DNA of 64,000 nt from Hirsutella rhossiliensis (lineage: Eukaryota > Ascomycota > Sordariomycetes > Hypocreales > Ophiocordycipitaceae): contig NW_025408667.1 of assembly GCF_020360975.1 (NCBI RefSeq), positions 8,370,001 through 8,434,000 on the forward strand, read 5' to 3'. Below, piece after piece: positions 1 through 64,000 of this stretch. Both the position numbers and the translations under genes were made by a program. The number at the start of each line of letters is the position of its first letter. Within the stretch, counting starts at the first letter, position 1. Below the pieces are notes generated by a model. The model was not told the origin of the DNA. It searched no databases and saw only the letters and a list, made by a program, of their open reading frames with translations.

Positions 1-3000
1 TAAGTATCTCTTTACCTATAAAAACTCCTCGTTATTTCTCTATATAGATATAGTATTAATAGTAGCTAGCTTCGCTTATAGCTCCGGTAATAGTTCTATA
101 GATAGGGGCTTCTCGCCCTTATATCTAAGCATTCTTAATAGCGCGTCTGCCGGGTTAGATTTACCTATACGATACTTAATTATAAAGTTAAATAGTGCTA
201 AATATATATACTATCTTACTTACCTCCTATTTAGGGAGGTCTAGTATATAAACGTTTAGAGGTTATAGTAGTCCGATAATACCTTTACTTTATATACTGC
301 CCCTTTAACGTAATATCGCTAGTATTTAAATAACTTAACGATAGTAAAGAGTTCTTAGTCTAGAATACTATAATTAAGTTTAGCTCTAGTAAACTTCCTT
401 AACTAAAATACGATTAAATAGTAACGCCCTTTATTATTAGGTTAAGAGATAATCCTTACTATCGCGAATTATAATATATCTATTTCGATACGAATATATC
501 TTTCTAGATTATAATATCGGAGGAGTAAGGCTCCTTAAAAAGTATCCTTAAGAGCCTAAAACGCTGCCCTTTCGGTAAGGTTTAGCTCTATACTCCCTAG
601 CTTCTTCTTATTCTTACTCCCCTTTAGTAATATAGTTAAGGGCGCTATAACTCCTAAGTACCTATATATAAATTATCGGTAAAAATTATAGAACCTAAGG
701 AAAACCTAAATATTATAGTAGGTTATAGGTTTAGGCTATTAAGCTATTGCCTCTACCTATTAAAGGTCTATCGATACCTTATTAATAGATAATATAAACC
801 TAAGGAACTTAACTAACTATTAATAAAAGATATACTTCGATGGTTTTATATAAAGCTTTATAGCCCTTAGCCTTTTTATTACTTATCCTAAGTATTTAGT
901 ATATTCTTCTCTTATTTTAGAGTATATAAGGATATCGTTAAAGTAGACTACGTAGATTATATCTATAAGCCCCTTAAGCGCTTAATAGATATAGCTCTAA
1001 AACGTAGCTAGTACGTTAGTAAGTTTAAAGGGTATTACTAAGTATTCGAAATATCTATAACGCGTTTAGAAAGCGGTCTTTTATTTATCTCCTTCTTAAA
1101 TTCGAATACGTTAATATATATTCTATATATTAATCTTAGAAAAATACTTAGCTCCTTAATAGCGGTTAATAATCTCTAAAATAAGGGGTAAAGGGTACTA
1201 ATTCTTTTATATAACCTAGTTAAGTCCTTAGTAGTCTATATATAGCCGTAAGGTACTATCCTTTTTTAGAATAAAAAGGATAGGCGCCTTAGCTAAGCTC
1301 TTTAACTCCTAGATTATTTTCTTTTTTATTACGTTTTAGATTTAGTCGCGTAATACTTAGAGTTCCCTTTATAATAGAGGGTAAATCGGTCTATAAGGAG
1401 GTTCTATATTAAGGATTAAATTAATTAAGTAATCCGTTCCCTTTCTAGCTAGTAATAAATTAGATTTATTAGCCGAGAAGGTATCTTTAAACTAGTAAAG
1501 AGTTAATAGGATTTCGGCCTATTCTTCTTATAGAATCCCTTTATCTTTATCTTTATCTAGTAGTAGGATTAGCTTAGGATTAAGCGCTATTATATATACC
1601 CTTACTTTATTCCTATATTCCTAAAGGAATCTATAGGGATTCTATAGGGTTTCGCTACTTAGTTAATACTTAAACTACTACTATTATTTCTATAGGATAA
1701 TATAAATACGTTTATCCTCTAAGGTAGTAACTAATAAAAGGATTAATACCCGATTATTTAGCGTTAACTTATTAGTACCGATATAGAAATAAGTAATTAT
1801 CTTTTCGGTGCCCCTTATATCTATTATTTAAAGCGGCACTATCTATACTCTATACTCCCTTACCCTACTATTATTAAGCCTTAATAACTTAGGGTATAAT
1901 AGCCCTACTTATAGTAATCCCTATTATTAGGTAAAGTATACGTTTACGAGGTTAATAATACTATAAGTATCTAAGTATATAGGGACTTTAGTAGGGTTTC
2001 GCCCTAATATCGTTATAGGAGTTTTAAGTAACTATCTTATAGGTATTAAGTTTACTAAGGGAGAGGCGTTTACCTTAATATCTTACCTTTTCCTTATTTT
2101 ATAGTATTAAGTCTAAGAGTCTTTACTAGGGTTTCTACCTTTAAAGAATTAGTATATTCTATAGATAGGTATCCCGGCTTATTATATTAGAAATATATAA
2201 TTCCCGATCGAGTAAAAGATCCTCTTCCTTAATAACGTCCCTTAGTTCGGCCCTTAGTAAGTATATCGCTAGCTTACTAATTATTAGTTAAATCGGTAGT
2301 ATTTCCTTAACGATTCGGCCTAGCTTATCGGCCTCTTTAATTCCTTCCTTTATATATACCGCCTTAGGGTATAGCACTACTTTTATTCCTAGTTCCTCTA
2401 AGGGTAGAAGTAGTATTAGTACGTCGCCTCTTATTAATAGTAGTATCCTAATATCGTTAGGCGACTTATATAAGCTCTTCCTATTAGTAGGTATAAATAG
2501 GTATTAAATAGAGGTTAATTTAGTCCCGAAGTTATAGCTCTAGCTTAGCGAAAAACGTAAGAGTACGCGCCTTTTTTAATAAGCGTTCGAAATACCTCTT
2601 TAAGGAGTTAAGGTATAAGCTAAACTCTAGGAGGGACTAGCCTTCTTATTAGCGAGCCTCCTTTAATTACGTCGCTAATAGTATCTCCCTATTTATAGTA
2701 TCCTTAATTAAAATAAATATTTATTCCTTAAAGTATACCTAATCTATACTATATTTAGTTTAGTTAATCGGCGTCTATTCTTAAAGGTATCGGCGCTATC
2801 TCGCTTTATAGTCGCTATATATATAATCTACCGCGTAGAGGATCTTTATTTTATCGCGATAAAAGCGTCTAGGCGCTGCCTTAAAGGCGTCTTTTAGATC
2901 GTAAGTCTAGTCTAAACGTTTCCGTATATTAGTAGGTTAGGATAATTAAGCGATGTTTTTAATCTTAACCTCGCTACCGCGACTACTATTTAATTTAGGG

Positions 3001-3620
3001 GAGTAGGACCGTTAACGTTTCCCCGAATAGATAGCGATAGTACTAGCGCGTTTAGTAATTTCCTCCTCTAATTATATAACGCGATCTTATAAGCGTTTCG
3101 TCTCCTCTAGCTCTTTAACGCGCGCTTATAGGGCTATAAGCTTTTCCTTATAAGATAGTTATCTTACGCTTATAGGTAGCGATATCTTTAATATAGTTAT
3201 AACGCCGTCTATAGTAGGGGTCTATTCTAAGGATATATCTTCTTATTCTTTATCTCTTAAGTAGATACTCGATATACGTAATAAAGAGGCCTCGACTAGT
3301 TAACTACTACGTCGCGCTATAGGAGCGTTACGTAGTCTTCTCTAAGTAGCTATCTCTACTAAGTAACTAAAAAGGGAAGCTTTAGAAATTATAAAGGAAT
3401 ACGTATTATAGTACGATTAGTTAGGTAGTAGAGATAGCTAGAGGTACTACGCTATATATATTATATTCTCCTCGTCGTAAGACTAAAGCTTACTAAAAGA
3501 GGGATTTCTCCTCTTTAGTTAGAGTAGCGAGTTATCTATAATATATAAGCGGGGTAGGCACGATTCCCTGCTAATACCCTACCGATATATTAGTACTATA
3601 TACCTAAGTGCTTTATTAGC
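1..3620 (-). mobile_element. RIP-degraded Ty3/Gypsy retrotransposon F, partial
   Basis: Remnant of a Gypsy-type element read on the minus strand; its 3' part lies beyond the window start. The clearest anchor is the reverse transcriptase catalytic block at about 921-950, where the minus strand reads VVYFNDILIYS, a variant of the Gypsy YxDD box. Upstream minus-strand sequence (about 1,000-1,090) reads like the preceding RT block, with several stops. Protease and Gag should lie toward 2,000-3,500, but I could not define them. Composition is extreme: only a handful of CpA or TpG steps in the first 600 bases, with TpA everywhere, so no long frame survives. No LTR was found. The right boundary with the Copia fragment is uncertain by about 100 bp. 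This RT differs from the chromovirus copies further right (YLDD), so it is a separate family. Confidence 0.7.
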
Positions 3621-3629
3621 CCGTACCTC

Positions 3630-5087
3630 TTAGTAGCGCTCTTATAGAGGAGGAGCTAAAGGGGCAGTAGTAGTAGCTATAGGGCTTATAGTAAGAGGGG
3701 CTATAGTAGTAATAAGGGTAGTAGGTCGAGCTATCTAGGTTAAGTGCTAGCTATAAAGGAATAAGACTACTTACTATTATACTTAAGTAGCTTCTTTATT
3801 TAGTTCTTAGCTAGCTTCTTAAAAGATAGTTAAGTATCTATTATTAATAAGCTTTATTACTAGAGATATATCTTATAGCTACTAGAAAGAAAGAGCTTTT
3901 ATTAGGAAGTACTAGTTAGCTTTCTTAAGGATTTCTTCTTACTTAGCTAGCTATAAAGAAGCTAATAGGTTCTTAGTAAAAAAGGCTCTTAAGTATACTA
4001 TATAAGTCTTACTAATATAGTTAGTTATATAGCCCTTTAAGGGAGCTATTAAGGTCTTAAGGTTTAAAAGCTACTACCTAAGAGTTTCTTCTTTTTAAAG
4101 AGAGATTAGCTTTATAGTATTAACGGATTTTATTATCGCTATATATATAGTAGTTAGTAGCTTTATCTTATAAAGGTATTTCTTATAGTAACTCTTATAG
4201 TTACCTAAGGTTATAGAAAAAGCTCTTTATTATATAAAGGTTAGCTTAGAAATAAGGGAAGCTCCTTTTTTTAAATTCTATTACCTTAGGATAAAAAAGG
4301 GGCTTAAGAAAGTCTTATTTATTAAAGAAAACTAAATTATAAATATTTTTATTTATATAAGCTTATAGCTCCTTTACCTACTTATCTTTATATTAAGGCT
4401 TTATAAGAATCGTCTTATAAACTATAAGGATAGTAAAAGAATCGTTTTTTAATATTATTATAAAAGAGGGGGTAGATAAGTTAGTTTAAAATCGGCTTTT
4501 CTAGTAAGAGGGGTAAAAGGAAAGGGATATAAGGGATATAAGAAAGGTGCCTTATATAGTAGCTAGAGGGTATAGGAATTCTATTCCTTTTAAGCTTATA
4601 ACCCTTATAAAAAAAGGTATAAAAAGAATATAAGAATATATAAAGGTAAAATTAAAAGTAAGGGGTTAGATAAGTAAGGCAGAGATATTTATTTCTTATA
4701 AGGGTAGTAATTATAGTAAGGAAGTAATTATTATATTACCTTAATTATCCTTCTTTTCTTTATTTAACGCCCTTTTTTATACCTATTTAGTATCTTAATT
4801 AATAAAGAAGATCCTACTTAAAGAAGCTATTAATATCCTCTTAACTACTAAGCTTTTTATTAGTTTTCCCTCTCCTTTTTAGCCGTTACTAGTATATCTA
4901 TCTTATCTCTCGCTACCTTTATAAGAAGCTATCGCTACTTTTACTTTCCTTTATACCCTTACTTTCTTTTTTATACCTCCTTTTAGCTTCTTTTTCCTTT
5001 TTTTATACTAGGTGTTTTTAGCTTCCTAGGTCCCTTATACTAAGGGATATCTCTAAGAACTATAAAATTAAGCTATACTTTACGATA
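3630..5087 (-). mobile_element. Truncated Copia C' (5' LTR plus Gag region), RIPped
   Basis: This segment is collinear with the right end of Copia C (about 49,150-50,599). It includes the stretch before the LTR that encodes the Gag region on the minus strand, and then the LTR. It is far more degraded than C: where C keeps a GCAGCAGCAG tract, this copy has TAGTAGTAG-like sequence, the C-to-T change expected from RIP. The pol genes and the second LTR are missing. Whether truncation came from recombination or from the neighbouring Gypsy is not visible. Confidence 0.7.
4603..5087 (-). repeat. LTR of Copia C' (RIPped)
   Basis: Aligns by eye along its length with the C LTRs at 44,241-44,713 and 50,123-50,599. 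It ends TTTACGATA where C has TTTGCGATA. Only one LTR of this copy is present in the window. Confidence 0.75.
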
Positions 5088-6420
5088 TATATATAATTAG
5101 CGAACCTATTAAAGTTATAAGTAGCTCTATAGTATTTAAGGAAATACTACTATTTATAAATAAGCGCCAAAGTTAAATCCTAAATATAGTTAGCGTAAGA
5201 GCTATTAGTAGTACCTAAAAGAAAGATATACTTATAAAAAGGAAATATAATATACTTATAAAAGGAAGTTATTATTATTTAATAAGTTTAAATATACCCT
5301 TAATAAAGATAAGGGTTTTAAGTTTTATATAAAGTAATTAAAACTACTTAAGAGTATTCTTACTACTTTAAACTAAGCTAAGAAAAGAAGTATTTATATA
5401 AATAAGTAATTTTTATAGGGATATAAGTTACTAGCTAATACTTATAATAAAGGGTATAAAAGACGATTTAATTATACTAACTTAGTATACTTTTAAGAAA
5501 GTAAGAGAAAAAAGAGTAGCTATATACTTTAATCTTAATAATATTAAGAGCTTTTAATAAAACCTATAACTAAAAAGCAATTTCTATATAAATTAAAAAC
5601 CCTTAGTAACTAATATTATTTCTATTATAAACCTAGGTCTTAAGGTAACTATAAATCTATAAATAAAGATAGTTAAAATAAGCTAAGTAAGATTAAATAA
5701 GTTAAATAGTTATTACTTAAAAGTACTTTATATAAAAAGGAAAGACCTTACTATAATAATTTTAAGTAAGGAGAGTAGTAGTAATAAAGGAAGGTTATAG
5801 AAGAGTAGTTAAAGAAAGGTTAAAGATATTTAATAGCTCTTTAGTTTTAGGTTTAATAGTCTTATAAGATATAATAAAGAAGAAGAAGTAGTTATAAAAA
5901 GAGATAATAAAAGGTAGCGGTCTAGAAAAATAAAGAAGATAAAAAAGAAAAAAGGAAGAAAAGGAAGAAAAAAAGTAAAAAAAGGAAGAAAAGAGTAAAG
6001 ATTAAATAGCTTTTTAATTAATAACTAGTAAAAGAAGCTATTTAATTATAGCCCTTAAATACGCCTAAGTCTTTACTATTATAAAGGCTAGCTAAAGTAA
6101 CTAATAACTATTTACTTTAATAACTTTTTATTCCTTTTAATATACCTTCCTTCTTCCTTTCTTTTTCTTCCTCCTATATATATATATATATATATATACT
6201 CTTTATATACTTCCTAACTTATAATAATTCCCTTTATTAATATAACTCTTATATATATATATATATATATAACCTTCTTAGCCTCTTAACTTTATAACTT
6301 AGAACTACTTACTTTAACTACTTAATTTTAACCTCTCTCTCTTTCTTACTTACTTTACCTTTTTCTAAGATATAGCTATAAATCTAAATAGTATCTTAGG
6401 CTTAGCTATAAAGGTCTTTA
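5088..6420. other. RIPped AT-rich stretch, no element assigned
   Basis: No gene or clear transposon domain is recognisable. It holds an AG-rich low-complexity tract at about 5,930-6,000 that would read as Lys/Glu/Arg-rich on the plus strand. It also holds two TA microsatellites, about 6,176-6,200 and 6,250-6,272. CpA and TpG are almost absent, so it was probably repetitive DNA before mutation. It could be the 5' part of the LINE that follows, or a remnant of another element. Confidence 0.4.
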
Positions 6421-8047
6421 AGAATACTACTATTTTCTTTAGTATATTACTATTTAAGGGTAAGAGCCTTATTTTACTTACTTACTATAGTAAAGTTAAA
6501 GTAAAAGGTAGTAAAAGGCACTTTTACGCTAAAGATAAGGAAATATTTATAAACTAAGATTAATAGAATATTTCTAAATAAAAGTAATAGCCTTAATATA
6601 TTTATTAAGATTATTAGTACTTAATATTAATAAGCCTTATATCTTTTAGCTAACTTTTCGAAACTAAGCTTAAAATATAAAAAAGGTATACGCTTAAAAC
6701 TACTATAAATAATATATTATACCCCTTTAAGTATAGCCTTATATAGCTACTAGTAGGTATATAATATACTATTAATAATTATAAATTAAGCGAGGTTCTT
6801 TCTTTTATAAGTAGAAAACTCTTTATTACCTTTACTAACTAAGGGTATATACCCCTTATTAATAGGACCTAGCTTAGACCTAACTTAGGACTCTAGCTTA
6901 GACTTAAGGAGGGCCCTTTTAAATTTAACCCTTACTTCCCCCCTTAACTTAAGGGTTAAAATAAGTACCTTAAAGGCTAAGGACTACTTAAAAGAAGCTT
7001 TAAAAGGCTAACGCTTTCTAGGAACCTTAAAAGAAAGGCCTAGGACCTAAGACTAAGACCTAAAGAATATTAAGATAGAAGATAATACCTAGCCTATATT
7101 AAAGACTAGCTTTTTTAGGCCTAGCCTAGCCCTACCTTAAGCTAGCTACCTTTAGCTTTACTAGCCCTTAAAATAAGTAAAGGGGTAAAAATAAGCTACC
7201 TTTAATAGCTCTATTAGCCTTATACCTATCTAATTTATATTTTAATACTTATAGTAAACCTAGCCTTAGCCTTAGTACCCCTTTCTTAAAGACTAAGCTT
7301 AGGGCTTCCTTTAATAAGCCTTTTAAGCCCTTAAAGAAGCCTAAAAATTAAACCTTTTTATAAGACCCTTATAAAAGGGCTTAAGAAGGTAGCTATAAGG
7401 AGCCTAGACTATTAATAGCCCTTATAATAACCCTTATACTAGCCTAAGGCCGCTTAATAGCTTAGGGCTACCTAAGGAAACCTTAAAGTAAGCTTATAAT
7501 CTAAGGTTATTATAAAGAAGGCGTATAAGGCCCTAGCTAAGGCCCTAGCTAAGGCTTTAGTAAAAGCCTTAGTAAAAGCCTTAACTAAGGCCTTAGCTAA
7601 AAGGAATATAAAGGAGGACTTTTAACTTATCTTAAAGCTAAAGAAAGGATTATTAATACTAACTATTAACTATATTACTCTTTATAATAAGCTTAATAAG
7701 GCTATAAGGGAACTAGCTATATTAGCTCTATTAACTTTAAATAAAGGTAATATAGTTATAATAATAAAGGCCTTATATATAGTAAAAAAGCTTTTAAAGT
7801 AGTAGGAAAAGTAGTTCTTATACTTTAAGGAACTACCTATTAAATTAGCCGACCTTCTTACTAGCTAGACTAAGCTAGTAGCTTAAAGTATCTATAACTT
7901 CTTAAAGACCCTTATCTTTAATATCTTTACTATAAAAGCTAGAACCTTTAATAAAATTAATATCCTAAGGCAGCTAAAGTATCTAGGTACCTTAGGCTTA
8001 ATATAAAAGGTAAGATCTATTATCTTTATAGTCCTTTTAAAGGCTAT
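6420..8047 (+). mobile_element. Tad1-like LINE, ORF1 region, segment 1 of 3 (RIPped)
   Basis: Left piece of a non-LTR retrotransposon on the plus strand, assigned mainly through continuity with the segment at 20,930. The bases before 8,043 and after 20,934 join cleanly once Gypsy copy 1 and its GCTAT duplication are removed. The segment should hold the Gag-like ORF1; many stops prevent a continuous reading. An internal 12 bp tandem repeat lies at 7,525-7,604. The 5' end is not defined. Confidence 0.5.
7525..7604 (+). repeat. Degenerate 12 bp tandem repeat in LINE ORF1 region
   Basis: About six units resembling AAGGCCCTAGCT follow one another. On the plus strand they read as an alternating Lys-Ala-Leu pattern (AKALAKAL, then VKAL-type units). 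C-to-T differences between units fit RIP acting on an older, more regular repeat. Confidence 0.7.
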
Positions 8048-8517
8048 TATAACGACCGGTATTATTCCTAAGGGATAAACCTATTAAGGGGTTTATATTA
8101 ATAAATATAATAGGGCGTAGTCTAAGTAATAATAAGTATATTACGTTAGTAATAAGTTAGAGGTTATAGACTATAGACTATAACTAGGTAATTAGAATTA
8201 AAGATAGAATCGTAATAAAGATCTATATTAAAAGCTAGAGAGCTATCTATTTAAAGGAGTAAAAGTAGGTAGCTATATATACTTATAGAGACTATCCTTA
8301 GATTACGGTCCTAGCCGTAATCCCCTTTATAGCTTACTATAGCTTACTTATAAGCTATACTCCTAAATAGTAATCTATTTATATAAGGCTTACTTAGCTT
8401 ACGTATACTTTAGGTAAGCTAAGCTTAAGTAACTTCTTATCCTAACTATTATTCTAAGCTACTTTATTACGTAAACGTAGCCGGCTCTCTTATAGCCCGC
8501 TAACTATAGTCGTAATA
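8048..8517 (-). repeat. LTR of Gypsy copy 1 (3' LTR)
   Basis: 470 bp, from TATAACGACC to GTCGTAATA. It matches 20,460-20,929 except for transition-type differences and is preceded by the target duplication GCTAT. Confidence 0.93.
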
Positions 8518-11500
8518 CGATATCTCCCCTCTTTTTAGTCTTATCCGTAAGACCTACTACTACCTTAGCCGCCGTATATAAATATACCCTTATCGCGCGT
8601 ATATATATTCCCTATTTCGTCCTTTCTATCCCTTAGGATATACTACTAATAGTATATCTAGTCGCGTATTAAAGGATCGTTCTTATAAGACCCTTAAGTA
8701 TATTCGTTTAGCTAAGTCTATTAATTATCTTAGTTTCGATATTATACTATATTCTTTCTATTTATCGCGCGGCTTTTACTATAAAATACTAGAGAAATCT
8801 TCTAAGTATACTAAATATATATAGCGAGGTCGTTCCTACGATATATTAGGCGTAGCGATTAGCTCTCGTAGGTAACTTTATTATCCTACCTATTATTTAT
8901 AGCTAATGTGTTTCCTAGTATCCTAAATAAATCTAGAGTCCGATTAATTAGATAAAAAAGAAGAAATTACTAAGGAGCGAATATTAAAGGCTTAAGCTAA
9001 CCTAAATAAAGCCTTAGCTCGTTTAGCGCGGCTTTACCGTTAAAAGCTCTAGCTAAAGATAAAGGGTACCGAGATAGTCTATTAGGGCCTTTATTCTTTA
9101 AATAACCTTAACGAGGCTAAGCGCTAAGAATCTAAAGCGGTAGTCGATATTTAGTTTATAGGTAGATTTAATATAATTAATTAAAATGCTATTAGTTTAT
9201 TAGGCGATTTAACGATACCTAAGGTAGATTTTACTAGTAGAACTATCAAAGTAGAGAACTATAGTAGGTTAAGTACTTAAGTAGTTCCTAGGTATTTTCT
9301 TTTAGTCTATATCCCTTTTACTTAATAAGGTATTCTTATTACTAACCTTATTTTCTTATATTTAGTATTTATTCTACTTTATATTCTTAATCGTCGTTAA
9401 CTTTAATTTTTTCTTATAGTTTAGCGTTTTATAGCGCTAGTTTTAATAATAAGATATAAAATATTAGGTATATTTATATTATTATTAGTAGCGAAAGTTT
9501 ATAGTTAACTTTTAAAATAGTTTTCTTAACCTTAAACGGTTTAAGTTTTTTAAAATCTAATTTATTACTTAGTTATTTTATTTTAATATTTTATTATATA
9601 AGGTAGACTATATCTCTCTTTTAAAAGATTAGTCCTTATAATCTTTTCTAATTATAATAAGTAGATATTCGTTCTTTAACGAATTAAAGTTCTTATTATA
9701 TTTCTTTATATAATTTTTATAGCTAATCTACTTATAATATCGCTCGTTCCGCTTATAGTCCTTATTAAGTAACCTTGAATACTTCTAGGTTATATCTATA
9801 ATTAGCGTATACTAGTAAGAGCTTAGTTATTTCCGTAACTAAGCTATTATAAGCTAGTTACGCCGTTAGTAGCTATTTAACTTAATCGTTTTATTTATAG
9901 CTAATATAGTATTATAAATATTATTTAAGCGTTTAGTTAAGTCGTTCTATTTATCTATTTATTTATAAGTAATAAGCTATACTAAGCTTATATTTCGTCC
10001 TTAATTATACTATAAGAGCTTATTAAAACTTAGCTATAAATATACTTCCTTTATTAAAGATAATCTTATTTAGTAGTCTATAATTACTAATAATTATTTA
10101 TAGGAATATATATACTAGCTCTTTTATATTACTTACTTCTTTATATAGTCAAAAATACCTATACTTTATTAGTTTATTAGTAATAGCGAATATACTATTA
10201 TACTTAATATTAGTTATAGGTTCTTTCGACGGTAGTAGCTTTATAATATAGTTAAAAGCTATTAAATCCTATAGTTTCTTTAGTATTAATAGCGGTTATA
10301 ATTCTCTATATAGTTTATATCGTTTAGCTTTACTTTATATATAAAGTTTATATTCTTTAATAACTTATCGTACTACTTGCTTAAGCTATAAGAAGTTATA
10401 TTATCGTTTAATCCGTTTTATTATTCTTTAGATTCCCTAATATCTATATATTAGATATTTATATATATCTTATATAACTTTATCTTATAATTCTAGTAGT
10501 ATCTAGATTTTATTTTTATATATTAAAACTTCTAAATATCTTATATTATATCCGTTTAATACTTTATATTCTTTTATTTATTTTAGGATCTTCTAATAAG
10601 TTAAGTTATTAGGTTATACTTTAAATATTATATTTAGCTATCGTTACTAGTAGTTCCTATTTTCGTTAATTTCTAGGAGCTATCCTTTTACTATAAGTGC
10701 TCTTATATTATAGTTACTTCGTTAACTAAGGGTATTAGCTTAACCGTTTTCTATTCCTTTTTTATAGATTATTTCGTAGTTAAATTCTAATAAGTATTCG
10801 GCCTATTAGATCTATCGTCCGTTTAACTATTATATTATTATAAAGTATAAGATATTCTTATAATCTATATAGACCTTAACTTTATATTTACTTTTAAGAA
10901 GGTAATATCGAAATTCCTTAAAAGCTTAAATAATTATAAGGAATTCTTTATTATAGATAGGGTAATTAAGTTCTACGCTATATAGCTTTTTCGAGTAGAA
11001 TATAATTAGTTATAGTCTTCCTTTATCGCCTTTTTATCCGATTTATACTCTTAGAGTAAAGTCTAATATATCGGTTTTAAGTTCGATTTATCGTTCTAGA
11101 TTAAAGGTAATTAAGACTAGTTCTTATATAATTATAGTCTTAATATATTCGAAAGCTTTATTAGCTTTATTATCCTATATAAATTCTTTTTCCTTTTTCG
11201 TTAAGTTATATAATAGTACTATAATCTTTTTAAAATCTTTAATAAATCGTTAGTAGTAATTTATAAATCCTAGGAAACTTTATATATCCTTAACGTTCTT
11301 TAGTATTAGCTATTCTTTAACTAAGTTAATCTTATCTTATTATATCTATATCTCTCTTAGTAAGATCGTATATCTAAGGAAGTCTACTTCCTATATATAG
11401 AACTTACTTTTCTTTAGTTTAACTAGTAACTTTATATTTTAAAGTACGCGGAGTACCTTATAAACGTATTCCTTATATTCTTCTAGGGTATCCGAGAAAA

Positions 11501-11761
11501 TTAGGATATTATCTAAGTATACTACTATAAAGATATCTAAGTATTCGTATAGGATATTATTAATTATTTATTAAAAGGTAGCTAGTATATTTATAAGTTT
11601 AAATAGTATTACTAGATATTTAAATAGTCCGAATTTCGTTCTAAAAGCTATTATCTATTCGCGTCCCTTTTTTATATATATTAAGTTATAGGCGCCTTTA
11701 AGGTTAAGGGCTATTAACTATTTTTTACTATATAGTTAATCTCGTAGTTTTAATATAAGCG

Positions 11762-11766
11762 GTAAT
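11762..11766. repeat. Target-site duplication of Copia A (left, GTAAT)
   Basis: GTAAT lies directly before the left LTR and again at 16,812-16,816. The uninterrupted homologous site in Gypsy copy 2 (near 25,870-25,885) reads AAGCGGTAATAGTATT with a single GTAAT, which gives the pre-insertion state. Confidence 0.97.
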
Positions 11767-12051
11767 TGTTGGGTCGTGGGTATTCGTGCTGTGCACAGGG
11801 GTGATAGAGAATACGAATCAAAGGTGCTAAAGAGCTATGCCTGTGACTGTTGTATTGGTAATCTATGAAGAGAAGAGAAAAAGATGAAGAAGAATGAGGG
11901 GAAGGAGGAGAAGAAGGAAGGAAGGGAGGAATGAAGGGAGGCGTGTAACCCCGGTCCGAATGTCTTCCGAGACCCTCCTATAAAGCCTCCTTCTCGCGTA
12001 GGGCCAGTAGAGCCCATGTCCCCACATAATGAAGTCCTCCGCATCTAGACA
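11767..12051 (-). repeat. 3' LTR of Copia A
   Basis: 285 bp, TGTTGGGTCG to CATCTAGACA on the plus strand, identical by eye to 16,527-16,811. It includes an AG-rich run (about 11,870-11,940). The purine-rich minus-strand sequence just inside it (RC of 12,052-12,075, with GAAAGAAAAAG) is the likely polypurine tract. Confidence 0.96.
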
Positions 12052-12156
12052 CTAGCAACTTTTTCTTTCAAGGAAAGACAAAGGTAACAATATAGCTGGT
12101 TGATAATCTAGTGGCCAGGGAAGGAAAGAAGTCAAAAGGCAAGGAGACGCTCTGTT

Positions 12157-12838
12157 TCACACTGGCCTATGGACTGACCCTTCTACCCGGATAGTCAGCT
12201 GGTTAGTCGAGATGAAGCGCTCAAGGGCCTTGTTTGGTGACGCCTTCGTCATTGCATCAGCTGGGTTGTCGTTGCCGTTGATCCATCGGACTTCTAATAT
12301 CTCCCGTCTCTCATATGACTGCCGTAGAGCCATAATGTCAATCATAAGACGCTTTTCCTTTGTTGTGCCGAGCTTGACAATGCATTCGTAAAGGGAATAA
12401 GAGTCTACGCAGACGATAAGGGGATTGGAGGAGATTCAGTCGGTCGGTGATCATTCTTAGGGTCGTTGCAATAGCAAGGCTGATGTCAAATCCGTCGGTC
12501 ATGCCGTAGATCTCGGAGGCAAGCACACTTCGGGTTACCCTCTTGCACTTCGTAGAGCTCCAATGGATCAAATTGCCGTTAATGTTAAAAGAAGGAACAT
12601 CCTCGGAGCTTTCTTGTTTTTCGTTAACAAGCATAACAAGAAAGCCGATTTGTGATGAGAGGTCCTTATTGTTGGCAAATGATCCATCCGTAAAGACCAT
12701 TAGTTTAGCTGTCTGTAGGTCTAGGGGCACGTATTGATCCTCTTTGTAGGTTGTCCTGTTGCCATTTGAGTCTTTTGTTGAGGGTGATGCAGTCCGTGTC
12801 TGTGGGCTGTTGGACCTGTGCCGCGGTTGACATATCAC
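12157..12838 (-). pseudogene. Copia A RNase H domain, frameshifted
   Basis: The 3' end of the pol gene. An open frame at 12,838-12,338 holds the RNase H start, with LMVFTDGSFANNKDL (first catalytic Asp) and then WSSTKCKRVTRSVLASEIYG (second acidic residue), the arrangement seen in Copia RNase H. The frame then drifts into unrelated sequence near 12,450, and the family-typical C-terminus (RWINGNDNPADAMTKA) appears in another frame at 12,345-12,157. So at least one frameshift separates the two halves. This domain normally removes the RNA strand during reverse transcription in the virus-like particle; here it cannot be made as one piece. Base composition is normal, so the breaks are indels and not RIP. 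Confidence 0.9.
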
Positions 12839-12839
12839 A

Positions 12840-13479
12840 CGTAGCTTCTGGCTGGCAGATTGAGGCGATATAGGCTCCTCGGGCGCGTTGTTCCATGTAC
12901 TTTTGCATACGATCAGAAGCTTCCACGTTAATAAGGGCGATTTTCTTAGCTTGTCCCTTCTGCTTAAGGTGAATTCGACCTTTTCGTCTAGTGCAAGCGT
13001 ACAGCCGTTGAAGTCTAGGGCCGAAGAAATTAAAAGCTTTGTCTTTGGCTTGGCGATAAACTTAGCTTCTTGTATCTTGTTTTCTTCGTGTACAGAAAAG
13101 CCTGCTGTTCCGAGGATCAGGTGTCATCCGTCTGCATGCCCACTATGCCAAACGCTTGGTTGGGGTCCGTGTTCGTTATAAGGAGGCATGGGTCGAACGT
13201 TGAAGTCGACATCCGTAGCTGCTCCCTATGATGCTTGTGGTATGTTGCGAACCAATGTAGGCCTGCTTCTGCAATGCCATAAAGAGGGCGGACGATCCGG
13301 ATGATAGTCCCCTTTGGGTACTTATCCTGTAGTTCGATGGGAAGATAGGTTAGGACTAGGCGTGCAAGTCCTGTCGTTGAATGCGTATAGGCTTGTGATA
13401 TATCCCTTAGTTCGAGGATCGAATCTGCGTCTGCCTGGCTTGAGAGCTCTGCGTACATAATCTCAAACGCTCGTCGCAA
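12840..13479 (-). pseudogene. Copia A reverse transcriptase, internally deleted
   Basis: The frame from 13,479 starts with the end of the integrase core (MRRAFEIMYAEL) and within about 20 residues enters RT at ELRDISQAYTHSTTGLAR, which carries the first catalytic Asp block. It continues through VRPLYGIAEAGLHWF to MQTDDT, the YVDD-box equivalent with the first residues replaced. In an intact Copia element several hundred residues separate these integrase and RT blocks, so the integrase C-terminal region and N-terminal RT are deleted. After DDT the frame stops, and RT-like sequence (LILGTAGFSVHEENKIQEAK) resumes in another frame at about 13,115-13,000. The RT could not be active. Confidence 0.9.
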
Positions 13480-13930
13480 AGGGCCGTGGTACCGTTCAAC
13501 CTTGCCGATAGACCAATGGCTTCAATAGGGACTTCCTTACAGGTAATCCCTAGCATCTTGGCCTCGGTTTGAAATTCCGTTGAGGCGAAGTTCGTACCTG
13601 CATCGTGGGTAACAACGTCCGGGGTCCTTGGTACGTATCGATCCATAAGCAGCGGAGGGCTTCCCAAGTGTCCTTTGTTGATAGGGACTTCAGGAACCTA
13701 GCCCGTGGAAAGCAGTAGCAGAATCGACGACATGTAAGACAGGGCGGCTAATTAAGTACATCACATCGACAAAAATTTCATAGTTGAATTCATGGTCATC
13801 TTTAGGCTGAATTTAAACCTACGAGGCTCTCGTCCGTGTAGTTGGCAGTGATGACAGAATTTGCCGATTTCCTCTAGCCGTTGCTGTTCGACTTCGTGGC
13901 CGGCCCGGGTTAGCAGCTTGAATAGGCGAT
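13407..13930 (-). pseudogene. Copia A integrase, frameshifted
   Basis: The zinc-binding end (GHEVEQQ...CHHC), a first catalytic Asp in FVDVMYL near 13,770, a second in THDAGTNFASTEFQ near 13,590 and a Glu in KVERYHGPLRRAFE near 13,490 can all be read, giving the DD35E set of a Copia integrase. They are spread over several reading frames, with indels near 13,690 and 13,530 among others. One of these is the open frame 13,667-13,407, which loses the family pattern after EVPIEAIG. The enzyme would insert the element cDNA and generate the 5 bp duplication seen at this copy's own ends, so it must have been supplied by another copy. Confidence 0.88.
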
Positions 13931-14930
13931 CTGTAGCGGGGTGCCCGAAACGGCGATGTAGGCGACGTAGTTCCCTTCTGTAAGAAAAAGGCTCTGTTCT
14001 TGCTTGCTAAGATGAAACCAAGGATGTCCCCATTTGCGTATAATAGGGATGCGGGTCTCGCCTTGGATAAGTTCGTCTGTGGTATTATTGAAATAGACGT
14101 GCAGCCTATCCATGTCTGCAAGGCAAAGCAAGAAAGGGGTCGGAGCGTTGAGGACCTGGAAGTCGATCTGTCCAATAGCTGTTCGTACGTTAACATTCCC
14201 TATAGACGATGTTGACTCTCCTTTTCCGAACGTGATGGAAGCTCTTCCGGCTGTCGATTTATCTATAGCAACGGAAGGATCTTCCCGCTGCAGCGCAAGA
14301 TACTGTTGCATACCGACAGTCGAGACGTTGGCTGCACCGGTATCTGGAAGGATGCCTTGAAGCGTCCTGCATACCGGTCCTCAATAAGGAACTGGTTGGA
14401 TGGGGTCTTTGGGGCATTATCGGCGTAGATGTCTTCTCCGGTGACTTGGTGCAAGAAAGCCTGGTCTGTAAGGAACTGCGTTACGTCCTGCAACTGGTCT
14501 TCGTCTTCGTCGTCAAACGGGTCACTAGGGTCAAAGTCGGCTTCCTCGTCCGTATCGGCTCCTTCATATTCCGTGAGGTAGGCAGCGTAGTCCGTAGCTG
14601 TGGCCGTAGACCCACTGAAGTGGCATTGTGAGATATACTGGCTTCGTGACTTACGTCTTTCTTCGTCGGAATGCCTCGTTGACCAACATTCTGGCTTTCC
14701 ACAAACGAAGCACTTCTTCGTCCACTGTCGTTTCTGATCTCGGCTACCTTGTGGGTTCCTCGGGGCCGAAAAGAGGAATATCCGCGGTTCCTACCGTACT
14801 GATTGTACCGTCGGTCCATGTAGTAGCTGTCCGTCGAGGTTGTATATATAGCTTGTCTACTGATAGAGGTCTCGATTGAAGACCGTAAATCAGCAAAAAG
14901 CTCTTCGCACACGCGGGCAGGCTTGAACAA
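13910..14930 (-). pseudogene. Copia A zinc knuckle, protease and pre-integrase region, frameshifted
   Basis: Three pieces lie in different frames. A CCHC-type knuckle (CFVCGKPECWSTRHSDEE) is readable near 14,655-14,715, in a frame with no long ORF. The retropepsin-like active site LPDTGAANVSTVG is readable near 14,310-14,350. It runs straight into the open frame 14,311-13,910, which continues with GKGESTSSIGNVNV and TPFLLCLADMDRLHVYF, typical of the stretch between protease and integrase in fungal Copia. Open frames at 14,930-14,481 and 14,493-14,263 are partly out of phase with these motifs, which shows at least two indels. The knuckle packages element RNA and the protease cuts the polyprotein. 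Confidence 0.85.
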
Positions 14931-15008
14931 TGCGTGTTCAAGTTCTATGACTCCTCGGCAGGCTCGGATAACTGTAGTACGTAAATTATCCTCCTCGATA
15001 CTCAGGGC

Positions 15009-16243
15009 CTAGGGCCTCTGGCAAAGCTGTAGCTTATCAAGTAGCAGCTGAAGAACCTGATGTAGGGTCTTATCACTATGTTCCCTACGGACCCTATCGA
15101 AGGTAGCAGTTGTCCAGTCGGTGTAATAGTGATGATGGTTAACATCGGTGTCGAAATGCGTCTTAACCTTGTGATACGCTATTGCAAATGTATCGTCTTG
15201 ATCGACGTAATGAAGGTAGAAGGTTTCTGCTCGTCCGTTAAGAATCCTAGGAAATACCGCATAGAATTGGGTCTCCCGGATCTGTGCATGGAAGCAGATG
15301 TTGAAAAAGATCTTCATCTTATCGTCAAGGAGGTCGTAGGGCTCGCCTGTGTACTTTTGGTCTTTGTCAAAGGTCTTTAGAAACTGGGCAGAAACGGCGG
15401 GGTCAAGCCGTTCGTTCGAACGGAACGAGGGGCAGGGCCTTGTACGGCTGATGCCCGTCAGGCTGGGTCTGCCTTGAAGGAAATGACTGTAGTAAGGGGG
15501 CTTGGGGAATAGACTTCGTCTGGGTCTGTTGAGTGGGGATGTCTTGGGGAAAGCTTTCCTGGGAAAATGGGGCTTGGAATAAGGTTCCTTGGGGGGTCAT
15601 CTGTTGGGCTTGCTCGGAGGCCTCTGGGGTCCTTGGAAACAACCTGTTGCTGCTGTTGCAAAGCCTGGGCTTGGGTTGTAGGCTGGTCCCTTGGTGACTG
15701 GTCTTGGGTCGGATTTTGGATATTCTCTCGGGAAGAAGGCGTTGCGAGGGCTTGTTGTTGCCAGGAAGCATTTGATCGTACGTCAAATATCTGTTTTGTG
15801 AATTCCTCGGGGTCCCAAGTAGGGAAACTGTCGGCTTCGAGTAGCTTAATCAAGGATCGTTCGATTCGCTGGTGGTTCGTCCCAGTATATACTCCCTTTC
15901 GGCGGAGAACCCGGCGGAGCTCCCGCCGGTATGAAATTTCAACCATAAGGAACATGTCTAGCGTCCATCCTTCAAAGTCTTGTTGGAAAGCATGGAAGAC
16001 TTCATCATCCCACATCTTCTCAAGAGTATAGGCTTTAAGGGCCTTAGCTGCGTACGTGGTTGCATGTATCTCCGTTATATTATCGACTGAGATATCTTTG
16101 AATCGAAGCTGAGGGTCTATAGCGGAAAAATCGGCCGCGAAGTCGGTTCCGCGCATAAATTCCTGAGCAGAAATAGGTTGGCGTAGGCGTACATCTTCTT
16201 GAGGTTGTATAACCCTTATGCCTTCTGTTTGTCCTTGTGACAT
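15009..16243 (-). pseudogene. Copia A Gag, frameshifted
   Basis: Capsid-type polyprotein of the element. The start at 16,243 (MSQGQTEGIRVIQPQED) is the first ATG after the leader. The first 160 or so residues are helical and charged, then comes a Gln/Pro/Ser-rich linker that includes QQQQQ. Phase changes twice: near 15,600, where the linker continues in the frame 15,786-15,403, and near 15,415, where sequence resumes as LDPAVSAQFLKTFDKDQKYT and runs through 15,317-15,009. The second part (FFNICFHAQIRETQFYAVFP, GRAETFYL) resembles the conserved Gag block of fungal Copia elements. A stop at 15,009 ends the frame before the zinc knuckle. Confidence 0.85.
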
Positions 16244-16319
16244 GTTGATTGTTGTGATGTCAAGGCTTTCCTACCGGCTTGGTCTAGTCGGTTCTTGTCG
16301 TGTGTGTAGCATAGACTTC

Positions 16320-16470
16320 TCTCGGGACTATGGTGCAACCTATAGAAATAGGTCTCGCAGGGAATTCTTCAAGGAATCGGGTCTTTCTCTTCCACTTGCA
16401 AACTTCCTCTCTCGGACTGTGGTGCAACCTATAGAAATAGGTCTCGCAGGGAATTCTTCGAGGAAACGGG
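16320..16470 (-). repeat. Duplicated 89 bp-spaced repeat in Copia A leader
   Basis: A 40 bp sequence, TGGTGCAACCTATAGAAATA followed by GGTCTCGCAGGGAATTCTTC, occurs at 16,331-16,370 and again at 16,420-16,459, exactly 89 bp apart and identical. It lies between the 5' LTR and the Gag start, where packaging and primer-related signals of LTR elements normally sit. Confidence 0.92.
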
Positions 16471-16526
16471 GATGCTTTTCGATACCTAACTTTCTGTGGT
16501 TAAACAGACGTTCAACCACTGATCAG

Positions 16527-16811
16527 TGTTGGGTCGTGGGTATTCGTGCTGTGCACAGGGGTGATAGAGAATACGAATCAAAGGTGCTAAAGAGCTATGC
16601 CTGTGACTGTTGTATTGGTAATCTATGAAGAGAAGAGAAAAAGATGAAGAAGAATGAGGGGAAGGAGGAGAAGAAGGAAGGAAGGGAGGAATGAAGGGAG
16701 GCGTGTAACCCCGGTCCGAATGTCTTCCGAGACCCTCCTATAAAGCCTCCTTCTCGCGTAGGGCCAGTAGAGCCCATGTCCCCACATAATGAAGTCCTCC
16801 GCATCTAGACA
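16527..16811 (-). repeat. 5' LTR of Copia A
   Basis: 285 bp, identical by eye to 11,767-12,051, followed by the target duplication GTAAT at 16,812-16,816. The primer-binding site should start just inside it on the minus strand (CTGATCAGTGGTTGAACG, RC of 16,509-16,526). I could not match that to a tRNA with confidence. Confidence 0.96.
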
Positions 16812-19800
16812 GTAATAGTATTTTATCCTTTATTATAATATTATTTAAGCGTCTATAGTTAATAACTAGTTATAGCTTACTATTTTTCTTTAAAATAAAT
16901 ATAACTAGATAGCCTACTTTAGATATTAATATTTATATATATCCTTTTTATAGATTCTTATTAAGGTAGTCGCGTAGCGTTTATAGTTACTTTTCGTTTT
17001 AGTTATAGATTTTATAAAACATCGGCGTTATTCTATCCTTAAGATAAATTTCGTGGTCTTATTAGCTATATTTAAGTAACCTTATCTTAAGTTCTTCTTT
17101 AAAGAGTTTATTATATTTCCGGTATTCCTAAGGGATATTCTTTATTCTATCTTATAGGCTTTATTCTTTCTTTTAAGAGCTAGTTTCTCTTAACTTAAGC
17201 TCTTTATTAATTTATTTAAGGTCTTTTCTTAGAGTAGTAATAACTCTTTAGATCTTTATATTATATCCTTTATTCTATTTATATCGGATACTAGGTTATA
17301 TAGCTATATTAGTTAGTATATAGGTCTTATTAATTAATTTTATTATATCCGCTAGTTTAGTTACTATCTTTATTTATATCGCTAAAGCCTATAATAATTT
17401 ACTTAAATAGTTATCCCTTTTATCTTATTTAGTAGCTAAATTATCGTAAAATTTTACTTTCTCTTAAATCTATTAGTCTTAGAAACTTATATCTTCGTTT
17501 TAATATAGCTAGCTAGTTTTCTAGTTAATTAATAGGTTGCTCTCCTATAGCTATAAAAGCCTTAATATAAGGTTATATTCTTTAATATCTATAATATTAA
17601 AGTTAACTTATTTATTATAGCCCTAGATATTAATATTAAGGTAATTAATCTCTATATTAATAATTCCGTTATTATATTTAAAGGCCTCTCCTTTAATATT
17701 TATAAGTTTATATAGATCTATCTTATATCTCTATATAAGTTAGTAACGATTAATAACTTTAGGTAAAACGTAATTACCTATCGCGCTATAGTCTAAAAGT
17801 ATATATATATAATATCCCGTAATTTAAATATCTAATACTATTTAGTCGCTATAGCTTACTATTGCTATATATAGGGTCCTTAGATCTTATTATATTATAC
17901 TAGTCTATAGCCCTTTTATAGATAGCGTACCCTATTTTTTACTTAGTCCTTATTCGTTTTATTTAGGTATTCTTCTTTAATTTATTATTAGTATTATTTC
18001 TTTATATTTTCGTTATATAGTATTATATTAGGGCTTAAGAGACTAAGTTCTTATAGCTAATTAAAGATTTCTTATTTCTTAACGCTATATTATTTATATT
18101 ATACTACTTTATAGTTAATTATATACTATACTTTATAATTTTATTCGTTTTTATATTAAAGGTTAAGTTTTCGTTTAGCGTCTTTCTATTTTTTATATAG
18201 TATTTCTATATCGATTTTTCCTTAGTTAAATACAGCTTACAGCCTTTATATATATTACTAATAATCTTTTAGTATACTATTATAATATTTATACTATACT
18301 TATACTTTTTTATATTTATAAACTCTATAGTTTAAGTATATATATTTATTATAATCTTCTTTATTATATTTAATTTATTATATAAGTCTTTAAAAGATTA
18401 ATAGTTTAAATACCTTAGAGTAAGTTACGCTATACTATTCCTTTATTTTAGTATATTTATAGATTTTATATATCTCTAAAAGATATCTCGTTAATAAACT
18501 ATAATTATCGCGGTATTTAAGTAGTATACTATAATTAGGTTCTAATAATATAGCTTAGTCGTTTAGGTAGCGTTAATCGATTTTCTAGTAGTTTAGTTTT
18601 ATACTTAAGTAGGGTTTCGAAAGTACTTATCCCTTAAACCTAACTAAGAAGGCGTTATATTATACCTTTATCTAGAAGTATATTATATAATCTAAGTAGA
18701 CGTATAATATCTATAAAATATACTTATAGTACTTATAAGTAAGTAGTATTTATAGATTATCTTTAAATTCTCCTTATAGTTACTATTCTTATTATAGAGC
18801 TATAAAGGTATTAACTATAGCGATAGCTATAGTATAGTCTCCTTTACGTAATACCGGTTAATATTAAATTAGTATAGCTTATTAGTTTTCTATAAGAACT
18901 TAAGGTATTTATTAGGTTCTAATTTTAAGTATTTCTTTAAATTCTTTAAAGTATAGAGCGTGTTCTTTAATTATAGTATTCTCCCTTAGTAGTAAGGGTA
19001 GTAGTATAAGTTTATTCTCGTCTTCCGTTTCTCTAGGTATTTCTTATTTTTTAGAGCTTATATTATCGATACTTTATTATTCCTCTTTAGGTTATTATCT
19101 AAGTTTCGTAAGTATAAGGGCTATATCTATATCTTCTTTATTATATTATTTATAGACTACCTATTATTATTATCGATTTTTATTTTATATATCTTCCTAG
19201 AATTATTTACCGTTCTTCTTAATCTAGTCTTAAGAGACTCCTTTAAGATAGGGGTATTTTAGTTTTATAAATTTAACTTATTTTTATATTTTAAGATCCC
19301 TTTATTATATTATTATAAGGGTTTTCTTTAATAGCTTTAAGAACTATCTAATACTATTTTTATTACTTAAGTATACTATATATTTATTATTATAGTATAT
19401 AGTCTAACTAAGGAGTTTATACTTTAGTTCCTATCTATTAGTAACGTTTAAGTATTTCTTACCTTCTAAGGCTAGTACCTAGTAGGTTTTCTTCTCCTTA
19501 TAAGGTTATTTATATTCTTTAGAGTAATATCTAGGTTTCCTATAGTTAAATACTTTCCTTTACTTTTCTATATTATATTTAGATCTATCTTACCTAGGTT
19601 AGTTATATAGGCATAGGTAATAAGAGTTTCGCGCTTTTTTTTATAGTTAGCGCGTTAGTTAAAGTTATTCTTATAGGAAGGGTTCTAGTTTCCTCTTCCT
19701 TATTTCTTTTCTTAGTATCGCGGGTACTATCTATTATCGATTCGTACTACTATAGTAATATAGTCTAAGAGGTTATTAGGTCGATTTTCCTTATAGAGCT

Positions 19801-20459
19801 TATCCTTAACTTCTTCTTTAAGCCTATTATAGAATCGTAATATAAGAGGTTCGTCGTCTTAATTAAGCTTTAAGGTAACTTAACGGAACCTTATAGTATA
19901 ATCCGATATTAAGATCCTTTATTAAAGTTCTTAAAGTTTTTATTTAGCTTCTTATTCCTTATTAGTTATTCTAAATACCTTTATAATAGCTTCTTTAAAT
20001 CCTTAGAAACTAATAAAGACTTTATCTATCTTATTATCTTATCGCGCTAGTTAGTTATCGAGAAAATCCCTTATAATAGGTCTAAACTAAGTAAGTACTA
20101 TTCTAAATAAATAATTTCCTATATAGAGTACCTTTTTAACTAGGTCTAAGAGTTTAGTAGGGTAAAACTAATAATAGGCCTTAAGTTAGGTAAGAAAGTC
20201 TTAAAGCGTACTATAAGTACTATCGAATAGTCCTAGCTATTTTAGTTTAACTACTTCTCTAAGGTCCTTAACTTATCCGTTACCTCCTTTATTCCTAAGT
20301 AACTATACCTTATATTAAAGGGTAATAATCTTATATATTATATCCTAAGGCGATATAGTAGCTCTAAAGTTAGTTAATCTAGTTTACTATATAAGTATAT
20401 TAATAGTTACGATATTACTTAGAGTAACGCGGTATTATACTAAATAAGAGCTTTTAACG

Positions 20460-20929
20460 TATAATAACTAGTATTATTCTTAAGGGATAAACCTATCGAG
20501 GGGTTTATATTAGTAGATATAATAGGGCGTAGTCTAAGTAATAATAAGTATATTATATTAGTAATAAGTTAGAGGTTATAGACTATAGACTATAACTAGG
20601 TAATTAGAATTAAAGATAGAATCGTAATAAAGATCTATATTAAAAGCTAGAGAGCTATCTATTTAAAGGAGTAAAAGTAGGTAGCTATATATACCTATAG
20701 AGACTATCCTTAGATTACGGTCCTAGCCGTGATCCCCTTTATAGCTTACTATAGCTTACTTATAAGCTATACTCCTAAATAGTAATCTATCTATATAAGG
20801 CTTACTTAGCTTATATACGCTTTAGGTAAGCTAAGCCTAAGTAACTTCTCGTCCTAACTATTATTCTAAGCCGCCTTATTACATAAACGTAGCTAGCTCT
20901 CTTATAGCCCGCTAACTATAGTCGTAATA
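20460..20929 (-). repeat. LTR of Gypsy copy 1 (5' LTR)
   Basis: 470 bp partner of 8,048-8,517. Its outer end GTCGTAATA is followed by the GCTAT duplication (20,930-20,934). Differences from the left LTR are C/T and G/A changes, for example AATAACTAG against AACGACCGG at the end. Confidence 0.93.
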
Positions 20930-22166
20930 GCTATAAGGGCTAAATACTAAAAAAAGAGCCTTTATATAATAGGTCTATAAAGTTAAGTTAAGGCTTATAA
21001 GGAATATACTATATATATATAGTACTATAGGTGCCTTTCTTTTAGTTATAACCCTTAGACTTATTAGCAGCTTATTAAGTATACCTTTTACTTAGAAAAG
21101 CACTTAACTAATAACTATAACTACCTTAGCTATAAAGCTAGCTAAAGCTACTCTTACTTTAAGGTTTAATACTATAACTATAAGAGAAAGCACCTTATAA
21201 CTAATAAGGTATAATATAAAGTTTATAAGGAAATAACTAATACTTATTAGCCTTAGCCTCCTTATACTTATAGGGCCCTTAAAGCCCCTTAAGCCCCTTA
21301 GGCTTAACTATAACCTTATTAGTATTATATAGTATACTACTAATAAGTATAAAATAGCTAACTTATTAATCTTAAAGTAGGCCTTAGAAATAAAAGAAAA
21401 CCTTATCTTATTATAAGAGCCTTACTTTTATAAGATTAATAATAGCTATATCTTTATATAGTATTTAGCCTATAACGTTATAACTTTTATCTTTTCTATT
21501 AAATTTCCTAAGCTTACTAAGAGGCTTAGGGTTATAGCTTATAAGAAGAAGGAAGCTTAAATAAAAGCTAGCCTTAGCTTTAACCTCTTTTATAATCTTA
21601 ATATATAAGCTATAAAGGTAAAAGGTATTAAACCGTTTACCTTTATTAACCTATATAATAAAAAAAAGGTTAAAAGGGCCTTAGCTAGCTAAGGCTAATA
21701 AGGGCCCCTTATAATAAAAAGGCTATTACTAATAGCCTAACTCTTATACTAGCCCTTCCTTTTAATAAGGGACTTTAACTTATACTACCTTTATTAAAAC
21801 CCTTTTATAGAACCCTTTAAGGCTATAAGAATATACCTTTATATTCCTATTTTACTATTATAAAGAAATAATAGGTATAGGTAGGTTCTATAGAATAAGC
21901 TAGTAAAAAGAGTCTCTATAATATAGTCTAAGGGAATAACCTTAAAAGATAAAGACCTCTACTAGATATCTATACCTTCCTTTAGGAAACGTAGGTTAAG
22001 ATAAGCCTATCCTAATAAATATAAATATATATAAAATACGTAAGTTAATTACGAGTAGAACGGATACCCTATTGCCTATTTTAGCCTAGCGGTTTTAAAG
22101 ATATCCGCGATATAAGAATAGGTAGGGCATAGAACATTCTAGTTAAATCTACTACTTATACTAGAA
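20930..22166 (+). mobile_element. Tad1-like LINE, ORF1 end and endonuclease, segment 2 of 3 (RIPped)
   Basis: Plus-strand sequence continuing segment 1. At about 20,990-21,280 it reads like the Cys-rich end of a Tad1-type ORF1, with cysteines mostly mutated, followed by a KEITNTYQP-like tail. At 21,320-21,850 it reads as the apurinic-type endonuclease of ORF2: KYKMANLLILKQALEIKENL, LLQEPYFYKINN, FTFINLYNKKK, then FLLIRDFNLYYLY, the equivalent of the GDFN/HH catalytic block. Stops replace Trp and Gln codons, as RIP predicts. The enzyme would nick the genomic target for target-primed reverse transcription. Gypsy copy 2 interrupts it after TAGAA (22,162-22,166). Confidence 0.8.
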
Positions 22167-22641
22167 TATAACGACCGGTGTTATTCCTAAGGGATAAACC
22201 TATTAAGGGGTTTATATTAGCAGATATAATAGGGCGTGGTCTAAGTAATAATAAGTATATTACGTTAGTAATAAGTTAGAGGTCGTAGACTATAGACTAT
22301 AACTAGGTAATTAAAATTAGAGATAGAATCGTAATAAAGATCTATAATATATTAAAAGCTAGAGAGCTATCTATCTAAAGGAGTAAAAGTAGGTAGCTAT
22401 ATATACCTATAGAGACTATCCTTAGATTACGGTCCTAGCTATAATCCCCTTCGTAGCTTACTATAGCTTACTTATAAGCTATGCTCCTAAGTAATAATCT
22501 ATCTATATAAGGCTTACTTAGCTTACGTACGCTCTAGGTAAGCTAAGCCTAAGTCACTTCTCGTCCTAACTATTATTCCGAGCCGCCTTATTACGTAAAT
22601 ATAGCCGGCTCTCCTATAGCCCGCTAACCGTAGTCGTAATA
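22167..22641 (-). repeat. LTR of Gypsy copy 2 (3' LTR)
   Basis: 475 bp, TATAACGACCGGTG to GTCGTAATA, preceded by TAGAA. The minus-strand polypurine tract lies directly inside it (RC of 22,642-22,658, GGAGGGGAGACATCG). Confidence 0.94.
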
Positions 22642-25600
22642 CGATGTCTCCCCTCCTTTTAGTCTTATCCGTAAGACCTATTACTGCCTTAGCCGCCGTA
22701 TATAAATATACCCTTATCGCGCGTATATATATTCCCTGTTTCGTCCTTTCTATCCCTTAGGATATACTACTAATAGTATATCTAGTCGCGTATTAAAGGA
22801 TCGTTCTTATAAGACCCTTAAGCGTATTTATTTAGCTAAGTCTATTAATCGTTTTAGTTTCGACGTTATACCGTATTCTTTTTATTCGTCGCGCGGCTTC
22901 CGCTATAAAATGCTAGAGAAATCTTCTAAGTATACCGAATATATATAGCGGGGTCGTTCCTATAATACGTCGGGCGTAGCGATTAGCTCCTATAGGTAAC
23001 TTTATTATCCTACCTATTATTTATAGCTAACGTGTTTCCTAGTATCCTAAATAAATCTAGAGTCTAATTAATTAGATAAAGAAGAAGAAATTACTAAGGA
23101 GCGAATATTAAAAGCTTAAGCCGACCTAAATAAAGCCTTAGCTTATTTAGCGTAGCTTCGCCGTTAAAAGCGCTAGCTAAAGATAAAGGGTACCGAGATA
23201 GTCCGTCGGGGCCTTCGTTCCTTAGATAACCTTAATAAGGCTAAGCGCTAAGAATCTAAAGCGGTAGTCGATATTTAGTTTATAGGTAGATTTAATATAA
23301 TTAATTAGAATGCTATTAGTTTATTAGGCGATTTTACGATGCCTAGGGTAGATTTTACTAGTAGAACTATCGAAGTAGAGAACTATAGTAGGTTAAGTGC
23401 TTAAGTAGTTCCTAGGTATTTTCCTCTAGTCTATATCCCTTTTACTTAATAAGGTATTCTTATTACTAACCTTATTTTCTTATATCTAGTATTTATTCGG
23501 CTTTATATTCCTAATTATTATCGACTTCGATTTTTTCCTATAGTTTAGCGTTTCGTAGCGCTAGTTTTAATAATAAGATATAAAATATTAGGTATATCTA
23601 TATTATTATTAGTAGCGAAAGTTCGTAGTTAACTTTTAAAATAGTTTTCTTAACCTTAAACGGTCTAAGTTTCTTAAAATCTAATTTATTACTTAATCGT
23701 TTTATTTTAATATTTCGTTATATAAGGTAGACTATATCTCCCTCTTAAAAGATTAGTCCCTATAATCTTTTCCGATTATAGTAAGTAGATATTCGTTCTC
23801 TAATAAATTAAAGTTCTTATTATATTTCTTTATATAATTTTCGTAGCTAATCTACTTATAGTATTGCTCGTTCCGCTTATAGTCCTTATTAAATAACCTT
23901 AAATACTTCTAGGTTATATCTATAATTAGCGTATACTAGTAAGAGTTTAGTTATTTCCGTAACTAAGCTATTATAAGCTAGTTACGCTATTAGTAGCTAT
24001 TTAACTTAATCGTTTTATTCGTAGCTAATATAGTATCGTAGATATTATTTAAGCGTTTAGTTAAGTCGTTCTATTTATCTATCTATTTATAGGTAATAAG
24101 CTATACTAAGCTTATATTTCGTCCTTAATTATACTATAAGAGCTTACTAAAACTTAGCTATAAACGTACTTCCTTTATTAAAGATAATCTTATTTAGTAG
24201 TCCGTAATTACTAATAATTATTTATAGGAATATATATACTAGCTCTTTTATATTACTTACTTCTTTATACGGTAAAAAGTATCTATACTTCGTTAGTCTA
24301 TCGGTAATAATAAATATACTATCGTATTTAACGTTAGTTATAGGTTCTTTTAACGGTAGTAGCTTTATAATATAGTCGAAAGCTATTAAATCCTATAGTT
24401 TCTCTAGTACTAGTAGCGGTTATAATTCTCCGTATAGTTTATATCGTTTAGCTTTCCTTTATACGTAAAGTTTATATTTTTTAATAACTTATTATACTAC
24501 TTCCTTAAGCTATAGGAAGTTATATTATCGTTTAATCCGTTTTATTATTCTTTAGATTCCTTAGTATCTATATATTAGATATTTATATATATCTTATATA
24601 ACTTTATCTCGTAATTTTAGTAGTATCTAGATTTTATTCTTATATATTAAAACTTCCGAATATTCTATATTATATCCCTTTAATACTTTATATTCTTTTA
24701 TCTATTTTAGGATCTTTTAGTATATCGAGTCGTTAGGTTATACTTTAAATATTATATTTAGCTATCGTTGCTAGTAGTTCCCGTTTTCGTTAATTTCTAG
24801 GAGCTATTCTTTCGCTATAGGTGCCCCTATATTATAGTTATTTCGTCGACTAAGGGTATTAGCTCGACTATTTTCTATTCCTTTTTTATAGATTATTTCG
24901 TAGTCGAATTCTAATAAGTATTCGGACTATTAGATCTATCGTCTATTTAACTATTATATTATTATAAAGTATAAGATATTCTTATAATCTATATAGACCT
25001 TAACTTTATACTTACTTCTAAGAAGGTAGTATCGAAATTCCTTAAAAGCTTAAATAATTATAAGGAATTCTTTATCGTAGATAGGGTAATTAAGTTCTAC
25101 GCTATATAGCTTTTTTAAGTAGAATATAATTAGTCGTAGTCTTCCTTTATCGTCCTTCTATCCGATTTATACTCCTAGAGTAAAGTCTAATATATCGGTT
25201 TCGAGTTCGATTTATTATTCTAGGTTAAAGGTAGTTAAGACTAGTTCTTACGTAATCGTAGCCTTAATATATTCGAAAGCTTCGTTGGCTTTATTATCCT
25301 ATATAAATCCTTTTTCCTTCTTTATTAAGTTATATAGTAGTGCTATAATCTTTCCGAAATCTTTAATAAATCGTCGGTAGTAATTTATAAATCCTAGGAA
25401 ACTTTATATATCCTTAATATTCTTTAGTATTAGCTATTCTTTAACTAAGTTAATCTTATCTTATTATATTTATATCTCTCTTAATAAGATCGTATATCTA
25501 AGGAAGTCTACTTCCTATATATAGAACTTACTTTTCTTTAGTTTAACTAGTAACTTCGTAATCTAAAGTACGCGGTGTACCTTATAGACGTATTCCTTAT

Positions 25601-28600
25601 ATTCTTCTAAGGTATCTAAGAAGATTAGGATATCGTCTAGGTATACTACTATAAAGATATCTAAGTATTTATATAGGATATTATTAATTATCCGTTAAAA
25701 GGTAGCTAGTATATTTATAAGTCTAAATAGTATTACTAGATATTTAAATAGTCCGAATTTCGTTTTAAAGGCTATTATCTATTCGTATCCCTTTTTTATA
25801 TATATTAAGTTATAGGCGCCTTTAAGGTTAAGGGCTATAAACTATTTTTTACCGTATAGTTAATCTTATAGTTCCGATATAAGCGGTAATAGTATTCGGT
25901 CTTTTATTATAATATCGTTTAAGCGTCTATAGTTAATAACTAGTTATAGCTTACCGTTTTTCTTTAGAATAAATATAACTAGATAGCCTACTTTAAATAT
26001 TAATATTTATATATATCCCTTTTATAGATTCTCGTTAAGGTAGTCGCGTAGTATTTATAGTTGCTTTTCGTTTAAGTTATAGATTTTATAGAACGTTAGC
26101 GTTATTTTATCCTTAAGATAAATTTCGTAGTCCTATTAACTATATTTAGGTAACCCTATCTTAAGTTCTTCCTTAAAGAGTTTATTGTATTTCTAGTATT
26201 CCTAGGGGATATTCTTTATTCTATCTTATAGGCTTTATTCTTTCTTTTAAGAGCTAGTTTCTCTTAACTTAAGCTCTTTATTAATTTATTTAAGGTCTTT
26301 CCTTAAAGTAGTAATAACTCTTTAGATCTTCGTATTATATCCTTTATTCTATTTATATTAGATACTAGGTTATATAGCTATATTAGTTAGTATATAGGTC
26401 TTATTAGTCGATTTTATATCTACTAGTTCGGTTACTATTTTCGTTTATATCGCTAAAGCCTATAATAATTTACTTAAACGGTTATCCTTTTTATCCTATT
26501 TAGTAGCTAAATTATCGTAAAATTTTACTTTCTTTTAAATCTACTAGTCCTAGAAACTTACGTCTTCGTTCTAACATAGCTAGCTAGTTTTCTAGTTAAT
26601 TAGTAGGTTGCTCTCCTATAGCTATAGAAGCCCTAATATAAGGTTATATTCTTTAATATCTATAATATCGAAGTTAACTCGTTTATCGTAGCCCTAGATA
26701 TTAATATCGAGGTAATTAATCTCTATATTAATAATTCCGTTATTATAGTTAAAGGCCTCTCCTTCGATATTTATAAGTTTATATAGATCTTTCTTATATC
26801 TCTATATAAGTCGGTAACGATTAACGACTCTAGGTAAAACGTAATTGCCTATCGCGCTATAGTCTAAAAGTATATATATATAATATCCCGCGATTTAGAT
26901 ATCTAATACTATTTAGTCGCTATAGCTTACCGTTGCTATATATAGGGTCCTTAGATCTTATTATATCGTGCTAGTCTATAGCCCTTTTATAGATAGCGTA
27001 CCTCGTTTTTTACTTAGTCCTTATTCGTTTTATTTAGGTATTCTTCTTCGATTTATTATTAATATCGTTTCTTTATATTTTCGTTACGTAGTATTATATT
27101 AGGGCTTAAGAGACTGATTTCTTATAGCTAATTAAAGATTTCTTATTTCTCGACGCTATATCGTTTATATTATACCACTTTATAGTTAATTACGTACTAT
27201 GCTTTATAATTCTATTTATTTTCGTACTAAAGATTAAGTTTTCGTTCTATATCTTTTTATTTTACGCGTAGTTTATCTACGTTAATTTTTCCTTAGTCGA
27301 ATATAGCTTATAGCCTTTATATATATTACTAGTAATCTTTTAGTATACCGTTATATCGTTTATACTATACTTATGCTTTTTCGTATTTATAAACTTTATA
27401 GTTTAGGTATATATATTCGTTATAATCTTCTTCGTTATATTTAACTTATTACGTAAGTCTTTAAAAGATTAATAGTTTAGATATCTTAAAGTAAGTAGCG
27501 CTATACTATTCCTTTATTTTAGCGTATTTATAGATTTTATATATCTCCGAAAGATATCTCGCTAATAAACCGTAATTATCGCGGCATTTAAGTAGCGTGC
27601 TATAATCGGGTTCTAATAATATAACTTAGTCGTTTAGGTAGCATTAATCGATTTTCTAGTAGTTTAGTTCTATACTTAGGTAGGGTTTTAAAAGTACTTA
27701 TCCTTTAAACCTAACTAAGAAAGCGTTATATTATACCTTTATCTAAAAGTATATTATATAGTCTAAGTAAACGTATAAGATCTATAAAATATACTTATAG
27801 TACTTATAAGTAAGTAGTATTTATAGATCGTCTTTAAATTCTCCTTATAGTTACTATTCTTATTATAGAGCTATAAAGGTATCGACTATAGCGATAGCTA
27901 TAGTATAGTCTCCTCCGTATAGTACCGGTTAATATCGAATTAATATAGCTTATTAGTTTTCTATAAGAATTTAAGGTATTTATTAGGTTCTAATTTTAAG
28001 TATTTCTTTAAATTCTTCGAAGTATAGAGCGTATTCTTTAATCGTAGCATTTTCCCTTAATAGCAAGGGTAGTAGTATAAGTTCGTTCTTATCTTCTATT
28101 TCTCTAGGTATTTCTTATTCTTTAGAGCTTATATCGTTAATACTTCGTTATTCCTCTTTAGGTTATTATCCGAGTTTTATAAGTATAAGGGCTACGTCCT
28201 TATCTTCTTTATTATATTATTTATAGACTGCCTATCGCTATTATCGATTTTTATTTCGTATATCTTCCTAGAATTATTTGCCGTGCTTCCTAATTTAGTC
28301 TTAGGAGACTCCTTTAGGATAAGGGTATTCCGGTTCTACGAATTTAACTTATTTCTATATTTTAGGATCCCTTTATTATATTATTATAAGGGTTTTCTTT
28401 AGTAGCTTTAGGAACTATTTAGTACCGTTCTTATCGCTTAAGTATACTATATATTCGTCGTCGTAGTATATAGTCTAACTAAGGAGTTTATACTTTAGTT
28501 CCTATCTATTAGTAGCGTTTAGGTATTTCTTACCTTCTAAGGCTAGTGCTTAGTAGGTTTTCTTCTCCTTATAAGGTTATCTATATTCTTTAAAGTAATA

Positions 28601-29531
28601 TCTAGGTTTTCTATAGTTAAAATACTTTCCTTTACTTTTCTATATTATATCTAGATCTATCCTACCTAGGTTAGTTATATAAGCGTAGGCAATAGGAGTT
28701 TTACGCTTCTTTTTATAGTTAGCGCGTCGGTTAAAGTTATTCCTATAAAAAGGGTTCTAGTTTCCTCTTCCTTATTTCTTTTCTTAGCGTCGTATATACT
28801 ATCTATCGTCGATTTATACTACTATAGCAATATAGTCCGAGAGGTTATTAGGTCGATTTTCCTTATAGAGCTCGTCCTTAACTTCTTCTTTAAGCCCGTC
28901 GTAGAATTATAATATAAGAGGTTCGTCGTCTTAATTAAGCTTTAAGGTAACTTAATAGAACCTCGTAGTATAATCCGATACTAAGATCCTTTATCGGAGT
29001 TCTTAAAGTTTTTATTCGGCTTTTTATTCCTCGTTAGTTATTCTAAATACCTTCGTAATAGCTTCTTTAAATCCTTAGAAACTAGTAAAGACTTCGTCTA
29101 TCTTATTATCTCGTCGCGCTAGTTAGTTATCGAGAAAGTCCCTTATAATAGGTCTAAACTAAGCGAGTGCTATTCTAGATAAATAATTTCCTACGTAGAG
29201 TACCTTTTCGACTAGGTTTAAGAGTTTAGTAGGATAAAACCGGTAGTAGGCCTTAAGTTAGGTAAGAAAGTCTCGAAGCGTGCTATAAGTACCGTCGAAT
29301 AGTCCTAGCTATTTTAGTTTAACTACTTCTCTAAGGTCCCTAACTTATCCGTTGCCTCCTCCGTTCCTAAGTAACTATACCTTATATCGAAGGGTAATAA
29401 TCTCGCGTATTATATCCTAAGGCGATATAGTAGCTTTAGAGTTAGTTAATCTAGCTTACTATATAGGTATATTAATAGTTATAATATTGCTTAGAGTAAC
29501 GCGGTATTATACTAAATAAGAGCTTTTAACG

Positions 29532-30006
29532 TATAACGACTAGTATTATTCCTAAGGGATAAACCTATCGAGGGGTTTATATTAGCAGATATAATAGGGC
29601 GTGGTCTAAGCAATAATAAGTATATTACGTTAGTAATAAGTCGGAGGTCGTAGACTATAGACTATAACTAGGTAATTAGAATTAGAGATAGAATCGTAAT
29701 AAAGATCTATAATATATTAAAAGCTAGAGAGCTATCTATCTAAAGGAGTAAAAGTAGGTGGCTATATATACCTATAGAGACTATCCTTAGATTACGGTCC
29801 TAGCCGTAATCCCCTTCGTAGCTTACTATAGCTTACTCGTAAGCTATGCTCCTAAGTAGTAATCTATCTATATAAGGCTTACTTAGCTTATATACGCTCT
29901 AGGTAAGCTAAGCCTAAGTGACTTCTCGTCCTGACTATTATTCCGAGCCGCCTTATTACGTAAACGTAGCCGGCTCTCTTACGGCCCGCTAACCGTGGTC
30001 GTAATA
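29532..30006 (-). repeat. LTR of Gypsy copy 2 (5' LTR)
   Basis: 475 bp partner of 22,167-22,641, followed by the TAGAA duplication at 30,007-30,011. Confidence 0.94.
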
Positions 30007-30234
30007 TAGAACCTATAGTCTTACGTTAGCTATTACGCTATAATTAAACTACCTACTAAGTTAAGAAGATATACTATAGATAAAGCTTTTTAAGTACTAT
30101 AGAATATACTAAAAAGCTAACTAATTAGTCTATTAGTAGGCGAGTAATAGTCTATAAAAGATAAAGGATTTCCCTAGGAGTAGTAGATAAAATAAGTAAG
30201 TTTATAAGTATCTTTTATAACGCTATTCTTTTAA
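30007..30234 (+). mobile_element. Tad1-like LINE, segment 3 of 3 (RIPped, truncated)
   Basis: Continues the LINE frame after Gypsy copy 2. The plus strand reads KLRRYTIDKAF-VL-NILKS, which would fit the linker between endonuclease and RT. The expected RT does not follow: at about 30,235 the sequence changes to what looks like the 5' end of Gypsy D, so the LINE is cut there. The boundary is approximate. Confidence 0.5.
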
Positions 30235-33200
30235 TATATTATTTAGCCCTTTATATACTTATTATAAATTCCGGACGGAATCCTACCCTATACTCCTTTA
30301 ACCGATCTTTCTACTTATATTATCGATTACCCGATCCTATGCTTATTATTATAAGATACCCTATAGTCGATAATCTAGGTACTTATAACGATATCGGCCT
30401 CCTTTAAGGAAGTTACCCCTAACTCCTTAAGGCTCCCTATAAAAGAAGGAACCTAAAAGCTACTAAGTAAACTCTAGGAAATTACCCGGAAATCCTAGAA
30501 ATAATAACTAAGCGGATTATATAGATATTTTATAGAGATTTCCCCTAAGAATATATTATATAGGGAATATACTATAATTTCCTAAGTAATAATAGCTCCT
30601 TAGGGATTATACTAATATTTCCCTAAGAAGTTACTATAAGAATATAGTAGGGAAATTATAGAGAAATACCTATACCTACCTAAGGAAAATACTAGGAAAT
30701 ATTATTCATACGCTATACTACTATTATATAATTATAAGGTTAAGATACTACTTAGTTAAAGCTCTAAGTAAGGTCTTATACTCGCGATAATATATATAAA
30801 AGATAGAGAACCTACTAGATCTTAAGAAGGTAGAGAAATATATAGATAATTATTACTACTTTTACTTTAACTTATAAGACCGGTAGCTAGTCTATATTTA
30901 ACGCGCGTAATAATATATAGTAGGTAGTCTATATAATACGTTTAATTATATATAGTAGCTAGTCTATTTAATTACTTATTAGACCTATATTAAATCTAGG
31001 TAAACGGTAAGGTTAATATACTAGCCCTATACTAAGGGACTAATATATAATAAATAGTAGTAACTCTAAATCCCTTAACTATCTATTCTCTTAAAGTCTA
31101 TATTTAGTAGAATAAAAGATAAAGAATAAGGAAAGGGACGAGTTAACCTTAACTTATAAACCCTAATATCTTCTTAAGAAGAAAGCTCTTACTTATATAC
31201 TAACGAATACTAGCTTCTTAATCTCTTTTTATAGAAGAAATACTTAGGGAACTCTAGATAGAAGTAGAACTTTAATATATTAAAGCTTAAGTATTATAGA
31301 GCTTCTATTAGCGGTTAGAAAGATACTTATTTCTAGGATATTTCCTATTAAGTGCCTATAGAAATAAAAGATAGCTAGATCGCTTACCTTAGCGGTAGGA
31401 ATAACGCTTAGAGGAATTAAAAGTAGAACTTCTATAATATAACTTACTAGCCTACCTAGCTAATCGTTAAGCCTATAAGAACTAATTATTAACCTAGAAT
31501 ACGTTTTAGTAATAAGGTAATATTAGCTATAAGTAATAGAGCTATATAGAAATCGGTATAGTATAGCTTCCCTTACCCTACCCTAACTACCTTTATTAGA
31601 AGGATAAAGCCCTAGAAGTTTACTAAGAAGTTTACTAAACTATAATAAATAAAATAAGGAAGAACCTCTAAATAATACTACCCTTAGTAGCACGTTCGCG
31701 ATAATAACCCTAGCGAACTAGCTAGTAAGTTTAATTATAAAAGAAGCTTTTATAAAACTATTAGTAAAAGCTATAGTAAGAGAAACTAAGGATAATACTA
31801 CTATAAACCCTCCTTAAGTACCCCTAGTATATATTAAACTAAAAGATATAAGGAAGTTTAACCTTACTAGCCCTTTTAATATAACGTTCGACGTCCTTAA
31901 AGAAACTAAGAAACCGATTATATATAAAAGCGTTAATCGATTTATCGATTCCCTAAAATAAGTAGCTATCCGCGGACTAGAATATATTAATAAACTAATA
32001 ATACTAATCCCTAGCTTACTCCGCGGAACCGCTATTAAATAGTATTCTAGCGATCTTAGCGAATCTAACTAAGCTATACTTTATACCCTAGACTAGGGAT
32101 ATACCGCTTAGTATACTAAACTATAAAAACGCTTTACTATTTAGCCGGAAGTAGCTTTAAGATCGTTATAAATAGAACGATTTACTACCTTAAATATTAT
32201 AAATAGAGCCGACTTCTATAAATAAATATTAAAGCTCCGCTAAAAAGTAAAAGTAGTACTATACTTAAAAGAGCACCTTACTATATTAGTTTATTAACGA
32301 CTAAACGTATTATTATAAGAATTATTCCGCTAATATATTAGTTTAAAATTATTCGATACTTAGATTAATAACTATAAGTAACTTATCCTATAGTTAGAAA
32401 CTAAGCTAATAGTTAGGTCGTAAGGGAAGATAAGTAATATAGTAAAAGAACGCGTATAAAGTAGGTTACGCGAAACTAAGAATAAGACTATAGTAAACTC
32501 TACCTTATTTATAGCTAAACTAACTAGCTAGAAACCCTAGGAATAAGGATAATTCTAATAAAAAGGGAATATAACGACTATATTAAGATAGAATAATCTA
32601 TCCTAGGTAAACTTAGGCCTAGTACTAAACTAGTTAACTAGTCCTTAAACTAGACTATAGCCTTAGGATTCGAAACTAAAGGAGGGCTCTTAGGAAAACC
32701 TAATTATTATTAACCTTGCCTATTAGCTTTAAGCGGCACTAACTAATAACTAGGGTAGGATCTATCTTTCCTAGGAAATATAAAACTAAATCCTATTTAC
32801 TTAGGATAAAGGGCTAGAAAATAGTAATACTACCGCTAATATAAGAGAAGAAACTAAAGAAATAAAAGATAAGATCCTATTTATTCCTAATATAATAAAA
32901 GTAAAACCTATAGGACCGAGCCGTTCGCTTAGAATACTAAGGAACTAGCTAACTATAAGAGCGGTACTATAAACTAAAATATTAGATCTATTAAAGCCGT
33001 CCCGGTTTACGTACGCTTAGATATCTATCTTTAAAACTAAAGGCCTAGACTAGCTATTAAATATATATATAGACTCTAGCATAGCCCGCTTTATAATTAA
33101 GGAAGACTAACTTAACTACTTTAATAACGAAACCCTTAATATAACCTAGTAGGTCCTACTATCTAGTATAGGAAAAAGCTAAACTAAGGGTTAAGCGACC

Positions 33201-34368
33201 TTAATAATAAATATCCTAGGGAAATAAGGAATAGGATTTAAGGTTAGATAATTTACTATTAGCGCCTAGGTAGTTTAGACGTTATTTATAGGATTATTAC
33301 TTAGATAAGATTTCTTAGTACTAAATAAAGTCGATATCTTAAATTCTAAGGGAATAATATCTATTAGCTTATATAGTAACTTAATAGTTATAGCTCGCTT
33401 AACTTAATAGGGCTATATAATCCGTTATTAAGTTATATACTAAGCTAATATCGACGTCCTTATATATAAGATAGAACGCTTACTAGCGTAGATTAAGGAT
33501 ATACTAAGGGATCGTAACCTAGTATTCTTTCTAAGAGACTTATTATTAGCCTATAACTTAATCTAAGGTATAACTCTAGTTACGGCGGTTAATACTACCG
33601 CTCGCTATATTAGATTTAAGAAAGGATAGTACTTAGAAATACTAGTAGACCTTAGCGATAAAATATAGTTTTTATAGATCGACCTACTTAAGGAAACCCT
33701 AGCTAGGGTAACTCTAACTAAAGAGCTAGCTATATAGAAAACTATAGAATATAGCGACCTATACTAGGTTACTAACCTATTAGTAGAAACCTTAGAGAAA
33801 GGGAGCCCTAAGTCCGCTAGGAGGGAACTCTTTTTATAGATATATAAATAGACTCCGAACTATAAGATTAGGATTTTATAAGACTATAGCCTCCTAGAAA
33901 TAACTATTTTAAAGGACGTTAAAATCTATAATTAGGACCCTATATTTATAGAAAAGATCTAATATATAGTCGCTTCCTTCCTAACCCTATAAAAAGACTA
34001 AGGTACTATTAAGGTCTACCTAGACTACTATATATATATTCTATTAATAGAAAATTAGCACCTATATAAACTAGCGTTTAAGGCTTACCTACTTAGCTAA
34101 AAGGATAAGGTACTAATTAACTAAACTTATAAGGATATATACTAAAAGGGGCGTATAAAATAGGCTATAGAAGTAACCCCGTTTACTTATATTATATTTA
34201 TAGTCTAGAGAACTATATATAGTAATAAAAAGGGCTAAATAGTAGTAGACCTATACTCTCTTAATAGCGTAGCTATCTTAGACGCTTACCTAATACCGCT
34301 TTAAGGAGATATAATCTAAAAGCTATAGGGGAAACGCTTTATTTCCGCTATAAACGCTTAGTATTTCT
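30235..34368 (+). mobile_element. RIP-degraded Ty3/Gypsy retrotransposon D, 3'-truncated
   Basis: Plus-strand Gypsy element of another family. An LTR-like non-coding block at about 30,235-30,780 comes first (no partner in the window). A Gag-like stretch at about 31,850-32,500 follows, with readable pieces IVYKSVNRFIDSLK-like and LYLKEHLTILVY. An aspartic-protease-like stretch lies at about 33,050-33,400. The start of RT lies at about 33,730-34,368, ending with VAILDAYLIPL and GKRFISAINA, the block before the YxDD box. The element stops inside RT, exactly where the Copia B LTR begins. Its remaining 3' half is absent. Stops sit at former Gln and Trp codons. Confidence 0.75.
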
Positions 34369-34936
34369 TATAATAAACGGTGTTCCTACTATAAATAAAG
34401 CAGCTATAATATACTCTCCCGATTATATAAGCTAATAAGTAGTATATTAATTATAGATAAAATCTCATCCTATAGAGTAAGAATCGCTCGTTATTTTACA
34501 TATTATTATGCATTAAACGGGTTGCCGGTTATCGTATAATCGGGAATCGAAGGAACAGAGCTAGCTTAGAATACTAGTTAAGACCTCTTAAGAACACTAG
34601 CACGACCAACCTCCTTTAAACACGAATATTAGTAGAACTAAGACACCTTTAGATTCACTTAAGGTATTACGGAATTTCCTAGTCTTAGGGCTATACGGCA
34701 GCCTAAATCTAGTCCTAAAAGGTTCTTCCGTTTAGCTATAATTATCTATATAAGACAGCATGTCCGCTAGTAGATAGATAGAGGATTATTAACTTTAATA
34801 CCTCTTCTATATACTAATATACTACTAATAAATTCCGTTGAAAATCCTACCTTATACTCCTTCTTCCCCTCTATTACGTAGTCTTACGTAATTCCTTAAT
34901 ATCCTAAAATTCCGCTTTTGCTTATATACCTTAAGA
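34369..34936 (+). repeat. 5' LTR of Copia B
   Basis: 568 bp, TATAATAAACGGTGTTCC to TACCTTAAGA. It has exactly the same length as the 3' LTR (39,845-40,412) and the solo LTR (41,117-41,684). TATA at the start is the RIPped form of TG. Confidence 0.93.
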
Positions 34937-34950
34937 GGTTATAAGCCCGG
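34937..34950 (+). other. Primer-binding site of Copia B (initiator tRNA-Met half-molecule type)
   Basis: GGTTATAAGCCCGG directly after the 5' LTR. It differs by one RIP-type change from GGTTATGAGCCC, the sequence complementary to the anticodon region of initiator tRNA-Met that many Copia elements use as primer. Confidence 0.65.
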
Positions 34951-36839
34951 CTTACTCCTTTTAAGCCGGGAAATTAACTACTTATACATTTAAAATTCCT
35001 CGTCGAAATATTTAATTAAAATTCCTTTCGAAATTCCCCCTAACCTCTTTTACCTTCCTACGCTCTTAAACTCCCGTCTAGACTTCTTAATCCCTATAAA
35101 CGAAATAATACCGAATTTATATAAAATAGGTAGATAGAAAGAATACGAATTTACTAGACTTAAGGGAAATTTAAATTATACCTTATAGACTATAAGGATA
35201 GAAGCTATCCTTATAAAAGAAAGGCTTATTACTGCTCTAGAGGAAGTAAATTATATATAGACTACGGAGGCTTTATCTATAATATTCCTTTAAGTCGAAG
35301 ATAGTCCCTTAATATAAATTCGGTATCTAAAAAATGCTAAAGAAGCGTAGGATGAGCTTAAAAAGCTATATAATTCGTCGAACTTTTCGTCGAATTATCT
35401 GCTTATTAAGCAGCTCTTTAATCTTAGTCCCTCGGACTCTAATTTAGAGAAATACCTTTATAAGGTAAAGGAAATCTAAGAGGATTTAAAATCCTATAAT
35501 ATAGAAATTCTAGAAGTTATTCTTATAGCACGGATTCTTAATTGCCTTAATAAGGAATTTAGAAGCTATATTATAAATATTACGTAGAGCCTTAGGTATA
35601 ATTCTATAGCGTTTACCCTCGAAACCCTTATAGCTAGTCTTTTAGACGAAGCTAAAAGAATAGAGGATATAGACGAATCTTTAGAGAAAGCCTTCCTAAT
35701 ACGAAGGAAGCCTTAGAAATCCTATAGAAATTCTATAGATACTCCTTATTATAAGGAATATAAAAAACCAGGGCATTTTATAGTAAATTGCTATAAATTA
35801 TACCTAAATAAGGCTCCCGCTTATTAGGTATTAAATAAAGGAAAAAAGGACGATAGCACTCGAATTTCTAAGAAGAGAAAATCTTTTTTTTCTTCTTCTT
35901 CTAAGAAGAAATCCCCTTCTAGTAGTATTTCTACTACTAATAAAAGAAGGAAGGCTCGAATTACCGAGCTAGAGTCCGATTTAGAAGATAGTAATAAGGT
36001 CTTAAATATAGCTTTATAAGAAAATATAGACCTAGATATCGACCTTATAGACCTCTCTAGGGCCCCGACCCTTATATATACGTCTAAGGATTTAGAGGTA
36101 ATTTTAACCTCTATAAATACCCCTATAGTAGAAGCTAATAAAGACTCTCTTTTAAGACCTTTAGAAGCCTCGATTCCTAGAATAAAGGAATTAGTTTTAA
36201 AGGTAAGAAAAGGAGGATTTCTTAGTTATAAGAATAAAAGGATCTTTAATTTTATCTATAATACCGGAGCTACTAAGTATATAGTATCTAATAAGAATTT
36301 CCTTATTAACTATAAAGAAATTAAGTCTAAAGTTTACTAGGGAAAGCTTCCTTTATATTAGTAAAGGAAGGGGACTTAGTATATAAGTTCCTATATAGTA
36401 GAAAAAGGTATATCCTTTAAGACTGCTTTTATATACCCGAATTAAGGGTAAATATACTATCCTAATCTTATTTTAATAATACCTATGCCTTAATAGGAGG
36501 AAATAAAGTCCTTTTATTAGATAATAAGGCTAAGGTCCTTACTAAAGGATTTCTTAGAAATAAATTATATTATATTCCTATAGAACTATTATTAAAAAGC
36601 TAATTAATCCTTATTACGTCTTTAAAGGCAAAGGATATAGAATTTTATACTTAGTACTTACGCTTTAGGCATATAAATAGTAGGGCGATTTTAGAAATAT
36701 TAAAAAGATATAATAAGGATATAAAAATACCTCTAGAAGAGGAAAATAAAATAAGGCAATGCGAAATATATATTAAAGCTAAAGCAACGAATAAGGTTAA
36801 TAAATAACCTTCGTATAAGTCTTATACCTATTTAGAAAA

Positions 36840-37460
36840 AATAGTATTAGATATTTAGGGGCTAATTAAAGTGCTTACTTATAATAAATATTACTATTAT
36901 ATTTCTTTCCTAGACGTAGGAACCCGATATCTAGAAATATACCTTCTTCGAAAAAAGGGGGAAGCTCTAGATAGGTTCCTAGAATTTAAAAATAAGGTAG
37001 AAAATAACCCTAAAAATACTAGGATTAGAGAAGCATTTTCTAATAATGCTAAACAATTTATATATAAAATAAAGCTCTATTATAAAAAAGAAGGAATTAC
37101 CTTTAATTCTAGTCCTCCTAGGACGCCGGAATCTAACGGAAGAATAGAAAGAATAAATCGTACTATATTAGAAAAAGTACGAGCTCTTTTATTTACTACT
37201 AGGCTCCCTAAATATCTATAGGGAGAAGCTGTTTTAACAGCTACCTATTTATATAATAGATTACCGTATTCTATAATGGGATTTAAAACTCCTATAGAAA
37301 AGAGGGATAATATAATACTACCCTTCGAGACCTTAAATAAAATTAAGACCTTCGGAAGCCTTATATATTATAAGAATAAAGACCCTAAAGATAAGCTAGA
37401 TAATAGAGCTTTTAAAGGAATAATAGTAGGCTATTTAGAAAATGCATATAAAATCTAGGA
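36840..37460 (+). pseudogene. Copia B integrase fragments
   Basis: Two open stretches, 36,871-37,221 and 37,276-37,458, are parts of one integrase frame separated by stop codons. The first holds ISFLDVGTRYLEIYLL (first catalytic Asp), EAFSNNAKQFIYK (second block, the Asp-Gly region altered) and PESNGRIERINRTILEKVRA (catalytic Glu). The second holds GFKTPIEKRDN and KIKTFGSLIYYKNKDPKDKL, then FKGIIVGYLENAYKI, the conserved C-terminal block of Copia integrases. The stop between them (TAG before GEAVLTATYLYNRLP) is a RIPped Trp codon. The long open stretches are remnants and not host genes. Confidence 0.9.
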
Positions 37461-37899
37461 TTTTTCTAAGAGAAAGATTACTATCTCTAGAGATATTACT
37501 ATACTAGAAAATAAATTTATAAAAAATCTAGAAATCTCTAGTAGTAATAATACCTTTGATTTTAATTCTATTTTAAATAAAGATAAGCTAGAAAGCTATA
37601 TCCCTATAGAGGAAGCTACTAGAGAACCTAGAGATAAAAGTCCCTCGCCCTCTATAGAAGAAGAGTCTCTAAATAATAATCCTATTCCTACTACTAGTAA
37701 AATAGTAGTAGAATTACCTAAGAAGCTAGAAGGGTTCGATTCTAACTATATCGAATACCCTAACGTTAATTTATTTCTAAACTACGATTTTATAAAGTTA
37801 ATTCTAGCTAGTATAGAAAATTAGGATCTAAAAATTCTAAAGACCTATAAATAGGTAATAAATAGCCCTAAAGTAGCATTTTAGAAAGAAGCTATAATT

Positions 37900-38750
37900 A
37901 AGGAAATTATCTAGCTAATTAAATATAAAACTTAGGAATTTTCCTACCTCCCTAAGGATAGGGAGGTTATAGGAGGCCGCTAGGTCTATACTATTAAGAA
38001 GGATAGTTAAAATAATATAATAAAATATAAAGCCCGTTTCGTAATATAGGGATTTAAGTAGATCTATAGCTTAGATTTCCTAGATACCTTCTCGACTATA
38101 GCTAGACCCGAATCTATTAGAATTCTACTTATTTTAGCTATTATCTACGAATTCGAAGCTTTATAAATAGATATAATAAATGCCTTTATATATACCGATA
38201 TAGATAGCAAAGTATATATCGATCTTCCTATAGGCTACGAAGAATACGCTCTTAAAGAATATTATTTAAAATATAGATTAGCTTATAAAGCAAAGGAATT
38301 AAATTAACTAAATTCCTAGACCTATATAAAACCGGTCAAATTAAAGCAAAGCTAAAGAAAGCATTATATAGCCTAAAATAAAGTCCTAAGCTCTAGTATA
38401 ATTATTTAAAGATTATACTAAATAAACTAGGATTTCTTCCTCTTTTAATAGATAAAGGAGTATTTATAAATAAGGAATATAGTATAGCCTTAGCAATTTA
38501 CGTTAACGACTTTCTTATAGTAGGGCCCTCTAAATCTATAATAGAAGAGAGATTATTTAAAGAATTATCTAAATTCCTAGATTTTACTATCTTAAGAGAT
38601 ATAAAAGACTTCTTAGGTCTAAATATTATAATAAACCGAGAAAATAAAGAGCTATATATATCCTAAGAAAATTATACCTTAAATAAATTAAAGGAATTTA
38701 ATAAAGAAGGTTTAGGAACTTCAATTTACCTACTATAATAAGCTTTAAGC
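37900..38750 (+). pseudogene. Copia B reverse transcriptase remnant
   Basis: The plus strand reads the start of Copia RT: FSYLPKDREVIGGR-VYTIKK, then YKARFVI-GFK, then FEAL-IDIINAFIYTDID, the equivalent of the first catalytic block. SKVYIDLPIGYEEYALKEYY follows. Near 38,310 the reading shifts frame. Later blocks are readable piecemeal: the YVDD box equivalent near 38,500-38,520 reads FTLTTFL or YVNDFLIV depending on frame. Several stops replace Gln and Trp codons. No enzyme can be made. Confidence 0.82.
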
Positions 38751-38989
38751 TTATAAAAAGGAATTACCTTCTAAGGAAGATATATTGCAATTTTAGAAAG
38801 AAATAGGATCTCTATTATACTTAGCCTTATTTACTAGGCTAGATATCTTATATTCTATAATTTCCTACGCTAGATTCGCGGCTAAGCCCGACTAAACGTA
38901 TTTTAAGGCTTTAAATATAATTTAGAAATATTTAAATAAATTCCCTAGCCTAAAGATTAAATATAATTATAATATCCCTTTTACCTATC

Positions 38990-39471
38990 TATATATAAAG
39001 GGTTTTACTAACTCTAGCTAGGCGGCGGATTTAATAGACGGAAAATCCTTTTCCGGTTACTGTTTTTATATATATAATAATATAATAAGCTAGGCTTGCT
39101 CTAAGTAGAAAGCCATTGCCCTTTCTACCTACGAAGTAGAATATATTAGCCTTAAGGAGGTAAATAAAGAAGTTATTTATTTAAATATGCTTTTTAAAAA
39201 TATTACTAAGGATCTATCTATTAAGATTCTTAATACTATACCTCCTATTTTAACGGATAATACTAATGCTATTAAATTAGTAGAAAATCCGGAATTTTAT
39301 AAGAGGTCTAAGTATGTAAGATTAGCCTATTACTATACTAGAACTAGTATAAGAGAAGGGGAAATTAGAGTTTTTTATATTAAATTAGAAGATAATATAG
39401 CTAATATTTTTACGAAGGAATTAAGACCTAGATTACTCTATAAATTTAGAGACGGTCTATCCTTAATATAA
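38990..39471 (+). pseudogene. Copia B RNase H remnant
   Basis: Frame 39,187-39,471 is the open C-terminal part of a longer broken frame starting near 38,990. GFTNSS-AADLIDGKSFSGY marks the first acidic block. AIALSTYEVEYISLKEVNKE is the second, followed by PILTDNTNAIKLVENPEFYK (third Asp) and YYTRTSIREGEI. The end is EDNIANIFTKEL, a hallmark of Copia RNase H C-termini. Stops before 39,187 are RIPped Trp/Gln codons. The polypurine tract and 3' LTR follow after about 370 bp. Confidence 0.9.
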
Positions 39472-39844
39472 GTTCCTAAGCAATTAAAAGAGGTTTTTAG
39501 ATATTTCTTATACTTTCTATATCTTTTCCCTACTAGGTTTTTCCTTTTAGGTTTCCTAGAGAAATATTTACTAGGTTTTTATCTATTAAGATTTTCCTAG
39601 TAATAATAGGTTTTACCTTATATAAGGTTATCCTATAAATAATTATTATAACTATAGATTTTTCCTACTATAGGATTTTCTATTAGTATATACCTAAGGA
39701 TTTCTTTCTCCTAAGAAAGACTAGGTTTTTATATATCCTATTAAGGTATAAGAATAGTTTTCCTAAAATTAGGTTTTTACCCTAGATATATACTACTATA
39801 AATAAATTAGTAAAGAGTATATAAATCTACTCTTTAAGGGAGGC

Positions 39845-40412
39845 TATAAGGAACGGTGTTCCTACTATAAATAAAGCAGCTATAATATACTCTCCCGATT
39901 ATATAAGCTAAAAAGTAGTATATTAATTATAGATAGAATCTTATCCTATAGAGCAAGAATCGCTCGTTATTTTGCATGTTATTATGCATTAAACGGGTTG
40001 TTGGTTATCGTATAATCGGGAATCGAAGGAACAGAGCTAGCTTAGAATGCTAGCTAAAACCTCTTAAGAACACCGGCACGACTAACCTCCTTTAAACACA
40101 AATATTAGTAGAACCAAGACACTTCTAGATTCACTTAAGGTATCACGGAATTTCCTAGTCTTAGGGCTATATAGTAGCCTAAATCTAGTCCTAAAAGGTT
40201 CTTCCGTTCAGCTATAATTGTCTATATAAGACAGCATGTCCGCTAGTAGATAGATAGAGGATTATTAAGTTTAACACCTCTTCTATATACTAATACACCA
40301 CTAATAAATTCCGTTGAAAGTCCTACCTTATACTTCTTCTTCCCCTCTATTACGTAGTCTTACGTGATTCCTTAATTTCTTAAAATTCCGCTTTTACTTA
40401 TATACCTTAAGA
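39845..40412 (+). repeat. 3' LTR of Copia B
   Basis: 568 bp, TATAAGGAACGGTGTTCC to TACCTTAAGA. It is directly preceded by the purine tract and followed by Gypsy copy 3 sequence, without a duplication matching the left side of the element. Confidence 0.93.
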
Positions 40413-41116
40413 ATTAGACTTTACTCTAAGAGTATAAATTAAATAGAAAAACGATAAAGGAAGACTATAACTAATTATATTCTACTCGAAAAAGCTATAT
40501 AGCATAGAACTTAATTACCTTATCTACGATAAAGAATTCCTTATAATTATTTAAGCTTTTAAGGAATTTCGATACTACCTTCTTAGAAGTAAGTATAAGG
40601 TTAAGGTTTATATAGATTATAAAAACATCTTATATATTATAATAATATAATAGTTAAATAGATAATAGATCTAATAGGCCGAATACTTATTAGAATTTAA
40701 CTACGAAATAATCTATAGAAAAGAAATAGAAAATAGTCGAGCTAATACCCTTAGTCGATAAAGTAACTATACTATAAGGGCACCTATAGTAAAAGGATAG
40801 CTCTTAGAAATTAACGAAAATAAGAACTACTAGTAACGATAGCTAAATATAATATTTTAAGTATAACCTAATAACTCGACTTACTAAAAGATCGTAAAAT
40901 AGATAAAAGAATATAAAGCACCGAATAAATATAATATAGAATGTTTAGAAGTTCTAATATATAAAAATAAAATCTAGATACTATTAGAATTATAAGATAA
41001 AGTAATATAAGATATATATAAATATCTAATATATAGATACTAAGGAATCTAAAGAATAATAAAACGGATTAAATAATAATATAACTTCTTATAGCTTAAA
41101 GAAGTAGTACGATAAG

Positions 41117-41684
41117 TCTTAAGGTATATAAGTAAAAGCGGAATTTTAGGAAATTAAGAGATTATATAAGACTACGTAATAAAGGGGGAGAAGGGGTATA
41201 ATGTAGGGTTTTTAATAGAATTTATTAGTAATATATTAGTATATATAAGAGGTATTAAAGTTAATAATTCTTAATCTATCTACTAGCGGATATACTATCT
41301 TATATAGATAATTATAGCTAAACGGAAGAACCTTTCGGGACTAGGTTTAGGCTGCTATATAGCCTTAAGACTAAGGAATTTAGTAATACCTCGAGTATAT
41401 TAGGAAGTGTCTTCGTTCTACTAATATTCGTGTTTAAGGGAGGTTGGTCTTGCTAGTATTCTTAAGAGGTCTTAGCTAGTATTCTAAGCTAGCTCTATTT
41501 CTTCGATTCCCGATTATATAATACCCGGCAACCCGTTTAATATATAATAACATATAAAATAACGGGCGATTCTTACTTTATAGGATAAGATTTTATCTAT
41601 AATTAATATACTACTTATTAGCTTATATAGTCGGGAGAGTATATTATAGCTGCTTTATTTATAGTAGGAACACCGTTCCTTATA
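41117..41684 (-). repeat. Solo LTR of the Copia B family
   Basis: 568 bp, reverse complement of the Copia B LTR, flanked by ATAAG at 41,112-41,116 and 41,685-41,689. Removing the LTR and one ATAAG restores GTACGATAAGTTACTAAA, as in the homologous Gypsy sequence. It results from LTR-LTR recombination that removed the internal region. Confidence 0.93.
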
Positions 41685-43535
41685 ATAAGTTACTAAAAAA
41701 TATAACCTTTATATATAAAGTAAAGCTAAACTATATAAACTATATAGAGAATTATAACCGCTATTAGTACTAGAGAAACTATAGGATTTAATAGCTTTTA
41801 ACTATATTATAAAGCTATTACTATTAAAAGAACCTTTAACTAACGTTAAATATAATAGTATATTCGTTATTACTAATAAACTAATAAAGTATAGGTACTT
41901 TTTACCGTATAAAGAAATAAGTAATACAAAAGAGCTTATATATATATTCCTACGAACTATTATTAATAATTATAGACTACTAAACGAGATTATCTTTAAT
42001 AAAGGAAGTACGTTTATAGCTAAGTTTTAATAAGCTCTTATAGTATAATTAGGGATAATATATAAGCTTAGTATAGCTTATTACCTATAAATAGATAGAT
42101 AAATAAAACGACTTAACTAAACGCTTAAATAATATTTATAATACTATATTAGCTATAAATAAAACGATTAAGTTAAATAGCTACTAATAGCGTAACTAGC
42201 TTATAATAGCTTAGTTATAGAAATAACTAAGCTATTACTAATATACGCTAATTATAAATATAACCTAGAAGTATTTAAGGTTACTTAATAAGGACTATAA
42301 GTAGAATAAGCGATACTATAAGTAGATTAGCTATAAAAATTATATAAAGAAATATAATAAGAACTTTAATTTATTAAAGAATAAATATCTACTTACTATA
42401 ATCGGAAAAGATTATAGGGACTAATCTTTTAAGGGGGAGATATAGTCTACCTTATACGACGAAATATTAAAATAAAACGACTAAGTAATAAATTAGATTT
42501 TAAGAAACTTAGACCGTTTAAGGTTAAGAAAGCTATTTTAAAAGTTAACTATAAACTTTCGCTATTAATAATAATACGGATATACCTAATATTTTATATC
42601 TTATTATTAGAACTAGTACTATAAAACGCTAAAATATAGGAAAAAGTTAAAGTTAATAATAATTAAGAATATAAAGTAAAATAAATACTAAATATAAGAA
42701 AATAAGGTTAGTAATAAGAATACCTTATTAAGTAAAAGGGTTATAAACTAAAAGAAAATACCTAGGAACTATTTAAGTACTTACTTACTATAGTTCTTTA
42801 CTTTAATAGTTCTACTAGTAAAATCTACCCTAAGTATTATAAAATCGCTTAATAAACTAATAGCATTCTAATTAATTATATTAAATCTACTTATAGACTA
42901 AATATCGACTACCCCTTTAGATTCTTAGCGCTTAGCCTTATTAAGGTTATATAAGGAACGAAGGCCTTAATAGACTATCTTAATACCCTTTATCTTTAGC
43001 TAGCGCTTTTAATAGCGAAGCCGCGCTAAATAAGCTAAGGCTTTATTTAAGTTAGCTTAAGCTTTTAATATTTACTCCTTAGTAATTTCTTTTTATTTAT
43101 TTAATCGATTAGACTCTAGATTTATTTAGGATACTAAGAAATATATTAGGTATAAAATAATAGGTAAGATAATAAAGTTACTTATAGGAACTAATCTCTA
43201 CGCCCGATATATTATAAGAACGACCCCGCTATATATATTTAGTATACTTAGAAGATTTCTCTAGTATTTTATAGTAGAAGCCGCGCGATAAATAAAAAGA
43301 ATATAATATAACGTCGAAACTAAGACGATTAATAGACTTAGCTAAACGAATACGCTTAAGGGTCTTATAAGAACGATCCTTTAATACGCAACTAGATATA
43401 CTACTAGTAGTATATCCTAAGGGATAGAAAAGACGAAATAGGGAATATATATATACGCGATAAGAGTATATTTATATATAGCGGCTAAGGTAGTAGTAGG
43501 TCTTATAGATAAGACTAAAAGGAGGGGAGATATTA

Positions 43536-44005
43536 TATTATAACTATAGTTAGCGGGCTATAGGAGAGCTAGCTACGTTTATATAATAAGGCAGCTTAGA
43601 ATAATAGTTAGGACGAGAAGTTACTTAAGCTTAGCTTACCTAGAGTATACGTAAGCTAAGTAAGCCTTATATAGATAGATTACTACTTAGGAGTATAGCT
43701 TATAAGTAAGCTATAGTAAGCTATAAAGGGGATTATAGCTAGGACTATAATCTAAGGATAGTCTCTATAAGTATATATAGCTACCTACTTTTACTCCTTT
43801 AAATAGATAGCTCTCTAGCTTTTAATATAGATCTTTATTACGATTCTATCTTTAATTCTAATTACCTAGTTATAGTCTATAGTCTATAACCTCCGACTTA
43901 TTACTAACGTAATATACTTATTATTACTTAGACTACGCCCTATTATATCTACTAATATAAACCCCTCGATAGGTTTATCGCTTAGGAATAATACCGGTCG
44001 TTATA
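43536..44005 (+). repeat. 3' LTR of Gypsy copy 3
   Basis: 470 bp, TATTATAAC to GGTCGTTATA, the reverse complement of the copy 1 LTR. It is preceded by the polypurine tract AAAAGGAGGGGAGA (43,517-43,530). Confidence 0.92.
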
Positions 44006-44240
44006 ATTATTAGTAACGATAGCTAAATATAATATTTAAAGTATAACCTAACGACTTAATATATTAAAAGATCCTAAAATAGATAAAAGAATATAAAGTA
44101 TTAAACGGATATAATATAAAATATTTAGAAGTTTTAATATATAAAAATAAAATTTAGATACTATTAAAATTATAAGATAAAGTTATATAAGATATATATA
44201 AATATTTAATATATAGATACTAAGGAATCTAAGGAATAAT
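44006..44240 (+). mobile_element. Gypsy copy 4, internal fragment left of Copia C
   Basis: Chromovirus internal sequence starting ATTATTAGTAACGATAGC, homologous to about 40,790-41,070 in copy 3. It therefore repeats an RT/RNase H-integrase linker region that was already passed. It continues at 50,605 once Copia C and one ATAAT are removed. Copy 3 was probably inserted into it, though the left partner of that insertion is lost. Confidence 0.8.
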
Positions 44241-44713
44241 TCTTACGAAGAGAGATATAAGAAGTATATAAAAAATGCACGAAGGTAAAATTAAAAGTAA
44301 GGGGTCGGATAGGTAGGGTAGAGAGATTTAATTCTTATAGGAGCAGCAATTACGGTAAGGGAGTAATTATTATATTACCTTAATTATCCTTCTTTCCTCT
44401 ATCTAACGCCCCTCTTTATACCCGTCTAGTATCTTAATTAATAAAGAAGATCCTACTTAAAGAAGCTACTAATATCCTTTTAACTACCGAGCTTTTTACT
44501 AGTTTTTCCCCTCCTTTCTAGCCGTTGCCGGTATATCCGTTTTATCTCTCGCTACCTCTATAGGAAGCTATCGCTACTTCTACTTCCCCTCTTACCCCTA
44601 CCCTCCTCTCTATACCTCCTTTTAGCTCCTTCCTTAAAACCTGTTTTTTAGCTTCTTAGGTCCCTCGTACTAAGGGATATCTCCGAGAACTACGAATTAG
44701 GCTACATGCGACA
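44241..44713 (-). repeat. 3' LTR of Copia C
   Basis: 473 bp. The plus strand ends ATGCGACA, so the LTR starts TGTCGC on the coding strand with an unmutated TG. It is preceded by the ATAAT duplication. Confidence 0.9.
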
Positions 44714-45289
44714 CCCCTTAGCTATAGCCTGCCCTTATAGAAAGGGTAAAGCTAAATACCTAGGCCGGTAAGCGTATAAAAGAGGTCTTAGTCTATACTT
44801 ATCCCCTACTCGAAATCCGGGTTTTAGCCTAGGCTCTTTTAGACCTACTTTAGGAAAGGGGCCTTAAGGAGGAAATTAAGTCCTATAAGAAAGGGGGCTT
44901 CTCTAAGGATAAGTCCCTAAAAAGGGGGCCTTTAAGAAGAATAAGTCCTAATTAAGCTAGGGGCCCTCCTCTAGGATAAGTCCTAATTCCTCTCTTCGGC
45001 TATAGACGTCTCCTTCCTCCTACGTACTATTAGCTCCTCTCGTAAACTCTTAAGGCGGGCTTCTAAGGATAGCTTCTCTCGAACGTCTTCTAGCCTAATT
45101 TACTATAAAAAGACAGCTAGCTTCTACTTCGGTAAGGGCTTCGTAAGACCGTCGGCTTTTATTAATACCGTTAGAACCTAACGGACGGAAATAAGTCCCT
45201 TTTAGACCTCTTAGCGTAACTAATGCTAGTAAATATCGATATACTATAGCTAGGTCGATAAATTATTATTTTCTATAAAAATTCGTATA

Positions 45290-45490
45290 GTCTATATATT
45301 ATCGCATTCTATAGCTAATAGGGTCGGAATTTATAGTCGTAGAGATATTAGTAGCTAGCTAAGGAAAATCGCTTCTTTTAACGCTTTTAAAAGAGCTAGT
45401 AGCTCTGCCTCTATACTAAAAGTTATAACGGTAGCTTGCTTCGAAGCTCTCTAAGTAATAGTTCCTCTAAAAAGGGATATAATATACCCT
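45290..45490 (-). pseudogene. Copia C RNase H remnant
   Basis: The minus strand reads RGTIT-RASK-ATVITFSIEAE followed by LLALLKALKEAIFLS and later TLLAIECDNI-TIRIFIENN, the second and third acidic blocks of Copia RNase H. Stops lie where Trp and Gln would be expected. This fixes the element's class and minus orientation. Confidence 0.88.
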
Positions 45491-47329
45491 TATAAGCTCT
45501 TTCTATCTAAAGAATTATCCGTAAAGGACGAATCGCTCGAATAAAGGAAGATTTCGGCAGCTTATTTCCTTCCCTACCCTCCTAGGCGCAAACTATATAA
45601 TCTCGTTAAATAGAGATAAAGGATAGCTCTATCTACTACCTCTTAATGACTAGGGCTAGGATTCTAGTTATGCTTAGCTAGCCGGGAGACCGTAAAAGAG
45701 ATATCCGGTCTAGTAGAAATAGCTAAAAAAAGCAGGGAGCCTACCTTTTATTAATATTAGTGTTTCTCTTACTCCCTAGCTTAAAAGGACGGATTAAGCA
45801 AAAGCTCTTCGTTTAATATAGGCGTAGAGGGAAGCTTCTTATCGAGGGAAGTAAGGAGGAATTTATAAGTAACCTTATCGATATAGGCGTCCTAGGTAAG
45901 CTAGATAGTCCGTTAGGACCTATTCCTAAGGATTTATATCCCTAGGAACTACTTTAGCTCCCTTAGCCTAGTTATCTTATACCTTTATTATAGGCCTTAT
46001 ATAGCCTCCCTAGTAGTAGCTTCTTCCTCTTTTAAGTAGGCCTAGATAATATTATCGACGTAGAAGAAGACTATGATTTTACCCTTCTATATTATACACG
46101 GTTCCTAAGAGACTTTCTTAAAGCCTAGGGCTTTAAGGGAACCTATTAAATGCTATTGCTAAAGAAGGGGTAATCTTCGTAGTCTATATAGAGCTTTCCT
46201 AAGCTATAGAACCTTTCTTAGCTACTAGAAGCCTAGTAGAAGGCGTATATAAATAACTTCTTCTTCCTTAAGAGGGCAGTTAATAAAGGCGTTAACTATA
46301 TCTATCTATTCGAGCTCGAGGTCGAATTCTACTACTATAGCTATAAGGGTCCGAAAAGATATCCCTTTTAGGGTAGTTGCCCTAGTAGGTAGATCCCCTT
46401 TTTCCTATTAATTCCTATAGATAACTAGCCGGGCTTTATACTTTTAAAGGAAGCTTTGTTTATTAGTCTTATAGATAAAGACCTACTTATAGCTAAGGAC
46501 CTATTTTCCTCTTAACTTTTCCTTAAGGACCTCTTCGAAAGACCCTATCTCCTTATATAAGGCTAGGTAGTCTTTCTAGGCCTAGAAAAACTAGTCTTTA
46601 AAGGGGTGTTTTCCTAGCTGCTTTTAGTTTACTAGTAGGTCCGGGAGGTCTCTTTTATATACCTTCCTTGCTAATAGAGGCTTAAAAAGCCGGCCTGCTA
46701 TAAATGCTCCGTAGGAACCGTCTTCTATATACGTTAGATAGAAGTCGGAAAAACGATCGAAATAAGGGAGAGGTTAGTCTTCTTTAGTATCCGTATCGGG
46801 CCCTATACCTTCCTTTGCTTCTCGAAGCAGGGATAAAAAGGCAGCCGGGTAATCCTTTAAGAGGTGCCTTTCCTACCCCCTTAGGGGCCGAGATAGGAAG
46901 ACTAACTAAAAAAGCTGCTTCTAGATCTTCTTCTTATTCTATAAGAGGAGGCGTAGGGAGGTAGGCGTATTCTAGCTCTACCGCTTTCCTATAGTCTCCT
47001 TCTTCGTCTAGATCATCTAATCTAGCAGCTTCCTCTTCTTCTTCTTCGAAGTCGGCGTTATCCTCGACTACTTCGACGTCGGTTTCTTCTTCCGTTTCCT
47101 TATCTAGGACCTCTTCTTAAGACTATTAGGAAGGGGGAATTTAGATCTTCTAAATTAGCTAACGTTAAGAGAGTAAGAGGGGCTATTAATCCCTCTTTCT
47201 ATTAAAGAAGCTAGATTCGTCGAAAATTATATCCTTAGTCGAAATAACCTTCCGTAGAAGAGGAATCTAGATCCGGAAGATATTCGTAGAATTATACCTA
47301 ACGAGGTAACTAATAAAGGCTCTAGGATT

Positions 47330-47960
47330 AAGCTTCCTTTTCTTCTTCCTTTTTAGCTATATATCGGTAGTTATTATATATGCCTTATAGCCGTAGGCAC
47401 GAAGGTAGGCTAGCGAGGCCCTCTTTTTCGTAAAGAGCTCGAGGGGGGATTTCTAGTCTATTCCTTAGGTCTTAAAAAAGGTCTCTAGGTCCCTATAGTC
47501 CCTTAGTCCCCTTAGGGTCCAGTTCTAAAGGTAATAGGCGGTCTTAACGACTTCCCTCTAAAGGTCGTATAGAAGCTTTATAGTAAGTCTTATTATATAG
47601 GCCCTTTCTATTATAGCACCCCCTAATCTTTCTGCCCCTCCGTTCTAAGCCTAGGTATTCGGTGCTAACGGGAGGGGTAAAATGCCCCTTTTTCGAAGCT
47701 AATTTAAGATATCTTTCGTAAATAGCTCTCCGTTAAACTATATCTTCTTTACCTTATAGCTAAAGTAGGATTATATCTAGTTAACGAAGTCTTAGAGGGT
47801 AGACTAGTTATACTTACTTAGGTAGGTCTATAAGAAATAGGGGAAAACCATCCCTAAAAAGGCGTCTATAAAAAACATTACCCTAACGAAGCTTTCCTAA
47901 TCCCTAGAGACATCGGTCTAATCGACCTAAATTTCCTTATACGGCTGGTCCGGCCGTATT
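47330..47960 (-). pseudogene. Copia C integrase remnant
   Basis: Read on the minus strand: IRPDQPYKEI-VD-TDVSRD, FVRVMFFIDAFLGMVFPYFL, VKKI-FNGELFTKDILN, GILPLPLAPNTQA-NGGAER (catalytic Glu block) and KSPLELFTKKRASLAYLRAYG. The order and spacing match the Copia integrase core and C-terminal block. Single stop codons at Trp/Gln/Arg positions break it. The blocks keep one frame over about 600 bp, so damage here is by substitution and not by indels. Confidence 0.88.
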
Positions 47961-50122
47961 AGGGTCTGTCTAGAAATTCGTCTCCTAGTCTTTCCTTAGC
48001 CGTAGTGTTCGTATTCGATAGTCTTTAGGCCCCTTATTCGTACGCCCTATTATTATCCTAGCTTATATAAAGCTAGGGGGCCCGGGTAACTAAGTCGTGT
48101 ATACTAAATAAGACCGTCTCCTTAGGCTGCCGGAAGAGGGTCTTTTATAGTAGACCTATTCCTCTTAGTAAGGAAAGCTAACTTCTTAAGTAGTTCCTTC
48201 CTATAAATAGGTTAGAATTTAAGAATAAATTAACCGAATTTCTCCTCGATAAGCCCGATAGTCTAATTCTTCTAGACTAGCCTCGTAGGCTTAGACGTTA
48301 TATCCTAGAAGATTCCTTCTTCTCGAAGAAAGCGGAAGGAAATCAGGCTCGTTAAAAATCGAGGGTAAAAGGCTACCCTTTTTCTTCGAAGAATTTATAT
48401 AGATCCGTTAGGTAATTTTATCGTAAAATTTACCCTTCCGTATCCCTCTATCTATATAGTTAATTCCCCGGTAATAAGGTATTCCCTCCGCGCCTTCTTA
48501 AAGGACCGGAATCGTAAGAGTATATTATAGATATCGAGGGAAGCACTAGAGTTAAGGATAGCTGATTTTCGTAGGGGATAATCGGAGGGCTCTAACGGTT
48601 GGTCTTGGCCTTATTAATCTATAGGGAAGACGAAGGCCGGATTTACTATACTAACGATTTTTCCTCGAATTTGCGGCTCGAATAAGGGCAGCGGCGTTAG
48701 TTGCTATTTCTTAGCAACCTAAATCTCGTCTATTTTCTTCTATAACGAGGGGTCCTCCTTAAGAGACTATTATATTATTTCTCGTAGCCTCTTTAAAGGG
48801 TTAAATCCTTTAAGTCGGTTTTCCTTAAAGACCTACTAGTATTATAATAATCGATAGCCTAGGGATTTGCAGGCTAGGTAGCCGTTTCGCCTAGTCTTTC
48901 GTTTCTTCGAGGAATCCTCGTCCCGATCTAGAAGGTCTGCTTAAAAACCCCCCCTTTTTACCCCTTATTGCTAATTTTAACGAAGAGGTTCGATTTCGAC
49001 TAGTTCCCTGATTTTTCGACTAACGGACTAAAAGGTCTATTAGGGGACTAGTCGGGCCGGTCTAACTAACGGGACCGGGGACGGGCCCGGAGCAAGATGC
49101 GTAACCGGGGCCGGGCCTAGGGCCTCAGCTGCAGTTAACGACGGCGTTAAGGCTCTCGAGGGAGGAGGAGCCGAAGGAGCAACAGCCGCAGCAGCAGCAG
49201 CAGCGGGAGCCGCAGCAACAGTAGCTGCAGCAGCTGCAGGGGCAGCAGGTCGAGCCGTCTAGGTCGAGTGCTAGCCACGGAGGAATAAGACTGCTTACTA
49301 TTATACTCTAGCAGCCTCTTCGTCTAGTTCCCGGCTAGCCTCTCGAAAGATAGTCGAGTAACCGTTACTAATAGGCTTTATTAGTAGAGATATATCCTAT
49401 AGCCACTAGCCGGAAAGAGCTTCTATAAGGAAGTATTAGTTAGCTTCCTCGAGGATTTCTTCCTACTTAGCTAGCTATAAAGAAGCTAGTAGGTTCCTAG
49501 TAGAAAAAGCTCCTAGGTAGGCCGTATAGGTCTTCCTAATACGGTTAGTTATATAACCTCTCGAGGGAGCTATTAAGGTCTCGAGCTTTAAAGCTACTGC
49601 CTAGGAGTCTCTTCCTCTTAAAGAGAGATTAGCTTTACGGCACTAACGGATTCCGTTATCGCCGTACGAGCAGCCGTTAGTAGCTTCGTTTCGTAGAGGT
49701 ATTCCTTTCGGTGACTCTCGTAGTCGCCTAAGGTAGTAGAAAAAGCTCTCTATTATATAGAGGTTAGTTCGGAGAAGAGGGAAGCTCCCTTTATAAAGTC
49801 CGTTACTATAGGACGAAGAGGGGGCTCGAGAGGGTCCTACTTATTAGAGAAGACTAAATTATAGATAGTTCTATCTATACGAGCCCGTAGCTCCTTTACC
49901 TACTTATCCTTATCTTAGGGCTCTATAAGAATCGTCCTACGGACCGTAGGGGCGGCAGAGGAGTCGTTTTTCGACATCGTTGCGGAGAGAGGGGGTAGAA
50001 AAGTCGGTTAAAAATCGGCGTTTCTAGTAAGAGGGGTAAAAGGAAGCCACGAGGGATATAAGAAAGGTGCCTTTTATAGCAGCCGGAAGGTATAGGAATA
50101 CTATTCCTCCCGGGCTTATAAC

Positions 50123-50599
50123 TCTCGCGAAGAGAGATGCGAGAAGTATATAAAAAATGCACGAAGATAAAATTAGAAGTAAGGGGTCGGATAGGCAGGG
50201 CAGAGAGATTTAATTCTTACGGGAGCAGTAATTACGGCAGGGGAGTGATTGTTATATTGCCTTAATTGTCCTTCTTTCCTCTATCTAACGCCCCTCTTTA
50301 TACCCGTCTAGTATCTCGATTAATAAAGAAGATCTTACTTAAAGAAGCTACTAATGTCCTTTTAACTACCGAGCTTTTTGCTAGTTTTTCCCCTCCTTTT
50401 TAGCCGTTGCTAGCATATCCGTCTTATCTCTCGCTACCTTTATAGGAAGCTATCGCTACTTCTGCTTCCCCTCTTGCCCCTACCCTCCTCTCTATACCTC
50501 CTTTTAGCTCCTTCCTTAAAACCTGTTTTTTAGCTTCCTAGGTCCCTCGTACTAAGGGATATCTCTAAGAACTACGAAATTAGGCTACGCTTTGCGATA
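50123..50599 (-). repeat. 5' LTR of Copia C
   Basis: 477 bp, TCTCGCGAAG to TTTGCGATA on the plus strand, partner of 44,241-44,713 and homologous to the lone LTR at 4,603-5,087. It is followed by ATAAT. Confidence 0.9.
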
Positions 50600-50604
50600 A
50601 TAAT

Positions 50605-53012
50605 AGAATAGATTAAATAATAATATAACTTTTTATAGCTTAAAGAAATAGTATAATAAGTTATTAAAGAATATAAACTTTATATATAAGGTAAAGCTAA
50701 ATAATATAAACTATATAGAGAATTATAACCGCTACTAGTACTAAAGAAACTATAGGATTTAATAGCTTTTAACTATATTATAAAGCTATAACTATTAAAA
50801 GAACCTATAACTAACGTTAAGTATAATAGTATATTTACTATTACTAATAAATTAATAAAGTATAGATACTTTTTACTATATAAAGAAGTAAGTAATATAA
50901 AAGAGCTAGTATATATATTCCTATAAACTATTATTAGTAATTATAGACTATTAAATAAGATTATCTTTAATAAAGGAAGTATATTAATAGCTAAATTTTA
51001 GTAAGCTCTTATAGTATAATTAAGGATAAAATATAAGCTTAGTATAGCTTATTACTTATAAATAGATAGATAAATAGAACGACTTAACTAAACGCTTAAA
51101 TAATATTTATAATACTATATTAACTATAAATAAAACGATTAAGTTAAATAGCTATTAATAGCGTAACTAGCTTATAATAGCTTAGTTATAGAAATAACTA
51201 AGCTCTTACTAATATACGCTAATTATAAATATAACCTAGAAGTATTTAAGGTTACTTAGTAAGGACTATAAGTAGAACGAGCGATGCTATAAGTAAATTA
51301 GCTATAAGAATTATATAAAGAAATATAATAAGAACTTTAATTTATTAAAGAACGAATATCTACTTACTATAATCGGAAAAGATTATAAGGACTAATCTTT
51401 TAAGAGGGAGATATAGTCTACCTTATACGACGAAATAGTAAAATAAAATAACTAAGTAATAAATTAGATTTTAAGAAACTTAGACTATTTAAAGTTAAGA
51501 AAACTATTTTAAAAGTTAACTATAAACTTTCGCTATTAATAGTAATATAGATATACCTAATATTTTATATCTTATTATTAGAACTAGTACTATAAAACGC
51601 TAAACTATAGGTTAAAATTAAAGTTAATAATAATTAGGAATATAAAGCTAAATAAATACTAGATATAAGAAAATAAGGTTAGTAATAAGAATACCTTATT
51701 AGGTAAAAAGGATATAAACTAAAAGAAAATACCTAGGAACTACTTAAGCACTTAACCTATTATAGTTCTCTACTTTAATAGTTCTACTAAGCGAACCCTT
51801 ACTTAGAAATATAAGGTTATTAAAAATAGTATCTTAGTCTAATATATCTAAGGCACTAAGTAATTAAACCTCGCTAATAGTAATAGTTTCTTTATTTAAT
51901 AAACGAACTAATTTATCTTAAGAAGAACGCGTTATACTATCTTCTTTATTAATAGCTTATATACCCTACTAAAATAACTTACTACCTTAGTCCTATAGGA
52001 AATACTTTTATTTCCTAATCTAAGCTAAGCGAGCTATCGCTTCCTTTAACGCTTCTTTTACTTTTTATTTATCTAAATTAATCTTTTACTATTAATTTAT
52101 AATACGACGAACTAAAAAAGAAGGAATATTAGCGAAAAAAATAATAAAGAAGGAAAGGGATAAAATAAATAGGCGGACGCTATATTATAACTATTATAAA
52201 AACGACCTATAAAGATATATTTAGAATACTAATTAGAACGCTCGCCGACCTTATAAGTTAGGCTTAACCGAAAATAATAGGAGTAAGGTATAATTTTAAT
52301 ACTATAGATCTCGGTCTAAGATACTAGCTCCGATCGTTATTACGATTTATTAGAATTATAAGAACGGGATTTTTAAATATAACTAGATATACTATTAGTA
52401 GTATATCCTAAAAGGATAAAGGAATAAGGAACGATATACTTATATATAACGCAATAAGGGTATATTTATATACGGCGGCTAAGGTAGTAGGTCTTAAGGG
52501 TAAGACTAAAAGGAAGGGAGGCATCCTATTACGACTATAGTCTAGTAAACCGCGGGGACTAGTATATATTATAAGGATATATAACGTAGGGAGTAAGGAA
52601 TATTAAATAGACCGACGGGCTAATTAAGTTTAAAGCGACGGGTTACTCTAGCGCTTTAATGCTTTATAGCTAGGATCATAGGATCGCTCTAGTGCTCTAG
52701 CGCTCCTAGGCGATAGGATTACCTAGTGCTCTCGATAATCTAGGGAAGCTCTTAAGATATATAAGGAAGGAACGGAATACTCCTTTAAATAGATAGCTTA
52801 ATAGCTTTTAATATATTATAATTATTATAATCTTTATTACTATCTTATCTTTAATTCTAATTACTTAATTCCCTAGTTATAGTTTATAGTTTATAACCTC
52901 TAACTTATTACTAATATAATATACTTATTATTACTTAGACTACGCCCTATTATATCTACTAATATAAACCCCTTAATAGGTTTATCCCTTAGGAATAATA
53001 CCGGTCGTTATA
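50605..53012 (+). mobile_element. Gypsy copy 4, 3' part with divergent LTR (RIPped)
   Basis: Continues 44,006-44,240 on the plus strand: integrase C-terminal and chromodomain region (about 51,050-51,770), then a segment that departs from copies 1-3 (about 51,790-52,400), then the 3' LTR. The RIP level resembles the other Gypsy copies. The 5' half is not in the window. Confidence 0.82.
52527..53012 (+). repeat. 3' LTR of Gypsy copy 4, divergent U3
   Basis: 486 bp, TATTACGACTATAG to GGTCGTTATA. The first about 20 bp and the last about 200 bp match the family LTR. The middle (about 52,550-52,780) is different and holds repeats of AGTGCTCTAGCGCTC type. It marks a subfamily. Confidence 0.85.
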
Positions 53013-53408
53013 TTAATAGTTAATTATATAATTATCTCTAACCTTATCTTATAACGATATCTTCTTAGGCTCTACTTTATTTTTCCGCTATAAGGCTTAG
53101 CGGGCTATTTTTTATTAATACCGGCCTTTAGCCGGGCCGGTAGTTAGGTTATTACACCGGCTTCGCGCCGTACTTATTAAGTTACTAGTATCGGCCCTAG
53201 GTTTTTATTTTCCTAGTTAAGGGGCCCGGACCGGGGTTAGGGGGAGGTCCTAACGAATTCGTCGCTAGGTCTAAGTAGGCGAGGTCGGGGCCGGCCTACT
53301 TATAGCGGGGCTAGACTGCTAGTATATTTATAAGCGCTTCTAGAAGCGCTAATTAGCTAATTAATAAGTAGTTTAGCGTAGTCTACTAGTCCGACTAAAA
53401 ATTAATCG
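53013..53408. other. Spacer with GC-rich hairpins, no gene
   Basis: RIPped sequence with unusually GC-rich inverted repeats, for example TACCGGCCTTTAGCCGGGCC at about 53,119-53,142, CGGCTTCGCGCCG near 53,160, and TTATAAGCGCTTCTAGAAGCGCTAATTA near 53,330. CpG-rich but CpA-poor, as expected if only CpA was mutated. I see no coding frame or known element. It may be the end of another DNA transposon. Confidence 0.4.
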
Positions 53409-53434
53409 TGCCCCTAGCCGGATTCGAACCGACT
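53409..53434 (-). pseudogene. tRNA-like 3' half (T arm and acceptor strand)
   Basis: The minus strand reads GTCGGTTCGAATCCGGC followed by TAGGGGCA. GTCGG pairs with CCGGC (one G-T) around a TTCGAAT loop, and TAGGGGC would be the 3' acceptor strand. This is a well-formed tRNA T arm with a B-box. It stops where the Fot1 element begins; a possible 5' half lies on the other side at 54,940-54,990. Anticodon and isotype are not determinable, and no clean complete cloverleaf forms when the halves are joined. Confidence 0.4.
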
Positions 53435-53437
53435 CTA

Positions 53438-53478
53438 ACGTTAGCCACCTAGCTTATAGCATACCCCCCTTCTAGCAC
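53438..53478. repeat. Left terminal inverted repeat of the Fot1-type element
   Basis: 41 bp starting ACGTTAGCCACCTAGC. It differs from the reverse complement of 54,897-54,937 at one base, T for C in a CpA context, a RIP-type change. Confidence 0.92.
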
Positions 53479-53579
53479 ATCCCCACCCCCCTCGCGCCGA
53501 CATTAACATTATATCGCAACCGCGTTTTCTCGTGCACCTTCTATCTAATAATTATAAATAATATACTATTCGAATCACG

Positions 53580-54870
53580 ATGCCTCGAGCTTCTAAATAC
53601 ACCGAAGATTAGCTCTAGGAAGCACTTTTCGATATTAGAAACGGGATGCCGTAGATATATACTAGTCGTAAGTAGGGTATTCTAAGAGGCACGCTTTAAA
53701 CGCGTCTTAAAGGCGCCCTACTAATAAGAGAGGCATAAGAGTTATATTAGCGGCTTAGTCGAGAGTAAGAGAAACACCTTAAGGACTAGATTCTTACCTA
53801 AGCCGCCCTTAGGCTGCCCCCTACACACTTTCAGCTTAAGGAATTCGCTAGCCGCATTATTAGAGCTAGCGGCGACCTTCGCCTACTTAGGAAAAATTAG
53901 GTATTAAGCTTTTTAGCCTATAACTAAGAGGATTAGAACTTCGTGGCCTCCCTAAGAGGCTAGATAAGCGACGAGATCGCGATTCGGTGGCTTAAAGATA
54001 TCTTTATCCTATAGATAAGAAAGCAGCTATAAAGCAACGTTCTTCTTATATTAGATAGCCATAGAAGCTATTAGACTAACGATTTTATATACGAATGCTT
54101 CTAGCACGGTATATATCTCCTTTTCTTACTACTACACGCCTCTTACGTCATTTAACCTCTCGATGTCTCGGTTTTTGCCCTAATTAAGGGCGCCTACCGA
54201 CGCGAGCTCGAAAAAATCGTATCTTTCGATAATATAGCGCCTCTCGGTAAAGCTCTCTTCCTTCGCTGCTATTATTAGGCGCGGCAGACTAGTCTAATAG
54301 AAAGAAGCATTAAAGGAGGGTAGCGAGGGGCCGGTCTTTAGCCAGTTAATATAGCAAAGCCCTTAACGAGCCCCCTTATCTTATAATAGCTAAAGATACC
54401 GTTAACGCCGCTAAAGAAGAAGAACCTTAGCTCTTAGACGAATAACGATGCCTTTAAAACACTAAGACGATTATAGGAAGTCCGTAGCTTTATTATTGGC
54501 CTAGCAAAGCGCGGCAGAGCTGACCGCATAACCCGAGTGCTTTTTAACAAAATTAGCCGCTCCCTAGACCGTTAGAATTCGCAGCTTGCAACGGCACAGC
54601 TACGCATACAATAACTTAAGCACTAAGTATATCGTCTACGGCCTTAGAAGCAGAAAAAGATACTATAAGACCCCAATGGCCGCTTCGTACGCATTAAACA
54701 AGTCCTTAAGACGAGAAAACGGCTCGAACGCATCCTTAAGCCGTCTGCCATTGCAATAGCCAATTAGAACGCAGATTTTAAAGCTCTATGTAGTAGCTGG
54801 TAGCTTAAATAGCTAGAAAACACTAAATTGATCTATCGCGATGTTAAAATGCGGCTTCAATTGCCGTTAG
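53580..54870 (+). pseudogene. Pogo/Fot1-type transposase, broken by RIP stops
   Basis: The frame starts MPRASKYTED at 53,580. The first about 60 residues (EALFDIRNGMP, YTSRK-GILRGTL) form a Psq/CENP-B-type helix-turn-helix. The second DNA-binding part (HLKD-ILT-AALRLPPTHF, LKEFASRIIRASGDLRLL) follows at about residues 70-110. The DDE catalytic region is readable: LLILDSHRSY-TNDFIYE near 54,045-54,110, then LLFLLLHASYVI-PLDVSVFA and IKGAYRRELEKIVSF, which match DDE_1 transposases, then SLIERSIKGG near 54,290. At least a dozen in-frame stops, nearly all TAG at former Gln/Trp codons, disable it; the end is approximate. The protein would bind the 41 bp inverted repeats and cut the element out at TA. 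Confidence 0.88.
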
Positions 54871-54896
54871 AATGTGCCCTCTTTGCTATAGGAAGG

Positions 54897-54937
54897 GTGC
54901 TAGAAGGGGGGTGTGCTATAAGCTAGGTGGCTAACGT
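54897..54937. repeat. Right terminal inverted repeat of the Fot1-type element
   Basis: 41 bp, GTGCTAGAAGGGGGGTGTGC onward to CTAACGT, the inverted partner of 53,438-53,478. It is followed by the TA target copy. Confidence 0.92.
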
Positions 54938-54939
54938 TA

Positions 54940-54990
54940 GCGTTATAGCTAGTAGGCTTCCTAGGTATATAACTACTATACTACGAGGGT
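54940..54990 (-). pseudogene. tRNA-like 5' half (D arm), beyond the Fot1 insertion
   Basis: The minus strand reads ACCCTCGTAGTATAGTAGTT then ATATACC. TAGTATAGTGG is a common eukaryotic tRNA D-arm/A-box sequence, and here G is replaced by A as RIP would do; GTAT can pair with ATAC. With the T arm at 53,409-53,434 it frames the transposon. The joined sequence is about 80 nt, but its anticodon part (CTAGCTATAACGCTAG) makes a 5 bp stem with a 6 nt loop, which is not canonical. It could be a mutated tRNA gene, a tRNA-derived SINE, or chance. Confidence 0.3.
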
Positions 54991-55429
54991 AATTTATTCC
55001 TTTTATATTAAAGCTAAGGGACGTTATAATTTTATTTTAGAACCTTATTACTATTAAGATAAGGCTATACTAGCTTCTATATTAAAGTCTAAGTAAGGTA
55101 TTTATACGTATAAATACCCCCTTAGGTCTTATATAGCTAAAAGAGGTATATATATTATTGTTATATTAAGTATATATTCCTTAATTATTTCTATATAAGC
55201 TCTCTAACGTTTTATTTAAGAAGCACTTATAGATTAATAGTAGGTAGATAACTATTTCGATAAATCTTATAGCTTTATATTATATTAGCGTATAAGAAGG
55301 ATAAGTCTTAGTTAAGAAAGTATATTACCTAGGCGTAGAGAAGCTAATCTAGCTACCTTAGGTTAAAGAATATAGCTGCTTAGATCTTAATTTATCTTTA
55401 ATTCTCCTAAGCATTACTCTAGAATAGTC
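54991..55429. other. RIPped AT-rich stretch, no gene
   Basis: TpA-rich, CpA-poor sequence with no recognisable frame or repeat end. It reaches to about 33 bp from the stop codon of the secreted-protein gene. The switch to normal composition occurs at about 55,430 (TATCAAAATCTTTTTCCTGC). Confidence 0.6.
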
Positions 55430-55462
55430 GTATCAAAATCTTTTTCCTGCCTGAATCTTTCG

Positions 55463-55981
55463 CTAGTTGTCGCTGTCCTGTCTCTCCTCGAGCAGGCCGG
55501 TGTTATCTCTTTTAGCTGCTCCCGCAGCCCTGGCCTTCTGGGCCTGCAGTGCGGCATTGTTAGCGTCCAGCTGTGCTTGCTCCGCGGCATTGGGCTTGGC
55601 TGCGACAGCTGCCTGCGCCTTGGCCTGCTTCTTGGCTTTCTTGGCCTTCTTCCCCTTCTTGGCCTTCTTCCCCTTCTTACCCTTCTTCCCCTTCTTCCCC
55701 TTCTTCCCCTTCTTCCCCTTATTCCCCTTCTTAGCCCTTCGTTCAAGGCGCAGGGGAGGCCCGGTGGCCAGATTAGGGGCCGCAGGGAGGCCAAGGCCAA
55801 CAGCTATATAGTTGTAAGCTCGTTTTTGTGATCTTCCCGTTAAAGAATGACGAAGCAATTGAGACAACTCACCTCGCTCCATAAGATCTGCGTTGTTCAT
55901 ATCATCCGTGCTAGGGTGGGCCAAGGTAAACGAAGCAGTGGCCGCGAATAGGGCACAGGTAAGAAGGTCGGAAAACTTCAT
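55463..55981 (-). CDS. Small secreted lysine-rich protein (KKG repeats), orphan
   Basis: I do not recognise a family. Unspliced it is 172 residues; with the likely 69 nt intron removed (55,872-55,804) it is 149. The N-terminus MKFSDLLTCALFAATASFTLA is a clear signal peptide (basic start, hydrophobic core, cleavage after LA). A short acidic propeptide-like part (HPSTDDMNNADLMER) follows, then LGLPAAPNLATGPP, then a Lys/Gly block of KKG and KKA units (about 35 residues), then an Ala/Gln-rich helical tail ending GLLEERQDSDN. Dibasic sites (SQKR in the unspliced form, LERR, AAKR) could be cut by a Kex2-type protease. The start is the only ATG upstream of the signal peptide, with A at -3. It is the only host-like gene in the window and lies in a 1.5 kb non-RIPped island between repeats, a setting typical of candidate effectors. 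The basic block could bind nucleic acid or anionic surfaces, or act as a nuclear signal; function is unknown. Confidence 0.8.
   Translation of the reverse strand: MKFSDLLTCALFAATASFTLAHPSTDDMNNADLMERGELSQLLRHSLTGRSQKRAYNYIAVGLGLPAAPNLATGPPLRLERRAKKGNKGKKGKKGKKGKKGKKGKKAKKGKKAKKAKKQAKAQAAVAAKPNAAEQAQLDANNAALQAQKARAAGAAKRDNTGLLEERQDSDN
55640..55735 (-). repeat. In-frame 9 bp minisatellite encoding KKG/KKA
   Basis: Plus-strand units CTTCTTCCC and variants (CTTCTTGGC, CTTCTTACC) run for about ten copies. Each codes for Lys-Lys-Gly or Lys-Lys-Ala on the minus strand. Units are nearly identical at DNA level in the middle of the tract, which suggests recent expansion by slippage; the period keeps the frame. 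Confidence 0.9.
55804..55872 (-). other. Probable in-frame intron of the secreted-protein gene
   Basis: On the coding strand the donor GTGAGT follows CGAG at 55,872, and the acceptor TATATAG ends at 55,804. A possible branch site (TTAAC, or GCTTACAAC) lies in between. The length of 69 nt is typical for filamentous fungi and divisible by three without an internal stop. Retention is therefore silent to ORF callers; removal deletes 23 residues including the KR site. Confidence 0.65.
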
Positions 55982-56554
55982 CTTAGTGGTCGCCTATTCA
56001 GTCGAGAATAGAAGGAGAACACGGAAGCGATAAAAGGTTATCAAGAAGAATCGAAAGAATGGACTAAAGAGTGAGCACAGCTCGAAGACTTAAGTCGTAG
56101 ACTCGAGAGAGAAGAATGATAATAAAACGGGGAAGGAGAGAATGAAATAGCGGATGAGGTTGCGGAAAGAAGCTGGATGGAACCTGGCAGAGGCATTCTT
56201 TTTATGTCCATGGGCCATTATTAGATAGGAAAGAGACTTGGGTGGAATCTAAAGCAGGAGATGAGTTTAGAGGGAGGGCGATATAATGATGCCGAGAGCT
56301 GGGAGGGCGCTAAGCCGAAACACGACTCCTGCCTCCGACTAAAGAGACATGACTGCCGAAACAGCCAGGAGGCGACGTGTTATGCGATGTTTAAGCTGGG
56401 CCAGAACAGATGACATGCGCTGAGACGCATCCCAAGTGCCGGGGATTTAATATCATCCGGTGACGGCTTGAGTCGGGCGCAGCTGTTGTGGGCGTGGTGG
56501 TGGCGAGGCAGGGCCCGGATCGCTCTTATCCGAGAATCTGTCACTGATGTGCGG

Positions 56555-56582
56555 TTCCCTACACGGGAGGGCGAACCGCAAC
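56555..56582. repeat. 28 bp direct repeat, copy 1
   Basis: TTCCCTACACGGGAGGGCGA then ACCGCAAC. Copy 2 lies 93 bp on, at 56,648-56,675, and differs only at two bases after TTCCCT. It contains a short inverted repeat (CCCT...AGGG-like) and is GC-rich. Confidence 0.9.
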
Positions 56583-56647
56583 CAAATCGTGGCTCGTGAC
56601 AAGAACTGCCCATAGATGGACTTAGAGAATATGTAACTGTCAAGCGT

Positions 56648-56675
56648 TTCCCTTTACGGGAGGGCGAACCGCAAC
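56648..56675. repeat. 28 bp direct repeat, copy 2
   Basis: TTCCCTTTACGGGAGGGCGA then ACCGCAAC, matching 56,555-56,582 at 26 of 28 positions. Both lie about 570-700 bp upstream of the secreted-protein ATG. Confidence 0.9.
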
Positions 56676-56849
56676 GCGAGACGAGGAGAACCGTTTGCGC
56701 CCACAACAGATCCGGCGCCCGTTGTTATTTTGCAAGTCTCTCAACGACTACTATCCTGCTCAGTTACACGCATCATCGCCACCTTACACTGTCCCCTGTA
56801 GTCTCGGACCTGCCCCCTTTGGCCTCCCTGTCCTATACTTTAGACTTAA

Positions 56850-56867
56850 AAATACCCATGGGTATTT
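56850..56867. repeat. 18 bp perfect palindrome at the hAT end
   Basis: AAATACCCATGGGTATTT equals its own reverse complement. Related half-sites (TATGGGCTACCCATACC, TACCCACGGGC) follow within 40 bp. They could be transposase-binding sites; they remain unmutated although the DNA beyond about 56,910 is RIPped. Confidence 0.85.
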
Positions 56868-57290
56868 ACTTATGGGCTACCCATACCTACCCACGGGCTA
56901 TTTTAGGGCCACTATAAATACTTAGTAGGTAGGCAAATTTAAAATAGGTACCTAAAAATATATATAGGTATATTCGGGCTACCTATAGGCATTACCTATT
57001 TAGTTTTATTATACTAATCGTTGATACTTATCCTAATACGAGGTACCTATAAAATATACGTAGGCCGTATAGCTAAAAGTAGTATTAAATTAAAGGATAA
57101 GATCCTATAGATATTATTTATTCTCTACCTTAACTATCCTTTTAATATTTAAAGTCCTATTATCGCGGTCGAATATTCTCCCTATATCTAGTTCTCTTTA
57201 TAGAGGAGGCGACTATTGCCTCTATTACTATATAGCCTTTTTGCTTTTTCTTACGGCTTTAAACTTATTCTTCCCGATAAGAGTTACTTT

Positions 57291-57350
57291 CCTCTATCTC
57301 CTCTACTTCCCCTATCTCCTCTACTTCCTCTATCTCCTCTACTTCCTCCG
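57291..57350 (-). repeat. 18 bp tandem repeat coding for an acidic stretch
   Basis: Three units of 18 bp, TCTATCTCCTCTACTTCC with one C/T variant. On the minus strand they read as EVEEIE repeats next to further Glu/Ser codons. Part of the degraded hAT transposase region. Confidence 0.8.
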
Positions 57351-57900
57351 ACTCGTTATTACTTAGTAGAGCAATATTAATTATATCGCGATACTTATCT
57401 CTCCCTTACTAGCTTTACGTTTATATTTAGAGAGAGTCTATAAAAAGCTTTTATTAGATAATACCTATAGGCTATAGGTAAGTATAAAATCTCTTACTTC
57501 AATCTTAATCTTCTTTATATAGTATTATAGTCTCTTTATTAAGACGAATTCTACTAAAAGGATTCCTATTTCTAGGAGTATAAAATATCTTTAGAGCTAT
57601 ATTAAGTTTATATAGCCGATCTATATACTCCTTTATAGGGTTAATACTATTATTAATCTTTATATCTTAAAGAAGGATACTATCTTATACGTCGAATCGA
57701 GACTATAGGATTAATAGCGTAAATCTCGCCTATAAGTTTAAGAGTTTCGTCCTAGATCGCTAGTATATATTAATCTACCGGTAAATGCTCTAAGCGCGCT
57801 TAAGCGGCACGCTACTTAGTTATATTACTAGAAATTCTCGTGCTATAATATAAATATTCTTATACCTTTTATACTAAGATATATAGCGCTAAAAGCTATA

Positions 57901-60900
57901 TATATCCTTAGATAGTAACCTCCTTAGCTAAGATTAGTATATTACTTATATATTAATATAAATAAATAAAAACTTACTTTCTTTAAAAAAAGCCCTATAA
58001 ACCGAAATACCTTTATTACCTTATAAAGTCCCTTAATATATAATTAGTATAAATAATTACTATAAATTATTATACTATTTACCTTTATTAAACTAAGAAA
58101 CTAAGTAAGCTAGTCCTTATAAGAGTTAAGAGTAATATTAGTATTAAAGGATTATACTAATAACTATAAGAATCGTTATTAGTAATAGGAAATAAATATA
58201 TCTTTATAAGTCTTTTATACTTACTTAGAACTAAGTAGATTAGCTTTAGTCTCCTTCTTTAGTAAAATAAGTAATCCTACTTAACGAATATTAAGCTTAC
58301 TAATACTTAATAGGGGCGTAAGTAAGGTAGTAATTATATATACTTTCTTTTCCTTCTAGAGGTAGTTAATATACTTAGTAAGCTTTTTCTCTATATTATT
58401 AATTACTATTATTAGTATACTTTACTAGTTATTACTAGTATTATAAATATTAGTAATTTTAGTACGGGAGTAAATAAGATACTTATAAATTATCTTTAGC
58501 GAGTTCTAAGATTCTAAGAGTATTATATCTTTCCCCTAGCTAACGTTATTTATAAGCTATAGGAATATCTTCTTAATATTAGTTAGGTAGTTAATTTACT
58601 CTTAATTATTAGTAGATAAAGGCGGGCTAAGCTAGGTATTACTAGTAAGAAGTATATTAATTGCCTATTATAGCTCCTTAGCTCTCTTAAGTATTATAAT
58701 AGTAGAGTTCTAGTATATAATAATATAACTAGAAATACTTAATAGTTATTTATTTAGTTAGACCTCTTATTAAATATTAAAGAAAACCTTTATCTACTTC
58801 GCGCTTAAATAGAGTATTAATACTAGTATATAGATCTAAGAAGGTTAATATAAAGATTAGTATATAAGTTATAGTATTCTAATTAGTATTAACTTACCTT
58901 TATTATTATTCCTAAGATAACGTTGCTTATACTTATAGATAAGTTACTTAGTATATCCTTATTAGTACTTACTTCTTCCCTATTATAGTTATTTTATAGA
59001 GTTCCTATTATATAAGAATAACTTTATATAACTAGTTTCTACTTTACCTTAATCTTAATAAGCTTTTTATAATCTAGTATCTTAGATATAAGAAGGTTAA
59101 GAATATACGTAATATATCGTATATAGTAAATCGTACTTAGTATATTAATCCCTAGATATAAGTTAAGTTTCCCTTATAAGTCTCCTAAATAAAGATATAT
59201 ACTATTATTAGTAGTAATACTTTTAAATTAATCTAAAATACAACGCCTTTATAGATATTATATAATAGTATTATTTTATAACTCCTTAGAATAGCTAGCT
59301 AATATATTTATTAGGCCGAGTAGAAGAAGCTATAAGTACTAATTATAATCGACGTAGTAACTAATAATTCTAAGGACTACTTTAATATTTTTAGTTTAAG
59401 TCTAGCTATCGATAGTTAGCGAGAGATACTATTTAGAAGGTATATAGTTAATTAATACTTCTCGAAGATTATTAGCGATTATCTCTATTAAATTTATTAG
59501 TATAAGGGCGGAGGGAATATAGAATTCTAGATAGTAGAAATAAACTAAGTCTTAGAAAGACTTATAGTTTACGATATTAACGGCTAAGTATATCTACGAA
59601 ATAAAATTAGTAAGATAACGTTAATATTATAGCTTTTATTTTTAGGTGCCCTATAATAAGATTAGTATAATAGATTACTATATTTTTATATAATATATAT
59701 AAATATACTAGGGTATATTTCTTTTATACTTAGGTAGATTAAAATATATTCTTAGGTTACTATTTTTTAATATAAAACTTACCGTGCCTATAGCGTATAA
59801 GAGCGCTTATACTAGAACCTTTAATATAAGGATAGATTAGTATAAACTAGTAGGATATATAAATTACCTAAGGTTCCCCTATCTTATAGTTTACGCCTTC
59901 CTTAAAAGGCTACTATATATCTAAATAATACGAAGTATTAAAGATTAAAAGAGTATTCTTCTTATAAGGAGATATGTCTATATTAATAGTATTAGAGCTT
60001 AAGATACTTACTTAAGAGTATATTATCCTAGGAGATTAAATATTATTTAATAAGTTAGCTTTAAATCTCGTTTTATACTAGCTAGTAGATATCTACTAAT
60101 TAAGGAAATCTTAATAATCTTAATACTAAAAGCATAGCGGCTTTCTAAGAGATACTAGCCTATAAGTAGGAATTATACTAGTATCTATAGTACTACCTTC
60201 TTTACTTCCTTAATTAAAAGATTAAAAAGGAGATAGTAGGTCTTTATCTCTATTAAAAAAAAATTAAGATAATTATACTAACTACCTTAAGTTAATAGCG
60301 AAGAGGTAAAAGGCGAATCTTAGTCTATATTGCCGTAAGGTAAGAAGCTTAGAGCTTAGAGTAAGATATTTAACTTTTAAGCGTTTTATCTTTAAAGAAA
60401 TAGATTATTAAAGTATAAAATCTATATGGTATCTACTATAAAGAAGAGGATAAAGATCTATATAAATAGTTATTATGAGTAAATAGGTACTTTTAATAAA
60501 GTAAAGTAAATAATATATATAAATAATTAGTATAATTAGTATATATAGAGTGCTTTATATTATATAGTACCGAGGTAATAGGTATATATCTAATAATAAG
60601 AGAAAGTAAGAAAAGCTATATACTACTTTAATATAAAGTTATATCTCGGTATATATACTATATATAGAACGTAAAAGAGTTTTACTAAGCCCTTATATAT
60701 TGCGTATTAACTAAAAATTCCCGCTACGTTAGTATAGAAAGCATTCCCTCCTTTCTCTTTATTTCTAAAGGTACGCTCTTAGTATACTATATACCTTACC
60801 TTAAGAAAGGTATATCTAAAATAATATAAACTCTTACTATTCGCTAGTAAAAGTAAAGCTTATAGCTAGATAACTAGAATTAAGCTTTAATAGCTTCTTT

Positions 60901-63900
60901 ACTAGCTTAGCGATTATATTAGTCCTTAGTAGAAGTAAGACTAAGCGAATAATTAATCGACCGATTTAGCTTATAAGATACTAGCGCCCTTTCTATTAAG
61001 CTCGCCGTATTTATAAAGCTCGCTATCTCTAGGAAGTTCGCCGCCTCTATAACTAACTTTACTGCCTTTATAATACTCGTCTTCGCCTAAGTAAAGCTTT
61101 CCTTATCCTCTACGATAAAGCTCGCTGCCTCCTAGACTAAGCCTAGTATAGTAAACGTTAATAGTATTCCCTAAGCTACCGCTAACGCTAATACGTTAGA
61201 CACTAACTCCCTTATCCCGGCCGCCCTTAAAACTTCTTCCTCCTTTACTAAGACGATCTTAAGACTCCCGCCCCTTAAGTTCTTATATATTTAGTCGTCT
61301 AGGTAGTTTATAGATAGATAACTCTACCTACTAAGTTCTAATCTTTTCTCGAGATAGATATATTTAGCCTAAAGGGTAAAAGGGAGGTAGTAGGATAGAA
61401 GAACTATTTAGAATATAGCTAGAATTCTATTCCTACCCTTAAGTATCTACCCTTATTTTAATAGGCGTAATTAATATCCTTTTTAATCTCTACCTAAGGG
61501 TATATACTTTTAATATTAGGTAATTATTTCTTTAGTAAGATATAGTGCGCTCTACCTATATAGAAGTTTATCTATTTAGTCCTTCTTATAAAAGGATACG
61601 TTACCTAAGAAAAATAGAGGTCTATTAACTTTTATATAAAAAAGGAAATAATTAAAATATATATTTATATATAGGTAGTAACTATACTATTACTACTTAT
61701 TACGAAATATTATAGTATTTATAGTAATATTTATACTAATTTAAATAATAGTATATAAATAAAATATACTAAAATTCTTTACTTTCCTTACTTTTAAGCT
61801 AACTCTCTAGGGTAGTAATAGGTTAGGAAAAACGTCTTAAATACCTTCTATAGATTTAAATATCTACCTAGCTAACTCAAACCGAAAAGCTTTCTATTAA
61901 TAGTATCTAGAATAACGCTAGGGCTTTTTATCGTAAAGGACCTAAAAGAAACTAATAAAGTATATTCTTATACTCCTTAGTATACCTCTTAAAGTTTAAA
62001 AGGATTCTCTTAAAAATAAATTAAGGAAAGTTATTAGTCTTTTACTATAGCTATATAGGTCTAGGAAGGATTACCTAGCTCCTTTTCTTCCCCTTACCTT
62101 ACTCTATATAGCCGTAAATCTCGCGTACTATTAAGATCTTTAAGGGCCTAGCCGAAATTCGTCGTTAAGAAATTACCTAAAATGCCTAACAATAGATATT
62201 AGTCCTAAGCCGTATACTAAAGAGTCTCCTATTTATCTAGTTAGTTTAATTAATTAGCTTAAATTATTAGAAGCTTAGTACTTATATAAATAGTCTTCTT
62301 ATTAACGTAATTTATCGTAAAGGCCTAGTCTAAAGACTAAAAGCAAACTAATAAAATAGTTCGTAATATAAGAAAACATTTAAGCTATAAAGGGATTCTA
62401 GAAATCTAGTAAGGAGTTAACTTAAAAATATATAAAGAAGTAAATAAAGTAAGACTTACTCTTCTTACTACTCTTAAAGAACGCTTTTTTCTACTTAAAC
62501 TACTAAGGTTAGGTATACTTTAAGTACCTATAGCTTAGAAAATATTAACTAAACGGCTATACTAAAGTATCTTTAAAAGTACTAAAATACTAGTGCTTCT
62601 TAGTTCTATAATAATTAGTATATAAGAGTAGTTAAGGTTAAGAAGATTAAAATACCTTTTAGTCTTACTTAAGTGCTTCTTTAATTCTTTAAAAAGGTTA
62701 CTTATTACTAAACTAAGCGCTAAACTTAAGCGACTTATTACTTTTATTAAGAAGAAATATAATCTCGTCGATTTATTAGGCTTTATTCTCTATCTTAGCG
62801 TCGATATCCTCTTAGTTAGTATCCTCTTTAGTAAGAGCGTCCTTATTAAGGATTATATCGCCTTATAATACTAGTAGGTAAAGTATTTCTTTAACTTAGT
62901 TTAGATATTAGCTAAGTAGAAAACTAAATTATTTTTAATTAGTATAAAGATTAATTTATTTCCTATAGTTATTGCTTAGTACTTACTACTTACTTTTAAT
63001 TTCGCGGGAGTCTTTAGTAATTATAGTAGCTTTTTCTTCTTTACTTATATTTATCTAAGTTATAAAGGAATAGACTTTCTTTCTTAATTATATAATAGCC
63101 TAACGTATTATATTCTTAGCCTTTTTAAAGACTTTCTTATCGTTAGTTATCTTAGTAACGTAATCGCGCGCTTTCTTTATATTCGTTTTTATTAATAGGG
63201 TATCTTTTACCTTCCGTTTTTTTAAATATATACTAAGCGGACGGTCTATTATAGATTAGTATAAAGATTAGTATAAAGTAAAGAGGAGTGTTTAAGAACT
63301 CTTACTATATCGCTATTACTCTTAATTATCTATAGAGAAGAGAGCTAAGAAATACGAAAATCTCTAAAATTATTAACTAGAATATTATATAAAATAGAGA
63401 GAGATATTACTTACCGTTTAATATATAGTGTTAATATAGGTATTAAAAGTAAAATAAAAATTCCTAACGCTAAACGAAGACTAAATCTTTACCTTATATA
63501 GACTTACTTTTTATTAGAAATCGATTAGGTCGGTAGATCTTTATAACTAAATAACCGTATTTTAATTAGCTAAGAAGCTTATTACTACTAGCTTACGTTA
63601 TTATAACCTTTCTTTTTTTTTCTCCCTCCTTAATAATCATATACTCGCCTACGACCGCTAAGCCTTTAAGGTTAGTACGCTATCTATATATAAACAGCCT
63701 TATATTAATATACTAATTATTTATAGTAATCTCGCTTTTAGTCTTATAGCACGCGGCTGGTTTTTTAGCTAGCTAACCGGCGGAAAGACTCTCCTTACCT
63801 AGAATGTAAATACTAGCGGAAAAACTAGCGGTAAAGGTAAGGGGAAATTAATTAAGCTAGCAAGCATTATTAAGCGTAAATAAAGATTTAAGCTAGGTAG

Positions 63901-64000
63901 TAAGTCTTTATTTATCTTTTCTTACTTAAACGCAATAAGACTTAAGTATATTTCTTTCTTAGATTATCTACTAATTTTAATATTAGCTATTGCTTTACGC
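57901..64000. other. RIPped AT-rich region, no gene recognised
   Basis: About 6.1 kb of TpA-rich, CpA-poor DNA. No frame of useful length and no LTR, inverted repeat or catalytic motif that I can defend. The N-terminal part of the hAT transposase probably lies in its first 2-3 kb. A slightly GC-richer part at about 60,880-61,330 holds degenerate repeats, listed separately. Near 63,770-63,850, GCTAGCTAACCGGCGGAAAG and GCGGAAAAACTAGCGGTAAA suggest the edge of another element. Confidence 0.5.
60990..61150 (-). repeat. Degenerate 18-24 bp repeats (AAGCTCGCYGCCTCTA-like)
   Basis: Six or seven imperfect units such as AAGCTCGCCGTATTTATA, AAGCTCGCTATCTCTAGG, AAGTTCGCCGCCTCTATA and AAAGCTCGCTGCCTCCTA. 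On the minus strand they read as Glu-Ala-Ala-Ser/Asn-Phe-type repeats. Probably a low-complexity part of a former element protein. Confidence 0.5.

Follow-up and report, generated by a model that had tools for sequence, protein, structure and literature searches.

The window analyzed here (a stretch of 64,000 nt, C1:8,370,001–8,434,000, from an 81.8-Mb genome of 40 contigs whose size, RIPped repeats and introns would suit a filamentous ascomycete) contains a RIP-free island that carries an intact gene for a strongly cationic secreted protein. This gene belongs to a family with three members in the same genome; the family is real and new, though probably modest. The window gene is almost certainly genuine, and its product is very probably secreted. 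In the reading put forward here, whose chances are about evenly poised, the three genes encode Kex2-processed secreted precursors that would release a polycation; on the surface of the hypha or of the host, this product would bind anionic polymers. The window gene is not clearly a plant-disease effector.

The gene and its predicted product

The island holds one gene, as had been predicted from the DNA: a single open reading frame of 172 codons on the minus strand, with its ATG at 55981 and its stop codon at 55463 (Table 1). The frame is intact, but the 172-residue protein read from it gives way to a product of 149 aa once a predicted intron of 69 nt is removed. Because this intron is in frame, it is hidden in a naive translation, in which one KR site falls inside the intron. 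The intron reads GTGAGT...CTTACAACTATATAG; its donor and acceptor are good, as is a branch-like sequence. What speaks most strongly for this splice model is a pair of paralogs, whose predicted introns (95 and 50 nt) share their position and phase with that of the window gene.

The predicted 149 residues comprise a signal peptide of 21 (by eye), a near-neutral pro-segment of 38 (net charge −1), a core of 76 (net charge +27, pI 11.3) and a tail of 14 (net charge −4). The start resembles a signal peptide when judged by eye, in agreement with the original prediction, and the same is true of all three family members. The possible Kex2 sites proposed earlier are likewise present in the predicted product as LERR (residues 56–59), KR and LEER; LMER lies at residues 33–36, and only QDSDN follows LEER. 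A structure model of the single unspliced sequence is weak (mean pLDDT 59.8, pTM 0.24). Its best-predicted part is the Ala/Gln stretch (pLDDT 83–84, residues 131–150 of the unspliced protein), and the same model draws helix at core residues 102–126 and partly in the pro-segment. Thus, disorder along the full length of the core is not established.

Table 1. Features in and around the island (positions in the window; a dot marks features given without strand).
Feature	Position	Strand	Basis
RIP-free island	55401..56800	.	Negative composite RIP index (400-bp windows), GC ~0.52
Exon 1: encodes signal peptide and first part of pro-segment	55873..55981	-	ORF, splice model, alignment with both paralogs
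Predicted intron, phase 1, 69 nt, in frame, stop-free	55804..55872	-	GTGAGT donor, TATATAG acceptor
Exon 2: end of pro-segment, LERR, Lys/Gly repeat core, Ala/Gln helix, KR, LEER, acidic tail, stop	55463..55803	-	
Tandem repeats that encode the lysine-rich core	55638..55740	-	Tandem Repeats Finder, 18-nt unit score 155; 9- and 27-nt rows overlap
36-nt 5' leader/promoter motif, 92–127 nt upstream of ATG	56073..56108	-	Alignment with C5; with C1b by a one-base gap
TATA-like box (by eye), 213–224 nt upstream of ATG	56194..56205	-	Alignment with both paralogs
51-nt direct repeat copy 1, contains GCGGTTC...GAACCGC (inner palindrome)	56532..56582	.	82% to copy 2
51-nt direct repeat copy 2	56625..56675	.	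Pairs with copy 1
RIPped Fot1/pogo-type element, left of gene	53432..54943	+	DDE_1 E 2.4e-16; 47-nt terminal inverted repeats, 96%
Putative hAT C-terminal remnant, right of gene (weak)	57736..57870	-	PF05699 E 0.02, 15.1 bits vs cut-off 21.4

A family of three genes

The two paralogs, C1b (at C1:2,373,850) and C5 (named for its contig), emerge from searches of the genome with each protein in turn. The window protein has ten matches in the genome: two are the gene itself, one is C1b (E 3.6e-4) and two are C5, which is matched weakly (0.21 and 0.25). The remaining five (L005–L008 and L011) are rejected, as reading of the frames by eye shows them to be low-complexity matches; L006 is a frame rich in repeats that lacks the conserved tail. 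With its core masked, the C5 protein matches the window gene at E 9.4e-5 and C1b at 3.3e-3. The C1b protein matches the window gene at 0.044 and a site on C12 at E 0.08, and C5 is absent from the matches listed. For the C-terminal block, none of 2000 shuffles aligns as well in any of the three pairs; for the N-terminal block the same holds in two pairs, and 41 of 2000 shuffles do as well for C5 against C1b. The N-termini of C5 and C1b form the weakest link of the family. A predicted intron at a common position and phase, the C-terminal block, Kex2-type sites and leader similarity are shared by all three genes.

The three proteins keep their processing sites while their cores diverge. The pro-segment ends at LERR↓A in the window protein, where the paralogs have FERR↓A and LKPR↓A (the arrow marks the predicted cut). 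KR and LEER occur in every member, KR not in one alignment column across the three. None of the three has a cysteine after the signal peptide. The cores consist of GKK triplets in the window protein, ten-residue units of the NGAANKKAAN type in C5, and KGKN and GNKAN units in C1b; the net charge of the core ranges from +12 to +27 and that of the tail from −4 to −6. Composition and charge are thus retained while the sequence is replaced: the processing sites are conserved, and the repeat core that they enclose has been exchanged from one member to the next. In all six block comparisons dN is below dS (ratios 0.23–0.69), although dS of 0.87–2.01 is near saturation and the blocks are short (42–59 codons).

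Similarity extends into the upstream region. Over the 250 nt upstream, none of 1000 dinucleotide shuffles scores as well as the real sequence in any of the three pairs. The similarity is clearest between the window gene and C5 (43.5 against a best shuffle of 25.5), where it starts at the TATA-like box and reaches almost to the ATG; it is lower between C5 and C1b (28.5 against 22.5) and marginal between the window gene and C1b (22.5 against 21.0). In an ungapped comparison the leader motif of the window gene and C5 agrees at 30 of 36 positions (best of 60 shuffles, 26), and the motif is not picked out for the pairs with C1b, in which it needs a one-base gap. Genome sites of a 31-mer from the leader, at up to three mismatches, are found only at the window gene and C5, and its reversed control has none. 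A reading of the leader motif as an RNA hairpin is rejected: 128, 20 and 47 of 200 shuffles fold equally well. The 19-nt core of the direct repeats farther upstream occurs, at up to two mismatches, nowhere in the genome but in these two copies; its reversed control likewise has two sites.

A promoter 18-mer was also rejected: at up to one mismatch it has six sites, as does its reversed control, and so does not rise above chance. Three of its four exact sites lie upstream of family genes and one lies on C3, but the 18-mer was derived from the family, so exact matches at family genes are circular. On C3, C6 and C18, the 1.3 kb that follow the 18-mer sites downstream show no family gene; the C6 site adjoins what looks by eye like a gene for uracil-DNA glycosylase.

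Outside this genome, no family member was found among 5.8 billion predicted proteins, in searches that scored 7986 and 7996 candidates (those with the most shared words) and 11 candidates; the family is an orphan in these searches. The only database match (P0001, E 1.9e-4) is rejected, as it has another architecture with acidic and lysine-rich stretches. In Pfam, the window protein has nothing above cut-off, with a sub-cut-off collagen match and weaker ones, and among solved structures its best match has E 0.22. The statement that the protein falls into no recognised family is thus borne out by Pfam and by the protein searches. The core repeat string is absent from the open-access literature searched, and none of the titles listed there concerns such a family.

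Processing, charge and comparison with known precursors

KR, RR and LxxR are given as Kex2 motifs in the available part of PMC8528282, and maturation of the Kex2 type is likely for the family. After secretion via the signal-peptide-like N-terminus, Kex2 would cut the pro-segment at LERR↓A and the acidic tail at KR↓D, perhaps also at LEER↓, in the secretory pathway. Maturation would then leave a 76-residue polycation that combines a flexible core with a helix, and the conserved Ala/Gln helix would provide whatever specificity exists. Candidate ligands are phosphomannan or polyphosphate in the wall, polysaccharide of the matrix, nucleic acid of extracellular or host origin, and microbial surfaces. 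Charge-based binding of anionic polymers, a suggestion drawn from the charge alone, is plausible but falls a little short of an even chance.

Known fungal precursors resemble the family in part. As far as the available part of PMC6339444 describes them, Kex2-processed repeat proteins (KEPs) resemble the family, whose secretion is predicted, in being secreted precursors with repeats and Kex2-type sites. The rule given there asks for at least four fragments of at least 2 aa after cutting at KR or RR, or else at KK, with three or more similar fragments that account for no less than 15% of the protein. Cutting at KR or RR yields three fragments in each of the three family members. Cutting at KK yields 3 fragments for the window protein, 13 for C5 and 2 for C1b if KK is removed, and 12, 14 and 2, respectively, if KK is kept, a choice on which the available text of PMC6339444 is silent. 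If KK is kept, six GKK fragments account for 12% of the 149 residues of the window protein, and three AKK fragments raise this to 18%. Fragments of the AANNGAAN type in C5 reach the similar-fragment rule by count, whereas C1b does not (both assessed with the Fimo step left out). Unlike the KEPs as covered in the available part of PMC6339444, the family thus has one member, C1b, outside the rule, and its core repeat is not conserved.

These counts bear on the possibility that the proteins are precursors of small secreted signalling peptides, in which the product would be acidic peptides at the C-terminus, from between the KR and LEER sites and from beyond them, or else the repeat units cut at KK, and the rest would be spacer. 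KR and LEER persist in all three paralogs while the core is replaced, C5 fits the fragment rule via KK under both counts, and the window protein fits it if KK is kept, with its 12 fragments and six GKK. However, the tail after LEER varies in length and sequence and is reduced to five residues in the window protein, C1b falls outside the fragment rule whichever count is used, and tripeptides like GKK would be odd as a signal. A signalling precursor is an unlikely reading of the family.

Kex2-processed pro-domain (K2PP) effectors, as presented in the available part of PMC8528282, resemble the family in having an N-terminal pro-segment whose closing RR or LxxR site falls within the first half of the sequence. 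Their pattern asks for a KR, RR or LxxR site in that half with disorder-promoting residues before it. In the window protein LERR lies in the first half, as does LMER; disorder of the pro-segment was judged loosely, and the weak structure model shows some helix there. The K2PP pattern is thus seen at the level of motifs and not of function. Unlike the effectors covered in the available part of that source, the family lacks cysteine in the mature protein, has a lysine-rich core of low complexity and carries extra Kex2-type sites near the C-terminus. Rep1, Hum3 and Rsp1 of Ustilago and SP7 of Rhizophagus are likewise secreted repeat proteins, some of them cut by Kex2, according to the available part of PMC4617103. 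Their units as given there are amphipathic or hydrophilic and 6–55 aa long, unlike the lysine-rich core, and the word "lysine" is absent from the main text of that review of repeat effectors. A collagen-like protein (PF01391) is rejected: seven GXX triplets stand at the start of the window core, but the match scores 22.5 bits against a cut-off of 27.2, the repeat has no proline and the core repeat of C5 differs. In a broad sense, the family fits among Kex2-processed secreted repeat proteins.

A more elaborate version of the polycation reading, rather unlikely as a whole, would have a fixed processing frame (signal peptide, LxxR or RR, Ala/Gln helix, KR↓D, LEER and leader element) that carries interchangeable cationic cores. 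Each precursor would yield a polycation and an acidic C-terminal peptide, the family would be lineage-restricted, and one member would sit in silenced, RIPped chromatin for conditional expression.

The RIPped surroundings of the window gene

The setting of the gene was described with a composite RIP index, calculated as TpA/ApT minus (CpA+TpG)/(ApC+GpT). The window gives 128 bins of 500 bp, and the index exceeds 0.5 in 118 of them, lies between 0 and 0.5 in two and is negative in eight; in 400-bp windows the negative segments are 11,801–14,500, 15,101–16,800 and 55,401–56,800. The last of these is the RIP-free island anticipated for the gene: bins wholly within 50,001–55,500 or 56,751–60,250 are at 0.90 or more, and the bins that straddle its edges are at 0.06 and 0.58. 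Beyond the window, the index stays above 0.5 on both sides, in 18 of 18 bins over the preceding 9 kb and in 20 of 20 over the following 10 kb. Farther out, 12 of 20 samples of 1 kb taken from 8.19–8.61 Mb of contig C1 are RIPped (index at least 1.49, at 8,270–8,340 and 8,470–8,550 kb), and eight are near zero or negative (at most 0.04, at 8,190–8,250, 8,350, 8,450, 8,460, 8,580 and 8,610 kb). The pattern of these samples points to a RIPped block of ~0.3 Mb with some other normal patches, and the non-RIPped samples at 8,350, 8,450 and 8,460 kb indicate other islands tens of kb away. The description of the gene as "lone" applies across the 83 kb read, except for an unclassified non-RIPped stretch at 11.8–16.8 kb.

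The largely RIPped block occupies C1 ~8.26–8.56 Mb on a contig of 12 Mb and is possibly a centromere or pericentromere. The second, larger non-RIPped stretch (11,801–16,800) holds minus-strand ORFs that are broken and, by eye, resemble those of retroelements, and Pfam finds nothing in the four ORFs of this stretch that were scanned. An ORF in RIPped DNA at 36,859–37,218 has a sub-cut-off integrase match (PF13683, 19.2 against 26.5 bits).

RIP targets duplicated DNA. A DNA search of the island against the genome (simple repeats skipped) gives one match, which is the island itself. A RIP-free, single-copy gene between repeats is therefore expected, and no special protection is needed; selection would keep the frame open. 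Of the transposons proposed for the two sides, the Fot1 element on the left is confirmed (Table 1), and the hAT element on the right is not sustained, as its one match falls below the curated cut-off and the right flank has none at E 0.01 or better.

It is very unlikely that the window gene is a decaying duplicate heading to loss, with a shortened tail, surrounded by RIP and probably heterochromatin, and perhaps silent. Its tail is indeed the shortest (14 residues against 21 and 22 in the paralogs), and RIPped DNA starts within roughly 100 nt of its stop codon. Conversely, the frame is open, the splice signals are intact, the leader motif and TATA-like box are retained and the 500-bp bins over the gene have a negative RIP index.

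The original prediction had taken the location in a RIPped block as the mark of a candidate effector. A lineage-specific effector would enter host cells, its polybasic core would reach the nucleus or bind nucleic acid, and the RIPped block would favor fast change or silencing outside the host. The secretion-like start, the lack of a relative in the searches made and the polybasic, cysteine-free mature protein agree with this, as does the position of a lone gene amid RIPped transposons, a description that suits the window gene and neither paralog. The cationic core is compatible with a target in nucleic acid or the host nucleus, and equally with other anionic polymers. However, all 20 bins around C5 have an index below 0.2, and the DNA around C1b is mostly normal, apart from a RIPped stretch of ~1.5 kb that starts ~1.2 kb upstream of its ATG. 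Neither paralog lies in a RIPped block (10 kb examined around each), so the family as a whole is not a RIP-compartment family. The low dN relative to dS and the promoter that resembles those of the paralogs also count against an effector, and it is doubtful that the host is a plant, since plant pathogens typically carry larger sets of pectate lyase and cutinase genes. Exon-by-exon matching, uncalibrated for fungi since the responding controls were bacterial or none, gives no pectate lyase match in this genome and at least four cutinase matches at two or more loci. The location of the paralogs, the low dN and the few plant-wall enzymes together weaken the argument from the RIPped block, and an effector is improbable here.

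As a candidate effector the gene would be one among many, and its importance modest. Should the family prove real and be expressed, it would offer a three-way comparison of one secreted gene inside and outside a RIPped block, and the effect of RIPped surroundings on expression and rate of evolution would become testable.

Two further observations concern repeats and enzymes. L015 contains, at 1815–1866, a terminal-repeat-like piece that is 86–90% similar to those of the Fot1-type element left of the gene, probably from another copy nearby. The exon-by-exon matching (controls again bacterial or none) also gives at least eight matches to AA9 polysaccharide monooxygenase at five or more loci; those at C5:5309822, C2:6503104 and C11:401675 score almost alike and are perhaps recent duplicates, and a stop interrupts the match at two of the three.
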